From Perlabentimonas gracilis (GTDB taxonomy: Bacteria > Bacteroidota > Bacteroidia > Bacteroidales > Tenuifilaceae), in the NCBI RefSeq assembly GCF_011174675.1, contig NZ_JAANIG010000001.1, positions 124,001 through 188,000 on the forward strand: DNA of 64,000 nt. Reading direction: 5' to 3'. Below the pieces are notes generated by a model. The model saw only the letters and a list, made by a program, of their open reading frames with translations, did not search any database and had not been told where the DNA came from. Below are positions 1 to 64,000 of the stretch, piece by piece (the stretch's first letter is position 1; each line of letters opens with the position of its first letter). A program made the position numbers and the translations under genes.

Positions 1-234
1 GAGAGCGTTCGGGTTATCCTAAAGCAATCCCTAGGTTTTAAAGCGTTATTACTGGGCTATGTGTTGCCCTTTGTTGCCATACTTACGGTTTTGGTAACGC
101 TTACTTCCCTCAATGTTAGTGAGGGAAAGGCTGGGTTGGCATCGCTTGCCATTCTAGTGCCATACTATTACATTCTGTATCTATTTAAAGATAAGATATC
201 GAACCACTTCACTTTCGAAATTGAATCAACTTAA
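1..234 (+). CDS. RseC/MucC-like membrane protein, C-terminal part (partial)
   Basis: The reading frame is open from the first base and stops at 232-234, giving 77 residues. They contain two hydrophobic stretches (about residues 15-38 and 45-61) and a short polar tail, the layout of the C-terminal membrane part of RseC/MucC family proteins. In Bacteroidota an RseC-like gene commonly lies directly before rnfB; here the gap to rnfB is 12 bp. Family members have been linked to SoxR reduction and to RNF function. The assignment rests on topology and position, because the cysteine-rich N-terminal part lies outside the window. Confidence 0.6.
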   Translation, partial: ESVRVILKQSLGFKALLLGYVLPFVAILTVLVTLTSLNVSEGKAGLASLAILVPYYYILYLFKDKISNHFTFEIEST

Positions 235-246
235 TTATAGGATAGC

Positions 247-1113
247 ATGAGTTATTCCATTATTCTTTACACCGTGTTAATGCTCAGCGCCCTTGGAGTG
301 CTGGCAGCGGTAATTCTTTACTTTGTAGCCCAAAAGTTTAAGGTGTTCGAGGATCCTCGTATCGACGAGGTTGAGGCGGTGCTCCCCGGAGCCAACTGCG
401 GAGGATGTGGCTACCCAGGGTGCAGAGGCTTTGCCGATGCCTTTGTTAAGGCAGATGATATTAGCGGCCTGTTTTGTCCTCCCGGAGGTAACGAAACCTA
501 TGCAGCAGCAGCCAAGGTGGTGGGCAAGGATGCCGTAGCCCAAACCCCAATGATTGCCGTGGTTCGCTGCTCGGGCTCGACCGAACATAGAGCCAAAACC
601 AGTGCCTACAACGGAGCCGTATCGTGCAAGGTTGCAACAACCCTGTTTAGCGGCGATACGGGCTGCCAGTTCGGTTGCCTTGGTCTTGGCGATTGCGTAG
701 AGGTGTGTACTTTCGATGCAATTTATATCGACGAGGCAACAGGCCTGCCTGTAGTAGATGAGGATAAATGTACTGCTTGTGGCGCATGTGCTAAGGCTTG
801 TCCCAAGTTTATTATCGAGATGCGCAAAAAGGGCCCTAAGGGTAAGCGAATTTTTGTGTCCTGCATCAATAAAGATAAGGGTGGCGTAGCCAAGAAATCA
901 TGCTCCGTAGCTTGCATTGGTTGCAGCAAGTGCGTTAAGGTTTGCCCTCACGATGCCATTACGCTGGAGAATTTCCTTGCCTATATCGACTACGACAAGT
1001 GTAAACTTTGCCGCAAGTGCGTTGATGAGTGCCCAACGGGTGCCATTCTTGAGTTGAATTTCCCTCCCAAGAAAAAGAAGGTGGAGGAGGAAGTTAAAAC
1101 AGAAAGTGTATAG
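247..1113 (+). CDS. rnfB: RNF complex subunit B (polyferredoxin)
   Basis: RnfB accepts electrons from reduced ferredoxin at the membrane and passes them into the RNF complex, which reduces NAD+ and pumps Na+ or H+. Residues 5-27 form one membrane anchor. A four-cysteine motif follows (Cys51, Cys54, Cys59, Cys77), typical of the RnfB Fe-S domain. Four further CxxCxxCxxxC-like motifs between about residues 140 and 275 suggest several 4Fe-4S clusters. The 288-residue length is usual for Bacteroidota RnfB, and the C-terminus is Lys/Glu-rich. It opens the run rnfB-C-D-G-E-A. Confidence 0.96.
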
Positions 1114-1127
1114 TAAACATTTAGAAT

Positions 1128-1194
1128 AATGAATATCGATTACGTTTTCTGATTTAAGATCACTTCATCATTCGTAAATCGATATTTATCATTC
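1128..1194. repeat. Imperfect inverted repeat between rnfB and rnfC
   Basis: The arms at 1128-1142 and 1176-1194 both carry an ATCGAT core and can pair with small bulges. Related AT-rich ATTCGATATT words continue to 1200. It fills most of the only sizeable gap (about 100 bp) in an otherwise closely packed operon. It could be an mRNA processing or partial termination structure, or an interspersed intergenic repeat. Confidence 0.5.
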
Positions 1195-1214
1195 GATATT
1201 CAATACAAGTGAGT

Positions 1215-2549
1215 ATGTTAAAGACCTTTCCTAAAGGCGGGGTACATCCCCCAGAGAATAAGTTTTCGGCCGATAAAACCATAGAGGCTTTACCTTTGCC
1301 TGAGCAGGTAGTTATCCCCATATCGCAGCATATTGGTGCCCCAGCAGCAGCTGTGGTGGCTAAAGGCGATAAGGTGGTGGTTGGTCAGGTTATTGCCAAA
1401 GCCGCAGGCTTCGTGTCGGCTAATATTCACTCTTCGGTATCGGGCACAGTAGCTTCGCTCGATCCCGTGCTCGACTCAACTGGCTACAAAAAGCCAGCAA
1501 TAACCATTACCGTTGAGGGCGATGAGTGGTTGGCTGAGATTGACAGGAGTCCCGATCTTAAAAAGGATATCAATCTTAGCGCCGAGGAGATTGTTGCAAA
1601 GGTAAATGAGGCCGGTATTGTTGGCCTTGGTGGAGCAACCTTCCCGTCGCATGTTAAGCTATCGGTTCCCAAAGGGAAAAAGGCCGATGTGCTTATAATT
1701 AATGGAGTGGAGTGCGAGCCCTACCTTACATCGGATCACAGGCTTATGCTCGAGAAGGCCGATGAGCTAATGGTGGGAATCTCTATCCTTAAGAAAGCCC
1801 TTGGCGTTGAGCGTGCCCTTATAGGTGTTGAAAATAACAAACGCGATGCCATTGCACATCTTAAGCAGGTTTCTGCTGGATATGCAGGTATTGAGGTGCA
1901 TGCCCTTAAGGTGAAGTATCCACAGGGAGGCGAAAAGCAGCTAATCAAAGCGCTTATCAACCGCGAGGTTCCATCGGGCAGTCTTCCCATTGAGGTAGGT
2001 ACTGTGGTTCACAACGTGGGAACAGCCTTTGCGGTATACGAGGCTGTGCAGAAAAACAAGCCATTGGTTGAGCGTGTAGTTACCGTTACAGGTAAAAAGT
2101 TGGAAAACCCTGGCAACTTCATGGTGCGAATAGGTTCGCCAATATCAAAATTAATTGAGGCTGTGGGTGGACTACCCGATGATACAGCTAAGGTGGTTAA
2201 TGGTGGCCCCATGATGGGTAAAGCGCTTAGCACAATTGAGGCGCCTGTTACCAAGGGAACTTCGGGAGTTATACTGTTTCCTGAAAACGAGTCATTGCGA
2301 CCAGAGGTGCAACCATCGTGTATTCGCTGTGGTAAGTGCATCAGTGCTTGCGCCATGGGACTGGAGCCATACCTTCTTATCCGCCTATCGCAGCGCAAGA
2401 TGACTGAGCGGATGGAGGAGGAGCGTATACTCGATTGTATGGAGTGCGGCTCATGTAGCTACGTTTGCCCCGCCAATCTGCCGTTGCTCGACTACATCCG
2501 CTTGGGCAAAGGCGATGTAAGCGCTATGGTTAGGGCACGCAAAAACTAA
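1215..2549 (+). CDS. rnfC: RNF complex subunit C (NADH/FMN and Fe-S subunit)
   Basis: RnfC is the peripheral subunit where NAD+ is reduced. The ATG at 1215 is chosen over an in-frame GTG at 1209 because RnfC proteins characteristically begin MLKTFP.GG.HPPE, as this one does. The nucleotide/FMN-binding part shows a GLGGATFPSHVK segment, NGVECEPYLT and YPQGGEKQL, all classical for RnfC and NuoF-like folds. Two ferredoxin motifs follow near the C-terminus (CIRCGKCISAC and CMECGSCSYVC). The length of about 444 residues is normal for the short Bacteroidota form, which lacks the long C-terminal extension of gammaproteobacterial RnfC. Confidence 0.96.
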   Translation: MLKTFPKGGVHPPENKFSADKTIEALPLPEQVVIPISQHIGAPAAAVVAKGDKVVVGQVIAKAAGFVSANIHSSVSGTVASLDPVLDSTGYKKPAITITVEGDEWLAEIDRSPDLKKDINLSAEEIVAKVNEAGIVGLGGATFPSHVKLSVPKGKKADVLIINGVECEPYLTSDHRLMLEKADELMVGISILKKALGVERALIGVENNKRDAIAHLKQVSAGYAGIEVHALKVKYPQGGEKQLIKALINREVPSGSLPIEVGTVVHNVGTAFAVYEAVQKNKPLVERVVTVTGKKLENPGNFMVRIGSPISKLIEAVGGLPDDTAKVVNGGPMMGKALSTIEAPVTKGTSGVILFPENESLRPEVQPSCIRCGKCISACAMGLEPYLLIRLSQRKMTERMEEERILDCMECGSCSYVCPANLPLLDYIRLGKGDVSAMVRARKN

Positions 2550-2575
2550 AAATAGATGATATAAACTCTAGAATA

Positions 2576-3580
2576 ATGAACAAACTACTTGTTGTATCTC
2601 CATCACCACACGTTCACAGCGGCGACTCAACCCCAAGGTTGATGTACAACGTGGTGCTGGCGCTTATTCCAGCACTGGCCGTTACGCTGTTTTACTTTGG
2701 ACTAGGGGCGCTTATTGTTACCGCAATCTCCATCGTGTCGTGCTTGGTGTTCGAATTCCTAATTCAGAAATACCTGCTTAAGGTTAAACCATCCATTTCC
2801 GATGGCTCGGCATTGGTTACTGGCTTAATCCTGGCCTTCAACCTGCCATCAAATCTGCCTTGGTGGATTGTGGTGATTGGTGCGCTGGTTGCCATTGGGG
2901 TTGGAAAGTTGAGCTTCGGTGGCTTGGGGCGTAACCCATTTAACCCGGCTTTGGTAGGCCGTGTATTTTTGCTAATATCTTTCCCAGTGCAGATGACCAG
3001 CTGGCCATTGCCCATTGAGTCGAGGATGAGCTATATTGATGCCGTAACAGGTGCAACCCCACTGGCTGTGGTTAAAGAAGGGCTTAGCAAGGGTGAGCTA
3101 ATGAGCAGCATTGTCGACCAAATACCTAGCCATATGCAGCTGTTTATGGGCGCAATGGGTGGCTCGCTGGGCGAGATAGCCGCATTTGCATTGCTCATAG
3201 GTTTTGCGTGGATGCTTATTACCAAGGTTATCACATGGCATATTCCTGTTTCAATATTTGCAACCATTGGTATTTTCACAGGGATATTGTGGCTAATCAA
3301 TCCAGAGGCAAATGCCGATCCAATTTTTCACCTGATTACCGGAGGGGTAATGCTAGGGGCAATATTTATGGCCACCGATTACGTTACCTCACCCATGCAT
3401 CCCAAGGGGATGTGGATATTTGGAATTGGGATAGGTGTTATTACTGTGGTAATCCGTGTTTGGGGCGCTTACCCCGAGGGCATTTCATTCGCAATACTAA
3501 TTATGAATGCCTTTGTTCCACTTATTAATCGATATTTAAAACCATCACGCTTTGGAGAGGAGGTGAAGAGAAATGGCTAA
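2576..3580 (+). CDS. rnfD: RNF complex subunit D (flavinylated membrane subunit)
   Basis: RnfD is an integral membrane subunit with covalently bound FMN. The 334 residues hold about nine hydrophobic segments. The flavinylation motif TGAT is at residues 158-161, with Thr161 the expected FMN attachment site, inside the sequence DAVTGATPLA. The family landmark GGLGRNPFNPALVGR precedes it at about residues 115-129. The 3' end overlaps rnfG by 8 bp, consistent with coupled translation. Confidence 0.96.
   Translation: MNKLLVVSPSPHVHSGDSTPRLMYNVVLALIPALAVTLFYFGLGALIVTAISIVSCLVFEFLIQKYLLKVKPSISDGSALVTGLILAFNLPSNLPWWIVVIGALVAIGVGKLSFGGLGRNPFNPALVGRVFLLISFPVQMTSWPLPIESRMSYIDAVTGATPLAVVKEGLSKGELMSSIVDQIPSHMQLFMGAMGGSLGEIAAFALLIGFAWMLITKVITWHIPVSIFATIGIFTGILWLINPEANADPIFHLITGGVMLGAIFMATDYVTSPMHPKGMWIFGIGIGVITVVIRVWGAYPEGISFAILIMNAFVPLINRYLKPSRFGEEVKRNG
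3558..3564 (+). promoter_or_regulatory. Strong Shine-Dalgarno sequence of rnfG
   Basis: AGGAGGT ends 8 bases before the rnfG ATG and lies inside the rnfD coding region. Clear Shine-Dalgarno sequences are uncommon in Bacteroidota, so this is notable and fixes the rnfG start at 3573. Confidence 0.65.
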
Positions 3581-4151
3581 AGAATCAACTTTTAAAAATA
3601 TGACCCTAACCCTTCTAACAGTTACCTTGTTAGCTTCAGCTAGTTTAGGGTTTGTATACAGTTTTACCAAAGGGCCAATAGAGGATGCACAAAATGCTAA
3701 GATTAATAATGCAATTAGCCTGGTTCTTCCCGAGTTCGACAATAGACCCTCGGCCGATAAGTTTACTCGAGAGGTTGATGGCGGGTTGCTAACATTCTAT
3801 CCTGCTTCAATGGGGGACGACGCTGTGGGAATGGCAATCCAAACATTTACTAAGAATGGTTTTAGCGGCCAAATCGATTTAATGGTTGGTATACTGGCCG
3901 ATGGGACAATACACGCCATAGAGGTGATTGCCCATAAGGAAACCCCGGGCCTTGGCGATAAGATGGAAAGCGGAAAATCCGACTTTAGCGTTCAGTTCCA
4001 AGGTAAGCATCCCGATGAGTTTAAACTAGCTGTAACAAAGGATGGTGGAAATGTCGATGCCATCACAGCTTCAACCATAAGTTCGCGCGCATACTGCGAA
4101 GCAGTTCAACGTGCATACGATGCATTTGTAAAGGAAGGAGGTGCTAAATGA
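3573..4151 (+). CDS. rnfG: RNF complex subunit G (flavinylated, exported domain)
   Basis: RnfG carries a second covalent FMN on the outer face of the membrane. Residues 9-30 form a single N-terminal membrane segment, followed by an FMN-binding domain. The flavin attachment motif is DAITAST at residues 162-168, so Thr168 is the probable acceptor. Ser167 replaces the Ala usual before the acceptor Thr. GLGDKMES at about residues 127-134 also fits the family. The gene overlaps rnfD by 8 bp and rnfE by 4 bp. Confidence 0.95.
4135..4142 (+). promoter_or_regulatory. Consensus Shine-Dalgarno sequence of rnfE
   Basis: AAGGAGGT, a full anti-SD complement, lies 5 bases before the rnfE ATG within the last codons of rnfG. 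Together with the ATGA stop/start overlap it settles the rnfE start. Confidence 0.65.
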
Positions 4152-4738
4152 ATCAGGTAACGAATTTTACCAAGGGGTTTGTTAAGGAGAATCCTGTGTT
4201 TGTTTTACTGCTGGGTATGTGTCCCGCGTTGGGTACAACCACAAGCGCAATTAATGGTTTGGGTATGGGGCTAGCTACCACTTTTGTGCTGGTAATGGCC
4301 AACTTGGTGATATCACTGGTTAAGAACCAAATCCCTGCTAAGGTGCGTATCCCTTCGTTTATTGTGGTAATTGCATCGTTTGTTACCATGGTCGATTTAA
4401 GTATGGCCGGATTCCTACCCGCGCTGCATGAGCAGCTTGGACTGTTTATTCCTCTTATTGTTGTTAACTGCTTGGTTCTAGGTCGTGCCGAGGCCTTTGC
4501 GTCGAAGAATAATGTGGGCTCCTCGGTGATAGATGGATTGGGTATGGGCTTAGGCTTTTCGTTTGGACTAACCCTGCTAGGCGCCACTCGCGAGATATTG
4601 GGTAGCGGGCAGGTATTTGGGGTAACCCTATTCCCCGACACCTATGCAATGCTTGTGTTTGTGCTTGCTCCGGGAGCTTTTATCGCCTTGGGATACCTCA
4701 CTGCAATTATGAACCGACTTGCCAAAAAAAGTAAATAG
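4148..4738 (+). CDS. rnfE: RNF complex subunit E (integral membrane)
   Basis: RnfE and RnfA are homologous membrane subunits with inverted topology that form the electron-transferring core of the complex. This 196-residue protein has about six hydrophobic segments and the family sequences [19 protein letters not shown] near the N-terminus and [14 protein letters not shown] in the middle. The cysteines in these two segments (Cys25 and the Cys of VNC) are the positions that hold an Fe-S centre in Rnf/Nqr core pairs. It overlaps rnfG by 4 bp and ends 8 bp before rnfA. Confidence 0.95.
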
Positions 4739-4746
4739 ATTTAGCC

Positions 4747-5319
4747 ATGGAATATATCATTATAATTATATCGGCTGTTTTTGTCAACAATATCGTGTTG
4801 GCTCAGTTCCTTGGGATATGTCCGTTCCTGGGGGTTTCGAGTAAAGTAGAAACAGCAATAGGTATGAGTGGTGCGGTTACTTTTGTTATGATTATTGCAG
4901 CCATTGTAACCTATCTGATTATGCACTACGTGCTTTTGCCTCTTGAGATAGGATATATGCAAACAGTGGCGTACATACTTGTTATTGCATCGCTTGTGCA
5001 GATGGTTGAGATTATACTAAAAAAGGTTAGCCCTGCGCTTTACCAAGCATTGGGGGTATTTCTGCCTCTAATCACAACCAACTGTGCCATTCTGGGGGTA
5101 GCCATTCTATTGGTGCAAAAGGAGTTCAACCTACTGGAGAGCGTGGTGTTTGCCATTGCCAACTCCGTTGGATTTGCCCTTGCACTTATTGTATTTGCCG
5201 GTATTCGTGAGTCGCTCGACCTTGTTGATTTGCCCAAGGGTATGAAGGGCGCTCCCATAGCACTTGTTGTTGCAGGTATTTTAGCTCTTGCATTCATGGG
5301 GTTTGCCGGAATAGTATAG
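4747..5319 (+). CDS. rnfA: RNF complex subunit A (integral membrane)
   Basis: This is the partner of RnfE in the membrane core. The 190 residues include about six membrane segments and the landmarks [18 protein letters not shown] (N-terminal) and [15 protein letters not shown] (middle), whose cysteines correspond to the Fe-S ligands of the RnfA/NqrE family. It is the last gene of the run and is followed within 30 bp by a hairpin with a T-tract. Na+ or H+ specificity cannot be read from the sequence. Confidence 0.95.
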
Positions 5320-5346
5320 TTTATAAAAATCCAGCCTAACAAAACG

Positions 5347-5395
5347 GGCCATCCATTTAGTCAGTATGATTATTCGGATGGCCTTTCTGTTTTTT
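5347..5395 (+). terminator. Intrinsic terminator of the rnf operon
   Basis: An 8-bp perfect stem (GGCCATCC at 5347-5354 with GGATGGCC at 5376-5383) is followed by TTTCTGTTTTTT. The convergent gene ends at 5398, so the hairpin may stop transcription from both sides. Confidence 0.8.
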
Positions 5396-5397
5396 CT

Positions 5398-6378
5398 CTA
5401 GAGTTCGCTTAGTATACCCCCAGTGTGCCAAAAAAGGATGTTCTTGCTCACATCTATTTTACCTTTTGCAATGTAGTCTAATACTCCTGCAGCAGCTTTG
5501 GCGGTGTAGGTGTTGTCCAGTAGTATGCCCTCGTGCTCAGAGAATAATTTTATGGCTTCAGCCGATTCCTTTGAAGCGATGCCATAACCAGGGCCAACAA
5601 AATTGGTGTCAACTGTTAGTTCCGATTTGTCAATCGCAAACGGATTCCCTAACCTTTGGAGCACTGGTTCTGCGCAGCTGCTAATGCTCTGGGCTAGCTG
5701 GTCGAAGCTATTGTCGGCGCTAACGCCGATAATTTTGATTTTATCCAGTCCATAAAGCCTTTTGCCAATCTCCAAACCTGCCTGCGTTCCGCCCGATGAG
5801 GTGGAGTGAATGATATAGTCGAACTCAATCCCCATCTCCGCCTGCTGCTGTTTCAATTCCCGAGCTGCATTAACAAACCCTAGACAACCCACGGCATTGG
5901 ATGCTCCAAGAGGGATGAGGTATGGCTTTTTGCCACTCCGTATCAAGTTGTTGTACACATCGTTCATCTTGCTGTCACGCTCCTCCCTCGATGAAACGTA
6001 GTGGATTGGCACGTTAAGCATTAAATTTACCTTGTGGTTACCCGTTGCCACTTTTGGTTTCTCTCCATTTTGAACAAGAATGCAATCTAGCCCAATCCTT
6101 TTACAAACCTGTGCTGTAATTCGTGCATGGTTCGATTGCACTGCTCCGCAGGTTATAATGGTGTCGGCTCCTTGAGCTATGGCCTCAGCAATTGAATACT
6201 CCAACTTCCGAAGCTTATTGCCCCATACCAGCTGGCCAATAAAATCGTCGCGCTTAATGAAAAGCCGAGGGCTTTTGGGGTAATCTTTGGTAATCCTCTT
6301 GCACTGCTCAATGGGGGTGTTTAGATTGGAAAGGGAAAGCTTGCTGATGGATTCAAACACCTGAATTGCCTTATTCAT
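5398..6378 (-). CDS. PLP-dependent D-cysteine desulfhydrase / ACC deaminase family enzyme
   Basis: This fold-type II PLP enzyme has 326 residues. GNKLRKLEY contains the likely PLP lysine (Lys55), and CGAVQSNHARITA at about residues 97-109 matches the family segment that holds the catalytic Ser-Asn. Relatives either break down D-cysteine to pyruvate, H2S and ammonia or deaminate 1-aminocyclopropane-1-carboxylate, and sequence alone separates the two poorly. D-cysteine desulfhydrase is the commoner activity in bacteria outside plant associates. It lies 37 bp after the hydrolase gene upstream and may share its transcript. Confidence 0.8.
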   Translation of the reverse strand: MNKAIQVFESISKLSLSNLNTPIEQCKRITKDYPKSPRLFIKRDDFIGQLVWGNKLRKLEYSIAEAIAQGADTIITCGAVQSNHARITAQVCKRIGLDCILVQNGEKPKVATGNHKVNLMLNVPIHYVSSREERDSKMNDVYNNLIRSGKKPYLIPLGASNAVGCLGFVNAARELKQQQAEMGIEFDYIIHSTSSGGTQAGLEIGKRLYGLDKIKIIGVSADNSFDQLAQSISSCAEPVLQRLGNPFAIDKSELTVDTNFVGPGYGIASKESAEAIKLFSEHEGILLDNTYTAKAAAGVLDYIAKGKIDVSKNILFWHTGGILSEL

Positions 6379-6415
6379 CTTTTTACAGATTTTATGTTTG
6401 AGAGTACGTGTGAGG

Positions 6416-7480
6416 CTACAATGCCTTTCGAATAATCTTGTTCATAGCGCTTCCGGCAGCCTGATGCCCTGCTCCATTAATTTGATTAGTAGTTCCTGTG
6501 AAGTAAAGGTCTGTTTTCGGGTTGTAAAAGGCAAAGGAACCCGTTTGTCCCCAAAAGCCCAGCACCTCGCCAATGGGCTTGAAAGGTGATGCAATGCGGG
6601 GAACGAAGAGTTTCTCCAGTCCAACCCCAAAGTAGAATATTCCAGGGCCAAAAAGTAGGTTCCACTGCTTTAGCTCATTAATCCTCTCTTTCGGGAAAAA
6701 GGTTCCATTGAAAAATGCTTTGATTACGGCCATCACTTCTTTTGATGTTGAAACAATACCACCCTCAACCGTAACAGAGGCCATATACCTGGGAATCCAC
6801 AGCTCCTTATTTCTGTAGTAGAATTTGGTTGGCGTATCGTCGGAAGTGTCGCTGTAGGCGTAGGTGTTTCTTAGACCCAATGGCTCAAATATATACTCCC
6901 TGAAAACCTCACCTATGGCTTTGCCAGTTACAATCTCTATTATCCTGCCTAAAATTTGGTAATTCGTGTCGGAATAATTTGCTTTTCCCTTTTTCCCAGG
7001 CATGAAGTTTGGCTTTAGGTTTTTTATTAGCCCAATGGTTTTGTCCAAATCCCATGCTTCGTCCTTTCCTGCCAGCAATTCATCGGCAGCAGTTTTTCCG
7101 CTTGGCTGCTTATGGAAGAAGTAATCGGGAATTCCCGATGTGTTGGATATAAGATGCCTTATGGTGATTTGGTTGGAGTAGTCAGTTCCTTTTAGAATAT
7201 GCAACCCCTTTACCATTTCAGCAGGTAGATATTTAGCTATTTTATCGTCCAAACTTAGCTTTTGCTCGTCGATTAGGCGTTGCACAACAATGGTTACGTA
7301 TAGTTTGGTAACGCTGGCAATAAAGTACGTATCGTCTTTGCCCATTTCGCCTGCCGCTCCGTGCCACGCAAAGGTCCCGCTGCCATCCTCAACGCAAAGG
7401 GCTGCGCTGAATACTTTTTTGCTTTTTACCATTTTCTCAACTGTTTGGTTGAGAAATGTTTCGTTGAGTTTTGTGTTCAT
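6416..7480 (-). CDS. Beta-lactamase-fold serine hydrolase (class C/AmpH-like)
   Basis: A 354-residue penicillin-binding-protein-like hydrolase. The nucleophile motif SVTK is at residues 56-59, and the tyrosine motif is YSD (in KANYSDTNYQILGRIIE) where relatives usually have YSN. No signal peptide is evident, in contrast to the two paralogues near 27-31 kb, so it may act in the cytoplasm. Such proteins are usually esterases, peptidases or peptidoglycan-editing enzymes; antibiotic resistance should not be assumed. It begins 20 bp after the ATPase gene ends, so the two may be cotranscribed. Confidence 0.75.
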   Translation of the reverse strand: MNTKLNETFLNQTVEKMVKSKKVFSAALCVEDGSGTFAWHGAAGEMGKDDTYFIASVTKLYVTIVVQRLIDEQKLSLDDKIAKYLPAEMVKGLHILKGTDYSNQITIRHLISNTSGIPDYFFHKQPSGKTAADELLAGKDEAWDLDKTIGLIKNLKPNFMPGKKGKANYSDTNYQILGRIIEIVTGKAIGEVFREYIFEPLGLRNTYAYSDTSDDTPTKFYYRNKELWIPRYMASVTVEGGIVSTSKEVMAVIKAFFNGTFFPKERINELKQWNLLFGPGIFYFGVGLEKLFVPRIASPFKPIGEVLGFWGQTGSFAFYNPKTDLYFTGTTNQINGAGHQAAGSAMNKIIRKAL

Positions 7481-7500
7481 GTTTAGAGTTGCTTAGTATT

Positions 7501-8640
7501 CTAATGATTTTTAACCTTAACCCAGTTTTGGAATAGGATATCGTAAACTTTATAGTAGGTCTCTCCATTTGGGGTTGTTTCCCTGTAAATCAGTTCATAG
7601 CCTAGGAGTGAATTAAGGGCTCGAATTACTGAGGCCGAAGCGGATAGGTTGTGAGAGCGAATAAATTCGCTTGCGGTTGGATGATAAACTATGCCCTCAG
7701 AGGCAATTGCCTTAAACAGCCTCCATTGTGCCGTAGTGAGCAGATTCCTGTAGTTAATGAAGAATGGCTCTTGCTCCATGAGCAATGCGTTGGCCTGTTG
7801 TTTCCAATGCTCCGTTTTTGCAACCTTATGGGTTGCTGCAAAGAGTTTGTTACAAAGCAATTGCACGTAGTAGGTGTGCGTGTCACACCAATTTAATACC
7901 TCCGCCGCTGTTTCTTTGGCAATGCTTTTTTTGTTGATTTCAAACTGTTTAACTATAAAATCGGCATAGGTATCTCTATCAATTTTCTGTAGCTTCAGAA
8001 GTTGGGTGCTTCTGTAGAATGGACGCTTGGGCGATGAGAATATTTCGCTCATTAAATGCTGCTGACTTCCGGAAAATATGAAAACCACATTGTTTAGCTG
8101 TTGCACGATTCCTCGCAGCCAAGCCTCTGAGTTTTTTTCGGGATAGCTGGCGATTTGCTGAAACTCGTCAATTGCTATCACTGTTGGGTAGGGCTGGCTG
8201 TTAATTAGTTGAAGAATGGAGGATATACTGTTTTCAGCCTCGCTAGGCTTAAGGTCGAAACTTACCTGGGGCTGTCCCGATAGTGAATCGAATGAAACCG
8301 TTGGACGAAATGATTTAATTACATTCCATATCTTTTGTCCAAATGAGGTGTTTTCATTGATTGACTGAATAAGTGAGGATGACAGTAAACCGAACAAATC
8401 GTTTAGCCTTTCTGTTGGGAGTATGTCAATGTATATACCTTTGTAGTTTTTGGGCAGCTTGCCTAGGGCATGATGGATTAAGCCTGTTTTTCCTAGCCTA
8501 CGGATGGAGATGATGGTGGATGAGTTCCCGTTTACGATATTACTCAAGAGCCACTCAGTTTCCTTTTCTCGGTCGCAAAAGTATAACTCGCCATGATAGC
8601 CAGCAGTAGAAAAGGGGTTTATTATTGGTTTAATTTCCAT
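7501..8640 (-). CDS. AAA-type ATPase (ATPase_2/archaeal-type) with C-terminal winged helix
   Basis: A 379-residue P-loop ATPase. The Walker A region is SIRRLGKTGL (residues 45-54), with Ser where related proteins have Gly-Pro. Walker B is TVIAIDEF (about 153-160), and a sensor-like strand VVFIFSGSQ follows at about 185-193. The C-terminal part (about 280-379) looks like a winged-helix domain, as in archaeal-type ATPases of the STAND superfamily. Functions in this family are mostly unknown, with links to DNA and mobile elements. Three phased palindromes lie over its promoter. I cannot assign a substrate. Confidence 0.7.
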   Translation of the reverse strand: MEIKPIINPFSTAGYHGELYFCDREKETEWLLSNIVNGNSSTIISIRRLGKTGLIHHALGKLPKNYKGIYIDILPTERLNDLFGLLSSSLIQSINENTSFGQKIWNVIKSFRPTVSFDSLSGQPQVSFDLKPSEAENSISSILQLINSQPYPTVIAIDEFQQIASYPEKNSEAWLRGIVQQLNNVVFIFSGSQQHLMSEIFSSPKRPFYRSTQLLKLQKIDRDTYADFIVKQFEINKKSIAKETAAEVLNWCDTHTYYVQLLCNKLFAATHKVAKTEHWKQQANALLMEQEPFFINYRNLLTTAQWRLFKAIASEGIVYHPTASEFIRSHNLSASASVIRALNSLLGYELIYRETTPNGETYYKVYDILFQNWVKVKNH

Positions 8641-8660
8641 TGCACAATTTTATAATAATG

Positions 8661-8668
8661 CAAATATA
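8661..8668 (-). promoter_or_regulatory. Predicted -7 element of the ATPase gene
   Basis: On the minus strand this reads TATATTTG, a full match to the Bacteroidota -7 consensus TAnnTTTG. It is 20 bp before the ATPase ATG. No TTG is present at the ideal 19-nt distance; that position falls inside the second palindrome. Confidence 0.55.
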
Positions 8669-8670
8669 GC

Positions 8671-8711
8671 TAACATAATGTTACAAACATAATGTTAGTA
8701 ACATAATGTTA
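8671..8711. repeat. Three phased 11-bp palindromes (operator-like array)
   Basis: AACATAATGTT occurs three times without a mismatch, at 8672-8682, 8686-8696 and 8700-8710, exactly 14 bp apart. The first and third copies extend to the 13-mer TAACATAATGTTA. Each unit is a dyad (AACAT-A-ATGTT). The array begins 2 bp upstream of the predicted -7 element of the ATPase gene, so bound protein would block or shape that promoter. The bound factor is unknown and could be the ATPase's own winged-helix domain. Confidence 0.7.
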
Positions 8712-8785
8712 GTTGAAGTGAATGCTTTACTATTAAGTATTCACCTTGCCCAACGGATTGCTAATGGTTAAGCCTTAAAGCAAAC

Positions 8786-9955
8786 TTAGAACTTTTTAAT
8801 GATTTCGGAAAATGCGCCTAGAAAGGAATCAACAATGCTCTTTTCAATAGTCAATGCAGGGTCCAACCTCAACACCTCAGTATTTGGACGCTTACAAAGA
8901 ATGAAACCCCTAATGAATAGCTCCTCGTACATCTCCTGGGCATTGCTCTTAAACTCTATGGCAAGAATTAGTCCACGCCCCCTAATGCTTTTAATTAGTG
9001 GGTAATCATTCTTTATCTTTAGCAGTTCATTAAGCAGAAAATTACCTAATTCTTGCGATTTTTGTAGTAGATTATCATCCTCTATAATGCTTATTACTTC
9101 CTTGATAACAAATGCCCCAAGGGGGTCGTTCTGGTGCGATTGGGCGTATACGAATTTTACGTTTTCCAACCTTTGGGCAATTCCGCCTGAAATTGCCGTA
9201 ACGCTTACTGGGTAGCCATTGCCAATGCCCTTGCCCATGGCTACAATATCGGGCTGAATGGGGTAGTGATGAAAGCCAAACCATTTACCTGTGCGACCAA
9301 TACCAGTGGTAACCTCGTTGGACATTACGGTTCCTCCATTGGCGTGAACCTTTTCAGCTATCTTCTCAATTAGCGATTTTGAGGGGAACCGGACTAGTCC
9401 CGATGAGCTGCCGGGCTCTAGCATAAAGACACCTATTCTATCGAAAGGGATTTTCTCAAAATCGTCGCATTGGCCCGTACAACCATCTTCACCGTTATTG
9501 CATCCGCAGTTGAGCCTGTCGTAAAGGAACCAGCTGTCGGCTGATTTATGCGCTGCATCGCCGTAGGCTCCAAAGTACGATTCCTTGAAGGTGAGAGCCA
9601 GTGGCTTGTCGGATACGGCTCTGGCTATTCGCATGCCCAGTTCTACTGCTTCGCTGCCCGAGCAAAGGAATTCGCACTTGCCACCTTTCAATCCAACAAT
9701 TTCAAGAATTTTCCCTGAGACCTCGCTTATAATTGGATGACAATACACAAAACCCGTATGGGTTATTCTACCAATCTGACTGGCAATTGCTTGGTTCACA
9801 CGCTTGTTGTTGTGCCCAACGGAAGTACACCATACACCAGATTCTAGATCGATGTAACGATTTCCGTTATTGTCAATAATGTAGCAGTTGTTAGAGTCGA
9901 CAATGTTGTCGAGTTTAAGCTGGTGGCCTGTTGTCCAGATAATGTTTTTCATCAT
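8786..9955 (-). CDS. Class III PLP aminotransferase, variant with Cys cluster
   Basis: A fold-type I, class III aminotransferase. The start is set at the ATG pair at 9950-9955, giving about 389 residues; a TTG further upstream is less likely. Gly-Ser-Glu-Ala for phosphate binding is at about 100-103, and the PLP lysine is probably Lys242 in MGKGIGNGYP. Two features are odd. The Asp that normally contacts the PLP ring nitrogen is Asn213 (NEVTTGIGRTG instead of DEVQTGxGRTG). A cysteine-rich loop (Cys150, Cys152, Cys159, Cys163) could bind metal. The substrate is unknown. It follows the GNAT gene after 92 bp. Confidence 0.75.
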   Translation of the reverse strand: MMKNIIWTTGHQLKLDNIVDSNNCYIIDNNGNRYIDLESGVWCTSVGHNNKRVNQAIASQIGRITHTGFVYCHPIISEVSGKILEIVGLKGGKCEFLCSGSEAVELGMRIARAVSDKPLALTFKESYFGAYGDAAHKSADSWFLYDRLNCGCNNGEDGCTGQCDDFEKIPFDRIGVFMLEPGSSSGLVRFPSKSLIEKIAEKVHANGGTVMSNEVTTGIGRTGKWFGFHHYPIQPDIVAMGKGIGNGYPVSVTAISGGIAQRLENVKFVYAQSHQNDPLGAFVIKEVISIIEDDNLLQKSQELGNFLLNELLKIKNDYPLIKSIRGRGLILAIEFKSNAQEMYEELFIRGFILCKRPNTEVLRLDPALTIEKSIVDSFLGAFSEIIKKF

Positions 9956-10047
9956 AATAAAATTAATTTTCAATTGTATGATGGATCATCCATGTATGTT
10001 ATTTTATCAATAGAGTGTTTGTGTTTTGCAAACAAGGATGTATCATA

Positions 10048-10560
10048 TTAATCTAAAATTCTAAGCAAAACCTTGTTTTCATATTTATTCCCATCCATAA
10101 CAAAATTGGTGGAGCCAATAGTTTTGAATTGATTTTTCTGGTAGAATTCCAATGCGCTAAAGTTTTTATGGTAAACGGTAAGCCATGCTGCTTTGTAATT
10201 TAGACTTTGCATATGCTCAAAAGATTTCTCAAGAAGCATTCTTCCAATGCCTTTCCCCTTAAACCTTTCCAGCACATAAAGAACCGCTATTTCGGGGCAA
10301 TCAATCTCAATTTCAACAGGGCATTTCTCGTTCAAAGCAATTTCTATACACCCTAAGAGATGGCTTTCCGTTTCGGCAATTAGCATCACTCGGCTTTTAT
10401 CCTCTAATGTTTTTTTAATGTTTTCATAGGTGAATTCACTCATCACGTATTTTGAGAATTCAGTTCTAATCCCCTCCTCGGCATAGGTGGCAATCCATAC
10501 TTGCTGTTTAAGCACAGCTATGTTGTAAATATCTTTTGTGTTTGCCCTTCGAATCTGCAT
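10048..10560 (-). CDS. GNAT family N-acetyltransferase
   Basis: A 170-residue acetyltransferase of the GNAT fold. The acetyl-CoA pyrophosphate loop is RFKGKGIGRMLLE (about residues 94-106), preceded by the beta-4 strand IAVLYVLE. The later AWLTVYHKNFSALEFYQKNQF segment is the usual beta-5/alpha-4 region. The length and order match small-molecule or protein N-acetyltransferases, with no hint of the acceptor. It lies 2 bp after the acyltransferase gene upstream, so the two are almost certainly cotranscribed. Confidence 0.82.
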   Translation of the reverse strand: MQIRRANTKDIYNIAVLKQQVWIATYAEEGIRTEFSKYVMSEFTYENIKKTLEDKSRVMLIAETESHLLGCIEIALNEKCPVEIEIDCPEIAVLYVLERFKGKGIGRMLLEKSFEHMQSLNYKAAWLTVYHKNFSALEFYQKNQFKTIGSTNFVMDGNKYENKVLLRILD

Positions 10561-10562
10561 CG

Positions 10563-11351
10563 CTAGAGTTCCTCTGCTCGTTCAATTTTTCCTGATAAAT
10601 CCTTAATAAATCTTACCATTGGGGCACCGTCAATCACATCATGATCGAGAAGAATAGTGGCATTCAAAACCTCTCGGATTTTTATTTCGTCGCCCACAAC
10701 CATGGGTTTTTTTAGAACCGACCCTATACCAAAAGATATTGGATGCACTGCCCTATGGATAAACCAACCCTTTACCTGTCCCATCATTCCCACCGAGGTT
10801 ACCGAAACGTTTCCCATTTTGCCATAGGCAAATCTAGGATTGCGTAGAATTACCTTCCAAACCAGCCGTCGTAGAACCCCAGGTAGATGGTAGTAAAACC
10901 TTTCGGTAAGGGATGGCCTTTTGTTTAGCACAATATCTGATGATGACGAGGATAGAGCTTTTGATTTCTCAATTTCGCTGGTTATCTCAGTAACACTTTT
11001 GGAGTTACATCTCTCAATAACAATGGGTAGGGGAACTCTTTTCCCGTCAATCAATTTCTCCACTAAGAAAGAGATGTTTATTTCGTTGAAAACAACCAGT
11101 TCCCTTTTACCCTTGAGGAACGCAGCAGCTTCGGGATGCTGCTCCAGCGTGGTGGCGATAACCTTTAAAACCCACGCATTGAAAGATACTTTAACCCCAG
11201 TCTTCCTAAGCTCTCTAATCTTCTTTCGGGCATTGGTAACATCGAACTCTAGTATTGCAGCCACATGATGCTTGGCAAGCCCTATCGAAAAAACATCGAA
11301 GGTGGCTACTCGTGAGGTTGGAATTTTTTGGGTACTGGCAACAGATTTCAT
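10563..11351 (-). CDS. Stand-alone 2-oxoacid dehydrogenase E2-type acyltransferase domain
   Basis: The 262 residues correspond to only the catalytic domain of E2 components of 2-oxoacid dehydrogenases (CAT-like fold). The active-site motif DHDVIDGAP places His237 and Asp241 where E2 enzymes have the catalytic His and Asp (DHRxxDG). No lipoyl domain or peripheral subunit-binding domain is present, and no E1 or E3 gene is near. A basic/aromatic segment at about residues 148-180 (PSLTERFYYHLPGVLRR and following) replaces the usual core linker. It may be a free acyltransferase acting on a CoA thioester. Gaps are 2 bp to the GNAT gene and 7 bp from the S41 gene. Confidence 0.78.
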   Translation of the reverse strand: MKSVASTQKIPTSRVATFDVFSIGLAKHHVAAILEFDVTNARKKIRELRKTGVKVSFNAWVLKVIATTLEQHPEAAAFLKGKRELVVFNEINISFLVEKLIDGKRVPLPIVIERCNSKSVTEITSEIEKSKALSSSSSDIVLNKRPSLTERFYYHLPGVLRRLVWKVILRNPRFAYGKMGNVSVTSVGMMGQVKGWFIHRAVHPISFGIGSVLKKPMVVGDEIKIREVLNATILLDHDVIDGAPMVRFIKDLSGKIERAEEL

Positions 11352-11358
11352 AATAATA

Positions 11359-12366
11359 CTACTTATCCGACTTCAGAATGCTCAAAGCTGCTTCCAAAAT
11401 GGTATCAATGCCATTTGCCTCATCAACGGGACTTAGCTCAACAATGATATCAGCTGGTACGCCATTCTCTATATGTTCACCCTGTGGGTTTATGGTTTGG
11501 GTTGCTGAGAATCTGAAGATCCAACCATTGGGGAGTTCTCCATACGCTGGTATTCCACCACCACCGCCTGTATTGTCGCCCACTAGCATGGCGTTAGGTA
11601 GTGACTTCATCATTTGTGCGAAAAGGTTCGATGCACTGTATGAGTTCCTGTTGCACAGCAAAACCACCTGCCCTGTAAAACGCTTGCCGGAGCGCGGTGA
11701 GATACTCAACTTTCTCCATGGGGAGAAATTGTCCTTTCCGGAGCCATTTTTAACTCGGCTATAACCATAATCGAAATCTTGATCTGTTAAGGCCGATGCC
11801 AAAGCCACTGCGTTGTTTGATGAGCCTCCCCCGTTACTTCTTATATCAATAATTATCCCGTTCAGTCCTTGGGCACGATCTATCAACTCATCGATGTTCG
11901 CTTCTGAAATGGAGCTGCCAAACGAAGAGTAGTAAACGTAGAGAGCCTCGTCGATAATTTGGTTGTGAAGGGGGCCTGTAATCTTATAGTCTGAGCCTAA
12001 ATAGTTTCTGTAGATGATGTTCTCGTTGAAGTTTGCCGGATAGTCGAGAAACCAGTTCCAGTTCCTACTGCGGTCGAAAGGGCTAGTAATATTTACATGC
12101 CCATCGTTTAGCTCGTATAGCATACTGGCCATCACATCAAATAGTTCCTTATCACTCATACCTTCGTAAACCATAGGGCGATAGGTACTATAGATCTCGT
12201 TCCAGTCAATCGATTTGTACTCAAAATACGAGTACTTATTGTTTAGCTCGTGCCAAAGATGCTCAAAGTTACTTAGGGGGTTGCTTTCAGGGTCATCAGC
12301 CAGGAAGTGTTTGGCGCAACCAGATATAACAATAGCCATTAGGGCTAAAATAAATATTCTTTTCAT
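11359..12366 (-). CDS. S41 family peptidase lipoprotein (tricorn-type)
   Basis: An exported protease with a lipoprotein signal (MKRIFILALMAIVISGC, lipidated Cys17). After a tricorn-C1-like helical region (about 30-95) comes the S41 catalytic domain. GIIIDIRSNGGGSSNN is at about 170-185, and the probable nucleophile is Ser244 in NSYSAS. The start at 12366 is supported by an ATGA overlap with the stop of the upstream gene, and a start 27 bp earlier would spoil the signal peptide. C-terminal processing peptidases of this clan cut unfolded or tail-marked proteins, but the target here is unknown. Confidence 0.85.
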   Translation of the reverse strand: MKRIFILALMAIVISGCAKHFLADDPESNPLSNFEHLWHELNNKYSYFEYKSIDWNEIYSTYRPMVYEGMSDKELFDVMASMLYELNDGHVNITSPFDRSRNWNWFLDYPANFNENIIYRNYLGSDYKITGPLHNQIIDEALYVYYSSFGSSISEANIDELIDRAQGLNGIIIDIRSNGGGSSNNAVALASALTDQDFDYGYSRVKNGSGKDNFSPWRKLSISPRSGKRFTGQVVLLCNRNSYSASNLFAQMMKSLPNAMLVGDNTGGGGGIPAYGELPNGWIFRFSATQTINPQGEHIENGVPADIIVELSPVDEANGIDTILEAALSILKSDK

Positions 12367-13148
12367 AGTAATGTGCTTATGCTTACGTGCCAAAATCCAT
12401 TGCTTTGCGAAATGGGTTCGGGATTGTTGATTCTCAAAAATTCGTATTGGTAAGCTAACGAAACAGAGTTTCCCGATTTAAAGAAGAAGGAAATCCTAGG
12501 GTTTATGCTAAGGTTCCAGGAATGGTGCGGAAGAAATGCCTCAATGGATCTGTACCATCCTTCAAATCCTGAGTTCTCGGGGTTCAGGTAGCCCTCGGGC
12601 GAGTTCGACACGTAGGATGGACGGAGGTAGAAACCCAGTAGCTGAATGTCGGTTGGTATCTCCACAATAAAACCTCGGTTAAGTAGGGTGAATCGTTTGG
12701 CAAGGAGGGCCGCAAAACCAAATGTTGTGAAGTAGTTCGACCGTTCACTAAAATTACCATAGCCGTGGTTTTGGTAGTAGTTCAGGAAGTTGTTGTTGGA
12801 CCAACCCAATGCCAAGTGGTAATTAGACTCTTTGGGGATAGCGTATAAGCTATAATTTTTAAAAGCAAAACTTGTGAATGAGCATGAATTGCCCGATGAG
12901 TTGCTAATCCCAAGGTTACTAAAGGAGAGTTGGAAAAACTTGGTTTTGCTATCGGTTTGCCTCTGGTACGAAAGCCCACCGGCCAGTCCATAACCCACGT
13001 ATGCTAAAGGCGACATGCTTTGGTCGCGCAGTGCGGTTTGTCCTACTCCTAGGCTAGTGTTAATTTGATGCTGGGTTTGCCCGTAGGTTTGTGTAGCAAA
13101 CAGTAACATTGGACAAATCAGAAATTGTAAAAATTGATATCTTTTCAT
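12363..13148 (-). CDS. Putative outer membrane beta-barrel protein, unknown function
   Basis: I do not recognise a named family. The 261 residues start with a signal peptide (about 1-23, ending TYGQ). The rest is rich in alternating polar/hydrophobic and aromatic stretches ending in WHVSISTLL, as expected of an outer membrane beta-barrel. It is the first gene of a tight minus-strand run: its stop overlaps the S41 peptidase start as ATGA. The pairing of an outer membrane protein with a surface or periplasmic protease suggests a role at the envelope. Confidence 0.6.
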   Translation of the reverse strand: MKRYQFLQFLICPMLLFATQTYGQTQHQINTSLGVGQTALRDQSMSPLAYVGYGLAGGLSYQRQTDSKTKFFQLSFSNLGISNSSGNSCSFTSFAFKNYSLYAIPKESNYHLALGWSNNNFLNYYQNHGYGNFSERSNYFTTFGFAALLAKRFTLLNRGFIVEIPTDIQLLGFYLRPSYVSNSPEGYLNPENSGFEGWYRSIEAFLPHHSWNLSINPRISFFFKSGNSVSLAYQYEFLRINNPEPISQSNGFWHVSISTLL

Positions 13149-13415
13149 TGATGGTAAAGGTAATTATTTTCCGTCAAGCCTAATACCAAAGAATATGCCA
13201 CAATCAAGTTGGTTCATACATTTAGATAGTTATGTTGAACTTGCTTTACCTAGGGTGTTCACTATCGAACAGACACTGTCTGGAAATGGATCAATGGCTC
13301 AACCTAAGGGTGGGGTAGGAGTTGGATAGCACCCATAAAAAAGCTGAACAAAGTTTGTTCATATCTGTTGATTGTAGTGTGAACAAAATCTTCAGGTTTT
13401 AAATAGAGTAATTTT

Positions 13416-15971
13416 ATGATACATAGAAATATGAACAGATTAGTGATTCTTTTACTTGTCTTATCAGCGCATTTTGTGGCAATGGCTCAATCGGGTTCAA
13501 TAAAGGGTGTTGTTATCGATAGCGAGACATCAGATGGTGTTCCATTCGCTACAGTTGCGCTTTACCAAGGAACCAGCGATACCCCTGTTGCAGGGGTTAC
13601 CACCAACTTGGATGGTGAGTTTTCCATTATCGGGGTTGCGGCGGGTAGCTATCGTATCTCCTTTTCGTTTATAGGTTACGTTTCGCAAGATATAGATAAT
13701 ATTGAGATTACACGTTCTAACCCTAATGTATCGTTAGCCCCAATCAGGCTTTCGCCCTCATCGGTAGATATCGATGGGGTAGAGGTTAGCGCAATGGCCC
13801 GAACGGTGGTGAATAGGTTGGACCGGCGTACGTATAGAGCCGAGGATTTTGAAACCGCCCGTGGCGGTTCGGCTACCGATGTGCTTAACCGTCTTCCTTC
13901 GGTTTCTGTATCGCCCGATGGGGAGGTGTCTGTTCGTGGTACCACCGATTTTATGGTGTACCTCAATGGTCGCCCCACCCAAATGGAACCATCGATGCTG
14001 CTGGGTCAAATCTCGGCCAACAATATCCAAAGTATCGATGTTATTACCGTTCCCTCAGCACAGTACGATGCGCAGGGTAAGGGTGGAATTATTAATATAA
14101 CCACAAAATCAACAGGGATTGAAGGCTTTTCGCTTTCGGCAAATGGTTTGCTGGGGGGCGCTCCCTGGGGCAACCGAACCGATGATTTGTCGGGCTACAA
14201 CCTCACGGATAATAGCTATGGCGGTGGATTAAACTTTACCTATGGCAATAATGGCTGGCTGTTGTTTGGTGGATTGAACTACAGTATGCGTGATGTAAAT
14301 AGCGAACGGTCGGGTTCGGCACGAATCCTCAATAAAGAGAATGGTACCTACAAGCATATGATTGCCTCGGGTTTGAAACCAGAGTGGTACGAAAATCTAT
14401 CGGCAAATTTGGGGTTCGAAGCAAACCTCTCGGAGCAATCCCAACTTTCGGCATCCTACTACTATGGAACCCGCACCGAGGGGCGTAAGGCTATGTATCT
14501 ATACAATATTTTTACTGCCGATAGAGACCAAAATCCTGTTGAAGGGGTGCCAACCAACGAGCATTGGATTTTTAATCCCAACGAGGGCATTCGCGAGGGT
14601 ACTTTCCATACCATTAATGCCGATTACACCTACCGATTTGATGAGTCTACAACGCTTACGCTATCGGGTTTGTACGAGCATTCGGTGCTTACCCACAGCG
14701 TTAACAACCCCAATATCGATTATAATCCGAGCACAGGTTTGCTAGGTAACCATTTGCTACACTACAACCAGATGGATAATACCCCTTTGGATGGTTTTAG
14801 GTTTTCTGCTGACTTTAGCAAGAAGTTCGATAATGGGCAAACCCTTAGCTTGGGGCTTCAGCCCCAGTTCTTTGCCATTGCTGGGGGGCTTGACTACGAC
14901 ACTCTAAATATTACAACCAACACCTGGGGGGCATACACAGAATTTGAGAATCAGATTGATTTAACCCGTGGTATTTATGCAGGGTATGTCGATTACAGCG
15001 GGAGCCTTGGCAACCTTAGCTACAAGGCAGGTCTGCGATTGGAGTACACCGATCAGGAGCTCAATATTGATAACCCCGACTACTTTAGCATTTTCGATAG
15101 GGCCACAACCGATAGGCATATCCAGCAAAAGCTCGACTGGTTCCCTAGCTTGCACATGGGATACTTAATTTCCGAGTCCGATAATGTTTCGTTGGCCGCT
15201 AGCCGAAGGATTAGTCGTGCACCCATTAAGAATATGGCACCTTTCCTTTTCCGCCGACACCTAGAGGTTTACCTAGTTGGCGACCCAGCTCTTAAGCCTG
15301 AGTACATCAATAATGTGGAATTGTCGTATAGCAAGGCTTTCGATAAGCAGCGATTTACCCTAATCGGTTTTTACCGTGGGGTCGACAATGCCGTTTTTAG
15401 GGTTAACACAGTTTACGACGATGATCTGATTCTAATTCGTAGCTTCACAAACTCGGGCAATACAACGGCTATGGGTGCTGAGCTAAATGCCAATATGGAG
15501 CTTGGGGACAAAACTAAACTTTTTGTTGGCGGCTCGCTATACGATTACCACGTACAGGCCGATATTTTTGGATATCAGGAGGATAATCGCTCTCTCTCGT
15601 GGAGCCTAAAGGGGAATCTAAATATAATAGTAAGTAGGGCGTTAAGCTTTAATGCCGATTTCGATATGCGTTCGGCGCAGGTTACAGCCCAGGGGCAAAA
15701 CGAGATGCGCTATTTGGCCAATGCTGCGTTGAAATACTCTCCAGTAAAGTTCACCGGATGGAGCTTTACTCTACGTGCATTAAATATCTTAAATACCAAT
15801 ACTCGTGAGTTGAGCACTCGTGCTTACGATTCCAGCGGAACCCAAATATTTTATCAGGATACTGAATACTATTGGTATGGACCAATTGCCGAGTTGGCAA
15901 TATCCTATGATCTGAACTGGAAAGGGCAAGCCAAGAAAACGGGTAGTGAGTTTGGTAGGGATGAGTTTTAG
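13416..15971 (+). CDS. TonB-dependent receptor-like outer membrane protein (OMP_b-brl_3 type)
   Basis: An 851-residue receptor. A signal peptide ends about AMAQ (residue 25). A carboxypeptidase-regulatory-like beta-sandwich follows (about 27-115: SIKGVVIDSETSDGVPFATV). The plug domain (about 130-230) contains LNRLPSVSVSPDGEVSVRG and the GKGGIINITTKS end strand, and a C-terminal barrel completes it. It imports or exports an unknown ligand using TonB energy, or is an 'outer membrane beta-barrel family' relative. No SusD-like gene is adjacent, so a polysaccharide locus is unlikely. The ATG at 13431 is an alternative start. It diverges from the operon on the left. Confidence 0.85.
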   Translation: MIHRNMNRLVILLLVLSAHFVAMAQSGSIKGVVIDSETSDGVPFATVALYQGTSDTPVAGVTTNLDGEFSIIGVAAGSYRISFSFIGYVSQDIDNIEITRSNPNVSLAPIRLSPSSVDIDGVEVSAMARTVVNRLDRRTYRAEDFETARGGSATDVLNRLPSVSVSPDGEVSVRGTTDFMVYLNGRPTQMEPSMLLGQISANNIQSIDVITVPSAQYDAQGKGGIINITTKSTGIEGFSLSANGLLGGAPWGNRTDDLSGYNLTDNSYGGGLNFTYGNNGWLLFGGLNYSMRDVNSERSGSARILNKENGTYKHMIASGLKPEWYENLSANLGFEANLSEQSQLSASYYYGTRTEGRKAMYLYNIFTADRDQNPVEGVPTNEHWIFNPNEGIREGTFHTINADYTYRFDESTTLTLSGLYEHSVLTHSVNNPNIDYNPSTGLLGNHLLHYNQMDNTPLDGFRFSADFSKKFDNGQTLSLGLQPQFFAIAGGLDYDTLNITTNTWGAYTEFENQIDLTRGIYAGYVDYSGSLGNLSYKAGLRLEYTDQELNIDNPDYFSIFDRATTDRHIQQKLDWFPSLHMGYLISESDNVSLAASRRISRAPIKNMAPFLFRRHLEVYLVGDPALKPEYINNVELSYSKAFDKQRFTLIGFYRGVDNAVFRVNTVYDDDLILIRSFTNSGNTTAMGAELNANMELGDKTKLFVGGSLYDYHVQADIFGYQEDNRSLSWSLKGNLNIIVSRALSFNADFDMRSAQVTAQGQNEMRYLANAALKYSPVKFTGWSFTLRALNILNTNTRELSTRAYDSSGTQIFYQDTEYYWYGPIAELAISYDLNWKGQAKKTGSEFGRDEF

Positions 15972-16418
15972 TGGGTGTTATATAGTGATAGATTTTCATA
16001 AATCATAAAAACAGTTGGTCATTTAGCAGGGCCTAACTGGAATTGAATATTATTAATGGAACAAATATTTACCCATTTTGTATACTTTTCAAAATTCCTA
16101 GATTTTAAGCAACAGAGACCATCCTGTGAGCAATTTATAATACCCCTATGCTTTTAATAGTTTTTTACTGACTTTTGCTAAGGATTATATCTTCTCTGTT
16201 TTATATGCCTTAGCCTTAGTATATTAATGAAGTACTGCTGTTTAGGTATTTGCAAGGTACAGCTTTGCGTAGCGATTGCGTAGATATCTTAAGCAACATC
16301 TATGGTAAAGGCTTTACCTCAATTGAGAATGACCATCAATGCGGTGTTCTCTGTCTTACTGCGTATGCAGGCATCTGCACCTTAAGAAATTAAACAATGA
16401 ATCCTCTCCATAAGTCCC

Positions 16419-16516
16419 AAAATGCTGATTTTCATCCTTTTTAACCCTTTGCCCCTAAAGCCTGCCTGAATGCGGCGCAAGCGGCAGGCAGGGGAAAGTT
16501 TAAAAATCAGTATTTT
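16419..16516. repeat. 98-bp imperfect palindrome (REP/MITE-like)
   Basis: The outer arms AAAATGCTGATTTT (16419-16432) and AAAATCAGTATTTT (16503-16516) are complementary with one mismatch. Inner arms pair CCTTTGCCCC with GGGGAAAG, and GCCTGCC (16460-16466) with GGCAGGC (16483-16489). The centre is GC-rich (TGCGGCGCAAGC). The whole could fold into one long hairpin, like a miniature inverted-repeat or REP element. Confidence 0.65.
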
Positions 16517-16522
16517 AGCAAG

Positions 16523-16555
16523 TCCCCCCTTCCTGCAGCAGGCAGGTTTAGGGGA
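16523..16555. repeat. Second palindrome related to the first
   Basis: TCCCC (16523-16527) pairs with GGGGA (16551-16555), and CCTGC (16532-16536) with GCAGG (16542-16546). It reuses the CCTGC/GGCAGG words of the neighbouring 98-bp palindrome, suggesting a common repeat family. Confidence 0.5.
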
Positions 16556-16749
16556 TTTACGGGTAAAAGGACTTTTCGGAGTGGACTCAACAATAGACAG
16601 ATTTATAAGTAAGTTGGTTTAATTCAAAATTCATAATCAAATAACTAATCCATAGGATTATAGGTGAGGTGTTGTTGTGTGCTGGTAGAATCTCTTACTA
16701 TAGGGGATGTTGTATGGAAAACTAATTCCAAATCACACAATAATTTTCG

Positions 16750-16757
16750 TAATTTTG
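16750..16757 (+). promoter_or_regulatory. Predicted -7 element of purL
   Basis: TAATTTTG matches TAnnTTTG and is 30 bp before the purL ATG. No clear TTG is found at the expected upstream distance, so the call rests on one element. Confidence 0.4.
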
Positions 16758-16787
16758 GCGAAATTTTAATTTCTTATACAAATTTAA

Positions 16788-19700
16788 ATGCCAAATAAAA
16801 TGGTTATTCTCTTTGGAGGCAAATCCCAACAGGTAATTGCAGTAGGTTCATCGGTTCAACTATCCAGCATCGAGATCGAAAAACTAGAATGGCTCTTTAG
16901 CGGAGCAAAATTGATTAATCAACCAAGGCTTGAGGGTTACTTTGTGGGACCAAGGCGTGAAATGATTACCCCATGGAGCACTAACGCCGTTGAGATTACC
17001 CAAAATATGGGCATTGAGGGCATACTCCGTATTGAAGAATTTTTTGCTGTTGATGGGGAAAACGCTGATTTCGACCCTATGCTCCAAGTACTTTACACGG
17101 AGTTGAATCAGAATATCTTCACCATTGAAAAACAGCCCGACCCCATAATTTACATTGACGATGTGGCTGCATACAATCAGCAGGAGGGGCTTGCCCTTAG
17201 CGACGATGAGGTGGAGTACCTCAACAGCCTTAGCCAAAAACTTGGTCGCAAGCTAACCGATAGCGAGGTATTTGGTTTCTCCCAAGTTAATTCGGAGCAT
17301 TGTAGGCATAAAATATTCAACGGCACCTTTATTATTGATGGTCAGGAGAAGCCCAGCACCCTTTTCCAGCTAATCAAAAAAACATCCAAAGAGAATCCAA
17401 ACTTTCTAGTTTCAGCTTATAAAGATAATGTGGCTTTTATCTCGGGACCATATGCAGTTCAATTTGCCCCTCTAACCCAGAATAAGCCCGATTTTTTCAC
17501 CGAGAAGGAATTTCAATCCACCATATCGCTAAAGGCCGAAACGCACAATTTCCCCACCACAGTTGAGCCATTCAACGGTGCAGCAACGGGTACTGGTGGC
17601 GAAATTCGCGACCGATTGGCTGGTGGAAAGGGGTCGTTACCCCTAGCTGGAACAGCAGTTTATATGACTGCCTACCCTCGCCTAAAAGGGGGAAGAGAAT
17701 GGGAGAAGAATATTGCCGAGCGTCCCTGGCTTTACCAAACACCAAGGCAAATTCTGGTTAAGGCATCAAATGGTGCAAGCGACTTTGGCAACAAGTTTGG
17801 CCAACCTCTAATCTGCGGTTCACTGCTTACCTTTGAGCATACCGAGAATGGCAAAACAATGGCGTTCGACAAGGTAATTATGCTTGCTGGAGGCATTGGC
17901 TTTGGCAAGAGCGAGCATAGCCAAAAGGACACCCCAGCCCAAGGCGACAAGGTGGTAGTACTAGGTGGCGATAACTACCGCATTGGAATGGGAGGCGGAG
18001 CAGTGTCGAGCGTTGCTACTGGAGAGTTTGCCAATGCCATTGAGCTGAATGCGGTGCAGCGGTCAAACCCAGAGATGCAAAAGCGTGCCATGAACGCCAT
18101 CAGGGCAATGGTGGAGAGCGATAGCAACCCAATTATATCTGTCCACGACCACGGAGCAGGAGGGCACCTAAACTGCCTCTCAGAGCTGGTAGAGGCAAAG
18201 GGCGGAACCATTCACTTGGATAAATTACCCATTGGCGACCCCACCTTGTCGGCTAAGGAGATAGTGGGCAACGAGTCGCAGGAGCGTATGGGGCTGGTTT
18301 TAAGGGATGAGGATATTGAAGGCTTGAAGAAAGTGGCCGAGCGCGAACGCTCCCCCATATACGTGGTGGGCGAAACCACTGACGATATGCATCTGAGGTT
18401 TGAGGATAGTAAGGGCAATGCACCCATTGACCTACAGCTAGTTGATATGTTTGGCAACGCACCCCGTACCATAATGGAGGATAGCAATTTGAATGAGAAG
18501 TTCGAACCAGTAAAGTACGATACCAATAGAATACAGGAATACATTGAGCAGGTGCTTCAACTTGAGGCCGTGGCTTGCAAGGACTGGCTTACCAACAAGG
18601 TTGACCGCTCCGTTACTGGTCGCATTGCCAAGCAGCAGTGCGCTGGCGAAATTCAGCTACCGCTGAACAACTGCGGGGTAACGGCCATCGACTACCGAGG
18701 CAAGGAGGGAGTGGCAACTTCAATTGGTCACGCCCCAGCAGCTGCGCTAATTAACCCCGAGGCAGGCTCGGTGCTTGCGGTTGCCGAGGCGCTAACAAAT
18801 TTGGTTTGGGCACCTCTTACCCACGGGCTTAAGGGTGTGAGCCTAAGCGCCAACTGGATGTGGCCCTGCAAAAATGCAGGAGAGGATGCTCGTTTATACG
18901 CTGCCGTTGAAGCACTTAGCAACTTCTGCTGTGCGCTGGGTGTTAACGTTCCCACTGGAAAAGACTCCCTGTCCATGACCCAAAAGTACAAGGATGGGCA
19001 AAAGGTTTTCTCACCGGGAACGGTTATAGTTAGCTCAGTTGCCGAAGTATCGGATGTGCGCAAGGTGGTTGAGCCAGTGATGGTTAAAAATGTGGCTTAT
19101 CCAATCCTGTACATCAATCTATCAAAAGATGAGCATAAGTTGGGTGGCAGTAGCTTTGCCCAAACGCAGAATAATTTGGGCGACGATGCCCCAACCGTTA
19201 CCGATGTTGAATACTTTGCCAAGGCATTCGGCGCAATTCAGGAGCTGATTGACAAGGGTTACATACTTGCAGGACACGATGTGTCTGCAGGTGGTTTAGC
19301 CACAGCCCTACTTGAGATGTGCTTTGCAAACAACTCGTGGGGAATTGAGGCCAACCTAACCGAGCTAACCAAAAAGGCCGACCTGGTGAAGGTTCTATTC
19401 AGCGAGAACCCCAGCGTTCTAATTCAGGTTGCTGTGGTTGATAAAGTAACCGCTATTCTTGCAAAGCACGGTATTGAATTTGCTCAAATTGCCAAACCCA
19501 CACCAGAGCGGAAAGCAAGCATTATTGCCAACGGTGATACTGTATCACTAAGCATAGATGAGCTTCGCCATCTATGGTACAGAACATCGTATTTACTAGA
19601 CCAAGACCAGAGCGGAAAGCAATTGGCTCAGGCACGTTACAGCAACTTTAGCCAGCAGGTGCTGAACTATAGCTTTAATAATGACTTTAAAGGCACGCTC

Positions 19701-20495
19701 GAATCGTATGGGTTAACAGCTACACCACCCGCAGGGAAGCGCAAGGCCAAGGGAGCCATTATACGCGAGAAGGGTGTTAATGGCGACCGCGAGATGGCAT
19801 ACTCCATGTTCCTTGCTGGGTTCGATGTGAAGGATGTGCATATGACCGACCTGATAAACGGCCGTGAAAACCTTGAGGAGATTGATTTTATTGTATTTGT
19901 GGGCGGGTTCTCAAACTCCGATGTGCTTGGCTCAGCCAAGGGATGGGCAGGCGCATTCCTATACAACGATAAGGCGCGCACAGCGCTAGATAACTTCTAC
20001 AAACGTGACAATACGCTAAGCCTTGGGATTTGCAATGGATGCCAGCTAATGGTTGAGCTAAATCTGGTTTATCCCGAGCATAGCCAGCGGCCAAAAATGC
20101 TTCATAACGATAGCCATAAGTTCGAGTCGGGATTTGTGAATGTGGAGATACAGCCAAACCATTCGGTTATGCTCCAGTCGCTCCAAGGAACACGCCTTGG
20201 CGTGTGGATTGCCCACGGCGAGGGTAAATACCATCTACCCCTAAGTAAGGAGCAGTACCATATTGCGGGTGTTTATGGTTACGAGCACTATCCAGCCAAC
20301 CCCAATGGCAGCGATTACAATGCGGCAGCAATATGCTCACACAATGGTCGCCACCTTGCCATGATGCCCCACCTCGAAAGGGCAATTTTTCCATGGCAGT
20401 GGGCGCACTACCCCGAAAATCGAAAGAGCGATGTGGTTACTCCTTGGCTCGAGGCATTTGTGAATGCAAGGAAATGGATTGAAGAGAGGAAGTGA
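16788..20495 (+). CDS. purL: Phosphoribosylformylglycinamidine synthase (long, PurLQ fusion type)
   Basis: It makes FGAM from FGAR, ATP and glutamine in purine synthesis. At 1235 residues it is the single-chain form. An N-terminal PurS-like domain leads, then two AIRS-type synthase halves (GFSQVNSEHCRHKIF at about 162-176, KAETHNFPT, and later the second half with GKDSLSMT). A C-terminal class I glutamine amidotransferase domain follows, with nucleophile Cys1082 in GICNGCQ and late HGEGKYH. It appears to be a single-gene transcript. purB, another purine gene, is 17 kb downstream and not linked. Confidence 0.97.
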   Translation: MPNKMVILFGGKSQQVIAVGSSVQLSSIEIEKLEWLFSGAKLINQPRLEGYFVGPRREMITPWSTNAVEITQNMGIEGILRIEEFFAVDGENADFDPMLQVLYTELNQNIFTIEKQPDPIIYIDDVAAYNQQEGLALSDDEVEYLNSLSQKLGRKLTDSEVFGFSQVNSEHCRHKIFNGTFIIDGQEKPSTLFQLIKKTSKENPNFLVSAYKDNVAFISGPYAVQFAPLTQNKPDFFTEKEFQSTISLKAETHNFPTTVEPFNGAATGTGGEIRDRLAGGKGSLPLAGTAVYMTAYPRLKGGREWEKNIAERPWLYQTPRQILVKASNGASDFGNKFGQPLICGSLLTFEHTENGKTMAFDKVIMLAGGIGFGKSEHSQKDTPAQGDKVVVLGGDNYRIGMGGGAVSSVATGEFANAIELNAVQRSNPEMQKRAMNAIRAMVESDSNPIISVHDHGAGGHLNCLSELVEAKGGTIHLDKLPIGDPTLSAKEIVGNESQERMGLVLRDEDIEGLKKVAERERSPIYVVGETTDDMHLRFEDSKGNAPIDLQLVDMFGNAPRTIMEDSNLNEKFEPVKYDTNRIQEYIEQVLQLEAVACKDWLTNKVDRSVTGRIAKQQCAGEIQLPLNNCGVTAIDYRGKEGVATSIGHAPAAALINPEAGSVLAVAEALTNLVWAPLTHGLKGVSLSANWMWPCKNAGEDARLYAAVEALSNFCCALGVNVPTGKDSLSMTQKYKDGQKVFSPGTVIVSSVAEVSDVRKVVEPVMVKNVAYPILYINLSKDEHKLGGSSFAQTQNNLGDDAPTVTDVEYFAKAFGAIQELIDKGYILAGHDVSAGGLATALLEMCFANNSWGIEANLTELTKKADLVKVLFSENPSVLIQVAVVDKVTAILAKHGIEFAQIAKPTPERKASIIANGDTVSLSIDELRHLWYRTSYLLDQDQSGKQLAQARYSNFSQQVLNYSFNNDFKGTLESYGLTATPPAGKRKAKGAIIREKGVNGDREMAYSMFLAGFDVKDVHMTDLINGRENLEEIDFIVFVGGFSNSDVLGSAKGWAGAFLYNDKARTALDNFYKRDNTLSLGICNGCQLMVELNLVYPEHSQRPKMLHNDSHKFESGFVNVEIQPNHSVMLQSLQGTRLGVWIAHGEGKYHLPLSKEQYHIAGVYGYEHYPANPNGSDYNAAAICSHNGRHLAMMPHLERAIFPWQWAHYPENRKSDVVTPWLEAFVNARKWIEERK

Positions 20496-20777
20496 GGGTG
20501 TTGATAAGTTTAAAAGTTGTTAAGTTTTATTCAATTAGTTTACAAACTCAAAGACAGTCCAAACAGAATCAACCCTCTACAGAAATAGCGTTAGGGCTTA
20601 CTTGATATTGTTTGTAGCATGATGTTTCCGAAGAGTTACTTCGGTCTTCCGTCTTAGGAAACAACAGTATTATTGATGTCGAAAGTTCCATAATTAAACT
20701 ATCAAACTAAATTTAAACAGTTTCTTAGTATATAGGTAAAAGTCTTTTTGTGTTATGCTCATTGGCATAAGTACATC
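20496..20777. other. Non-coding region upstream of the thiamine operon
   Basis: No gene is seen. A stem-loop at 20624-20662 has the inner pair CCGAAG (20628-20633)/CTTCGG (20639-20644) and outer GTTTCC/GGAAAC. It has no T-tract directly after, so I do not call it a purL terminator. Confidence 0.5.
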
Positions 20778-20804
20778 TTGCTTGTAAATTTTTTCCTACC
20801 TTTG
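20778..20804 (+). promoter_or_regulatory. Predicted promoter of the thi operon
   Basis: The -7 element TACCTTTG (20797-20804) fits TAnnTTTG, with a TTG at 20778-20780, 16 nt upstream (shorter than the ideal 19). The riboswitch starts within a few bases of the expected transcription start. Confidence 0.55.
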
Positions 20805-20807
20805 CCC

Positions 20808-20892
20808 ACGTATGGGGGGTGCCCTTTTTTTGGGCTGAGATTATACCCTTTGAACCTGATGTAGTTAGTACTGCCGAAGGAACATATACCTG
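20808..20892 (+). promoter_or_regulatory. TPP riboswitch (THI element)
   Basis: The conserved core is present: GGGGTGCCC with GGGCTGAGA (CTGAGA at 20835-20840), then ACCCTTTGAACCTGAT (20845-20860) and GCCGAAGGAA (20873-20882). These are the thiamine-pyrophosphate-binding sequences of the THI element. The variable stem-loop between GCCC and GGGC is short. It lies 54 bp before thiS, so TPP should repress the operon. Whether it works by termination or by hiding the ribosome site is not clear, since I see no strong terminator before thiS. Confidence 0.95.
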
Positions 20893-20945
20893 CCTCAACC
20901 CTACAGCATCTCCCTACAATTTTTTAATCTTTTAAAAGATAATGT

Positions 20946-21149
20946 ATGGAGATACTAATCAATGACAAGCCTTATACCGTTAACGAGCACACCTCGCTCA
21001 GCTTAGCCCTTGAACTGATTGATATTAAGAATCAGTCGGGCATAGCCGTAGCCGTTAACAACCGGGTAATCCCCAAGGCTCACTGGCCTGGCCACACACT
21101 TAGCCCCAACGATAAGATCCTTGTAATTAGAGTTGCACAGGGGGGCTAG
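20946..21149 (+). CDS. thiS: Sulfur carrier protein ThiS
   Basis: A 67-residue ubiquitin-like protein ending in the required Gly-Gly (VAQGG). After C-terminal activation to a thiocarboxylate it gives sulfur to ThiG for the thiazole ring. The N-terminus MEILINDKPYTV and the NNRVIPKAHW segment are typical. First gene after the riboswitch. The adenylating partner ThiF is not in the operon. Confidence 0.93.
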   Translation: MEILINDKPYTVNEHTSLSLALELIDIKNQSGIAVAVNNRVIPKAHWPGHTLSPNDKILVIRVAQGG

Positions 21150-21203
21150 AGGGTGCTGACCATTAGAGAATGAGCAAACATACCGAGTAATCAAATCTTA
21201 TAA

Positions 21204-23015
<1,812 letters not shown>

Positions 23016-23019
23016 GCTA

Positions 23020-23619
23020 ATGAAGCTGGCGCTAATTACTCATCCCAACTCTTTTAGGTTCGAAGAGAAGATTGTTCAATCCCTTTTTGAAAATGGGTTG
23101 GAGTTGCTTCATATTCGCAAACCCGAGTGGGAGCCAGCAAAAATTGCAGAACTTGTACGTCAAATACCTGTACAGTTCAGGGAAAGGGTAACGTTGCATA
23201 GCCACTACTTTTTGGCCAACGATTTGGGTGTGGGTGGTATCCACATAACCAATACGGCAAAAGGGAAGAGGTACGAAGAAAGGTACAAGCATCTGAGAGT
23301 AAGCGTATCAACCCATAGCGTTGAGGAGGCAATTGGGCTAAGCTCAGCCTACGAGTATGCCTTTATTAGCCCAGTTTTTAGCAGTATATCAAAGAATGGG
23401 TATAATTCAGCTTTTGCCGATAACCAGCTTGCAGAGGCAAACAAATATTCGAAGGTGCCACTTTTTGCTCTTGGAGGTGTTGACATAGCTACAGCTCCAA
23501 ATGCCAAAGGAATGAATTTTAAAGGTATTGCTGTACTTGGTGCGCTATGGAATAGAGAACCCCAGAATATTGTTAGTCATTTTATCAACCTAAAACAAAT
23601 TGCCGATGACCTCCTTTAA
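23020..23619 (+). CDS. ThiE/TenI-family protein (divergent paralogue)
   Basis: A 199-residue TIM barrel related to thiamine phosphate synthase. It keeps the strand order (LELLHIRKPEW, LGVGGIHITN, EYAFISPVFSS, VPLFALGGVD). It lacks the VND and GQED-like phosphate/HMP contacts that the second copy at 24.4 kb retains. A TenI-like role (thiazole tautomerase) is therefore more plausible than true ThiE activity. Similar second copies occur in Bacteroidota thi operons. Its stop overlaps thiD by 14 bp. Confidence 0.72.
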   Translation: MKLALITHPNSFRFEEKIVQSLFENGLELLHIRKPEWEPAKIAELVRQIPVQFRERVTLHSHYFLANDLGVGGIHITNTAKGKRYEERYKHLRVSVSTHSVEEAIGLSSAYEYAFISPVFSSISKNGYNSAFADNQLAEANKYSKVPLFALGGVDIATAPNAKGMNFKGIAVLGALWNREPQNIVSHFINLKQIADDLL

Positions 23620-24373
23620 ACCCATAGTGCTCTGCATTTCGGGGTTCGACCCCTGCGGTGGGGCCGGAATACTCGCCGATTGCAAAACCATTGAGCAGCT
23701 AGGGGGTTACTGCATGGGTGTGGTTTCGGCCAATACCATACAAACCGAGAGCGCATTTATGGCAAACTGCTGGACAGATAGCCACTTTTTGCTAAGGCAG
23801 CTCGATGCTATTGTTGGAAGATATCCCATTTCTGCTTGCAAAATTGGGATTATTCAGTCGGTTGAGCTGCTTACCCTTATTGCTGAACGCCTTGCTGAGC
23901 AGGATTGTAACATCCCCATTGTATGGGACCCAGTGCTATCGGCAAGCGCAGGGTTTGCTCTTCACCAGCAAAGCAGGCTTAGGGCTACGGATATCCTTCC
24001 CAAAATTACCTGCATCACCCCCAATTTGCCAGAGGCACAGGCTCTTTTCGGCAATACCAGTTATGCAGATATTTCCGTTTCTACTGGCTGTGCTGTTCTG
24101 CTGAAGGGTGGGCATAGCAATGCCAGTGAGGTTACAGACACTTTATACTTTGGCAATGAGGTTCATCGGTTTACTCAACCCCGTTCCAAGTTCCAGAAGC
24201 ACGGAACGGGCTGCGTGGTTTCGTCGGCCATTGCAGTGTCTTTGGCACTTGGCCAACCGCTGCCCAACGCCTGCAAGCAGGCGCAACAGTACGTAAGCGG
24301 CTATATCAACTCACACAATAGCCTTCTGGGCTTCCACAGTAACTATATCAGCAGAAATTTTAATTACGATTAG
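23606..24373 (+). CDS. thiD: Hydroxymethylpyrimidine (phosphate) kinase ThiD
   Basis: It phosphorylates HMP-P to HMP-PP, the pyrimidine donor. The ribokinase fold shows ISGFDPCGGAGILAD at the N-terminus, the WDPVLSASAG strand, VLLKGGH, and the anion-hole/catalytic GTGC near residue 203. The ATG at 23606 is preferred over a TTG two codons earlier because alignment begins at SFKPIVLCISG. It overlaps the previous gene. Confidence 0.93.
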   Translation: MTSFKPIVLCISGFDPCGGAGILADCKTIEQLGGYCMGVVSANTIQTESAFMANCWTDSHFLLRQLDAIVGRYPISACKIGIIQSVELLTLIAERLAEQDCNIPIVWDPVLSASAGFALHQQSRLRATDILPKITCITPNLPEAQALFGNTSYADISVSTGCAVLLKGGHSNASEVTDTLYFGNEVHRFTQPRSKFQKHGTGCVVSSAIAVSLALGQPLPNACKQAQQYVSGYINSHNSLLGFHSNYISRNFNYD

Positions 24374-24378
24374 GTGCA

Positions 24379-25017
24379 ATGAACAACATATCAAAACTAC
24401 ATTTTATAACAAATCAATGGAGCCAAACACCTATTTTTAATCAGGTTGAACGCTACATTAAGGGTGGTGGCAATTGGGTGCAGCTCAGGTTAAAGGGTTT
24501 TACTAAGGATGAGATGATTGAAGTAGGCAGACCAATATCATCCCTATGTAGGGAAAGCAACGTTAGGTTTATTGTGAACGACTGCGTTGAGGTAGCAGCC
24601 GAACTCAATGCTTGTGGGGTACATCTGGGCCGCGAGGATATGCTACCTGTTGAGGTCCGAAGAATACTTGGCCCTCACAAAATAATTGGTGCAACCGCCA
24701 ACAATCTTGCTGAACTAGAGCATGCAATTGCTCAGCCCATCAACTACGTTGGGTATGGGCCATATCGATTTACAAAAACCAAGGAGAAACTTAGTGCTCC
24801 CATAGGGATTGATGGGTATAGAGAGGCCGTTAGCTTCATGGGTAGCAAGGATTGCCATATCCCAATAATTGCCATAGGTGGCATAGAGGTTAACGATATT
24901 GAGAGCATTTTAGGCATTGGGGTTTACGGAGTTGCCTTATCGGGCAACATATGTAATTCCGAGAATATAATTGAAGCAACAGAAAAATTACTACAAACCA
25001 TTCAAAATATCCAATAG
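24379..25017 (+). CDS. thiE: Thiamine phosphate synthase ThiE
   Basis: It joins HMP-PP to thiazole phosphate, giving thiamine phosphate. The 212 residues carry the expected contacts: VQLRLK (about 33-38), [19 protein letters not shown] and [19 protein letters not shown] and the glycine-rich AIGGI follow. This is the better candidate of the two family members in the operon for the coupling step. It stops 2 bp before thiG. Confidence 0.9.
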
Positions 25018-25019
25018 CT

Positions 25020-25790
25020 ATGCTAACCATTGGAAACGTAACTTTTAAATCGAGACTATTCACCGGAACGGGGAAGTTCCCATCCAACGAAACCATGAGC
25101 TTGTCCATAAGGGAGTCGGGCTCGGAGCTGGTAACTCTTGCGCTTAAACGCATCGACACCAACAACCCCAACGACGACATGCTCAAGCATTTGAGGATTC
25201 CCGGTGTACACCTACTACCCAACACCTCAGGGGTTCGCAATGCCAAGGAGGCAGTTTTTGCTGCTCAGCTTGCCCGCGAGGCCCTGGAAACTAACTTTAT
25301 TAAGGTTGAGATTCATCCAGATCCCCGCTACCTGCTGCCCGACGGGGAAGAGACTCTTAAGGCAACCTACGAGCTTGCAAAGCAAGGCTTTATTGTTTTG
25401 CCCTACATTGCTGCCGACCCCGTGCTTTGCAAAAAGTTGGAGGATGCTGGAACAGCAGCGGTTATGCCACTTGGTTCGCCCATAGGGAGCAACCGTGGGA
25501 TACTTACCCGCGATTTTATAAAGATAATTGTTGAGCAAAGCAACGTGCCTGTGATTGTTGACGCTGGCATTGGTGCTCCCTCGCACGCTGCCGAGGCAAT
25601 GGAGATGGGGGTTGATGCCGTGCTGGTTAACACCGCCATTGCCGTGGCGGGTAACCCTATTGAAATGGCGCGTGCCTTTAGGTTGGCCGTGGAGGCTGGA
25701 CGTATGGCCTTTGAAGCAAAACTGGGAAGGCAATCGGTTGAGGCCCACGCCAGCAGCCCACTAACCAAATTCCTCGACGAGAAATTATAG
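25020..25790 (+). CDS. thiG: Thiazole synthase ThiG
   Basis: ThiG forms the thiazole ring from 1-deoxy-D-xylulose 5-phosphate, dehydroglycine and ThiS thiocarboxylate. The 256 residues start with [12 protein letters not shown]. The Schiff-base lysine is expected at Lys95 in NFIKVEI, and the phosphate loops PLGSPIGSN and [11 protein letters not shown] are intact. Tight spacing to thiE and thiH indicates one transcript. Confidence 0.96.
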
Positions 25791-25796
25791 CCAATT

Positions 25797-26909
25797 ATGC
25801 CATTTATTGATACCATAGAGAAAGTGGATTGGGATAGCGTAACCCATGATATATATAGCCGTACACCCTCCGATGTAGAACGTGCCCTGTGCAATGCGGG
25901 GAGTGGAAACATTCAGGATTTTATGGCGCTTGTATCACCAGCAGCCGCTCCTTACCTTGAGCAAATGGCTCAGCTGAGCCACGGGCTTACCCAGAAACGA
26001 TTCGGGAAAACTATGCAGCTATATATCCCCTTATATCTTTCCAATGCCTGCTGCAATAGTTGTGCTTACTGCGGTTTTAGCCATAAAAACCAACTTAAGC
26101 GACGCACCCTTTCGTTTGACCAGATACTGGAGGAGGCCCATGCCATTAAAAGAACTGGGTTTGAGCACTTGCTGCTGGTAACAGGCGAGTATCCCAAGGA
26201 GGCTGGCTTTGAGTATCTGCTAAAAGCGGTGGAGCTGCTGCGCCCACATTTTAGCCAAATATCCATTGAAGTGCAACCTATGGGAGCCCAAGAGTATGCT
26301 GCGCTATCGGCCAATGGGTTGAATACGGTTTACGTGTACCAGGAAACGTACAACAGAGAAACCTACCCAACCTATCATCCCACGGGGCCAAAGGGCGATT
26401 ATGCCTACAGGCTCGAAACCCCCGAGAGAATTGGTAAAGCACAGGTACACAGGGTGGGGCTTGGCGTACTTCTTGGGCTGGAGGACTGGCGTGTTGATAG
26501 CACCTACCTTGCAATGCACCTTAGGTACTTACAAAAAAACTATTGGAAAACTAAATACTCGGTAGCTTTCCCGAGGTTGCGCCCGCATACTGGTAACTTT
26601 CAACCAAATTTTCCCGTGAGCGATAGGGAGCTAATTCAGCTAATTACCGCCTACCGCATTTTTGACGAGAATGTGGAGTTAGCCCTCTCTACCCGTGAAT
26701 CGGTAAGGTTCAGGAATAATGCCTACAAGCTGGGCATAACCTCCATGAGCGCAGGCTCAAAAACCGAACCCGGTGGCTATGCCAATGAGCGAAAAGATTT
26801 GGAGCAGTTTCACATATCCGATGGCAGAACCCCACAAGAAGTGGCCGATTATCTGAGAAACGATGGCTACGAGCCTGTTTGGAAAGATTGGGATAAGGTT
26901 CTGCAATAG
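25797..26909 (+). CDS. thiH: 2-iminoacetate synthase ThiH (radical SAM)
   Basis: ThiH splits tyrosine to give dehydroglycine for ThiG, the anaerobic route that replaces the glycine oxidase ThiO. The radical SAM motif CxxxCxxC is at Cys85, Cys89, Cys92 in NACCNSCAYCGF. The ThiH-specific VYQETYNRETYPTYHPTGPKG segment (split here for length) follows the barrel core. The 370-residue length is normal. It is the last gene of the operon, with a terminator 17 bp after the stop. Confidence 0.96.
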   Translation: MPFIDTIEKVDWDSVTHDIYSRTPSDVERALCNAGSGNIQDFMALVSPAAAPYLEQMAQLSHGLTQKRFGKTMQLYIPLYLSNACCNSCAYCGFSHKNQLKRRTLSFDQILEEAHAIKRTGFEHLLLVTGEYPKEAGFEYLLKAVELLRPHFSQISIEVQPMGAQEYAALSANGLNTVYVYQETYNRETYPTYHPTGPKGDYAYRLETPERIGKAQVHRVGLGVLLGLEDWRVDSTYLAMHLRYLQKNYWKTKYSVAFPRLRPHTGNFQPNFPVSDRELIQLITAYRIFDENVELALSTRESVRFRNNAYKLGITSMSAGSKTEPGGYANERKDLEQFHISDGRTPQEVADYLRNDGYEPVWKDWDKVLQ

Positions 26910-26925
26910 CCAAGTGTTTATATAC

Positions 26926-26963
26926 AAAGACGCTAGGGCATTTTGCGTCCTAGCGTCTTTTGC
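26926..26963 (+). terminator. Intrinsic terminator of the thi operon
   Basis: A perfect 12-bp stem (AAAGACGCTAGG at 26926-26937 with CCTAGCGTCTTT at 26949-26960) has an 11-nt loop and ends in TTTTG. It also sits 13 bp beyond the end of the convergent gene and may serve both directions. Confidence 0.85.
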
Positions 26964-26975
26964 GTTTAGGTGGGT

Positions 26976-28664
26976 TTACATCAAATCGAACCTCACATTC
27001 TGCAACCTGCCAAGCTCCGGCATTACAAATCCGTTTACCTTACCTTCCTTATTGCGGGTAAACTCAAGAATACCAAATATGCTGTTATGGAACCTATCGC
27101 CACTAACGTGCTTAAGCTCCATCCTATCAACTCTAAAGTATTTCATAAAAGTTGAAGGGGTTTGAACGTAAAGCGTTCCATTCTCAAAGGTTACAGGGTA
27201 CTCTATGTTCAAATCGCTTTGGATGTAGTGTCCAGCAAATAGCATAATATCATCCTCTCCCAAAGCAATTCTTTCGCCAACTCTTGTGCCATTATGTGAG
27301 TTTTTCCGCTGATGCCAAACCATTTGGTTAACCTTATTGTCTTCGGTTTTTACAAAAGTGCATTGAGCATTAAATGCCTTTAGGAAAAAGTTGTAATCGT
27401 CCTCGGCAAATAGTTGAAATTTATCATCATCAGGCAAAACAAGCCAGAATGTATCCTGCTCAACCTTAAAGGTTAACTCCATACCATCGGCTAGCTCGTA
27501 GGTGCCTGCAAACTGCTTCGCCTTTTCAACGTTCAGGGCCACCTCAATTCGGGGTTTAGCTGGCTTTTCCTCGATTTTATTGGAAAGCACTATGTCGGCA
27601 ATTCCATTAACAATGCCCCAAGCATTAATGTTCTCGTTGTTAAAATGTGCAGTAATTACCAGGTTGTCATTAGGGAAAATCATTAAGTAATTTCTGAAGC
27701 CAGGAACCCCTCCCTGATGCATAACGAGCTTAATGCCTTTGTGCTCTCTAACAAAGAAACCGTATGTGTATGATATACTGTCGCCGTTATCAAGCGTGTT
27801 GTATTTACTAAAGATTCGGTTAATCATCTCAGCATTCCCAACTTTTGGCGAAAGGAAGTTCTGTCCCCATTTAATCATATCGCTTAAGTTTGCCCAAACA
27901 TTTCCGCTACCGTAGCTATAGTCGGTGGTGGAACTAACCTTTACGGGTTTCCCCTCAACTATCTCGTAGCCAATTGCATCGTTCACCAGCCTTAGATCTG
28001 GGCGGGCGTTTACCAATGCCGTTTCCATACCCAGCGGTTTAAATATCCGTTGATTCATAAAATCGGCAAAGGACATTCCGCTAACCTCTTCAACAATGCT
28101 GGCCAGAAATGAGTAGCCTCCATTGGAGTATACATGCTGCGTGTTTGGTTTGAAGTTTAGCTGCGAATACTGCTTAAGCAGCTTAATTTCATCGTTATGA
28201 CTCCACACCTCGTCGAAGGAACTGCCAATCATTATTCTTAGCCAATCGGTTGAGGCTATGCCACTGGTATGCTGGAGCAAATGTCGTACGGTTATCCTAT
28301 GCTCATAGTCGGGTAAATCTCCTAAGTACGTTCTTATATCCTCATCCAAATCAATTTTCCCTTCTTGCTCCAGCAGCATTATGGCGTAGGCGGTGAACTG
28401 CTTGGCAACCGATGCCAGATCGAACAGGGTGTTCTCATCGATTTTAAGGTTTTGCTCAACGTCCATTATTCCGAAGGAATTCTTATAAATAACTCCACTG
28501 CTCGAAAGTACGGCAATTGCGCCACCGGGAAGGTCTTCGCTTAGCTGAGTAATCATTAGCGAATCAATTTTGCTTTGCAGGTTTTCAACTTGAGCAACAC
28601 CTGAGGTCGCTGAAAAGGCTAACATCATCTTTACTAGTGCGATAGTTAAAATTAGATTTTTCAT
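26976..28664 (-). CDS. Exported beta-lactamase-fold serine hydrolase with C-terminal domain
   Basis: The 562 residues begin with a signal peptide (about 1-24, VAQ). The serine hydrolase domain has SVAK at 85-88, YSN at 179-181 and HQGGVPGFRN as the third motif region. From about residue 370 a second, beta-rich domain of unknown role follows, common in Bacteroidota members of this family. Likely a periplasmic peptidase or esterase. It is the last of three minus-strand genes with the small membrane protein and a lipoprotein paralogue. Confidence 0.8.
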   Translation of the reverse strand: MKNLILTIALVKMMLAFSATSGVAQVENLQSKIDSLMITQLSEDLPGGAIAVLSSSGVIYKNSFGIMDVEQNLKIDENTLFDLASVAKQFTAYAIMLLEQEGKIDLDEDIRTYLGDLPDYEHRITVRHLLQHTSGIASTDWLRIMIGSSFDEVWSHNDEIKLLKQYSQLNFKPNTQHVYSNGGYSFLASIVEEVSGMSFADFMNQRIFKPLGMETALVNARPDLRLVNDAIGYEIVEGKPVKVSSTTDYSYGSGNVWANLSDMIKWGQNFLSPKVGNAEMINRIFSKYNTLDNGDSISYTYGFFVREHKGIKLVMHQGGVPGFRNYLMIFPNDNLVITAHFNNENINAWGIVNGIADIVLSNKIEEKPAKPRIEVALNVEKAKQFAGTYELADGMELTFKVEQDTFWLVLPDDDKFQLFAEDDYNFFLKAFNAQCTFVKTEDNKVNQMVWHQRKNSHNGTRVGERIALGEDDIMLFAGHYIQSDLNIEYPVTFENGTLYVQTPSTFMKYFRVDRMELKHVSGDRFHNSIFGILEFTRNKEGKVNGFVMPELGRLQNVRFDLM

Positions 28665-28768
28665 TGTGTAAGGTTTAATGATTGACTAAAAAGTGTAATT
28701 GTTTATCATTCAATTAATAATATTCAGCTATACCAGCTCATTTTTGCTTGTTTGTAATTGCTGCCATT

Positions 28769-29197
28769 TTAGTGCACGGGGCCAAAGTATTCTGCAAAGT
28801 AAAGCGTGGCTAAGCAGAGGACTATACATAGAGCAGCACGCGACAGAACCATGGTCCAATAAGCTTTTCTATCTTTCTGAACGGTGCTTACTAATTTGGT
28901 TACTCCACTGCTAAATTTCTCGTAGAAAAAAACAATTCCGAATGCCTTTAGCGAACCTAAAGTGAAAACGCCTGTTAGAATCCATACCGATACCATCTGT
29001 AAACTAAATGCTTGAATCCATAAAGTAATTAGAATCGCTAATCCTATAATGCCTCCAATGAGATACCACGCTGGACGCTTCCCCTTTGTATTCGCTTCTT
29101 CTGCCTTAAAAAAGAGTTCGGGTTTAACAATTTGAATTACTGTCCAAGCTAGGCTTCCTAAGGCCAGTGATCCAAGTGTGATTATTATAAATTCCAT
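28769..29197 (-). CDS. Four-helix membrane protein, unknown function
   Basis: The 142 residues form four hydrophobic segments (about 3-24, 43-63, 68-90 and 114-135) joined by short charged loops. I do not recognise a family. It lies between two exported serine hydrolase genes on the same strand, with gaps of 104 bp and 61 bp, and may be cotranscribed with them. Confidence 0.6.
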   Translation of the reverse strand: MEFIIITLGSLALGSLAWTVIQIVKPELFFKAEEANTKGKRPAWYLIGGIIGLAILITLWIQAFSLQMVSVWILTGVFTLGSLKAFGIVFFYEKFSSGVTKLVSTVQKDRKAYWTMVLSRAALCIVLCLATLYFAEYFGPVH

Positions 29198-29258
29198 AAT
29201 GCATTTGTTTTTGATTGTTTTATTATGTGCTATTTGATTTAATTAAAGGAGTAAATGC

Positions 29259-31043
29259 TTATAAATCAATTTCTAATTCGGCTGTTTCCGTTTTTAAAAT
29301 CCAGTTTCCTTCCTTTTGAATAATGTAAGCATCGGGGTATCCGTATTTAAACCCATCTACAAATAACATCTTATCATCAATTACCTTAGCCTCAACTTGA
29401 ATCGGCCCACCAAACGAGAACGACTGATCGATATGCATCCCCATCATTCTACCTCTTTTGTTAAATGACAGGCGAAGTCCAATCTCCTTTTTCTCGTGTA
29501 CCAATCGCACCCAGTAGCTCGATTTAATGGTTCCACCCGGGATTCTATAAAAGTTATACCCTAAAAAGTTTCCTTTTTCTCCCGTAATCTCATCCCATAT
29601 CTGGTCGAGTTTTTTTGTTGATACTAAAATCTTTAGCATTAGCCCCGCTTTTTTTCTAACGTACCTAAAGTTTTCCTCACCAAAGGCAACGGCAATCTTC
29701 TCAGCCTTTTTAAACCGTTTGGTATCTTCTGTTAGATCTTGCCAAAAGGGTAGGTCAAGGATTGATGGGCCATTGTTCAGGGTAATTATGTTTGTATTTC
29801 CTGCTTCCTGAGAAATCTCATAATTATATGTACCTACATTGAAATTGCCCGATATGCTGATTGTTGAGTTCTTCTTCGGGATTGGAAGGGCCGTGAAAGG
29901 TTCGTCGAAAAGAATGTTTTGTAAGTTGCTAACTATCGCCTTGTTTAGACGTACCGATTTCCCAATCTCCATTAAATCATGGGTATGATTGGTAAGTACA
30001 ACCATATATATATTGTGCTCGGGAAAATATCCAGCTTCGCAAACATAGCCAAGGGTACCTCCATCGTGAAAGCGGTATTCGTTCCCTTTCCGCATTCCAA
30101 CTTGCCAACCATAGGCATAGCTATCGTTTCCAGTGCTGATTTGCTTTCGAAAGAGCCTGTTTGTGTTCAGCGAATCTAACACATTGCGGTTGGCAATGTT
30201 ATACATCCAGGTATGTAAATCGTGAGCCGATGAGAAAGCACCCCCCGCTCCAAGTACCCATGAGTCGTGCCAGTAGTTGGGTGTTTTATGATGACTTGGC
30301 AATCCAATGTAGGGCTTTGCCAACAAGTTTTCCTGCACATTCTCGCTTCCAAATGTGGTTGAGTTCATCCCCAGTTTCTGCCAAAAGTTTTCCTTAAGAA
30401 ATTCGCCATAATCCTGTCCGCTTACCTTTTCAACAATTGCTGCCAGTAGTATATAGTTCATGTTGCTGTAGTCGTAAGTTTTGCCTGGCTTGCTATCGGA
30501 TGTTAGCTCGCCAAAGTAATGTACAAGCGCACTGGTTGATATGGGGTGAGGTTCAGGAAAAATTATACTCTCGATATCGTAGGTTTTACTGCGCGAGAAA
30601 TCTTCGTAAATTCCCGAGCTCATGCTAAGCAGATGGTGGATTGTTATATGGGATACTGTTTCTCCAAGCGCAGGAAAGTAATCGGATATTTTATCTGTTA
30701 ACTCTAACCTACCATCTTGCGCCAGCTTAAGTATTGCGGTGGCAGTGAATTGCTTGGTAACGCTCCCAATGCCATAAACCGATGAGTTGCTGTTTTCTGT
30801 TCCATTCTTTATATCGGCATGCCCAAAGCTATTTTGATACAGTATTCTATCGTCTTTTGCAATTAGAATGGTTCCCGAAAATCGACCGTGAAAAGCATAT
30901 CCTTGCATAAGGTTTTCAATGTTAGCCTCAATTGCTTTAATATTTACCGAGGGCTCCTTTACTGGAATCCCATTTGTTGGATTGCTTTTGCTGCAATTGC
31001 TTAAGAGCAAGATGACTAAAAACAGAATGGTTATTGCTTTCAT
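29259..31043 (-). CDS. Beta-lactamase-fold serine hydrolase lipoprotein
   Basis: The 594 residues start with a lipoprotein signal (MKAITILFLVILLLSNC, Cys17). The hydrolase domain has SVTK at 94-97, YSN in KTYDYSNMNY and HDGGTLGYVCEAGY as the third motif. A C-terminal domain of about 200 residues with two similar-looking beta-rich halves follows. It is probably anchored to the outer membrane and acts on a peptide or ester substrate. It starts 236 bp from a divergent sensor kinase gene. Confidence 0.8.
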   Translation of the reverse strand: MKAITILFLVILLLSNCSKSNPTNGIPVKEPSVNIKAIEANIENLMQGYAFHGRFSGTILIAKDDRILYQNSFGHADIKNGTENSNSSVYGIGSVTKQFTATAILKLAQDGRLELTDKISDYFPALGETVSHITIHHLLSMSSGIYEDFSRSKTYDIESIIFPEPHPISTSALVHYFGELTSDSKPGKTYDYSNMNYILLAAIVEKVSGQDYGEFLKENFWQKLGMNSTTFGSENVQENLLAKPYIGLPSHHKTPNYWHDSWVLGAGGAFSSAHDLHTWMYNIANRNVLDSLNTNRLFRKQISTGNDSYAYGWQVGMRKGNEYRFHDGGTLGYVCEAGYFPEHNIYMVVLTNHTHDLMEIGKSVRLNKAIVSNLQNILFDEPFTALPIPKKNSTISISGNFNVGTYNYEISQEAGNTNIITLNNGPSILDLPFWQDLTEDTKRFKKAEKIAVAFGEENFRYVRKKAGLMLKILVSTKKLDQIWDEITGEKGNFLGYNFYRIPGGTIKSSYWVRLVHEKKEIGLRLSFNKRGRMMGMHIDQSFSFGGPIQVEAKVIDDKMLFVDGFKYGYPDAYIIQKEGNWILKTETAELEIDL

Positions 31044-31278
31044 TGTTTTATTGGTTTTGTGGTTGCAATTCTAAATTATTTGAGAGCAAATATAGACGTC
31101 AAAAGTCCTTAAAATCAGTAACTATATGTATTGGGCGGATAAAGTGATAAATAGGGGAGGGCGCTATTCAAATTGAATTCATCAACCCAAATGGGTAGTT
31201 CAGATAATAAATTGGCAATTCATCAATTTGAAACATCTATATGCGAATTTTTGTCTTATTTTGCTGGAAAACCATTGT

Positions 31279-32310
31279 ATGAAAAGATTTATCGAACCCA
31301 TTATCCATATCGCCATTTGGTTAGGGCTATACATTTCTGCCATTGTATTTATCCGCACCATAGGACCATTCAACAAGATTGATGGAACACTAGTAGCCCC
31401 TATTACCGTTGGTAACATAATAAACGCTGCTATTTTCTATTCAATTACACTTTTTCTTATCCCCAGATATGCGAATAGAAATCAGCTGAAGCACTTCATT
31501 ATAGGCTTTGTACTTGTTTTTGCTGGCTTTACCTTGCTCGAAACTATCGTTGACTTTTTCCTAATGGTCTCGTTATACTCCGACACTCCCGAGCCATTCT
31601 TTGGCGTGTTGATAACAAATGCAGTTGTACATCTATTATATGCATCGCTGGCATTGGGTTATGGGTTTACTCGGAGGTGGGTGGTGAGTGAGAATAAAAA
31701 ACAGGAGCTTGTCCGCGAGAAGCTAACTGCTGAGCTGAACTTTCTGAAAACCCAGCTAAACCCGCATTTCCTGTTCAATGTACTAAATATGGCCTACTCT
31801 AGCGCTAGCCGCAAGGGCGACGACCAAACCGCCGATATTATTGAAAAGCTGTCGGTGCTAATGCGCTACATGATATACGATAGCAATGTTGATAAGATTG
31901 AGGTGGAGAAAGAGATTGATTTTATCCGCAATTACATCAATCTACAAAAGATGCGTTTTTCGAGCGACTTGCCTGTTACCGTAACCTTCACCGTTGATGG
32001 GCATTACACAGGCTATCGTATTGCACCGCTAATCCTTATCCCGTTCATTGAGAATGCTTTTAAGTATGGCGTTAAGCTTGAGCAACAATCGGATATACTG
32101 CTAGCTATGAATTTTCAGAATGGCGAGATGGAGTTCACCGCCCGCAACCCAATATTCAAAAATGGGCACCCAGTTGATAGCAAAAACTCTGGCATTGGGA
32201 TAAAAAACACCCAGAAAAGGCTAAATATCCTCTACCCCGCAAAGCATAAACTTTCCATAGACAATAACGGTAAGGAATTTATGGTTAAATTGCTGCTTAA
32301 TCTTGAATAG
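31279..32310 (+). CDS. LytS/YehU-type sensor histidine kinase
   Basis: It has about 343 residues from the ATG at 31279; a TTG 51 bp earlier is in frame but would add a polar tail before the first membrane helix. Four membrane segments (about 5-130) lead to the His_kinase domain with LKTQLNPHFLFNVLN, where the His is the phosphorylation site. An ATPase domain with FIENAFKYGV (N box) and GIGIKNTQKRL (G box) follows. The LytTR regulator follows 7 bp later, so the two form a pair. No separate sensor domain is seen, so the signal may be membrane-embedded. Confidence 0.88.
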   Translation: MKRFIEPIIHIAIWLGLYISAIVFIRTIGPFNKIDGTLVAPITVGNIINAAIFYSITLFLIPRYANRNQLKHFIIGFVLVFAGFTLLETIVDFFLMVSLYSDTPEPFFGVLITNAVVHLLYASLALGYGFTRRWVVSENKKQELVREKLTAELNFLKTQLNPHFLFNVLNMAYSSASRKGDDQTADIIEKLSVLMRYMIYDSNVDKIEVEKEIDFIRNYINLQKMRFSSDLPVTVTFTVDGHYTGYRIAPLILIPFIENAFKYGVKLEQQSDILLAMNFQNGEMEFTARNPIFKNGHPVDSKNSGIGIKNTQKRLNILYPAKHKLSIDNNGKEFMVKLLLNLE

Positions 32311-32317
32311 CTAAACC

Positions 32318-33028
32318 ATGAGATGTGTAGTAATTGATGATGAGCCTTTTTCGCTCGACCTTATTAAGGATTACATTCAGCGCACTCCATTCCTTGAGTT
32401 AACCCAGTGCTTTAGCAATCCGTTTAAGGCGCTTGATTATCTTAATAGGGAGAAGGTGGATGTAATTTTTCTTGATATCAACATGCCCGAACTGTCGGGT
32501 ATTCAGCTAATCAGAGCGCTTCAAACGCCTCCCATGGTGGTGTTTACCACAGCCTACCCCGAGTTTGCTGCCGAGAGCTATGAGTACAACGCTGTTGATT
32601 ACCTCGTAAAACCCGTAAAATACGAGCGATTTCTTAAAGCGGTTAGCAAGGCTTCGGGGCAGATTGGCTCCACAAAACAGAATCATCAAAAAGAGACTGC
32701 AATAGTCCCGGGGGAATCAAAAGAACCGCTCTTTATCAAGAGCGGAAATCAGCTGGTTAAGGTATGGCCCAGTGAGATTCTGTACATTGAGGCAGCAGGT
32801 AACTATATGTGTTTCCACACCCGCGAGCGCAAGGTGATGTCGCTGCTTACCATGAAAGAAGTGTTGGAAATGCTTTCCAGCGACGAGTTTATTCGTATTC
32901 ACAAGTCGTTCGTAATTTCATTAAAACATCTCGAGGCCATCGAACGTCACGATGTGGTGGTGGGTGGCAAGCAGATACCCATTGGAATAACCTATCGAGA
33001 GCAGTTTCTGACTAGAGTTAATAGGTAG
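32318..33028 (+). CDS. LytTR response regulator
   Basis: The 236 residues comprise a receiver domain (acidic DDE near residue 7-9, phospho-acceptor Asp in VIFLDINMPE, Lys in YLVKPV) and a LytTR DNA-binding domain. The LytTR part carries EILYIEAAGNYMCFHT and FIRIHKSFVISL. It is the partner of the preceding LytS-type kinase. Possible targets are the divergent serine hydrolase genes, but no direct repeats typical of LytTR sites were identified with confidence. Confidence 0.9.
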   Translation: MRCVVIDDEPFSLDLIKDYIQRTPFLELTQCFSNPFKALDYLNREKVDVIFLDINMPELSGIQLIRALQTPPMVVFTTAYPEFAAESYEYNAVDYLVKPVKYERFLKAVSKASGQIGSTKQNHQKETAIVPGESKEPLFIKSGNQLVKVWPSEILYIEAAGNYMCFHTRERKVMSLLTMKEVLEMLSSDEFIRIHKSFVISLKHLEAIERHDVVVGGKQIPIGITYREQFLTRVNR

Positions 33029-33033
33029 TTCAC

Positions 33034-33558
33034 ATGGCGCTCACGTTTCAACAAGTGGTATCCGTGCACGATCTTGAGCAGATAAGAGAACTGTATGTAA
33101 ACAGTTTTCCTGCATATGAGCGTCGTGAGTTTAACGAGTTGGTGACCCAATTGTCAAAGCCCAATTTCAAGATTTTTCGAGTACTTAACATCAACGTAAA
33201 CGTTGGGTTTATCTCTATTTGGAACTTTATCGATTTTACATTTGTAGAGCATTTTGCTGTATCGCCCGAGCATAGGGGCAGGGGGGTAGGAAAGGAGGTG
33301 ATGACCACACTGGTTCGGAATGAAGAAAAACCAATAGTTCTTGAGGTGGAACCACCTATTGATGATTTAAGTATCAGAAGGGTTAAGTTTTACAAAGAGC
33401 TAGGATTTGCTATTCTTCCTCAGGTGTATATGCAGCCCTCGTACGATGGCGTTAAACCTCAGGTGGAGCTCAGGCTTATGACAACTCACCCGGCGATAGC
33501 CAAAGAGAGAGTTGCCCAATGGGTTAAAACCATAGCAAGCAATGTGTACTGTTTGTAG
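33034..33558 (+). CDS. GNAT family acetyltransferase
   Basis: The 174 residues have a clear GNAT core: beta-4 FVEHFAVSPEHRGRGVGKEVM contains the acetyl-CoA loop RGRGVG (about 84-89). The later VKFYKELGFAI is the usual C-terminal motif. It starts 5 bp after the LytTR gene and so belongs to the same transcript. The substrate is unknown. Confidence 0.82.
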   Translation: MALTFQQVVSVHDLEQIRELYVNSFPAYERREFNELVTQLSKPNFKIFRVLNINVNVGFISIWNFIDFTFVEHFAVSPEHRGRGVGKEVMTTLVRNEEKPIVLEVEPPIDDLSIRRVKFYKELGFAILPQVYMQPSYDGVKPQVELRLMTTHPAIAKERVAQWVKTIASNVYCL

Positions 33559-33712
33559 TTAGGGCCTTTACGATTGGTAGTTTTTTAATCCATAGCGACT
33601 GTTGGCATTTTTCAACATCCAAGCGATGATAATCTCTATTATCAATATTTAAAGTAAGTATATCCCTATACCTGTTGAGTTGTAAAAAAATATCCCTAAT
33701 TTAGTCTTCCAT

Positions 33713-35968
33713 ATGTTTTTCAACCTATACAGCTCATTCTTTATGCGGTATATAGTGCTATATGCGTTTGTTTTCATCTCCTTTTCACTTGGGGCACAGG
33801 AGCCTATTGCCGTTTTGGAGCAGCAAATGAACGAGCTGCAAGGGGTTGAACTGGTAAAATCAAAGATTGAACTTGGGAACCTTTACGTGGCAAGTAATCC
33901 AGAGCGCGCACTAGAGCTGGGGTTGGAGGCAGCGTTCCTCTCAAAGCGTATTGGTAACCACCTGTACGAGGGTCAAGCCCTTTTGCTAATGGGGCTATCG
34001 AGTTTCAATGCCAATCATACCGAAAACGCTCTTAGGTACTATAATAGAGCATTGAGCCATTTCGAAAATCACAATCTTGTTCGAGAACAAATCATAGCCC
34101 TTAAGGGTATCTCAGAGGTGTACCATGGTGCCCGAAATTTCGACATGGCTGCAAGCTTTATCACAAGGGCCATACGCTTAGCCCAACAGATTAACGACCG
34201 CGATTTGCAAGTGTCACTCCACAAGCATTTGGGCGAAATATACCTTAATCAGAACAGCTATGCCCGAGCATATCAGGAGTTTATTCGGGTTAGCGAACTA
34301 ATAGGAGACGACACCAATTTAAGTGCCGATGATTTAATGGTTAAGGTTGATGCCTATCGTAAAATAGGATCGGTTTATAGGAATCTCGGGCAGTTTGAGC
34401 AAAGCCTACTTGCCTTTCGGAGAGCTGCTAGTTTAGGTGAAAGGTCCAATGCAACAGCCGAGGTGATGTCCGATTACAAACAGATTGCGTTCTCTCTTTT
34501 CCTGATGCAGGAACCCGATAGCGCTCTAGTATACTATAATAGGGCACTGGCTTACTATCAGCTACAAAACGATACCATTCCGATGGTTGATGTATTGCTT
34601 GAGATTGGTGATGTCTTTTTCGAGAAGGAGCAGTATAGGCAAGCTGTGGCAAGCTTTACCCGGGGGCTTCAGCTGGCGCAATCAGTTGGGCTACTTCAGG
34701 AACAGATTACTGCCCTTGTGAATATATCGCGATGTTATAGCGCCTTTGGCGATTACCCATCATCTACAGACTACCTTAACCAAGCTCTCGCGATTGCAAC
34801 CCGCGAGAACCTTACCACCTCGGCAGCCGATGTGTATCGTTATCTTTCGCAGGTATACGAGAAGGAGGGGCGCTTTTTGCAAGCGCTCGATTACTACAAG
34901 CTCTGGGCTGAGCTGCGCGACTCCATATACAGTGAGGAGAGCGGTCAGAAGTTAGCCACAATGCAAATTCTTTACGAAATTACTCAAAAAGAAAGGGAGA
35001 ACGAGATATTGCGGCAAAACAACGAGATTCAAGATCTACAGCTAACCAAAGCCCAGTACCAGCGTATGGTTTTTATAGCCTTAGCCCTTTTCCTATTTGC
35101 CCTGCTGGTGCTATTCATCTTTTTTTACAATGCAAAACAAAAAGAGTTTGCAAAGCAAAAGGAGACTGAGCTAAAAATTATGGAGATGAACAAAGGCCTT
35201 GAGAAGCGCATGATTCTCGAGATCAAAAAGCAGGAAAAGCAACAGCTATTGTTGGCTCAAAAATCAAAGCTCGAGTCGCTTGGAACACTTGCTGCAGGTA
35301 TTGCGCATGAAATAAACCAACCCCTTGGGGGGCTTTCCATGGGGCTCGATAATATACTTATAAGGCTGGCCGACAATAACCTGTCCAACGAGTATTTAAA
35401 GGATAAGGTCAATCTTATGTTCGAAAATGTGGACAGAATTAAACGAATTATTGAGCATACCCGAACATTTTCGCGTTCGCATAAGCCCGCATCATTCGAG
35501 CGTATTTGTCTTAACGAGGTGGTAAACAACACGCTCCTTATGGTTGCAGCACAATTTGCTAACCATAATGTGGATTTGGAGGTAAATCTAGTTCCCGATA
35601 TGGAAAAAGTTATTGCCGATAAGTTTAAGATGGAACAGGTGGTGCTAAATTTAATTAGTAATGCCAAGTTTGCGGTGGATGAAAAGGAGATTGTTGCCGA
35701 CAAGTCCTATGTGAAGAGAATCGAAGTCTCAACCTGGCACGATAGCACCTTTGCTTGTATCTCCATACGCGATAACGGTGTGGGGATTAAGCCTAAAGAT
35801 CTGGAAAAAATTTTCGATCCGTTTTACACCACCAAGAAGGTTGATAAAGGTACTGGCCTTGGACTTTCCATAGCTTATGGCTTTGTAAAGGATATCCTAG
35901 GTGAGATCACTGTCGATTCAAAGGAGGGGGAGTACACCCAATTCGATGTTAAAGTTCCAAAATCATAA
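33713..35968 (+). CDS. TPR-repeat sensor histidine kinase
   Basis: The ATG at 33743 may be the true start, as it begins directly with a signal peptide (MRYIVLYAFVF, cleaved about LGAQ). Tetratricopeptide repeats cover about residues 30-400 and would lie in the periplasm. A membrane helix (about 447-468) and a coiled coil come next. The kinase core has LAAGIAHEINQP (HisKA H box), VVLNLISNAKFAVDE (N box) and GTGLGLSIAYGF (G box). The sigma-54 regulator starts 2 bp after its stop. TPRs suggest sensing through a protein partner. Confidence 0.9.
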   Translation: MFFNLYSSFFMRYIVLYAFVFISFSLGAQEPIAVLEQQMNELQGVELVKSKIELGNLYVASNPERALELGLEAAFLSKRIGNHLYEGQALLLMGLSSFNANHTENALRYYNRALSHFENHNLVREQIIALKGISEVYHGARNFDMAASFITRAIRLAQQINDRDLQVSLHKHLGEIYLNQNSYARAYQEFIRVSELIGDDTNLSADDLMVKVDAYRKIGSVYRNLGQFEQSLLAFRRAASLGERSNATAEVMSDYKQIAFSLFLMQEPDSALVYYNRALAYYQLQNDTIPMVDVLLEIGDVFFEKEQYRQAVASFTRGLQLAQSVGLLQEQITALVNISRCYSAFGDYPSSTDYLNQALAIATRENLTTSAADVYRYLSQVYEKEGRFLQALDYYKLWAELRDSIYSEESGQKLATMQILYEITQKERENEILRQNNEIQDLQLTKAQYQRMVFIALALFLFALLVLFIFFYNAKQKEFAKQKETELKIMEMNKGLEKRMILEIKKQEKQQLLLAQKSKLESLGTLAAGIAHEINQPLGGLSMGLDNILIRLADNNLSNEYLKDKVNLMFENVDRIKRIIEHTRTFSRSHKPASFERICLNEVVNNTLLMVAAQFANHNVDLEVNLVPDMEKVIADKFKMEQVVLNLISNAKFAVDEKEIVADKSYVKRIEVSTWHDSTFACISIRDNGVGIKPKDLEKIFDPFYTTKKVDKGTGLGLSIAYGFVKDILGEITVDSKEGEYTQFDVKVPKS

Positions 35969-35970
35969 AT

Positions 35971-37350
35971 ATGGAGTCATTAAGCATACTTATACTCGAC
36001 GACGAAAAAGTATTTAGGGATGAGATCAGGGAGTTTCTCGAGAACGAATCCTTTGCAGTTAGTGCTGCCGATAAACCCTCGGAGGCATTCCTTATTCTGG
36101 AGAAAACCCACGTTGATGTTTTAATCCTCGATCTTCGTCTGCCCGAGATGGATGGTTTTGCTGTTCTCGAAAAGGTTAAGCAGCTCTACCCGCATATAGA
36201 GGTAATCATGATTACTGGCCATGGCGATATGGATGCCGTAATACAGGCCATGCGCTTAGGGGCAGTAGAGTTCTTCCCCAAGCCTTTTAGGCTATTAGAC
36301 ATGAAAGCAGCCATAAAACGTACCCGAAGGTTTATTGAGCTGGCTCACAAACTTAGCGAGGTTAACAAGTCCTACGAGTTGGTTTCCAAGGATCTTAGAG
36401 ATAATTTTGGATATGAGATAATTGGAACAAGTAAGGCCATTCAGCAGGTGATGGATCTTATGCGAAAAGTGGCACAGGTTGATAACACATCGGTGCTTAT
36501 TACCGGCGAGAGTGGAACGGGTAAGGAGTTAGTGGCCAGAGGTATTCATCACCTTAGTGCACGACGCGAGAGCTACTTTCATGCTGTGAACTGTTCGGCC
36601 ATTCCCGAAACCCTTTTCGAGAGCGAATTCTTTGGTCATAGGAAAGGTGCCTTTACCGGTGCCAATGAGGATAAGGCAGGGTGGTTCGAGATTGCCAACG
36701 GAGGATCCCTTTTCCTTGATGAAATTGTTGATATGCACCCCAATATGCAAAGCAAGCTGCTGAGGGTGCTTGAGGATAGGAAGATACGGCGCCTTGGCGC
36801 CGTTAGCGATATATCCATTGACGTTCGCATTATCGCGGCAACAAATCAAAATATTGCCGATTTAATTGAAATGAATAAGTTCCGCAACGACCTGTACTTC
36901 AGGGTGAACTCCTTCGAGATATACATCCCTCCTTTACGTGAACGACCCGAGGATATACCGGCGCTTTTAAAGTACTACACCGATTCCATTAGTCGAAAAC
37001 TCAATAAAAGGATCAATGGTATCGACTCTAAGGTGATTTCGGCTGCGATGAACTACCATTTTCCTGGTAATGTGCGCGAGCTGCGCAACATGGTGGAGCG
37101 TGCCATAATTCTTGCCGATGGCGATAGGCTTACCCTTAACGAGTTCTCATTTGTTGGATTAAACTCTGCAACCGATGAGTTAGTATTATCGGATGTTGAG
37201 GAGGTTTTCGATTTGGATGAGATTGAGAAAAGAACCATAATTAAAGCGCTAAAAAACTCTGGCTACATAAAGTCCGATGCCGCACAACTTCTAAATATAA
37301 CAAGGCAGTCGCTCGATAGAAGGCTCGAAAAGTACGATATCCAGGTTTAG
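35971..37350 (+). CDS. Sigma-54-dependent response regulator (NtrC type)
   Basis: The 459 residues form three domains. The receiver (about 1-120) has acceptor Asp in VDVLILDLRLPE. The AAA+ domain (about 150-375) has Walker A GESGTGKE, the RpoN-contacting GAFTGA loop, and Walker B GSLFLDEI. A C-terminal Fis-type helix-turn-helix (SDAAQLLNITRQSLDRRLEKY) closes it. All catalytic features needed to drive RpoN open-complex formation are intact. It is cotranscribed with the TPR kinase, its presumed partner. No -24/-12 site was found nearby with confidence. Confidence 0.95.
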   Translation: MESLSILILDDEKVFRDEIREFLENESFAVSAADKPSEAFLILEKTHVDVLILDLRLPEMDGFAVLEKVKQLYPHIEVIMITGHGDMDAVIQAMRLGAVEFFPKPFRLLDMKAAIKRTRRFIELAHKLSEVNKSYELVSKDLRDNFGYEIIGTSKAIQQVMDLMRKVAQVDNTSVLITGESGTGKELVARGIHHLSARRESYFHAVNCSAIPETLFESEFFGHRKGAFTGANEDKAGWFEIANGGSLFLDEIVDMHPNMQSKLLRVLEDRKIRRLGAVSDISIDVRIIAATNQNIADLIEMNKFRNDLYFRVNSFEIYIPPLRERPEDIPALLKYYTDSISRKLNKRINGIDSKVISAAMNYHFPGNVRELRNMVERAIILADGDRLTLNEFSFVGLNSATDELVLSDVEEVFDLDEIEKRTIIKALKNSGYIKSDAAQLLNITRQSLDRRLEKYDIQV

Positions 37351-37481
37351 GTAAACGATATTCAATGCTGCTAATGTTACTAAGCTATATTGTGGCACAG
37401 TGAACACTCTTGTGTTGCGGAATAATAACACAAAATAGCTTTCAACGAATTATTTTTTCTTTACAGTTGCCCGATGATTGT

Positions 37482-37489
37482 TAACTTTG
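37482..37489 (+). promoter_or_regulatory. Predicted -7 element of purB
   Basis: TAACTTTG fits TAnnTTTG and is 21 bp before the purB ATG at 37511. Its position argues against translation from the upstream in-frame TTG at 37478. Confidence 0.5.
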
Positions 37490-37510
37490 TCATCAAAAAT
37501 TTATCAACTT

Positions 37511-38860
37511 ATGGAACTAAGCCGTTTAACCGCCATCTCGCCTATTGATGGTAGGTACCGAAATAGCCTCGATAAACTTGACGCCTACTTTTCCGAATTA
37601 GCCCTAATCCGCTATCGGGTGATGGTTGAGGTGGAGTACTTCATTGCCCTGTGCGAACTTCCACTCCCACAGCTAAAAGGGATCGATAGTAAGGTTTATG
37701 CCGATTTACGAAAGCTGTATAAAAACTTCTCAGCAAAGGATGCCCAGGAGGTGAAGGATATTGAGAAGATAACAAACCACGATGTGAAGGCAGTGGAGTA
37801 TTTTATAAAGGATAGATTCAAAACCCTCGGCCTAAGCGATTTTCTGGAATTTGTTCATTTTGGTTTAACCTCGCAGGACATTAATAATACTGCCTTTCCT
37901 AGCATGCTTCGCGATGCAGGACACGAAGTATACTACCCTATGCTCGACGAACTTTTAGAAAAGTTGGAACAGCTTGCGCAGGTATGGGCCGATGTGCCCA
38001 TGCTGGCTCGTACCCACGGGCAGCCCGCTTCGCCAACTCGGTTGGGTAAGGAGATAAGCGTATTTGTAGAGCGTATCAATAAGCAGGTTAATCTGCTGCG
38101 CAAGGTGCCCGTTTCGGCCAAGTTTGGCGGAGCTACAGGCAATTTCAATGCACACCAAGTGGCCTATCCAAATATCGATTGGGTAGATTTTGCCAACACT
38201 TTCGTAAATGATATACTAGGGCTCGAACGCTCTCAAATTACCACCCAGATTGAGCATTACGACAACCTGGCTGCTACCTTCGATAATCTAAAGCGCATAA
38301 ACGTAATTCTTATTGACCTGTGCCGCGATGTATGGACCTACATCTCAATGGAATACTTTAAGCAGAAGATTAAGGAAGGAGAAGTTGGATCATCGGCAAT
38401 GCCGCACAAGGTAAACCCCATCGATTTTGAGAATGCTGAGGGTAATCTAGGGATAGCAAACGCCCTTTTTGAGCACCTGTCGGAGAAGCTTCCCATTTCG
38501 CGCCTTCAGCGCGACCTTACCGATAGCACCGTGATGCGTAACATTGGCGTGCCCTTTGCCCATACTGTACTATCTTTGAAAGCCATTGCAAAGGGGCTCG
38601 AAAAGCTGGTAATTAATCCGGCTGCTATAAATGCCGACCTCGAACGGAATTGGATAGTGGTTTCCGAAGCCATACAAACTATTCTTCGTCGCGAGGGGTA
38701 TCCAAACCCATACGAGGCGCTAAAGGATTTGACCCGCACAAACAAAGCCATATCCAAGGAGAATCTGCATGAATTTATAGACAGGTTGGAGGTGTCAAAT
38801 TCAGTCAAAGATGAGCTTAAGCGTATTACTCCATTCAACTATACAGGGGTTACCATATAG
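37511..38860 (+). CDS. purB: Adenylosuccinate lyase
   Basis: It cleaves SAICAR and adenylosuccinate in purine synthesis. The start is taken at MELSRLTAISPIDGRY, where the family begins. The 449 residues include TSQDINNTA, the ARTHGQPASPTRLGKE loop and the lyase signature GSSAMPHKVNPIDFENAEG (about residues 298-316) with the catalytic serine. The long PurB type found in gammaproteobacteria and Bacteroidota fits. The ABC exporter follows after 43 bp. Confidence 0.95.
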   Translation: MELSRLTAISPIDGRYRNSLDKLDAYFSELALIRYRVMVEVEYFIALCELPLPQLKGIDSKVYADLRKLYKNFSAKDAQEVKDIEKITNHDVKAVEYFIKDRFKTLGLSDFLEFVHFGLTSQDINNTAFPSMLRDAGHEVYYPMLDELLEKLEQLAQVWADVPMLARTHGQPASPTRLGKEISVFVERINKQVNLLRKVPVSAKFGGATGNFNAHQVAYPNIDWVDFANTFVNDILGLERSQITTQIEHYDNLAATFDNLKRINVILIDLCRDVWTYISMEYFKQKIKEGEVGSSAMPHKVNPIDFENAEGNLGIANALFEHLSEKLPISRLQRDLTDSTVMRNIGVPFAHTVLSLKAIAKGLEKLVINPAAINADLERNWIVVSEAIQTILRREGYPNPYEALKDLTRTNKAISKENLHEFIDRLEVSNSVKDELKRITPFNYTGVTI

Positions 38861-38903
38861 CATACGTGCTGCCTAAGGGCGCAACAAATACATTAACCGT
38901 AGA

Positions 38904-40721
38904 ATGAAGAAGTTTTATAAGATATTCAAATTCATTTTTCCCTACAAATGGAAAGCTGCATCAAGCGTACTATCGAACCTGCTGGGTGCTTTCTTTGGGC
39001 TTTTCTCCATAGCAATGCTCATTCCATTCCTTGGGATACTTTTTGAGACCTCGCCATTGGTAGAGGTTCGGCCCCAGTTCGAGTCGCTCGACTTTTCATA
39101 TATTAAGGAGTTTTTCAATTACTATGTAAGCCAACTTATTATCAACAACGGTAAATCTACAGCATTACTCTTTATAGTAGCTTTGGTTGCCGTTACTTCT
39201 CTTTTCAAAAATCTTTTTGCCTATCTAGCCCTTTGGTTCTTAGCGCCCATCCGCTTGGGTGTGGTGCGCGATATTCGTAATGCGCTATTTAAAAAGGTGC
39301 TCGAGTTACCCTTGGGCTACTACTCCGACGAGAAGAAGGGCGATATCATTAGCAAGATGACAACCGATGTGCATGAGATTGAGGTGTCGATAATTCGTTC
39401 ACTAGAGATGTTCTTTAAAGAACCCATTATTATTGTTGTTTATCTTTCCTTCCTAATTGCTATAAGTCCCCAGCTTACCCTTTTTGTTCTCGTTTTGCTG
39501 CCGCTTGCTGGAGGTATGATTGGCAGAATTGGTAAGTCGCTTCGTAAAACCTCGTTCAAGGGGCAACGTAAAATGGGAGCGCTACTTTCAATAATTGAGG
39601 AAACCCTTGGAGGGTTGAGGATTATAAAAGCTTTCAATGCGGAGGCTAGAATGCGTCAACGCTTCGAGAGTATTAACTCTTTCTACTCGCGCCTCATGAT
39701 AAAGATGTGGCGGCGGAGGGATTTGGCTAGCCCATTGAGCGAGTTCTTAGGAACCGTGGTTGTAGTCATGGTACTATGGTTTGGAGCAAGGCTAGTTTTT
39801 GAAGGTACTGGTAAGCTAAGCCCCGAGGCTTTAATTGCTTACATTGCGGGTTTTTATATGATTATTAATCCTGCCAAATCGTTCTCAAGCGCCTACTTCA
39901 ACGTGCTTAAGGGAATGGCATCAGCCGACAGGATAGACACCCTCCTGCATGCTAATAACCCAATTGTTGATAGCGCTGGTGCTGTTAGTGTAGATGGTTT
40001 TAATGAGAGTATTGAATACAGAAACGTTAGCTTTAAGTACCAAAACGACTACGTGCTTAAAAATGTTAACCTAAAGGTAAAGAAAGGGACCACAGTTGCT
40101 CTGGTTGGGCAGTCGGGATCGGGCAAAAGCACCATGGTGGATTTGTTACCCCGTTTTTATGATGTGATGGAGGGTGAAGTGTTGATTGACGGAGTGAATA
40201 TTAAGGAGTTTACCCTGTCGAGCCTACGAAACTTGATGGGGAATGTTAACCAGGAACCAATCCTCTTTAACGATACCTTTTATAATAACATCGCCTTTGG
40301 TATAGAAAACCCGCAGGACGACGAGGTGATTGCAGCAGCAAAAATTGCCAACGCCCATGAGTTTATTGAGGCTACCCCCAATGGGTACTACTCAAACATT
40401 GGCGACAGGGGCAGTAAACTCTCGGGTGGCCAGCGCCAGCGCCTGAGCATTGCTAGGGCAATCATGAAGAATCCTCCCATCATGATTCTCGATGAGGCCA
40501 CATCTGCTCTCGATACCGAATCGGAAAGGTTGGTGCAAGATGCCATTGAGAACTTGATGAAGAACAGAACCTCGCTTGTTATTGCCCACAGGCTATCAAC
40601 AGTGAAAAACGCCGATTTAATTTGTGTACTGCATGAGGGCGAGATTGTGGAGCGAGGAAAGCACGAGGAGTTGCTCGAAAAAGGAGGCATTTACACCAAG
40701 CTATACCAACTACAGCAGTAG
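38904..40721 (+). CDS. MsbA-like ABC exporter (fused permease-ATPase)
   Basis: A 605-residue half transporter acting as a homodimer. The N-terminal six-helix permease covers about residues 15-330. The nucleotide-binding domain has Walker [10 protein letters not shown] (about 402-410), signature LSGGQRQR, Walker [13 protein letters not shown] and the H-loop IAHRLST. The family includes the lipid A flippase MsbA and multidrug exporters. MsbA identity is possible but not proven, because Bacteroidota carry several such paralogues. A hairpin terminator follows at 40749. Confidence 0.88.
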
Positions 40722-40742
40722 TTTATCGTATTGTATTATTGC

Positions 40743-40785
40743 TAATAAAAAAGGTTCCAGCCCTAAAAGGGTGGAACCTTTTCGT
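40743..40785. terminator. Bidirectional terminator between the ABC exporter and tRNA-Ser(CGA)
   Basis: AAGGTTCCA (40751-40759) pairs with TGGAACCTT (40772-40780), with CCCT/AGGG inside. On the plus strand it ends the exporter gene with TTTTCG. On the minus strand it is followed by six T residues and ends the tRNA transcript. Confidence 0.8.
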
Positions 40786-40788
40786 TTG

Positions 40789-40876
40789 CGGAGAGACAGG
40801 GATTCGAACCCTGGGTCCGCGCAAAGCGGACAACGGTTTTCGAGACCGCCCCGTTCGACCACTCCGGCATCTCTCC
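40789..40876 (-). tRNA. tRNA-Ser (anticodon CGA)
   Basis: The 88-nt minus-strand sequence folds as a class II tRNA. The acceptor stem pairs GGAGAGA with TCTCTCC and the discriminator base is G, as expected for serine. The anticodon loop is CTCGAAA (anticodon CGA, reading UCG). A long variable arm and the T-loop GGTTCGAATCC are present. The 3' CCA is not encoded. Confidence 0.95.
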
Positions 40877-40880
40877 AAGC

Positions 40881-40906
40881 AAAAAAGGAGATCCATAAGG
40901 ATCTCC
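40881..40906 (-). terminator. Terminator between the two tRNA-Ser genes
   Basis: GGAGATCC (40887-40894) and GGATCTCC (40899-40906) form a perfect 8-bp stem with a 4-nt loop. On the minus strand it is followed by TTTTTT, placing an intrinsic terminator directly after tRNA-Ser(TGA) and before tRNA-Ser(CGA). Confidence 0.75.
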
Positions 40907-40915
40907 AAAACTTGG

Positions 40916-41000
40916 CGGAGAAAGAGGGATTCGAACCCCCGGTACCTTGCGGTACAACGGTTTTCAAGACCGCCGCATTCGACCACTCTGCCATTTCTCC
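40916..41000 (-). tRNA. tRNA-Ser (anticodon TGA)
   Basis: The 85-nt minus-strand class II tRNA has acceptor stem GGAGAAA/TTTCTCC and discriminator G. The anticodon loop is CTTGAAA (anticodon TGA, reading UCA and others). The variable arm is GTACC-GCAA-GGTAC and the T-loop GGTTCGAATCC. CCA is not encoded. It is transcribed first of the two serine tRNAs. Confidence 0.95.
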
Positions 41001-41043
41001 GCTGCAAAGATACCCTCTTTTTGGTTTCTAAAAAATTTTTTGC

Positions 41044-41098
41044 GAAAAAAAACTTGAAAAAATATTGCTCAACCCCTTGGTTTTATCAAGTTTTTTTC
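41044..41098. repeat. AT-rich inverted repeat upstream of the HU gene
   Basis: GAAAAAAAACTTGA (41044-41057) and TCAAGTTTTTTTC (41086-41098) are complementary over about 13 bp. It lies between the divergent tRNA-Ser and HU transcription units and upstream of both likely promoters. It may be a regulatory or curved-DNA element. Confidence 0.5.
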
Positions 41099-41179
41099 AA
41101 TAATTTAGCGTTTGAGTTTCCAAGCGTGGAAATTTTTCGTAAAAAACACTGAAAAACAACAGTTTTTTTACCTATTCAT

Positions 41180-41209
41180 TTGGTAAAGCCAGTAAATACG
41201 CTATATTTG
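41180..41209 (+). promoter_or_regulatory. Promoter of the HU gene
   Basis: TTG at 41180-41182, a 19-nt spacer, then TATATTTG at 41202-41209. This is a complete match to the Bacteroidota vegetative promoter (TTG-N19-TAnnTTTG). The predicted leader to the ATG at 41262 is about 45 nt. Confidence 0.8.
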
Positions 41210-41261
41210 TACTATCAAGTTTAGGTAAACTAACTATTTCTAACCCTAAAAATTTAGTATT

Positions 41262-41534
41262 ATGAACAAAGCTCAATTAATTGATGCAATTGCAGCAGAA
41301 GCTAAAGTCACTAAGGCTGACGCAAAAAAATCTTTAGATGCATTTGTTAAGGTAACAGGTGGTGCTCTTAAGGGCGGTGATCGTGTTGCTCTAGTTGGTT
41401 TCGGATCTTTCTCAGTTTCTGAGAGAAGTGCAAGAACAGGACGTAACCCTCAAACTGGCAAGCCTATCACTATCAAAGCTAAAAAGGTTGTTAAGTTTAA
41501 GCCAGGTAGCGATCTTAACGATTCAGTTCAGTAA
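41262..41534 (+). CDS. HU family DNA-binding protein
   Basis: A 90-residue histone-like protein that bends and packs DNA as a dimer. [25 protein letters not shown] forms the helical dimer part (shown only in part by family), and [24 protein letters not shown] contains the beta-arm with the intercalating Pro in RNPQTG. The protein ends at residue 90 without the long C-terminal tails some Bacteroidota HU paralogues carry. It is expressed from a consensus promoter and followed by a terminator, so it is monocistronic. Confidence 0.95.
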
Positions 41535-41553
41535 GCTGCAATTAATGATAATG

Positions 41554-41590
41554 GGGGGGACATCAATAGTAATTGATGCCCCTTTATTAT
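41554..41590 (+). terminator. Terminator of the HU gene
   Basis: GGGGACATCAAT pairs with ATTGATGCCCC apart from one bulged A, followed by TTTATTATTTT. Confidence 0.75.
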
Positions 41591-41646
41591 TTTATAGCCA
41601 TTTAGGTATAATGGCTTCGTCCTAGTTCGTCTCCATATTTTTCGAA

Positions 41647-42333
41647 ATGGTTTTATCGCTCAATCAAAAGTATGCGCTAATAAACCACTTTGGTGAGTTT
41701 ATCTCAGAGAAGCGCTTGGAACTCCTTAAGCATGTGCTAAGCTACAGAACCCGATACGCCACCGTGGTGCTTGAGGATATTTATCAGTCGCAAAATGCAA
41801 GTGCTGTACTTCGTACATGCGATTGCTTTGGCCTGCAGGATGTGCATGTTATTGAGAATACCAATAGGTTTAGCGTTAACCCCAAGGTGGTTATGGGCGC
41901 CAGCAAGTGGCTTACTGTGAGTAAGTACTGCCAGGCGGAAAACAATACTGTTACAGCCATTAAAGCATTAAAAGAAAAGGGCTATCGGATTTTAGCCACA
42001 TCACCCCATACCTATGTAACCACGCTCCAAGAATTCGATTTGGCCAAAGGGAAATTTGCATTGCTGTTTGGAACCGAGCTAACAGGGCTTTCGCAGGACG
42101 CTCTTGACCATGCCGATGAGCATATGGTTATTCCTACCTACGGTTTTTCAGAGAGTTTAAACATTTCGGTTTCAGCTGCATTATGCCTGCAAAACCTTAC
42201 CGAAAGGTTGCACTCATCATCAATTGATTATAAACTAACTGGTGACGAGTATGCCGACTTACTTTTGGAATGGCTTCGAAAATCGATTAAAAGTTGGCGA
42301 TCTATAGAGAAACGCTTTTTGAGCCAGGTGTAA
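41647..42333 (+). CDS. trmH: tRNA (guanosine-2'-O)-methyltransferase, SpoU/TrmH family
   Basis: A 228-residue SPOUT methyltransferase. Motif 1 is NASAVLRTCDCFG, motif 2 is LLFGTELTGLS and motif 3 is IPTYGFSESLNISVSAAL, which form the trefoil knot that binds SAM. The N- and C-terminal extensions match TrmH (G18 of tRNA) better than RlmB. The assignment to G18 of tRNA is by family, not by a proven residue. Confidence 0.85.
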   Translation: MVLSLNQKYALINHFGEFISEKRLELLKHVLSYRTRYATVVLEDIYQSQNASAVLRTCDCFGLQDVHVIENTNRFSVNPKVVMGASKWLTVSKYCQAENNTVTAIKALKEKGYRILATSPHTYVTTLQEFDLAKGKFALLFGTELTGLSQDALDHADEHMVIPTYGFSESLNISVSAALCLQNLTERLHSSSIDYKLTGDEYADLLLEWLRKSIKSWRSIEKRFLSQV

Positions 42334-42455
42334 GTGGTTGATATGTAGGTGTAAATAGTTTTCACCAACTTCACCCCCTGATTATTTGTCAGCAAAAATG
42401 TGCTACTCATCAATATATTTCGTAAATTCGTCATATAATTCTATACTACATATTT

Positions 42456-43160
42456 ATGAAGTGCATAGTAATTGATGATGATGAGTTAACCTGCCGTGTG
42501 CTTGAAGATTACGTGAGCAGAACCAGCTTTTTGGAGCTCGAAGGCACCTTTAGCAACGCTGTTGATGCCATTAACTTTATAAATTCCGGTGGGAGTGTAA
42601 ATCTCATCTTTTTAGATATTGAGATGCCCGAGATGACAGGGATAGAATTCCTCAATACAATCACCCAAAAACCCCAAATTATAATTGTATCATCGCGCGA
42701 GAAGTATGCTCTTGAGGCCTTTGAATACAGCGTAACCGATTATCTGCTCAAGCCTGTTACATATGCCCGTTTCTTTAAAGCAGCGAATAAAGCACTCGAA
42801 CATTTCGATAAGGCCCAAAACCTAAGTGCTACCGATGAGATTTTTATTAAGAAGGGAAATTCGCTGGTAAAGATTAAGTTTAGCGATATACTTTGGGTTG
42901 AAGCGCTTGAGAATTATGTAGTTATTAACTCATTAACCGATAAGTATACTATTCACTTCACCATGAAGGCCATTGAGAATCAGTTGCCCAACGCATTTTT
43001 CAAGCGTGTGCACAGGTCGTTTATTGTGAACATTAAGGCAATTAATAGTATTGAGGATAATTCGGTGGTGATAAAAACCCATGACACCAAGAAGATAATT
43101 CCAATAGGTAAATCATATCGTGACCAGCTACTTAGTGATATTAACTTAATGAATAAATGA
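42456..43160 (+). CDS. LytTR response regulator (no adjacent kinase)
   Basis: The 234 residues comprise a receiver domain (MKCIVIDDDE, acceptor Asp in LIFLDIEMPE, Lys in YLLKPV) and a LytTR DNA-binding domain (DILWVEALENYVVI, FFKRVHRSFIVNI). It is clearly paralogous to the regulator at 32.3 kb, especially over SRTSFLEL. No histidine kinase gene lies beside it, so its partner is elsewhere or shared. It stops 14 bp before an aminotransferase gene and may be cotranscribed with it. Confidence 0.9.
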   Translation: MKCIVIDDDELTCRVLEDYVSRTSFLELEGTFSNAVDAINFINSGGSVNLIFLDIEMPEMTGIEFLNTITQKPQIIIVSSREKYALEAFEYSVTDYLLKPVTYARFFKAANKALEHFDKAQNLSATDEIFIKKGNSLVKIKFSDILWVEALENYVVINSLTDKYTIHFTMKAIENQLPNAFFKRVHRSFIVNIKAINSIEDNSVVIKTHDTKKIIPIGKSYRDQLLSDINLMNK

Positions 43161-43174
43161 TTCTGTAAATACAA

Positions 43175-44362
43175 ATGTTAACACATCGAGAGCTATTCTT
43201 AAAACATATTGCGCAAACTTCCGATGCACCCCTAACGCTTGAAGTAGAAAGAGCCGAAGGGGTTTATCTTTACACATCCGATAATAGGAAGGTTTGCGAT
43301 TTAATTTCTGGCGTTTCTGTTAGTAATGTGGGGCACTCGCACCCAGAGGTTGTTAAGGCCATCTCGCAGCAAGCTGCAAAGTATATGCACCTAATGGTTT
43401 ACGGCGAGCTGGTGCAGGCACCCCAGGTAAAACTTGCGCAAGCTATTGTAGAGTTACTTCCCTCTAATTTTGAGAGCGTGTATTTTGTAAATTCGGGTAG
43501 CGAAGCCGTTGAGGGAGGAGTGAAGCTCGCTAAACGATATACAGGTAGACCCGAAATAATCTCGATGCGAAATGCATACCACGGAAGCACCCATGGGGCG
43601 TTAAGCCTTATGGGGAACGAGGGGCCTAAACGCTCCTATAGACCGCTTTTGCCAGACGTGCAGCATATTGATATAAATTGTTTTGAGGATCTGGAAAGGA
43701 TTACTACTAAAACAGCTTGCGTAATTATTGAACCCATTCAAGGCGAAGCAGGAATAGTTGCTTCCAACATCGATTACCTTGTTGCGCTGCGGGAGAGGTG
43801 CACCAGCATGGGGGCTTTACTTGTTTTTGATGAGATACAAACAGGTATGGGGCGAACTGGAAAAATGTTTGCCTTCGAAAGGTATGGTGTGGTACCCGAT
43901 ATACTACTTCTTGCCAAGGCTTTTGGTGGGGGTATGCCCTTGGGGGCTTTTATCTCCTCAAAGGCGATTATGGAGTGCCTCACCAGTAACCCACCGCTGG
44001 GGCATATCACAACCTTTGGCGGGCATCCTGTGTCGTGTGCTGCCTCACTAGCATCTATAAATGTATTAATGGAGAATAGATTGCTCGACAGCATTGCCGC
44101 CAAGGCAAATCTTTTCCTCGAAATCCTGAGTAACCATCCCAAAATTTTGAGTATCCGTTCGTATGGCCTTTTTATGGCGGTTGAGTTAGGATCGTTTGAT
44201 AAGGTTCAGCAAGTTATTAAGCAGGGGCTCGAGAAGGGCTTCCTAACCGATTGGTTTCTTTTCTGCGATACTGCCTTTAGAATAGCCCCTCCCTTAACCA
44301 TAACCGATGATGAGATTAGGGCTGTGTGCAGGGTTATTCTTGAGGTTCTTGATTCTCTTTAG
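43175..44362 (+). CDS. Class III aminotransferase (ornithine/acetylornithine type)
   Basis: The 395 residues carry the whole class III set. NSGSEAVEGGVKLAKRYTGR binds phosphate (about 105 on, split by family). EPIQGEAG and FDEIQTGMGRTG contain the Asp that contacts the PLP nitrogen. The PLP lysine is in LAKAFGGGMPLG. Closest in style to acetylornithine/ornithine or 4-aminobutyrate aminotransferases, but arginine-pathway neighbours are absent, so the substrate is open. The last 29 bp overlap the convergent small gene. Confidence 0.85.
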   Translation: MLTHRELFLKHIAQTSDAPLTLEVERAEGVYLYTSDNRKVCDLISGVSVSNVGHSHPEVVKAISQQAAKYMHLMVYGELVQAPQVKLAQAIVELLPSNFESVYFVNSGSEAVEGGVKLAKRYTGRPEIISMRNAYHGSTHGALSLMGNEGPKRSYRPLLPDVQHIDINCFEDLERITTKTACVIIEPIQGEAGIVASNIDYLVALRERCTSMGALLVFDEIQTGMGRTGKMFAFERYGVVPDILLLAKAFGGGMPLGAFISSKAIMECLTSNPPLGHITTFGGHPVSCAASLASINVLMENRLLDSIAAKANLFLEILSNHPKILSIRSYGLFMAVELGSFDKVQQVIKQGLEKGFLTDWFLFCDTAFRIAPPLTITDDEIRAVCRVILEVLDSL

Positions 44363-44567
44363 CTTTTTTCTTGGAGGTATCGAATAGTAGAATTCCACCA
44401 AATGCCATACCTATTAGCGTGCTGCGCCATGGGTCGGCCCACATTGGGCAGCTACCGCCCCTGCAACCAATGAAGTGATAATACGCATAACCTAAGGCAC
44501 CACCTATTAATAGACCTAACAGTAGGCGAATTGAAAATATTTTCTTGAAAAAGTCGTTAAATTTCAT
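44334..44567 (-). CDS. Small membrane protein (DUF6132-like)
   Basis: With the start at MKFNDFF (44567) it has 77 residues. It shows one hydrophobic segment, a YHFIGCRGGSCPMWADPW linker with two cysteines, and a second hydrophobic segment. A Gly-rich helix, the GCxxGxCP motif and a Lys-rich tail are what I recall of DUF6132 proteins. The function is unknown; the paired cysteines could bind metal or form a disulfide. It overlaps the aminotransferase 3' end by 29 bp. Confidence 0.65.
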   Translation of the reverse strand: MKFNDFFKKIFSIRLLLGLLIGGALGYAYYHFIGCRGGSCPMWADPWRSTLIGMAFGGILLFDTSKKKAKENQEPQE

Positions 44568-44623
44568 AATAATTGCATTTGGTTTTGTATTGCATAAGAT
44601 TCTAAACATACACATACCTCAAT

Positions 44624-45535
44624 ATGTTCAAAGTGAAAAGCATTGCATTAATAATTTTTTCGTTGTTCTGGGCGATATCATCTGCCTCTGAGTCGATTGA
44701 CTCATTGGTTAGGTTGGAGATTGAGCTGCAGGATATGCTGGCTAGGGTAGTCCAGGAAACTAATCATACTCAAAAAAGTTTGGTTAACCAGCAGTTTGCC
44801 GATCTCTTTAGAACGGCTTTGCACTACGAGGGTGCATTTGACTACCCCTTCGATTCGTTAACAAATGTGGGAAAGCAAAAATCCGAAGATAATACCTTGC
44901 GTGTATTCACCTGGAATTTACCACAACCCCGAGGATTGCAGCAGTATTTTGGTTTTATGTTGGTAAACCTCGAGGGACAGGTGCAAGTGTATGATTTGGA
45001 GGACAAACGTGCTGATTTTGACTCACCACATTTAGGCGTGGGTTCACCCAGCAAGTGGTTTGGAGCGTTGTACTACGAGTTAATTACCCAGCAGTATGGG
45101 GGTAAAACATACTACACATTGTTGGGAGTTGATCTTAACAACATATTCTCGTCGAAACGAATTATTGAAGTTGTTACCCTTGAGAATGGTGCCCCTGTAT
45201 TTGGTGTGCCCATTGTAAGGCTAAGGGATAGAATGATTAGCCGGGTAATATTTGAGTACTCGTCGCGTGCCACAATGATTCTCCGGTGGGATAAGGATAA
45301 CAGAATGATTGTTAGTAGCCACCTAACCCCAATGCAGCCAACCTATGCTGGGAATTTTCAATACTACGTCCCCGATTTATCGTTCGATGGGTTTAGCTTT
45401 ACAGATGGTTTTTGGGTTTATACCCCCGACATTGATGCACGTAACCCAAGGCGCGAGAGGGCTTCATTGCCCGTTCAACCTCCTTCGGAAAACTTTGACC
45501 CGGGGTTTCTATACCGATCGGGCAGAGGTAACTAA
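44624..45535 (+). CDS. Conserved exported protein of unknown function
   Basis: The 303 residues begin with a signal peptide (about 1-21). The most striking segment is WFGALYYELITQQYGGKTYYTLLGVDLNN (given only by its ends: about residues 145-173). I associate this pattern with an uncharacterised Bacteroidota family that often has LLGWDGNN there. The rest is beta-rich with many aromatic residues. The short distance to the divergent small membrane protein (56 bp) may mean a shared control region. Confidence 0.65.
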   Translation: MFKVKSIALIIFSLFWAISSASESIDSLVRLEIELQDMLARVVQETNHTQKSLVNQQFADLFRTALHYEGAFDYPFDSLTNVGKQKSEDNTLRVFTWNLPQPRGLQQYFGFMLVNLEGQVQVYDLEDKRADFDSPHLGVGSPSKWFGALYYELITQQYGGKTYYTLLGVDLNNIFSSKRIIEVVTLENGAPVFGVPIVRLRDRMISRVIFEYSSRATMILRWDKDNRMIVSSHLTPMQPTYAGNFQYYVPDLSFDGFSFTDGFWVYTPDIDARNPRRERASLPVQPPSENFDPGFLYRSGRGN

Positions 45536-45550
45536 TGACCAAATGTTGAC

Positions 45551-46969
45551 CTACTCAATCCGCATCACGTAAATTTGGCCCGCTTCGTCCTTAGCAACCT
45601 TAACCTTTTCGTCCTTGTTTATAAACCCGTCCTCGGAGATAGCATCAAAGATTTCATCATCAATCTCCACCTTACCCGAGGGGCGTAACACGGTTACAGT
45701 TACGCCTACCTTGCCCAGCATATCCTTCTGGTGCTTGTCGATGCCCACATAGCCATCCTCTTGGCTCAAGCTTGAGCCAAGCATTAATGAAGGGAAAGCA
45801 GGCGACGTAATAAGCCTTTTGCTTAGAATGATGGACAGGATTAGCCCCGAAAGGAGTGAGAATCCTACGAGAGCCAAGGGTTTAAGAATCTCAACCCAAG
45901 CAAAGGGGCGAACATCCCTAAAAATATCGTTATCAATCATCGCCACGGTTAGCCCAATTATAACTAGAATAATCCCACTTATGCCGGCTACTCCAAACCC
46001 CGGTATGGCAAAAATTTCAACAGCAATAAGTATTATCCCAATTATAAATATAACCAATTCGTAGTTCTCGGCCAGCCCCTCGATGTATAGTGGAGCAAAG
46101 TATAGTATGGCTGCCAGAATGGATATGGCGATAGGAAATCCAACGCCAGGAGTCTGAAGTTCGAAATAAATACCCCCAACAATGAGCATGATTAGGAGTC
46201 CAGAAACAACTGGGCTAGTGAGCAGTCCAATTAGCTTGTCAATTGTGGTGGGTTGGAACTCAACCAGCCTATATTCGGTTATGCCCACATTGCTAATGAG
46301 TTCGCCTACCGACTCGGCTTTGCCCTCACAGAACCCCCATCGAATGGCCTCCTCGGTGGTGAATGTTAATATCTTGCCTGTGTCGACAACTCCCTCAATA
46401 TAAATTGATTGGTCAACCATTGCTTCGGCAATTCTAGGATCTCGACGCCATTTGTACACGGTATCGCCATTCTCAACAACGGGAACCTTCCCTTTGGCCT
46501 CAGCCGTTGCACGCATAGTGCTCCGCATGAACGACTGGTACTTATCGGGCGCTGCTGCACCCGTTTGGTCAACCACAGTGGCCGCACCAATGCTGGCGCC
46601 CTGACGCATGTAGATACTATCGGCAGCAATGCTGATTAGGGCCCCCGCCGAAGCTGCCTGATTGTCGATAAACACCCAAACGGGCTTAGGGCTGTTTAGT
46701 ATTTTGGTCCGAATGGAGTCGGCCATATTCACCAGTCCACCATAGGTGTTTAGGTGGATAAGGATAATCTCCGCGTTAAGCTCATCTGCTTCGGCAAAAC
46801 CCCGTTGAATATAACGCCATGATGAGGGCATAATGTCCTCCATAATGTTTATCTTATATATTAGGGTGCTTTCCTCCCGCTGGGGGATGCTATCCAATTC
46901 TACTGCTAGCCCGAGTATGGGCGAGCAAAATAGAACTGCAAGGGCTATTAGGGTGATAATTCTTTTCAT
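45551..46969 (-). CDS. NfeD-family membrane serine protease (long form)
   Basis: From MKRIITL at 46969 it has 472 residues. A signal peptide (about 1-22) leads a ClpP-like protease domain (about 35-210). The probable catalytic Ser107 is in NQAASAGAL and the general base is likely Lys143. Several membrane helices (about 235-375) and a C-terminal OB-fold NfeD domain (about 415-472) follow. Long NfeD proteins usually pair with a stomatin-like (SPFH) partner, but none is adjacent. The role is probably membrane protein quality control. Confidence 0.88.
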   Translation of the reverse strand: MKRIITLIALAVLFCSPILGLAVELDSIPQREESTLIYKINIMEDIMPSSWRYIQRGFAEADELNAEIILIHLNTYGGLVNMADSIRTKILNSPKPVWVFIDNQAASAGALISIAADSIYMRQGASIGAATVVDQTGAAAPDKYQSFMRSTMRATAEAKGKVPVVENGDTVYKWRRDPRIAEAMVDQSIYIEGVVDTGKILTFTTEEAIRWGFCEGKAESVGELISNVGITEYRLVEFQPTTIDKLIGLLTSPVVSGLLIMLIVGGIYFELQTPGVGFPIAISILAAILYFAPLYIEGLAENYELVIFIIGIILIAVEIFAIPGFGVAGISGIILVIIGLTVAMIDNDIFRDVRPFAWVEILKPLALVGFSLLSGLILSIILSKRLITSPAFPSLMLGSSLSQEDGYVGIDKHQKDMLGKVGVTVTVLRPSGKVEIDDEIFDAISEDGFINKDEKVKVAKDEAGQIYVMRIE

Positions 46970-47323
46970 CTTTATGTAGTTAATCCTGTTTACTAATCTG
47001 TTTAAAGTTAAACCCTGTTGATGCATAGACTAATTGATTTGCTGTGCCCCATTATTGTACGATTTATCAAATGGCATTATCAATATACAAAACACTTTTG
47101 GCTATATATGCTAGTTTTGGATTGGGGCGAATAATGCTTCAAATGTAACCACTTTATCGCCATTGGCAAGCAGCGCTTATTGTTTTTTTACTACAGGGAG
47201 TAAAGTCTTTGAAGAGTGATTGTAAAATACTGGATAGGGCCGCTGCTCATTTAATTCGAAAATGCTAGTTTAAAAAATTGCATGAGACTCTCAAATCTTA
47301 ATGGTTTGGAGAAGAATGTAGAT
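46970..47323. other. Gap without recognised gene
   Basis: About 350 bp between the NfeD start and the macrodomain gene stop. I see no gene, RNA or clear hairpin here. Confidence 0.5.
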
Positions 47324-47872
47324 TTAATCTACGCTTAAAAGGGTTCTGTACAGCGCGTAGTTCTCATCGTCAAAGCAAACAAACACAACCTCCTTTGGGT
47401 ATTTATTATTCTTTAGGTAAGACTTTACGCTATCGACAGCAATTTGCGCAGCAAGCTGTTTTGGAAAACCATATACCCCAGTGCTTATGTTAGGGAATGC
47501 AATTGAGTTTAACTTATGTTCTTTGGCCAGCTTAAGGCTATTGATGTAAGCGTTCTGAAGCAACTCCTTTTCGCTATTGTGGCCCCCTTGCCATACTGGA
47601 CCAACGGTATGTATAACATACGATGCAAGAAGATTGTACCCTTTGGTAATACGTGCTTCGCCCGTTGGGCACCCGCCAATGGTTTTGCACTCCTCGAGCA
47701 GCTCTGGGCCAGCAGCCCTATGGATTGCCCCATCAACCCCGCCGCCGCCAAGTAACGTTGTGTTGGCTGCATTCACAATGGCATCAACACCTAGGGTTGT
47801 AATATCGCCTTTAGCAAGAGTAATTTTTTCGCTAGGCATTAACTTATTTCTGAATGGTGTAAATAGTCCCAT
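47324..47872 (-). CDS. Macrodomain protein (O-acetyl-ADP-ribose deacetylase-like)
   Basis: A 182-residue single macrodomain of the YmdB/MacroD type. The ADP-ribose contacts are visible: [31 protein letters not shown] (about 21-51, split by motif) and the phosphate loop ISTGVYGFP. It removes acetyl or ADP-ribosyl groups from ADP-ribose derivatives or proteins. The ATG at 47839 is an alternative start, but the consensus promoter 20 bp upstream of 47872 suits the longer form. No ADP-ribosyltransferase lies beside it. Confidence 0.9.
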
Positions 47873-47891
47873 TTAGTTGGATTTTGAAAAT

Positions 47892-47921
47892 CAAATTTAC
47901 ATTAAATGTGAATTATAACAA
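47892..47921 (-). promoter_or_regulatory. Promoter of the macrodomain gene
   Basis: On the minus strand TTG (47921-47919), 19 nt, then TAAATTTG (47899-47892). This is a full match to the Bacteroidota promoter pattern with a predicted leader of about 14 nt. Confidence 0.75.
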
Positions 47922-47949
47922 TAACTCATCTGCTGTATTTATAAACAAG

Positions 47950-47983
47950 GAAAGCCAAAGAATATGCATATTCCTTGACTTTC
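47950..47983 (-). terminator. Likely terminator of pheT
   Basis: A 16-bp inverted repeat with two mismatches (47950-47965 with 47968-47983, centre GC) starts 25 bp after the pheT stop. On the minus strand it runs into TTGTTTAT, a modest T-rich tail. Confidence 0.5.
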
Positions 47984-48008
47984 TTTAGCATTCTTAATAC
48001 GAATTATT

Positions 48009-50462
48009 CTACCTTATCTGTGCCCCCAAGTCTCTGCTAAATGCGTTAATCAGGTTTTGCATCACCTTGTCAATCTGCTTATCGGTAAGGGTTTTGCTCT
48101 CATCCTGCAGGGTGAACGATACGGCGTACGATTTTTTCCCTTCGCCCAAATTCTGCCCCTTGTAAACATCAAATAGGTTGATATCCCTAATGAGCTTTCG
48201 TTCAGACTTGTGAGCAATCTCCTTAATCTGTGTAAAAGTCACATTCTCGTCAACGAGCAGGGCGAGGTCGCGGCGTACCTCGGGATACTTGGATATCTCG
48301 GTAAACTGAACGCTATTCTTTTTGGCCATTTTAAATAGCGACTCCCAATCAAGCTCGGCAAAAAACACCTCCTGCTTAATATCAAAATCTTTGCAAATCC
48401 TCTTCGAAACCATTCCAAGGTAACCCAAGGTTTTGCCGTTGATAACAAGGCTTATACCGTACTCGAATAGATCGGTTGGAGCCTCGCTCGTGTTTAAATT
48501 GTTAGTGTCAATACCCAGCTTGTCGAGTATGTTAAATACGTTAGCCTTAAGATGATAGAAGGTGGTCTTCTCCTGCTTTTTTATCCAGCTCTCCTCGGTG
48601 TCGTCGCCAGTTAACCAAAGTGCCAAACGCATCTTCTCGTTGTATGCCTTTAGGGCTACCTCGTAGTTTTCTTTGGATTTGTCGAACGTGTAGCAGTTAC
48701 CCCACTCGTAAAGCTTAAGGTTGCCTTTTTTTCTGTTGATATTGTAGATTACAGATTCTAACCCGCCAAACAGAAGGGTTTGCCTCAGGCCATTCAAGTC
48801 GGTACTCAGCGGGTTAATAATCTCAACAATGTTCTCGGCTGGGTATGTTTTCAGCTTGTCGTAATAGGCTTGCTTGGTTAGGGAGTTGCACATGATCTCG
48901 TGCATCCCAGTACCTGTTAGGGTGTCGGAAATAAGTTTGGTTACAATATGCTTGTTTGGGCGACTGCTATGCGCCAGGGTGCTGTTTACCTTTGTGGTAA
49001 TATCGATATTGTTGTAGCCATAAATCCTCAGAATTTCCTCCACCACATCGGCAGGGCGTTGCACATCCACCCGATAGGGCGGAATGCTTAGGCTTAACGT
49101 ATCGTCGTTATCGGCCTCAATGGAAATATCAAGCCCGGTAAGAATTTGCTTAATGGTTTCTTTGGGTATGTCTTTTCCAATTAGCTTGGTGGTGTAATCG
49201 ATGCTTAGCTCCACTTTGAAATTATCCACAGGGCTTGGGTACACATCAATAATTTCCGATGATATCTCACCACCAGTAATTTCCTTTATCAGCATAGCCG
49301 CCCGCTTTAGCGCCCAAATGGTGATGTTGGGGTCGGCGCCACGCTCGTAGCGGAACGAGGCATCGGTGCTAAGGCCATGACGTTTTGCGGTTTTGCGAAT
49401 CCACACGGGGTTAAAGTATGCGCTCTCGAGAAATATGTTTTTAGTGCTCTCGGTAACTCCCGATTTATTTCCGCCAAATACACCAGCAATACACATTCCC
49501 TCTGTAGTGTTGCAAATCATTAGGTCTTCGCTGCTTAGCTTTCGCTCAACATCATCGAGCGTGGTGAAGGGGCTTTCCTGTGGAAGCGTGCCAACAATCA
49601 CTTTCTTACCATCAACCTTATCGGCATCGAAGGCATGCAGAGGCTGTCCCACTTCATGAAGCACAAAGTTGGTAACGTCCACCACATTGTTTATTGGGCT
49701 AAGCCCAATGGAGCGAAGGCGCTTCTGTAACCATTCGGGCGATGGCTCAACCTTAACGTTGCTAATGGTTATTCCGCTGTATCGAGGGCATGCATCGGGG
49801 TTTTTAACCTCAACGGGGATGTGTAGATTGGTGTTGTCTATCTTAAAATTATCAACAGAAGGCTTAGTTGCCTTGGTGACCTTAGCTAGATTTAGGTACG
49901 CAGCCAAATCGCGCGCTACGCCAAAGTGCGAGGCGGCATCTATACGGTTGGGAGTTAACCCAATTTCGAACAGATAATCATCTTCAAGATTAAAAAAATC
50001 GGAGGCAGGTGTTCCTATTGGGGCATTGGAGGGGAGCACCATTATGCCATCGTGCGAAGTTCCTAGCCCCAGCTCATCCTCGGCGCAAATCATTCCTTCC
50101 GATAGTTGACCTCTAATCTTGGTTTTTTTCAGAGTGAGTTCGTTGTCGTTAAGGTACAGCGTGGTGCCAACGGTTGCCACCATTACCTTTTGTCCTGCGG
50201 CCACGTTGGGCGCACCGCAAACAATGTTAAGGGGGTCTGGTTTGCCAATGTTTACGGTGGTTATACTTAGCTTATCGGCATCGGGGTGCTTTGCGCAGGT
50301 AAGTACCTCGCCAATTACAACCCCTTTTAAACCACCTTTTACCGCCTCGATTTTCTCAAGCGATTCAACCTCAAGGCCTATGGAGGTTAGGATACCTGAC
50401 ATCTCTTCGGGAGAGAGGTTTACATCAATATACTCCTTTAGCCAGCTGTACGAAATCTTCAT
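48009..50462 (-). CDS. pheT: Phenylalanyl-tRNA synthetase beta subunit
   Basis: The start MKISYSWLKEYIDVNLSPEE is canonical; earlier in-frame codons are not. The 817 residues run in family order: N-terminal PheT part, EMAP-type tRNA-binding domain (about 40-150, with CAKHPDADKLSITTVNIG), B3/B4 editing domain, B5, the catalytic-like core and the C-terminal FDX-ACB anticodon domain (about 725-817: ISKYPEVRRDLALLVDE). pheS is not in the window, so the subunits are unlinked, as is common in Bacteroidota. Confidence 0.97.
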   Translation of the reverse strand: MKISYSWLKEYIDVNLSPEEMSGILTSIGLEVESLEKIEAVKGGLKGVVIGEVLTCAKHPDADKLSITTVNIGKPDPLNIVCGAPNVAAGQKVMVATVGTTLYLNDNELTLKKTKIRGQLSEGMICAEDELGLGTSHDGIMVLPSNAPIGTPASDFFNLEDDYLFEIGLTPNRIDAASHFGVARDLAAYLNLAKVTKATKPSVDNFKIDNTNLHIPVEVKNPDACPRYSGITISNVKVEPSPEWLQKRLRSIGLSPINNVVDVTNFVLHEVGQPLHAFDADKVDGKKVIVGTLPQESPFTTLDDVERKLSSEDLMICNTTEGMCIAGVFGGNKSGVTESTKNIFLESAYFNPVWIRKTAKRHGLSTDASFRYERGADPNITIWALKRAAMLIKEITGGEISSEIIDVYPSPVDNFKVELSIDYTTKLIGKDIPKETIKQILTGLDISIEADNDDTLSLSIPPYRVDVQRPADVVEEILRIYGYNNIDITTKVNSTLAHSSRPNKHIVTKLISDTLTGTGMHEIMCNSLTKQAYYDKLKTYPAENIVEIINPLSTDLNGLRQTLLFGGLESVIYNINRKKGNLKLYEWGNCYTFDKSKENYEVALKAYNEKMRLALWLTGDDTEESWIKKQEKTTFYHLKANVFNILDKLGIDTNNLNTSEAPTDLFEYGISLVINGKTLGYLGMVSKRICKDFDIKQEVFFAELDWESLFKMAKKNSVQFTEISKYPEVRRDLALLVDENVTFTQIKEIAHKSERKLIRDINLFDVYKGQNLGEGKKSYAVSFTLQDESKTLTDKQIDKVMQNLINAFSRDLGAQIR

Positions 50463-50509
50463 TGAAACTGAAATTATTTGTGAATTAACAATCTTCTTAT
50501 TGCAGCTCA

Positions 50510-50517
50510 CAAATGTA
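50510..50517 (-). promoter_or_regulatory. Predicted -7 element of pheT
   Basis: On the minus strand TACATTTG fits TAnnTTTG, 47 bp before the pheT ATG. No TTG is seen at the ideal upstream distance. The rest of the gap to 50799 (about 280 bp) shows nothing else I can name. Confidence 0.4.
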
Positions 50518-50799
50518 TGAAAAAAATGGCTTTATCGTTTATGGCTAGGCTATTTGTTTGATAGTGGATTGGGGTAAAGCAAATGTTCTAAATTATGGCC
50601 GGTGAAAACAGGTGCTAACGGAAACTTTTTCGTAACCTATATATTAGAATGCGCTTTTGAAAATTCTTCTCTCTTAAATCTTTAGAAGGATAGCTGGCAA
50701 TCTTTGTTTAACTTTTGTAACTTGGGGTGGTGTGGCGAATTTAAACCCTTGCAAAGTATAATATGAGTTGCAATTCCATTGTCATTAAAAGTGTTTGCT

Positions 50800-51759
50800 A
50801 TGAAAAAGACATTTACCGAATTCGAAAAGTTTTTTTACAGATATATTTTCCCAAAGCTAGAACCTGTTGAGGTTCTAAGAAGAAAAGTTGTTACAAGGGG
50901 GACTTTCGTATTTATTCTTTTTTCTCTACTGCTGCTCGCGAGTTATTTACTAGTATACCATACTGAGATGCTGGAAACCAATAAGCCAAACAAGGTGTTT
51001 CTGCTATCGGGGTTTGGTGTTTTGGTGGTTGGTTTCATTGTTGGAAGCTACGTGGTCGATTTTAAATCGTTTAGAAGTAGTTTTAAAAGTATCGTTGTTG
51101 AGCCAATTATAACATTCATTAATCCTGATTTAAACTACAACCCCGAAGGGTTTGTAAACCAGGATACATTTAACTTTTCACGCATATTTCTCCACTACCC
51201 CAACCGATACAAAGGCGAGGATTTAGTTTTAGGGAAGATTGGGAATGCAAACGTTAAGATGTCCGAAGTGGAGGCATTGTATGTAGTTAAGTCTGGGGGA
51301 AAGAAGAAATATGAAAGTATATACAATATCTTTTCGGGTCTTTTATTTGCAGCCGACTTTGGTGTAGAGTTCCATAAGTCAACCATTATAATTCCAAGGA
51401 GTGATATTCCAGATGTGTTCACCAAAAAAGCCCATCGCGAACGTTCCGAAGTGCTGATGGAAATTGATTGCCCCGACTTCAGTAGCCATTTTGCTGTTTA
51501 CTCGGAGGATGCCAACGAAACTCAACGCCTACTTACCAAGCCGTTTCTGCAGCGTATTATTGATTTAAATCGTAAACATTCAGGTAAGGTTTATTTATCG
51601 TTTGTTGGATCGTATTTATTCATTGCCATATCCAAAACCGATAACCTTTTAGAACCTCCACTATTTAAAAACCTCACTCGGATAGAAAGTGTAAAGCCTT
51701 ACTTCGAGCAGGTTCAGCAATTAACCTCCCTTCTTTTCGATCTCAATCCAAGCCAATGA
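50800..51759 (+). CDS. DUF3137-like membrane protein
   Basis: From the ATG at 50800 it has 319 residues; an in-frame TTG 21 bp earlier is less likely. Two membrane helices (about 33-55 and 66-87) are followed by a soluble domain. That domain carries YEGEDLV-like spacing before SEVEALYV and a later FSGLLFAADF segment, which I associate with DUF3137. The function of that family is unknown. It stands alone between pheT and surE. Confidence 0.6.
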   Translation: MKKTFTEFEKFFYRYIFPKLEPVEVLRRKVVTRGTFVFILFSLLLLASYLLVYHTEMLETNKPNKVFLLSGFGVLVVGFIVGSYVVDFKSFRSSFKSIVVEPIITFINPDLNYNPEGFVNQDTFNFSRIFLHYPNRYKGEDLVLGKIGNANVKMSEVEALYVVKSGGKKKYESIYNIFSGLLFAADFGVEFHKSTIIIPRSDIPDVFTKKAHRERSEVLMEIDCPDFSSHFAVYSEDANETQRLLTKPFLQRIIDLNRKHSGKVYLSFVGSYLFIAISKTDNLLEPPLFKNLTRIESVKPYFEQVQQLTSLLFDLNPSQ

Positions 51760-51903
51760 TGTAAGCTATATTAATCATTCTTACTGCAAACCTTTATCCC
51801 TCTGTTATGTTTATTTGATATTGCTCTTTGTAAGGCGGAGTTTAGCATTGGTGATTACATTACAATACCTATGTGTTAAGCTGTGATTTTTCAATGATTT
51901 AAG

Positions 51904-51911
51904 TAACTTTG
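51904..51911 (+). promoter_or_regulatory. Predicted -7 element of the surE operon
   Basis: TAACTTTG fits TAnnTTTG, 17 bp before the surE ATG. The expected TTG position holds TGT, so the -33 element is weak. Confidence 0.45.
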
Positions 51912-51928
51912 CAACCAAATAAAAATTT

Positions 51929-52759
51929 ATGTCAACTAGTTCAAACAAAAGAGAGCCACTGATTTTAATATCGAATGATGATGGCTATCGTGCCAAGGGG
52001 CTGGAGGCTCTAATACAAATGGCCAAGCCATTGGGCAGAGTGGTTGTGGTTGCTCCCAGCGAGGGGCACTCAGGAATGTCGCACGCCATTACCATAAAAG
52101 ATCCACTACGAATTCGCAAGCAGAAACGTACCGACGATGTGGAGCTATACTCGGTGAATGGTACTCCTGTTGATTGCATAAAGCTGGCCATGAGCGAGGT
52201 GCTGAAAACTACTCCCGATATTATCCTGTCTGGGGTTAACCATGGATCCAACTCATCGGTTAGCGTTTTCTACTCTGGTACAATGGGAGCAGCTATTGAG
52301 GGATGTTTGTACGGTATCCCTTCCATTGGGTTTTCGCTACTCGATTTTATGCCCGATGCCGATTTTACAGGCGCTGTGGAGTATGGTAAGCCCATCATTG
52401 AGTCGGTGTTGGCCAATGGTCTTAAAAGAGGGGTGTGCTTAAATGTAAACTTTCCGGCTATCCCTGCCGACGAGATTAAAGGCGTTAGGGTGTGCCGACA
52501 GAATATGGGCACGTGGCGTGAGGAGTTCGATAAGCGAACCGACCCCCGTGGCATAGATTACTACTGGCTAACAGGTTACTTCCACAACGAGGAGCCCGAG
52601 GCCACCGATACCGATGAGTACGCCCTAGCGAATGGTTACGTTTCGGTTGTGCCCATAAGGGCCGACCTTACCGATATGTCCCAAGTGGCTACCCTGGCGC
52701 AAAGTTTAAATCTTAATGAATCTGACGCTGTAAAGGCAGAAAGATCAAAATCTCATTAA
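51929..52759 (+). CDS. surE: 5'/3'-nucleotidase SurE
   Basis: The 276 residues are those of a SurE phosphatase that removes phosphate from nucleotides. The metal-binding set is complete: ISNDDGY (Asp-Asp near residue 16-17), SGMSHAIT, and the later SGVNHGSNSS with the Asn ligand. The C-terminal GYVSVVPIRADLT strand is typical. It heads a run with a small membrane protein and lpxB, an arrangement common in Bacteroidota. Confidence 0.95.
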   Translation: MSTSSNKREPLILISNDDGYRAKGLEALIQMAKPLGRVVVVAPSEGHSGMSHAITIKDPLRIRKQKRTDDVELYSVNGTPVDCIKLAMSEVLKTTPDIILSGVNHGSNSSVSVFYSGTMGAAIEGCLYGIPSIGFSLLDFMPDADFTGAVEYGKPIIESVLANGLKRGVCLNVNFPAIPADEIKGVRVCRQNMGTWREEFDKRTDPRGIDYYWLTGYFHNEEPEATDTDEYALANGYVSVVPIRADLTDMSQVATLAQSLNLNESDAVKAERSKSH

Positions 52760-52771
52760 AAGGATCTCCTG

Positions 52772-53065
52772 GTGAAAAGAAAATTCGATAACCTTACCTT
52801 AGGGCTTATAGTGGGCGTAGTTGTCCCAATTATTTCCTACTTTTTTGTTCTCCGATTTATCTATCCATTTCAGTTTGCCGACAAATCGCTGCACTCCATT
52901 TGGATTCACCTAATGGCGCCCAAGATGATAAGCATTGGTGCCATACCAAACCTTGCCTTCTTCTTCCTTTTTATTTACACAAACAGGTTGAAGTCGGGTA
53001 GGGGAGTGCTTATGGCCACTGTTTTCTATGCCATTGCAGTGCTTATCATGAAGTTAATTTGGTAA
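52772..53065 (+). CDS. Small three-helix membrane protein
   Basis: The 97 residues start at GTG 52772, preceded by AAAGGATCTCC. They form three hydrophobic segments (about 10-30, 50-68 and 78-96). I do not recognise a named family, but short membrane proteins at this place between surE and lpxB are usual in the phylum. The gap is 12 bp after surE and 11 bp before lpxB, so it is cotranscribed. A role in the envelope is suggested by context only. Confidence 0.65.
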   Translation: MKRKFDNLTLGLIVGVVVPIISYFFVLRFIYPFQFADKSLHSIWIHLMAPKMISIGAIPNLAFFFLFIYTNRLKSGRGVLMATVFYAIAVLIMKLIW

Positions 53066-53076
53066 GTGTTTATCCA

Positions 53077-54186
53077 ATGAAGTACTACTTGATAGCAGGT
53101 GAGGCCTCGGGCGATTTGCACGCATCCAACCTAATGCAAGGCATTTTACAGCACGACCCCCAAGCCCAGTTTCGTTTCTTCGGTGGCGACCTAATGGCTT
53201 CCAAAGGGGGTGAGCTGGTTAAGCATTACCGTGAGATGTCGTTCATGGGCTTTTGGGAAGTGCTCGTTAACCTTCGTCAGATATCAAGAAATTTAAACTA
53301 TTGCAAAAAAGATATTGCCCAGTATAAACCCGATGCCGTTATTCTTGTCGATTATCCTGGGTTTAACATGCGAATTGCCAGGTTTGCTAAGCAGGCCGGG
53401 TACAAGGTGTTTTACTACATTGCTCCAAAGGTTTGGGCGTGGAAAGAGTCGCGGGTTAAGGCTTTAAGGAAATATGTAGATAAGTTGCTAATCATCTTCC
53501 CCTTTGAGGTCGATTACTTTAAAAAGCACGGTATTGATGCTGTTTACTGCGGAAACCCCTTGGTCGATTCGCTGGTGGAGGCGGAGAGAGATGGGGCTTT
53601 TATCCAACGCAACGAGCTGGGCACAAAGCCTATAATTGCTCTGCTTGCGGGTAGCCGAGTACAGGAGGTAAAGCATAATCTCCCGGTTATGATCAGTTTG
53701 GCAGGAAAATTGTCTGCCTATCAGCTGGTAATTGCTGGCGCACCCTCGCTCGATTATAGTGTGTATGAGCCCTACGTAAAGGGTTCCGAGGTGAAGATTA
53801 TTTTCAATCAAACACAAGAACTGCTTAAGCACTCAGTGGCTGCAGTGGTTACCTCGGGCACAGCAACGCTTGAGGCAGCGCTGCTAAATGTACCCGAGGT
53901 GGTTTGCTATCGCGGTAGTCTTGCGTCAATGCTTATTGCTGGCATGTTTATAAAGGTTAAGTACATATCTCTGGTAAACCTAATAATGAATGCCGAGGTG
54001 GTGAGGGAACTTATACAGTTTAAGCTCAATAGCCAAACCCTGTTCGACGAGCTAAGCAGTGTTCTGCCTGGGCAACCCGGCAGGGAAAAGATGCTTAATA
54101 ATTTTGCCCAGCTTCGGGAAATTCTTGGCGATAAGGGAGCCTCCAACCGATTTGCCGAGGCAATTGTGGAGTCAACAAAAAGCTAA
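53077..54186 (+). CDS. lpxB: Lipid-A-disaccharide synthase
   Basis: It joins UDP-2,3-diacylglucosamine and lipid X into the lipid A disaccharide at the inner membrane. The start MKYYLIAGEASGDLHASNLM is canonical. The 369 residues include MGFWEVL, the VDYPGFNMRIARFAK segment, YYIAPKVWAWKESR (about 113-126) and the C-terminal nucleotide-binding part with VTSGTATLEAAL. Its presence shows a Gram-negative envelope with lipid A. Confidence 0.96.
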   Translation: MKYYLIAGEASGDLHASNLMQGILQHDPQAQFRFFGGDLMASKGGELVKHYREMSFMGFWEVLVNLRQISRNLNYCKKDIAQYKPDAVILVDYPGFNMRIARFAKQAGYKVFYYIAPKVWAWKESRVKALRKYVDKLLIIFPFEVDYFKKHGIDAVYCGNPLVDSLVEAERDGAFIQRNELGTKPIIALLAGSRVQEVKHNLPVMISLAGKLSAYQLVIAGAPSLDYSVYEPYVKGSEVKIIFNQTQELLKHSVAAVVTSGTATLEAALLNVPEVVCYRGSLASMLIAGMFIKVKYISLVNLIMNAEVVRELIQFKLNSQTLFDELSSVLPGQPGREKMLNNFAQLREILGDKGASNRFAEAIVESTKS

Positions 54187-54251
54187 TTGTGTTCGTTTTG
54201 AAACTGATGTATTCCATTGATGTAACATAAGTTTTGCACTAACTATTTTAT

Positions 54252-55421
54252 ATGAAGCGAATAGTACTTTTTCTGACAGTTTTAGTATTGGTTTCAGCCG
54301 CAGTGGCTCAAAAGATAAGCGTTAGCTTACATAATGAGCTCAATTTGCAAACCGTTTTAATAACCCCAGTAAGTGGGCATTACACAATTATAACCGAGGA
54401 TGGCAACTTTGCCTTAAGCCCTAACCAAATTATCTACATTTCGCGAGTTGGCGATTCGGTAAGGGTTCGCGATATGGCGTCGCACTTTGGCACGTGGAAG
54501 CGTATCTCCATTGTGGGACATACCGATAACGATGTTATCCGCATAAACTCCATTGTTCCATCATTTCCTGCCCGCATATACGATGAGAATCTTGTTTTTT
54601 ATGTTGATTTTAATCGCCTAATGGCCATCAATATTGTGGATATCGACAAGTACATTGCAGGGGTTGTTGAGGCAGAGTCGGGGCCATCGGCGCATATCGA
54701 GTTTTACAAGGCGCAGGCGCTCTTGGCTCGCACCTACGCGCTGGGCCATATCGATAGGCACAAAGGCGAAGGATTTAACCTTTGCGATCAGGTACATTGC
54801 CAGGTATATAAGGGGCGAGCCAGCCGTAACCCCGATATACTGAAGGCTACCAAGGAAACCAGCGGCCAGATTGTTGTTGATGGCAACAGGGATCTTATTG
54901 TAGCCGCATTCCATGCCAACTGTGGTGGACAAACCGCCAATGCTGGCGATGTGTGGGTTACCTCGCAGGATTACTTGGTTTCTGTCCCCGATAGCTACTG
55001 TCGTAATATGCCCGGTGCAAGCTGGGAGGTGCGAATCCCTATAGATAGGTGGCGACAGTTTTTAATTGATCGCGGAATTCCTGCACAGGATATGGAGCCT
55101 AGCCAGTTTGCATACTCCAGCAAGGAGAGGGAATACTACTATGTTGTAGCCGGGAAGAAAATACCAACCACCGATGTTCGCACGTTCTTTAACCTTCGCT
55201 CGGCATACTTCTCTGTTGATATTGTTAGCAATATGGTTAGGGTGCGTGGCCGGGGGTACGGTCATGGCGTTGGCCTTTGCCAGGAGGGCGCCATGCAGAT
55301 GGCCCGGAGGGGCAGAACCTATCAGGAAATTATTCAGCATTACTTCCAAGGGGTATCCATTACCCACTACACCGATGTGAATGGCTTCGATGAGGATATC
55401 AACATAGTTGATATTGATTAA
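54252..55421 (+). CDS. SpoIID/LytB domain protein (exported)
   Basis: The 389 residues begin with a signal peptide (about 1-19, AVAQ). From about residue 115 the SpoIID domain is clear: DIDKYIAGVVEAESGPS, KAQALLARTYALGH, HANCGGQTANAGDVW and GRGYGHGVGLCQEGAMQMA. SpoIID of sporulating bacteria is a lytic transglycosylase that acts on denuded peptidoglycan. In non-sporulating Bacteroidota the homologues probably also act on the cell wall. It follows lpxB by 65 bp in the same direction. Confidence 0.88.
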   Translation: MKRIVLFLTVLVLVSAAVAQKISVSLHNELNLQTVLITPVSGHYTIITEDGNFALSPNQIIYISRVGDSVRVRDMASHFGTWKRISIVGHTDNDVIRINSIVPSFPARIYDENLVFYVDFNRLMAINIVDIDKYIAGVVEAESGPSAHIEFYKAQALLARTYALGHIDRHKGEGFNLCDQVHCQVYKGRASRNPDILKATKETSGQIVVDGNRDLIVAAFHANCGGQTANAGDVWVTSQDYLVSVPDSYCRNMPGASWEVRIPIDRWRQFLIDRGIPAQDMEPSQFAYSSKEREYYYVVAGKKIPTTDVRTFFNLRSAYFSVDIVSNMVRVRGRGYGHGVGLCQEGAMQMARRGRTYQEIIQHYFQGVSITHYTDVNGFDEDINIVDID

Positions 55422-55494
55422 GGTTTAATTCATATCGCATGAGCTACTGCCGTAACAGGTATATTATTGTGTTATATTAATCTATATATTTCTA

Positions 55495-56652
55495 ATGTTT
55501 ATAATTGACAAACCCTATGTTTCTGATTTGTTCAGAGATACGATTATTAAGAATAGCTACAAGCTGCTAAAAAACGAATTTGCTATTAATGCCGGCCACT
55601 TCAACGGCAATTTAATGTGCGATACCCAGCAGATGGTTAAGGAGTTTGAGGCAAAAGAGCTGCTTTACTTAAACTCAGAGAATAGCATTGAGTGGATTGC
55701 AACCAATTTGGCCAATACCTCTTTGCCTCAGTACATCAACGTTTTCAAGAACAAGGCCCTGTTTAGGGATATGATTCGCAAGATGTACCCCGATTTTTAC
55801 TACCAGCAGCTCGATTTAAGCGAGCTTAGAGATTTTGATATTAATAGCGTAAGGAAACCTTTTATTGTAAAACCAGCAGTGGGCTTTTTGAGCCTTGGGG
55901 TGTATACCATATATAGCAACGATGACTGGGCTAATGCTGTGATAGCCATTGAGAAGGAGATGGTTGAGGTGAAGAATATGTTTCCCAAGGAGGTGCTAAA
56001 TACCAGCAAGTTTATTATTGAGGAGTATATTGAGGGAACCGAGTACGCCTTTGATGCCTACTACGATAGCGAAGGAAATCCTGTGATAGTAAATATCCTC
56101 AAGCACCTTTTTGCCTCTGCAGAGGATGTTAGCGATAGGCTCTACATCACATCAAAAAGCATTATCAACGAGTTTAAGGATAAGTTCCAAGCCTTTCTGG
56201 AGGAGATGGGGCAAATCCTTCAGATTAGGAATATCCCCATTCACGTTGAGGTACGGGTAAATGGCGATTCAATAGTGCCCATTGAGGTAAATCCAATGCG
56301 ATTTGCTGGGCTGTGCACTACCGACATTGCATACTATGCCTATGGAATTAACCCATATGAGTACTTTATTGAGCGCAAGAAGCCCGATTGGGAAAATATT
56401 CTAAAGGGTAAGGAGGGTAAGACCTACAGCATTGTTATTCTCGATAAGCCAAAGGATATTGATGCCAATAGTATTAAGGAGTTCGATTTCGAAAGCGTTC
56501 TCAAGGGATTCGAAAAACCGCTGGAGGTTCGACAGATGGATATTAAACGATATCCCGTGTTTGGCTTTGTTTTTGCCGAAACCCGCGACGAGAATTTTGC
56601 TGAGCTAGAGAGTATCCTTGCAAATGATTTGAGGGAGTTTATAAAGATATAA
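55495..56652 (+). CDS. ATP-grasp domain protein, unknown substrate
   Basis: The 385 residues contain an ATP-grasp ligase core. KPFIVKPAVGFLSLGVY gives the ATP-binding lysine and glycine-rich loop (about 120-136). FIIEEYIEGTEYAFD follows (about 167-181), and VEVRVNGDSIVPIEVNPMRF holds the Mg2+-binding Glu-Asn pair. Such enzymes join a carboxylate to an amine or thiol. The gene is not near amino-acid-ligase or peptide biosynthesis genes, so the product is unknown. A strong terminator follows. Confidence 0.78.
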   Translation: MFIIDKPYVSDLFRDTIIKNSYKLLKNEFAINAGHFNGNLMCDTQQMVKEFEAKELLYLNSENSIEWIATNLANTSLPQYINVFKNKALFRDMIRKMYPDFYYQQLDLSELRDFDINSVRKPFIVKPAVGFLSLGVYTIYSNDDWANAVIAIEKEMVEVKNMFPKEVLNTSKFIIEEYIEGTEYAFDAYYDSEGNPVIVNILKHLFASAEDVSDRLYITSKSIINEFKDKFQAFLEEMGQILQIRNIPIHVEVRVNGDSIVPIEVNPMRFAGLCTTDIAYYAYGINPYEYFIERKKPDWENILKGKEGKTYSIVILDKPKDIDANSIKEFDFESVLKGFEKPLEVRQMDIKRYPVFGFVFAETRDENFAELESILANDLREFIKI

Positions 56653-56709
56653 CCTATCTTCAGATTCAATACTGGTTTGATGAGGTGAAAAAAATGACCT
56701 AAAGCCTTT

Positions 56710-56758
56710 AAGCATAAAGCGCAACCAATATAGTTTTGGTTGCGCTTTATGCTTTTGT
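56710..56758 (+). terminator. Strong terminator after the ATP-grasp gene
   Basis: A perfect 19-bp stem (56710-56728 with 56736-56754) and 7-nt loop are followed by TTGT. It ends 15 bp before the stop of the convergent VOC gene. Confidence 0.8.
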
Positions 56759-56768
56759 AAACTATTGT

Positions 56769-57857
56769 TTATCCAAGGTTTTTTACCTTTTTCAAACCAA
56801 GCATTCTAACCATCCAGCTGGGTAGCGGTTTCTCGTCGTCTCGTTTATCTAGGTTTAGCGAAATGCCATACTTCTTGGCAATGGGTACCCTGTGAGTTTC
56901 TACAAACTCAATGAGCGTACCATCCGGATCCTCGATGTACGAGAAATGTCCTGCTGCCTCACCCATATCGAAGCTGCCCTTCTGGTTGTGCTTAACATTG
57001 GAGTTTACAGTAAAGGGAAATCCCTTCTCGTTACACTCCTTCTCCAGCTCATCCATTCGGCGGATATCGAAGCACAGATGAATAAACCCTGGATCGCCCC
57101 AGAATCGTCCTTCGTACAGCTTGGAGGGGGTGCGGTCAAGTGCCTGAATGAGTTCAATTTGGGCATCGCCCAGCATCCTGCTGAAAGCACCCTTACGAGG
57201 TTTGCTATGGGATAGTACCACCCTACGGAACGATCCACCGCCACCGTTAAGCCCACTCAGCTCGTCGAAGCTACCTGTTGCATCGGCAAGTATCTCGTCA
57301 AACTCAAGGATTTCGCGGTAAACGGGTAGGGCTTTATCAATATCCGAAACGCCAATAACCGCACCGTAGGTTGCGCCGGTGGGCTTGGTTGGGTTCTTCT
57401 TAAACCACCCAATTCGGGTTTCAATCACCTCGAACGTGTTGCCCCGTGGGTCTTCAACATAAAAATGCTTTTGTCCACTTGGACTTGCAGTGATAGCGGT
57501 TATTGAGTTTTTCTCCAGGTTGCTAAGGTGGTTGTGCGCCTTTTGTATATCGTAGCACTTAATTTTGGCAGCAAAAATCCCTAGGTCACCAAGCAGCGGT
57601 TTCTCCTTGGGCTCTACCGGGGTGCGGCCAGAGTACTGCCAAATCTCAAATCCACCACCACCCTCGATGTTAAGTGCTAGGGCAGCGTGCCTTTTTTGAG
57701 GCTGATTGCCGGTGTAGGGCAGCATGAGTTCGGCCACGGTATCGTCCTCAAAAACCCGAACATCCACGCCAAATGCCTCCATATACCATTTCCACGCTGG
57801 GTAAAGATTGGTAACCCCAATCCCAATTTGTTGTATTCCACAAATAATTTTCGACAT
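56769..57857 (-). CDS. Two-domain VOC (glyoxalase/HPPD-like) protein
   Basis: The 362 residues contain two VOC domains (about 5-150 and 162-330), the layout of 4-hydroxyphenylpyruvate dioxygenase and related extradiol enzymes. In the second domain metal ligands could be Glu in IELIQAL, His in GFIHLCF and Glu in LIEFVE. The first strand, which usually supplies another His, has GAVIGV. The first domain has lost most ligands. It may be an isomerase, epimerase or dioxygenase. The SDR gene upstream is 13 bp away. Confidence 0.75.
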   Translation of the reverse strand: MSKIICGIQQIGIGVTNLYPAWKWYMEAFGVDVRVFEDDTVAELMLPYTGNQPQKRHAALALNIEGGGGFEIWQYSGRTPVEPKEKPLLGDLGIFAAKIKCYDIQKAHNHLSNLEKNSITAITASPSGQKHFYVEDPRGNTFEVIETRIGWFKKNPTKPTGATYGAVIGVSDIDKALPVYREILEFDEILADATGSFDELSGLNGGGGSFRRVVLSHSKPRKGAFSRMLGDAQIELIQALDRTPSKLYEGRFWGDPGFIHLCFDIRRMDELEKECNEKGFPFTVNSNVKHNQKGSFDMGEAAGHFSYIEDPDGTLIEFVETHRVPIAKKYGISLNLDKRDDEKPLPSWMVRMLGLKKVKNLG

Positions 57858-57870
57858 TGTACTTATGCTT

Positions 57871-58665
57871 TTAGTTGGGTTTAATCTTTTTTATCACCTT
57901 GTAAAAAATGCGGGGGAACAACCTTTTTATATGAACCATAAGTAGCTCCTTACCGCCAATTAGCTTCTCGGGTTTCTTTGCTTCAATGGCTTTGATGTAC
58001 TGCCTAGCGCACTCCTCTGCCGATATTCCATTGGCTTGTCCCGGATCCATAACCCCGTGCGATTTGCCATCGTTGGTTATGGCGTTTATGGAGATGTTGG
58101 TGTTTACCCTGCCGGGGTAGGCAATGGTTACGCTTATGCCCAGGGGCTCTAGCTCCAGCCTAAGCGTTTCGTAGTATCCTTGTATTGCATGCTTTGCCGC
58201 GGCATAGGCAGAGCGGTATGGGAACCCAAACTTGCCCGATATGCTGCTGGTGGCAGCAATGTAACCCGCCTTTTGCGCTATCATTCCGGGCATCACGGCC
58301 TTGGTTAGTATTACGTACGAGAAGAAGTCTATCTCCATCACCCTGCGATCGATTTCCAGCGGGGTTTCGTGCGCAAGCGAGCGTTGGCTTATACCGCCAT
58401 TGTTTATTAGCAGGTAGATATTACCAAATCGATTAACCGTTTCGATGGCGGTGGTTTGCACCACGTTGGGGTCGGAGAGGTCGAATGCCACAGCTTCGCA
58501 GAAGCTGGTTAGCTTTATGCAGTTGGTTTTTACACGTTCCAGCTCAGCCTCGTTGTTCGACGATATAATGAGCCTAGCACCCTGCTTGGCCAACTCGTAG
58601 GCAAGAGCCTCACCAATGCCCGATGAGGCGCCAGTTACCCAGCATAGCTTATCCTTAAATACCAT
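57871..58665 (-). CDS. Short-chain dehydrogenase/reductase (DHRS7-like)
   Basis: A classical 264-residue SDR. The NAD(P) loop TGASSGIG is at about 11-18, NNGG at 88-91, the catalytic Ser in ATSSISG and YAAAK with Tyr and Lys at about 154-158. The C-terminal part is basic and hydrophobic (IKRLFPRIFYKVIKKIKPN), which suggests membrane association as in DHRS7-type enzymes. It shares a transcript with the VOC gene, so the two may modify the same compound. Confidence 0.88.
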   Translation of the reverse strand: MVFKDKLCWVTGASSGIGEALAYELAKQGARLIISSNNEAELERVKTNCIKLTSFCEAVAFDLSDPNVVQTTAIETVNRFGNIYLLINNGGISQRSLAHETPLEIDRRVMEIDFFSYVILTKAVMPGMIAQKAGYIAATSSISGKFGFPYRSAYAAAKHAIQGYYETLRLELEPLGISVTIAYPGRVNTNISINAITNDGKSHGVMDPGQANGISAEECARQYIKAIEAKKPEKLIGGKELLMVHIKRLFPRIFYKVIKKIKPN

Positions 58666-58871
58666 AGTAAAGAGTTTTGCAAAAAAATGAGGTTGAAGGA
58701 TTGCCTCAACCTCTGCAAATATGCAAAATATTTAGGACATGGCTGATTGAAACTAGGATATGTCTATGCAGTAGTCGATACACATTACATTATGAAAAAT
58801 TTCATAATGCCTTAGCTTATCCTTTACAGGTCATTGGTTATGTTTGCTTAAGCTTGCAAAAAATTATAAAC

Positions 58872-61235
58872 ATGAAATTTAACCGTTTTTCAATTCGTAG
58901 GCTGTTACTGTTTACTGCTTTATTTTTAGGGCTGATGCTTATTATGATTGGGGTGGTAACCAATACTTATCTTCGTCAGTCTTTTACTCACTTTGAAATG
59001 CTCACAGAAATTGAAGAGGTATTTAGCCTAGGGCTTAAGGCTAGAAACTTGGAGAAAGATTTTAGGCTTACCGAAGTGGTATATGATGATTTTTTTAGAA
59101 CAGGTGAAAGTGAACGTATTAATGAGTTTGAAATGCTTTCACAAGATATTGCCTCGGCTTTGGCACGGTTACAAAGTTCGGATATCATTCAGGATTTAGG
59201 GCTAGAGCAACAAGTAGACTCAGCTGTTTGGCTACACAAGCAGTATGTTGCAACCTTTAAAGGGACAGTTGTTTTAGTTAAGGAAAGAGGGTTTAAAAAC
59301 TTTGGACTAATTGGAGATTTTCGACAGGCAATCCATACCGTTGAGGGCCAGTTTAATGAACTCAGCAACTTTTACTACACAAGCCAAATGCTTACTCTTC
59401 GGAGGCATGAAAAGGATTATTTGCTTAGGAAAGACTTAACTTACCATAGAAAGTTTGAGATTGAGCTCAAACAATTAGTAGAAAATGTTTCTAGAGACAA
59501 TCACATAGCTAACTCAAAGGAGTTAGTCTCACTATTGCAAAACTATGGTGCTCTTTTTAATAAGTTAATCGAAGTAGACCGGAAAATTGGCTTTACCAGT
59601 GAAGAAGGTTTGGTTGGCCAACTGACCCTTTTGGGGGCTTCGGTTGATAATGCAATAATGAGTATTCAATCAAGAGTTTTCAACTACTCGAAGAGTAAAA
59701 TTGATTCTGCTGTACTGTTGCTCTTCATATTTATTGGCTTGCTGTCGATGTTTATAGTGGTTGTTATTTTTCTTGTTTCACGACATATTGTAGGCTCTAT
59801 AAAGCGTTTGCAGAGCTACATCACACGCCTAGGCAAAGGGGAATTGCCCGAGAGTATTGAGGTGCAAAGTAACGATGAAATTGCACAGATGGAGCGTTCC
59901 ATAAATATCCTAACAGAAAATTTAAGGAATACTAGGGCCTTTGCGATTGAAGTGGGCAACGGCAATTTGGAGTCAGATGTTAATGTGTTTGGGAACAAAG
60001 GCGATTTGGGCGGCGCACTTATCGATATGCGAAAAAAATTGCTGCAGGTGGCTCAAGAACGCGAAGCCCAGAACCTAGAAACTAATAGGCGGATGTGGGC
60101 TAATGAGGGGATGGCTCTTTTTACAGATATTCTTAGGGGGCGTGACAAAAGTTTGGAAGACTTTGCCTTTGATATAGTAAAAACCTTGGTTAAATATACG
60201 AACTCAAGCTTGGCAAGTCTTTTTATGATGAGCACTGATGAAGATGATAAGCCCTGCTTAAACTTGCTGGCAACATATGCTTACGATAGGAGAAAGTTTG
60301 TTAATTCTCGGGTTTATCTAAATGAAGGGTTGGTAGGGGTATGTGCCTTGGAGGCAGAAACTACCTTGCTCACAGAAATCCCAAAAGATTACATTAAGAT
60401 AAATTCTGGGTTAGGCTTTGCTGCACCTACCTGTATTATTCTAGTCCCTTTGAAGGTGGACCAAAAAGTAGTTGGAGTTATTGAAATGGCAACATTTAAT
60501 GTGTACCAACCTTTTGAGGTGGAATTCATTGAGCGGGTTTTAGCTAGCACTGCATCTACCTTGCAGATGGTAACAATTAATAATCAAACTAAGCTGCTTT
60601 TGGAGCAAACCCAGCAACAGGCCGAAGAACTTCAGGCACAGGAGGAGGAAATGCGACAAAATATGGAAGAGATGCAAACTACCCAGGAGTGGATGAACGC
60701 CAGAGAGGAAGAACTTAAAAATGCCTTGGCAGCTAAAGACGAGGAGATTAAACGAGTAATAGATATTGCTGAGCAAAATAAATCGGTTAACAATGAGAGG
60801 GTCTCAACTCTCGAGTCGATGGTTGAATTCTATAGTCAGAACTTTCTGGTGGCTGAGCTGAGCCATAAGGGCGATATCAAAACACGTAACGAGAAGTTTG
60901 AAAAGGTACTGGGGCAGATGAATGATGTTGAGATATACAGCATTTTCGATAATAGCTTAGCGGGTTACGAACAGGCGAATAGAATGGAGTGGGAGCGGGT
61001 GGTAAATGGAGAGACCTACAAAGGGTTTATTCATAGACTTGATTCTGAGGGCAATCAGATTGCTATTTATGCCATATTCTCTCCTGTTTTTAACTGCTTT
61101 GGGCAGGTTGATAAGGTGCTTTTCGTTGGCCTTAAGGTTGGCAAGGTAGATGATAGTCAGCCAGGTGGTATCTGGTTTAAAGACGACGGAAGCGCATTAA
61201 TGCCTCTAGATCTTGGACAGGTTTTGTTGTCCTAA
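58872..61235 (+). CDS. HBM-HAMP-GAF-PAS-like receptor without output domain
   Basis: The start at MKFNRFSIRR (58872) directly precedes a membrane helix; the longer in-frame reading upstream is not needed. The 787 residues have TM1 (11-30) and an all-helical sensor of the HBM type (about 40-275, with RRHEKDYLLRKD at 178-189). TM2 (280-303), HAMP (304-356), GAF (about 405-570), a coiled coil (570-640) and a PAS-like end (650-757) follow. There is no histidine kinase, methyl-accepting, cyclase or phosphatase domain. It may signal by protein contact. A stand-alone SpoIIE phosphatase lies 866 bp away, end to end. Confidence 0.8.
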   Translation: MKFNRFSIRRLLLFTALFLGLMLIMIGVVTNTYLRQSFTHFEMLTEIEEVFSLGLKARNLEKDFRLTEVVYDDFFRTGESERINEFEMLSQDIASALARLQSSDIIQDLGLEQQVDSAVWLHKQYVATFKGTVVLVKERGFKNFGLIGDFRQAIHTVEGQFNELSNFYYTSQMLTLRRHEKDYLLRKDLTYHRKFEIELKQLVENVSRDNHIANSKELVSLLQNYGALFNKLIEVDRKIGFTSEEGLVGQLTLLGASVDNAIMSIQSRVFNYSKSKIDSAVLLLFIFIGLLSMFIVVVIFLVSRHIVGSIKRLQSYITRLGKGELPESIEVQSNDEIAQMERSINILTENLRNTRAFAIEVGNGNLESDVNVFGNKGDLGGALIDMRKKLLQVAQEREAQNLETNRRMWANEGMALFTDILRGRDKSLEDFAFDIVKTLVKYTNSSLASLFMMSTDEDDKPCLNLLATYAYDRRKFVNSRVYLNEGLVGVCALEAETTLLTEIPKDYIKINSGLGFAAPTCIILVPLKVDQKVVGVIEMATFNVYQPFEVEFIERVLASTASTLQMVTINNQTKLLLEQTQQQAEELQAQEEEMRQNMEEMQTTQEWMNAREEELKNALAAKDEEIKRVIDIAEQNKSVNNERVSTLESMVEFYSQNFLVAELSHKGDIKTRNEKFEKVLGQMNDVEIYSIFDNSLAGYEQANRMEWERVVNGETYKGFIHRLDSEGNQIAIYAIFSPVFNCFGQVDKVLFVGLKVGKVDDSQPGGIWFKDDGSALMPLDLGQVLLS

Positions 61236-61310
61236 ATCCCGGTAATTTGCTGATCATATATGTTTTAGTTTGCATCCTTACACAATTGCTTCGTTGTAAA
61301 TATTCAAAAT

Positions 61311-62072
61311 ATGGTAATACTAGTATTGTCGGATTTACACATCGATAACGGTGATAGATTTGGCACCTTCGGGTGGAATTCGAGAAAGTTTATCCAAACC
61401 CTTAAAAAATTGGTAGAGGCATACCAAATTGATCAGGTTATACTAAATGGCGATATTCTAGATCTATACAAGTATAATTTCAAGGAGGTATATCGCAAGA
61501 ACTTCGGTCTTATTTCCTACTTTAACCGTAAGGGATATATTTACATCAGAGGGAACCACGATCTTTTTAACCCATTAGCAAAGGATTCCCATACAATTAC
61601 TAACAGCAGTGGCCAAAGAATTTACATTGAGCATGGCCATAATGCCGATTTTTTGAACGGAACTCGCATTGGCCGATCGATAGGGATGTTAGGGTTTTAT
61701 CTGCTCAAAAAGATTATCAAGTTTAAGCTAGTTGAGACGATATATTTTAAGGCCGTAGAGTGGGACGATCAGATTAACCGAATACCAAAGAAATACAATA
61801 CCTTTAAATACCTAAACTACGCCCTAAGCCTACTTAAGCAGCATGATGTGGTTATACTTGGCCATACGCACAAGTTGGAGGCTCACAAAACATACTACCT
61901 CAACAGCAAAAAGATGTATCTAAATACAGGTACTTGCTCTATGGGGCGCTTACAAGGAATTATACTAAATACCGAGACTTTAAGGTATGAAACCATTAAA
62001 CTTGGGCAAGATGAGAGCCTTAGGTCTATACTACCATCTATCCCTAAAGTAAAACTTTCGTCAATAGCATAG
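61311..62072 (+). CDS. Metallophosphoesterase (calcineurin-like)
   Basis: A 253-residue phosphatase/phosphodiesterase of the calcineurin fold with all metal motifs: SDLHID (residues 7-12), NGDILD (about 46-51), GNHD (about 82-85), EHGH (about 108) and GHTH near residue 185. Close relatives include UDP-diacylglucosamine hydrolase-like proteins, and the substrate here is not clear. It follows the receptor gene by 75 bp in the same direction. Confidence 0.85.
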   Translation: MVILVLSDLHIDNGDRFGTFGWNSRKFIQTLKKLVEAYQIDQVILNGDILDLYKYNFKEVYRKNFGLISYFNRKGYIYIRGNHDLFNPLAKDSHTITNSSGQRIYIEHGHNADFLNGTRIGRSIGMLGFYLLKKIIKFKLVETIYFKAVEWDDQINRIPKKYNTFKYLNYALSLLKQHDVVILGHTHKLEAHKTYYLNSKKMYLNTGTCSMGRLQGIILNTETLRYETIKLGQDESLRSILPSIPKVKLSSIA

Positions 62073-62100
62073 GGTTCTATACAAAGCCAGATGGTAAGGG

Positions 62101-62880
62101 TTATAGTTTAATGCCTACGATGCAAATATCATCAGTCTGAAAATGCCCGTCCATCCATTGGTGTAGCTCTTTTTCCAGCTCTTCTTTTTGGAGTTCTAGC
62201 GGAAGGTTGGAGATTTTGAGAATATGGTTATGTAGCCGACGTTTCTGATACTTCTTACTCCTTTCACCTCCAAGTTGATCCTGGAACCCATCGGTACCAA
62301 GGTAAATTATATCACCCTCTTTGTAATTGAAACAGGCCGATCTGAATGAACTATTAGCATTATACTGCCAGTCTCCAATAGGGTGCTTATTCCCCTTGTG
62401 CAAATAGTACTCAACCCCCGAGACCTGAAGTATTTCTCGTCGACAGCTCGTGTAAAATATGGTTTTACTGCTAGGTTCTATGCAGCATAATGTAATATCT
62501 ACCCACTCGTTGTCAAAAGGTGTTAGGGTATCGTTAGAGCTGAAACTTTCGATAAAACGGTTATTTACTTCCTTTATTATTGTATGGGTTTTCTTCAGCT
62601 TTTTGTTTAGGATAGCGTAATCGAGCAGGCTATGCATTAGCACCGAAAGGATAGCCCCAGGAACACCGTGCCCAGCACAATCGCCCACGGCAATATATGT
62701 AAGCCCGTTGCGCTCGGTTAACCAAAAAAAATCGCCCGACACAAAATGCTTGGGTTTGAAAAGCACAAATGCATCTTTAAAAATCCTATCGAAGTGTCTC
62801 TGCTTTGGGAAAAGCGCTTTTTGTAAAAACTCTGCATACCTTAAGCTATCCTCATAGGATGTAGACATAGTAGTTTCCAT
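62101..62880 (-). CDS. Stand-alone SpoIIE-type PP2C serine phosphatase
   Basis: The 259 residues are almost only the catalytic domain. The metal-binding aspartates are visible: Asp50 in VSGDFFW, Asp67 in GDCAGHG, Asp197 in GTDGFQD and Asp250-Asp251 in TDDICIVGI. Unlike most SpoIIE/RsbU proteins there is no N-terminal sensor, membrane or receiver domain, so input must come from another protein. No anti-sigma or STAS gene is in the window. It is convergent with the metallophosphoesterase gene. Confidence 0.88.
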   Translation of the reverse strand: METTMSTSYEDSLRYAEFLQKALFPKQRHFDRIFKDAFVLFKPKHFVSGDFFWLTERNGLTYIAVGDCAGHGVPGAILSVLMHSLLDYAILNKKLKKTHTIIKEVNNRFIESFSSNDTLTPFDNEWVDITLCCIEPSSKTIFYTSCRREILQVSGVEYYLHKGNKHPIGDWQYNANSSFRSACFNYKEGDIIYLGTDGFQDQLGGERSKKYQKRRLHNHILKISNLPLELQKEELEKELHQWMDGHFQTDDICIVGIKL

Positions 62881-62952
62881 GCAGATTCTTTGTTGTGAAG
62901 GAAATGTTGTTGAAATGAAACTTTAAACCAGATACATACTGTGGAATAAAAA

Positions 62953-62986
62953 TCTAAATAAAAAGGGTGAAGAAATTCCTCACCCA
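62953..62986 (-). terminator. Terminator of the MORN-like gene
   Basis: GGGTGA (62965-62970) pairs with TCACCC (62980-62985). On the minus strand the hairpin is followed by TTTTATTTAG. The gene on that strand stops 23 bp before it. Confidence 0.7.
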
Positions 62987-63008
62987 ATTTGAAGTAATGC
63001 CAATCACT

Positions 63009-63470
63009 TTATTTATAATATTCCTTTTCCGATAAAACCTCGCCTGCCTCATTGTAAATTATCCATATCCCCGAGCGCTCCCCGTGGGCGTAGGTCATAT
63101 CATAGCGTAGCGTTCCGTTCTCGTCCCAAACGTACCACTTGCCATGCTTTTGACCGGTTTCAAAATTGGCTTCCGCAACTTTTACCCCATGCTCGTTAAA
63201 TGTTTCCCACTTTCCATCTGTTTTACCCTTGGTGAATGATCGGATCTCGTTTATTTGTCCATTGGCAAAGTAAAGCTGTGTGATGCCATGCAGAAGCCCA
63301 TTCTGAATACTCATTTCAACTTTTAGTGTACCGTCAGCATGGTATTCTTTATGATATCCGGTGAAATGATTACCCTTTGCATCGAAGTAAACACCATCCT
63401 TTTCAACAACTTGAGCCAAGCCAATGGTGCTTGCCATCAACATAAGTAAGGTTAATAAAGTTAATCTCAT
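63009..63470 (-). CDS. Exported MORN-like repeat protein (YwqK family)
   Basis: The 153 residues begin with a signal peptide (about 1-19, GLAQ). Five or so repeats of about 23 residues follow, built on the pattern G.....Y..G......F..G...G.W..: GYHKEYHADG, LYFANGQINE, WETFNEHGVK, WYVWDENGTL and WIIYNEAGEV. These are YwqK/MORN-2 repeats. Databases often name them antitoxins after one Bacillus protein, but nothing here supports that role. The function is unknown; export suggests a periplasmic or surface protein. Confidence 0.82.
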   Translation of the reverse strand: MRLTLLTLLMLMASTIGLAQVVEKDGVYFDAKGNHFTGYHKEYHADGTLKVEMSIQNGLLHGITQLYFANGQINEIRSFTKGKTDGKWETFNEHGVKVAEANFETGQKHGKWYVWDENGTLRYDMTYAHGERSGIWIIYNEAGEVLSEKEYYK

Positions 63471-63865
63471 AAGTAGTTAAGATGATTTATTTTAGTAATT
63501 ATAATGCCTGTAAATGAGTGGTTTAAGTTAGTCTTCTAATGCTGTTCTACCTATGCAAAGTTATTAATTATTTGATTCCAAGTGCTGCTGAAATCATTAA
63601 GGGTACGGTGCAAGTTCTTATTCATTGCCAGGTTAAGTTATTGTTAATTACATTGGTTGGCGATATTAAGATGCTGATATATATGAACTTATGCAAGTTT
63701 TGGAGCATTCAGCATTATGTTGAATGTAATTGTGGTGTTTTGTGAGAACTACTCAATATTGCTGGCATCATCCGTACTGTTCGGGTGTATGAATACTGTT
63801 GTAAGGTTAACATTTCGTTAATCTAACCATAACCATTTAATAAACCCATTGCTAATTATCGAAGG
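63471..63865. other. Gap without recognised gene
   Basis: About 395 bp with no supported gene. A short open frame (63539-63745) has no family resemblance, no promoter of its own and a biased composition, and I do not count it. Confidence 0.45.
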
Positions 63866-63873
63866 TAACTTTG
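63866..63873 (+). promoter_or_regulatory. Predicted -7 element of the last gene
   Basis: TAACTTTG fits TAnnTTTG, 54 bp before the ATG at 63928. A TTG at 63849-63851 is only 14 nt upstream. Confidence 0.45.
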
Positions 63874-63927
63874 CGCTGTTATTTATTGATAATCCTAACT
63901 AATTCAACCTTTTTAAATTTTATCTTG

Positions 63928-64000
63928 ATGTTAATAAAAAGAGTTTGTTTCGTATTGCTATCTCTTAGCGGCATTTTCAGCCAGCATCTATTTGCTCAAA
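63928..64000 (+). CDS. Start of an exported protein (partial)
   Basis: The frame opens with MLIKRVCFVLLSLSGIFSQH and ends in the window just after LFAQ. This is a complete signal peptide with a probable cleavage site at the window edge. The mature protein lies outside, so no function can be given. Confidence 0.6.
   Translation, partial: MLIKRVCFVLLSLSGIFSQHLFAQ

Follow-up and report, generated by a model that had tools for sequence, protein, structure and literature searches.

The three identical palindromes lying in front of an AAA-type ATPase gene of Perlabentimonas gracilis are very probably docking sites of that same ATPase, and the array as a whole is likely its own operator, at which the protein binds its own promoter and represses itself. 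As judged by sequence comparison, binding of the ATPase to its promoter array is well supported. We infer physical binding, repression rather than activation, cooperativity and control by ATP, binding and repression being read from the covariation between protein and array and from the overlap of the array with the promoter.

The array and the promoter of the ATPase gene

The window, i.e. the whole stretch of 64,000 bp that was analysed, carries the following features around the array:

5398..6378, minus strand: PLP-dependent enzyme gene, 37 bp further downstream
6416..7480, minus strand: beta-lactamase-fold protein gene, 20 bp downstream of the ATPase gene
7501..8640, minus strand: ATPase gene, 379 aa, PF01637/AAA_14 with a C-terminal winged helix (Pfam, predicted fold)
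7510..7734, minus strand: winged helix-turn-helix, residues 303-377 (AlphaFold2 prediction)
7600..7638, minus strand: recognition helix, residues 335-347 (AlphaFold2), of which 336, 337, 339 and 340 predict array letters
8485..8508, minus strand: Walker A motif SIRRLGKT, residues 45-52 (family alignment)
8661..8668, minus strand: -7 promoter element TATATTTG (read from the sequence)
8672..8682, minus strand: array copy nearest the ATPase gene, AACATAATGTT on the plus strand and AACATTATGTT on the gene strand (sequence, TRF)
8686..8696, minus strand: middle array copy (sequence, TRF)
8688..8691, minus strand: TATG in the middle copy, 19 bp from the -7 box, at the -33 place (TTTG) with three of four letters
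8700..8710, minus strand: array copy farthest from the ATPase gene (sequence, TRF)
8786-9949, minus strand: aminotransferase gene

The array lies between the 3' end of the aminotransferase gene and the start of the minus-strand ATPase gene. As the initial annotation had described, AACATAATGTT is present in three exact copies (8672-8682, 8686-8696 and 8700-8710) at a strict 14-bp period with zero mismatches, each dyad being composed of 5-bp arms, AACAT/ATGTT, flanking one central base. TRF reported the array at 8671-8713 (period 14, 3.1 copies, score 72), which is the better of the two rows with a score of at least 40 in the 64 kb; the other row, at 46981-47004 (period 12, 1.9 copies), is weak. 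Throughout the 4.37-Mb genome, AACATAATGTT was found in six places, three of them in the array (backward control: 5), while a two-dyad pattern allowing up to three mismatches was found at the array locus only (backward control: 0). The proposed genome-wide scan for pairs at 14-bp spacing thus left a single array. Rfam gave no match between positions 5000 and 14000 of the window, and a sigma-70 scan found 4 sites vs. 3.7 in shuffles.

Concerning the promoter, PMC7366714 gives the Bacteroides fragilis consensus as TAnnTTTG at -7 and TTTG near -33, the -33 part being one that was not found in Flavobacterium johnsoniae. The perfect -7 element that had been noticed next to the first copy was recovered, TATATTTG being located 3 bp past the nearest array copy and 20 bp ahead of the ATPase start codon (8640-8638). 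It starts 9 nt from the axis of that copy, which is the commonest phase in the family: an exact TAnnTTTG occurs within the last 110 nt in 53 of 102 arrays (8% in mononucleotide shuffles), and, relative to the last dyad axis, 22 of these 53 boxes start at phase 9 of 14 and another 7 at phase 10. The window itself is absent from these 22 because the automatic choice fell on TATGTTTG, inside the array (distance -14), instead of on the real box TATATTTG at 9; this wrong pick is included among the 14 of 53 arrays whose chosen box is upstream of the last dyad. The preferred phase speaks for a self-operator; the arrays lacking an exact TAnnTTTG and those with an upstream box speak against it. As for the -33 position, 28 of the 53 arrays have a TTG there, separated from the box by 19-20 bp, a count that has no shuffle control. 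With 9 nt between box and last axis, TTG lies at 19 bp in the last-but-one dyad (9/9 arrays), and with 23 nt it lies at 19 bp inside the last dyad (6/7), so that the CATTTTG core supplies the -33 element in these arrays.

These positions suggest how the ATPase may act. Its C-terminal winged helix would read the half-sites via recognition-helix residues 336-340, with subunits sitting side by side on the 14-bp-spaced dyads. Since a bound protein would cover the -33 element and the spacer, dyads overlying the -33 to -7 region would lead to autorepression, the bound ATPase shutting off its own gene until its ATP state, or another trigger, alters the assembly and frees the promoter. That the ATPase binds the array but activates or switches its own promoter is unlikely. 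Activation would suit the preferred phase between array and -7 box, as is often seen for activators, and the archaeal protein Orc1-2 binds an own-promoter motif and activates repair genes, according to PMC9738581. Against activation, the dyads cover the DNA between the -33 and -7 elements and in many arrays contain the -33 TTG, and in the minority of arrays with a chosen box upstream, binding should block.

The ATPase family and the conservation of the array

The ATPase scores 38.1 bits with PF01637 (ATPase_2), above the curated cut-off of 33.2, and 31.4 bits with PF13173 (AAA_14), above the cut-off of 27, over the partial stretch 128-202. The match to the PADLOC defence candidate PDC-S27 covers profile positions 30-182 of 484, with 18.6 bits and an E of 1.8e-4. 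The Walker A motif SIRRLGKT had been singled out as unusual, a view that the family alignment does not bear out: a Walker A of the type [SA]xR[RK]xGK[TS] and a Walker B DEFQ are family-wide, which makes SIRRLGKT typical, and R47, G50 and K51 are invariant throughout an alignment of 71 sequences, made up of that of the window and those of 70 relatives. An AlphaFold2 model built from 71 sequences (pLDDT 95.6, pTM 0.90) predicts a winged helix with helices at 303-315, 324-329 and 335-347 and strands at 351-355 and 361-365. The closest solved folds are 2qen (Z 25.4 over 330 residues) and 2fna (Z 23.0 over 332), followed by Orc/Cdc6 proteins, plant NLRs and TnsC/MuB; the AAA+ plus winged-helix arrangement of Orc1/Cdc6 is matched in fold only (1w5t, Z 19.2 over 329 residues, rmsd 5.2).

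As a whole, the family is patchily distributed. The P. gracilis genome has one such gene, with a single PF01637 match above cut-off. With the own genome counted each time, ATPase matches were present in 71 of 197 relatives (E 1e-3), 107 of 393 genomes of the order (E 1e-100) and 40 of 395 genomes across the phylum (E 1e-60), while none of four same-genus genomes had a match (E 1e-3). A genome of the order may hold up to 5 members, on different contigs, and up to 6 were counted in the search of the 197 relatives. In genus g208 (L186-L190, L192-L195), the match lies within an open frame of 1319-1876 aa in 8 of 9 loci and is thus part of much larger proteins. Bacteroides sp. CACC 737 carries one copy on each of six plasmids (H2-H4, H6, H9, H10): that of H6 is whole and annotated, whereas the other five match as two or three separate fragments, lack a gene annotation and are therefore probably broken.

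Three ACATNATGT dyads at 14 bp were found in the own genome only (1/197), the pattern search finding none in the 196 relatives. The upstream regions of relatives carry tandem dyads with other letters, such as AACATTTTGTT, TTACATTTTGTAA, ATACATTTTGTAT, ACGCATTTTGCGT, ACACATTTTGTGT, ACCTAAAATAGGT and ACGAACTTTTCGT, and an excess of lags at 14, 15 and their doubles was seen in 64 upstreams (66 before rows were dropped). In a larger set of 130 non-redundant relatives (153 before duplicate, short and masked-N upstreams were dropped, with one weak 39-bit match in L108 included), 111 have within 150 bp upstream a tandem repeat with a period of 14 or 15 bp and at least 9 of 11 bases matching. In 100 shuffles, the mean was 9.2 and the maximum 17 of 130, and of 644 control windows taken at these loci, 38 had such a repeat; the z-score at lag 14 was 30.5. 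The remaining 19 upstreams lack such a repeat at this threshold, which counts against the self-operator. In a second, NFTDRE-type subfamily (77 upstreams cut to 66), a 15-bp repeat of at least 10 of 11 bases was found in 44 of 66, with z-scores of 29.4 at lag 15 and -1.6 at lag 14. With 14 bp in one subfamily and 15 bp in the other, it follows that spacing is kept within a subfamily while the letters change.

Plasmid and phage members were inspected as well. No array was seen for the copy from Parabacteroides (L290) or for that on a phage contig (L296), and two Bacteroides plasmid copies have weak repeats only, which also counts against the self-operator. Outside the Bacteroidota, no clear 14- or 15-bp array was found with the plasmid homologues of Marinomonas (L293) and Arcobacter (L294), and that of Geobacter (L295) has a weak 14-bp repeat.

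The search of other genomes for the array upstream of orthologues, which the initial annotation had advised, therefore recovered the repeats as an architecture with diverged letters. As orthologous loci possess repeats and the array is unique in its genome, the idea that the ATPase is its own binder survives the two findings named as fatal to it, repeats missing at orthologues or scattered at random.

Recognition helix and half-site letters

Half-site positions (op) were counted outward from the dyad axis, in a heuristic register that looks wrong for some arrays. Covariation was calculated as APC-corrected mutual information on 101 of the 130 sequences (period 14, score at least 16; effective number 69). 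The top protein column was R340 for op+3 (z 6.2), I339 (z 5.3) followed by A336 (z 4.7) for op+4, and A336 for op+5 (z 6.3); the AlphaFold2 model places 336, 339 and 340 near one another in the predicted recognition helix (335-347). Counting against this pattern, the top columns of op+2 and op+6, F309 and W279, lie outside the helix, and the C-terminal columns taken together stood above the rest at a marginal p of 0.058. The individual pairings are clear: L339 occurs with T at +4 in 21/21 cases, R340 with G at +3 in 66/75, and G at +5 accompanies S336 in 41/58 vs. 0/39 for A336. Within clades defined at 50% identity, the 339/+4 and 336/+5 links stayed at 0/2000 permutations, while those of 340/+3 (27/2000), 337/+5 (41/2000) and 336/+4 (9/2000) weakened.

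The 15-bp subfamily (52 of 66 sequences) is, as far as covariation can tell, an independent repeat of the residue-340 link. Residue 340 was top for op+4 (z 3.7) and op+5 (z 4.1), which are modest values, with I340 paired to 'TA' (10/10), K340 to 'CC' (11/13) and R340 to 'CA' (15/24). Within-clade permutations reached the observed value in 0/2000 cases at 50 and 55% clustering and in 3/2000 at 60%. At other positions, R206 tops +1 and A173 tops +3, which, like the modest z-scores, counts against the self-operator.

A prediction matrix was then restricted to residues 336, 337, 339 and 340, trained on proteins of at most 45% identity, and used to rank each protein's own upstream against 40 random upstreams. 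Since the columns were picked on the training set (336, 339 and 340 by mutual information, 337 by eye), the clean figure is that of the held-out proteins, 37 of which were left from 118 members after the removal of 66 with at least 60% identity to the training set, 7 with at least that to each other and 8 fused ones. For these 37, the own upstream had a mean percentile of 0.747 (p 1e-6), vs. 0.40-0.61 for twelve control sets of four other columns; for all 138 proteins, the value was 0.768 vs. 0.46-0.57 for control columns. The array letters are thus partly predictable from four ATPase residues.

The proposal that the ATPase docks on the array through its winged helix is in this way supported along three lines, the conservation of the array with the gene, the covariation of the recognition helix and the held-out prediction, all of them pointing to a probable self-binder. 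It is hardly credible that a different regulator binds the array, as its letters follow the recognition helix of the ATPase and the genome has no second array of this kind.

Genomic context and known systems

The ATPase, beta-lactamase-fold and PLP-enzyme genes, which lie on one strand (5398-8640), perhaps share a transcript. Among 75 loci, no conserved neighbours were found besides CRISPR genes and small clusters of 3-4 loci, and the window's flanking genes are rare in family genomes (2 of 27, own included, in one search, and own only in another).

The initial annotation had left the choice between a repressor and an origin-type protein, and a repressor is the more likely. That the dyads are iterons of an origin- or partition-type site, with the ATPase as an Orc1/Cdc6-like initiator, which would be compatible with autoregulation, is very improbable. 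The fold is close to Cdc6/Orc1 (1w5t, as above), and archaeal origins adjoin their own cdc6 gene and depend on it, according to PMC3936714. The GC skew is below zero at 8001-12000 (-0.041), a weak sign either way, and this dip is short, the skew being positive again from 10001 on. The presence of the ATPase in only 107 of 393 genomes of the order, its several members per genome on different contigs, its lack of conserved neighbours other than CRISPR genes and the phase that the array holds with the promoter all speak against an origin.

There is equally little likelihood that array and ATPase form a small mobile element with the array as its end or target, which would also be compatible with autoregulation. 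The patchy spread, with its absence from the four same-genus genomes, the copies on Bacteroides plasmids and the position between cas9 and cas1 in several loci would fit such an element, as would a unit-like site in the 300 bp downstream in 7 of 60 loci, vs. 1 of 60 inside the gene. Yet 53 of the 60 loci have no downstream site of this kind, no mobility gene recurs beside the ATPase (a transposase-like gene, called by eye, in 3 of 75 loci), and paralogues of one genome share no half-site (0 of 24 within-genome pairs vs. 16 of 796 between genomes, a difference that is not significant).

Autoregulation by an AAA+ winged-helix protein, as proposed here for the ATPase, has a precedent. According to PMC9738581, archaeal Orc1-2 is a non-initiator regulator of similar build, an AAA+ ATPase whose C-terminal end is a winged helix; it binds a motif in its own promoter, strongly so in the ATP-bound form. 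The two share the Orc/Cdc6-group fold, although identity to archaeal Orc structures among the fold matches is 10-12%. Orc1-2 governs a DNA-damage regulon through a short ANTTTC motif in several promoters (PMC9738581), unlike the ATPase, with its one site per genome and tandem dyads of fixed period. Archaeal Cdc6, or origin recognition, boxes are likewise repeats beside the gene of their reader, each gene-site pair being specific, but they are replication origins, and the likeness to the ATPase array is one of gene and site arrangement alone (PMC3936714). The best fold matches, the archaeal ATPases PABY2304 (2qen) and SSO1545 (2fna), have 16-17% identity, and no paper on their DNA sites was found in a search of open-licence PMC papers. 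DnaA differs from the ATPase in its DNA-binding domain and in having many further sites. It is likewise an AAA+ protein that acts on its own promoter via repeated boxes, as stated in PMC3936714.

AAA+ winged-helix autoregulators being already known, what is added here, with strong support from sequence, is a set of putative operator arrays with a partly readable code across the Bacteroidota. No paper on such arrays was found in the open-licence PMC literature; most subscription papers fell outside this scope, and novelty is unproven. A large unnamed ATPase family thereby gains a testable activity, with a binding place, a residue-to-base reading and a controlled promoter. If true, the ATPase-array pairs would be ready-made protein-operator modules whose code is partly readable, and the 14- vs. 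15-bp period of the subfamilies would be a way into the packing of Orc/STAND-type ATPases along DNA.

More tentatively, and with considerable doubt, these solitary, Orc/STAND-like and phylum-wide ATPases may be one-gene switches, in which an ATP-dependent, DNA-templated oligomer forms on a private array and is released when triggered, for instance by an invader, and type II CRISPR operons would have captured such genes repeatedly; under this speculative proposal, the geometry of the subfamily would set the period and the recognition helix the letters.

Type II CRISPR cas genes adjoin the ATPase in 7 of 74 loci (window excluded). The gene is located between cas9 and cas1 in L112, L118, L121 and L123, before cas1 in L143, where a short upstream ORF clusters with Cas9s. 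In L131 the ATPase gene is divergent from cas1, and in L085 it precedes cas9. The array promoter might drive cas1-cas2 in CRISPR-associated loci. Also encoded at the cas9-cas1 spot are a small protein of transposase-like appearance and a 23S rRNA intervening-sequence protein (L112:5078-5707, L112:8093-8452 and L118:7149-7799), the transposase-like call being made by eye and the protein of L112 having no Pfam match; the spot is thus common to other solitary genes.
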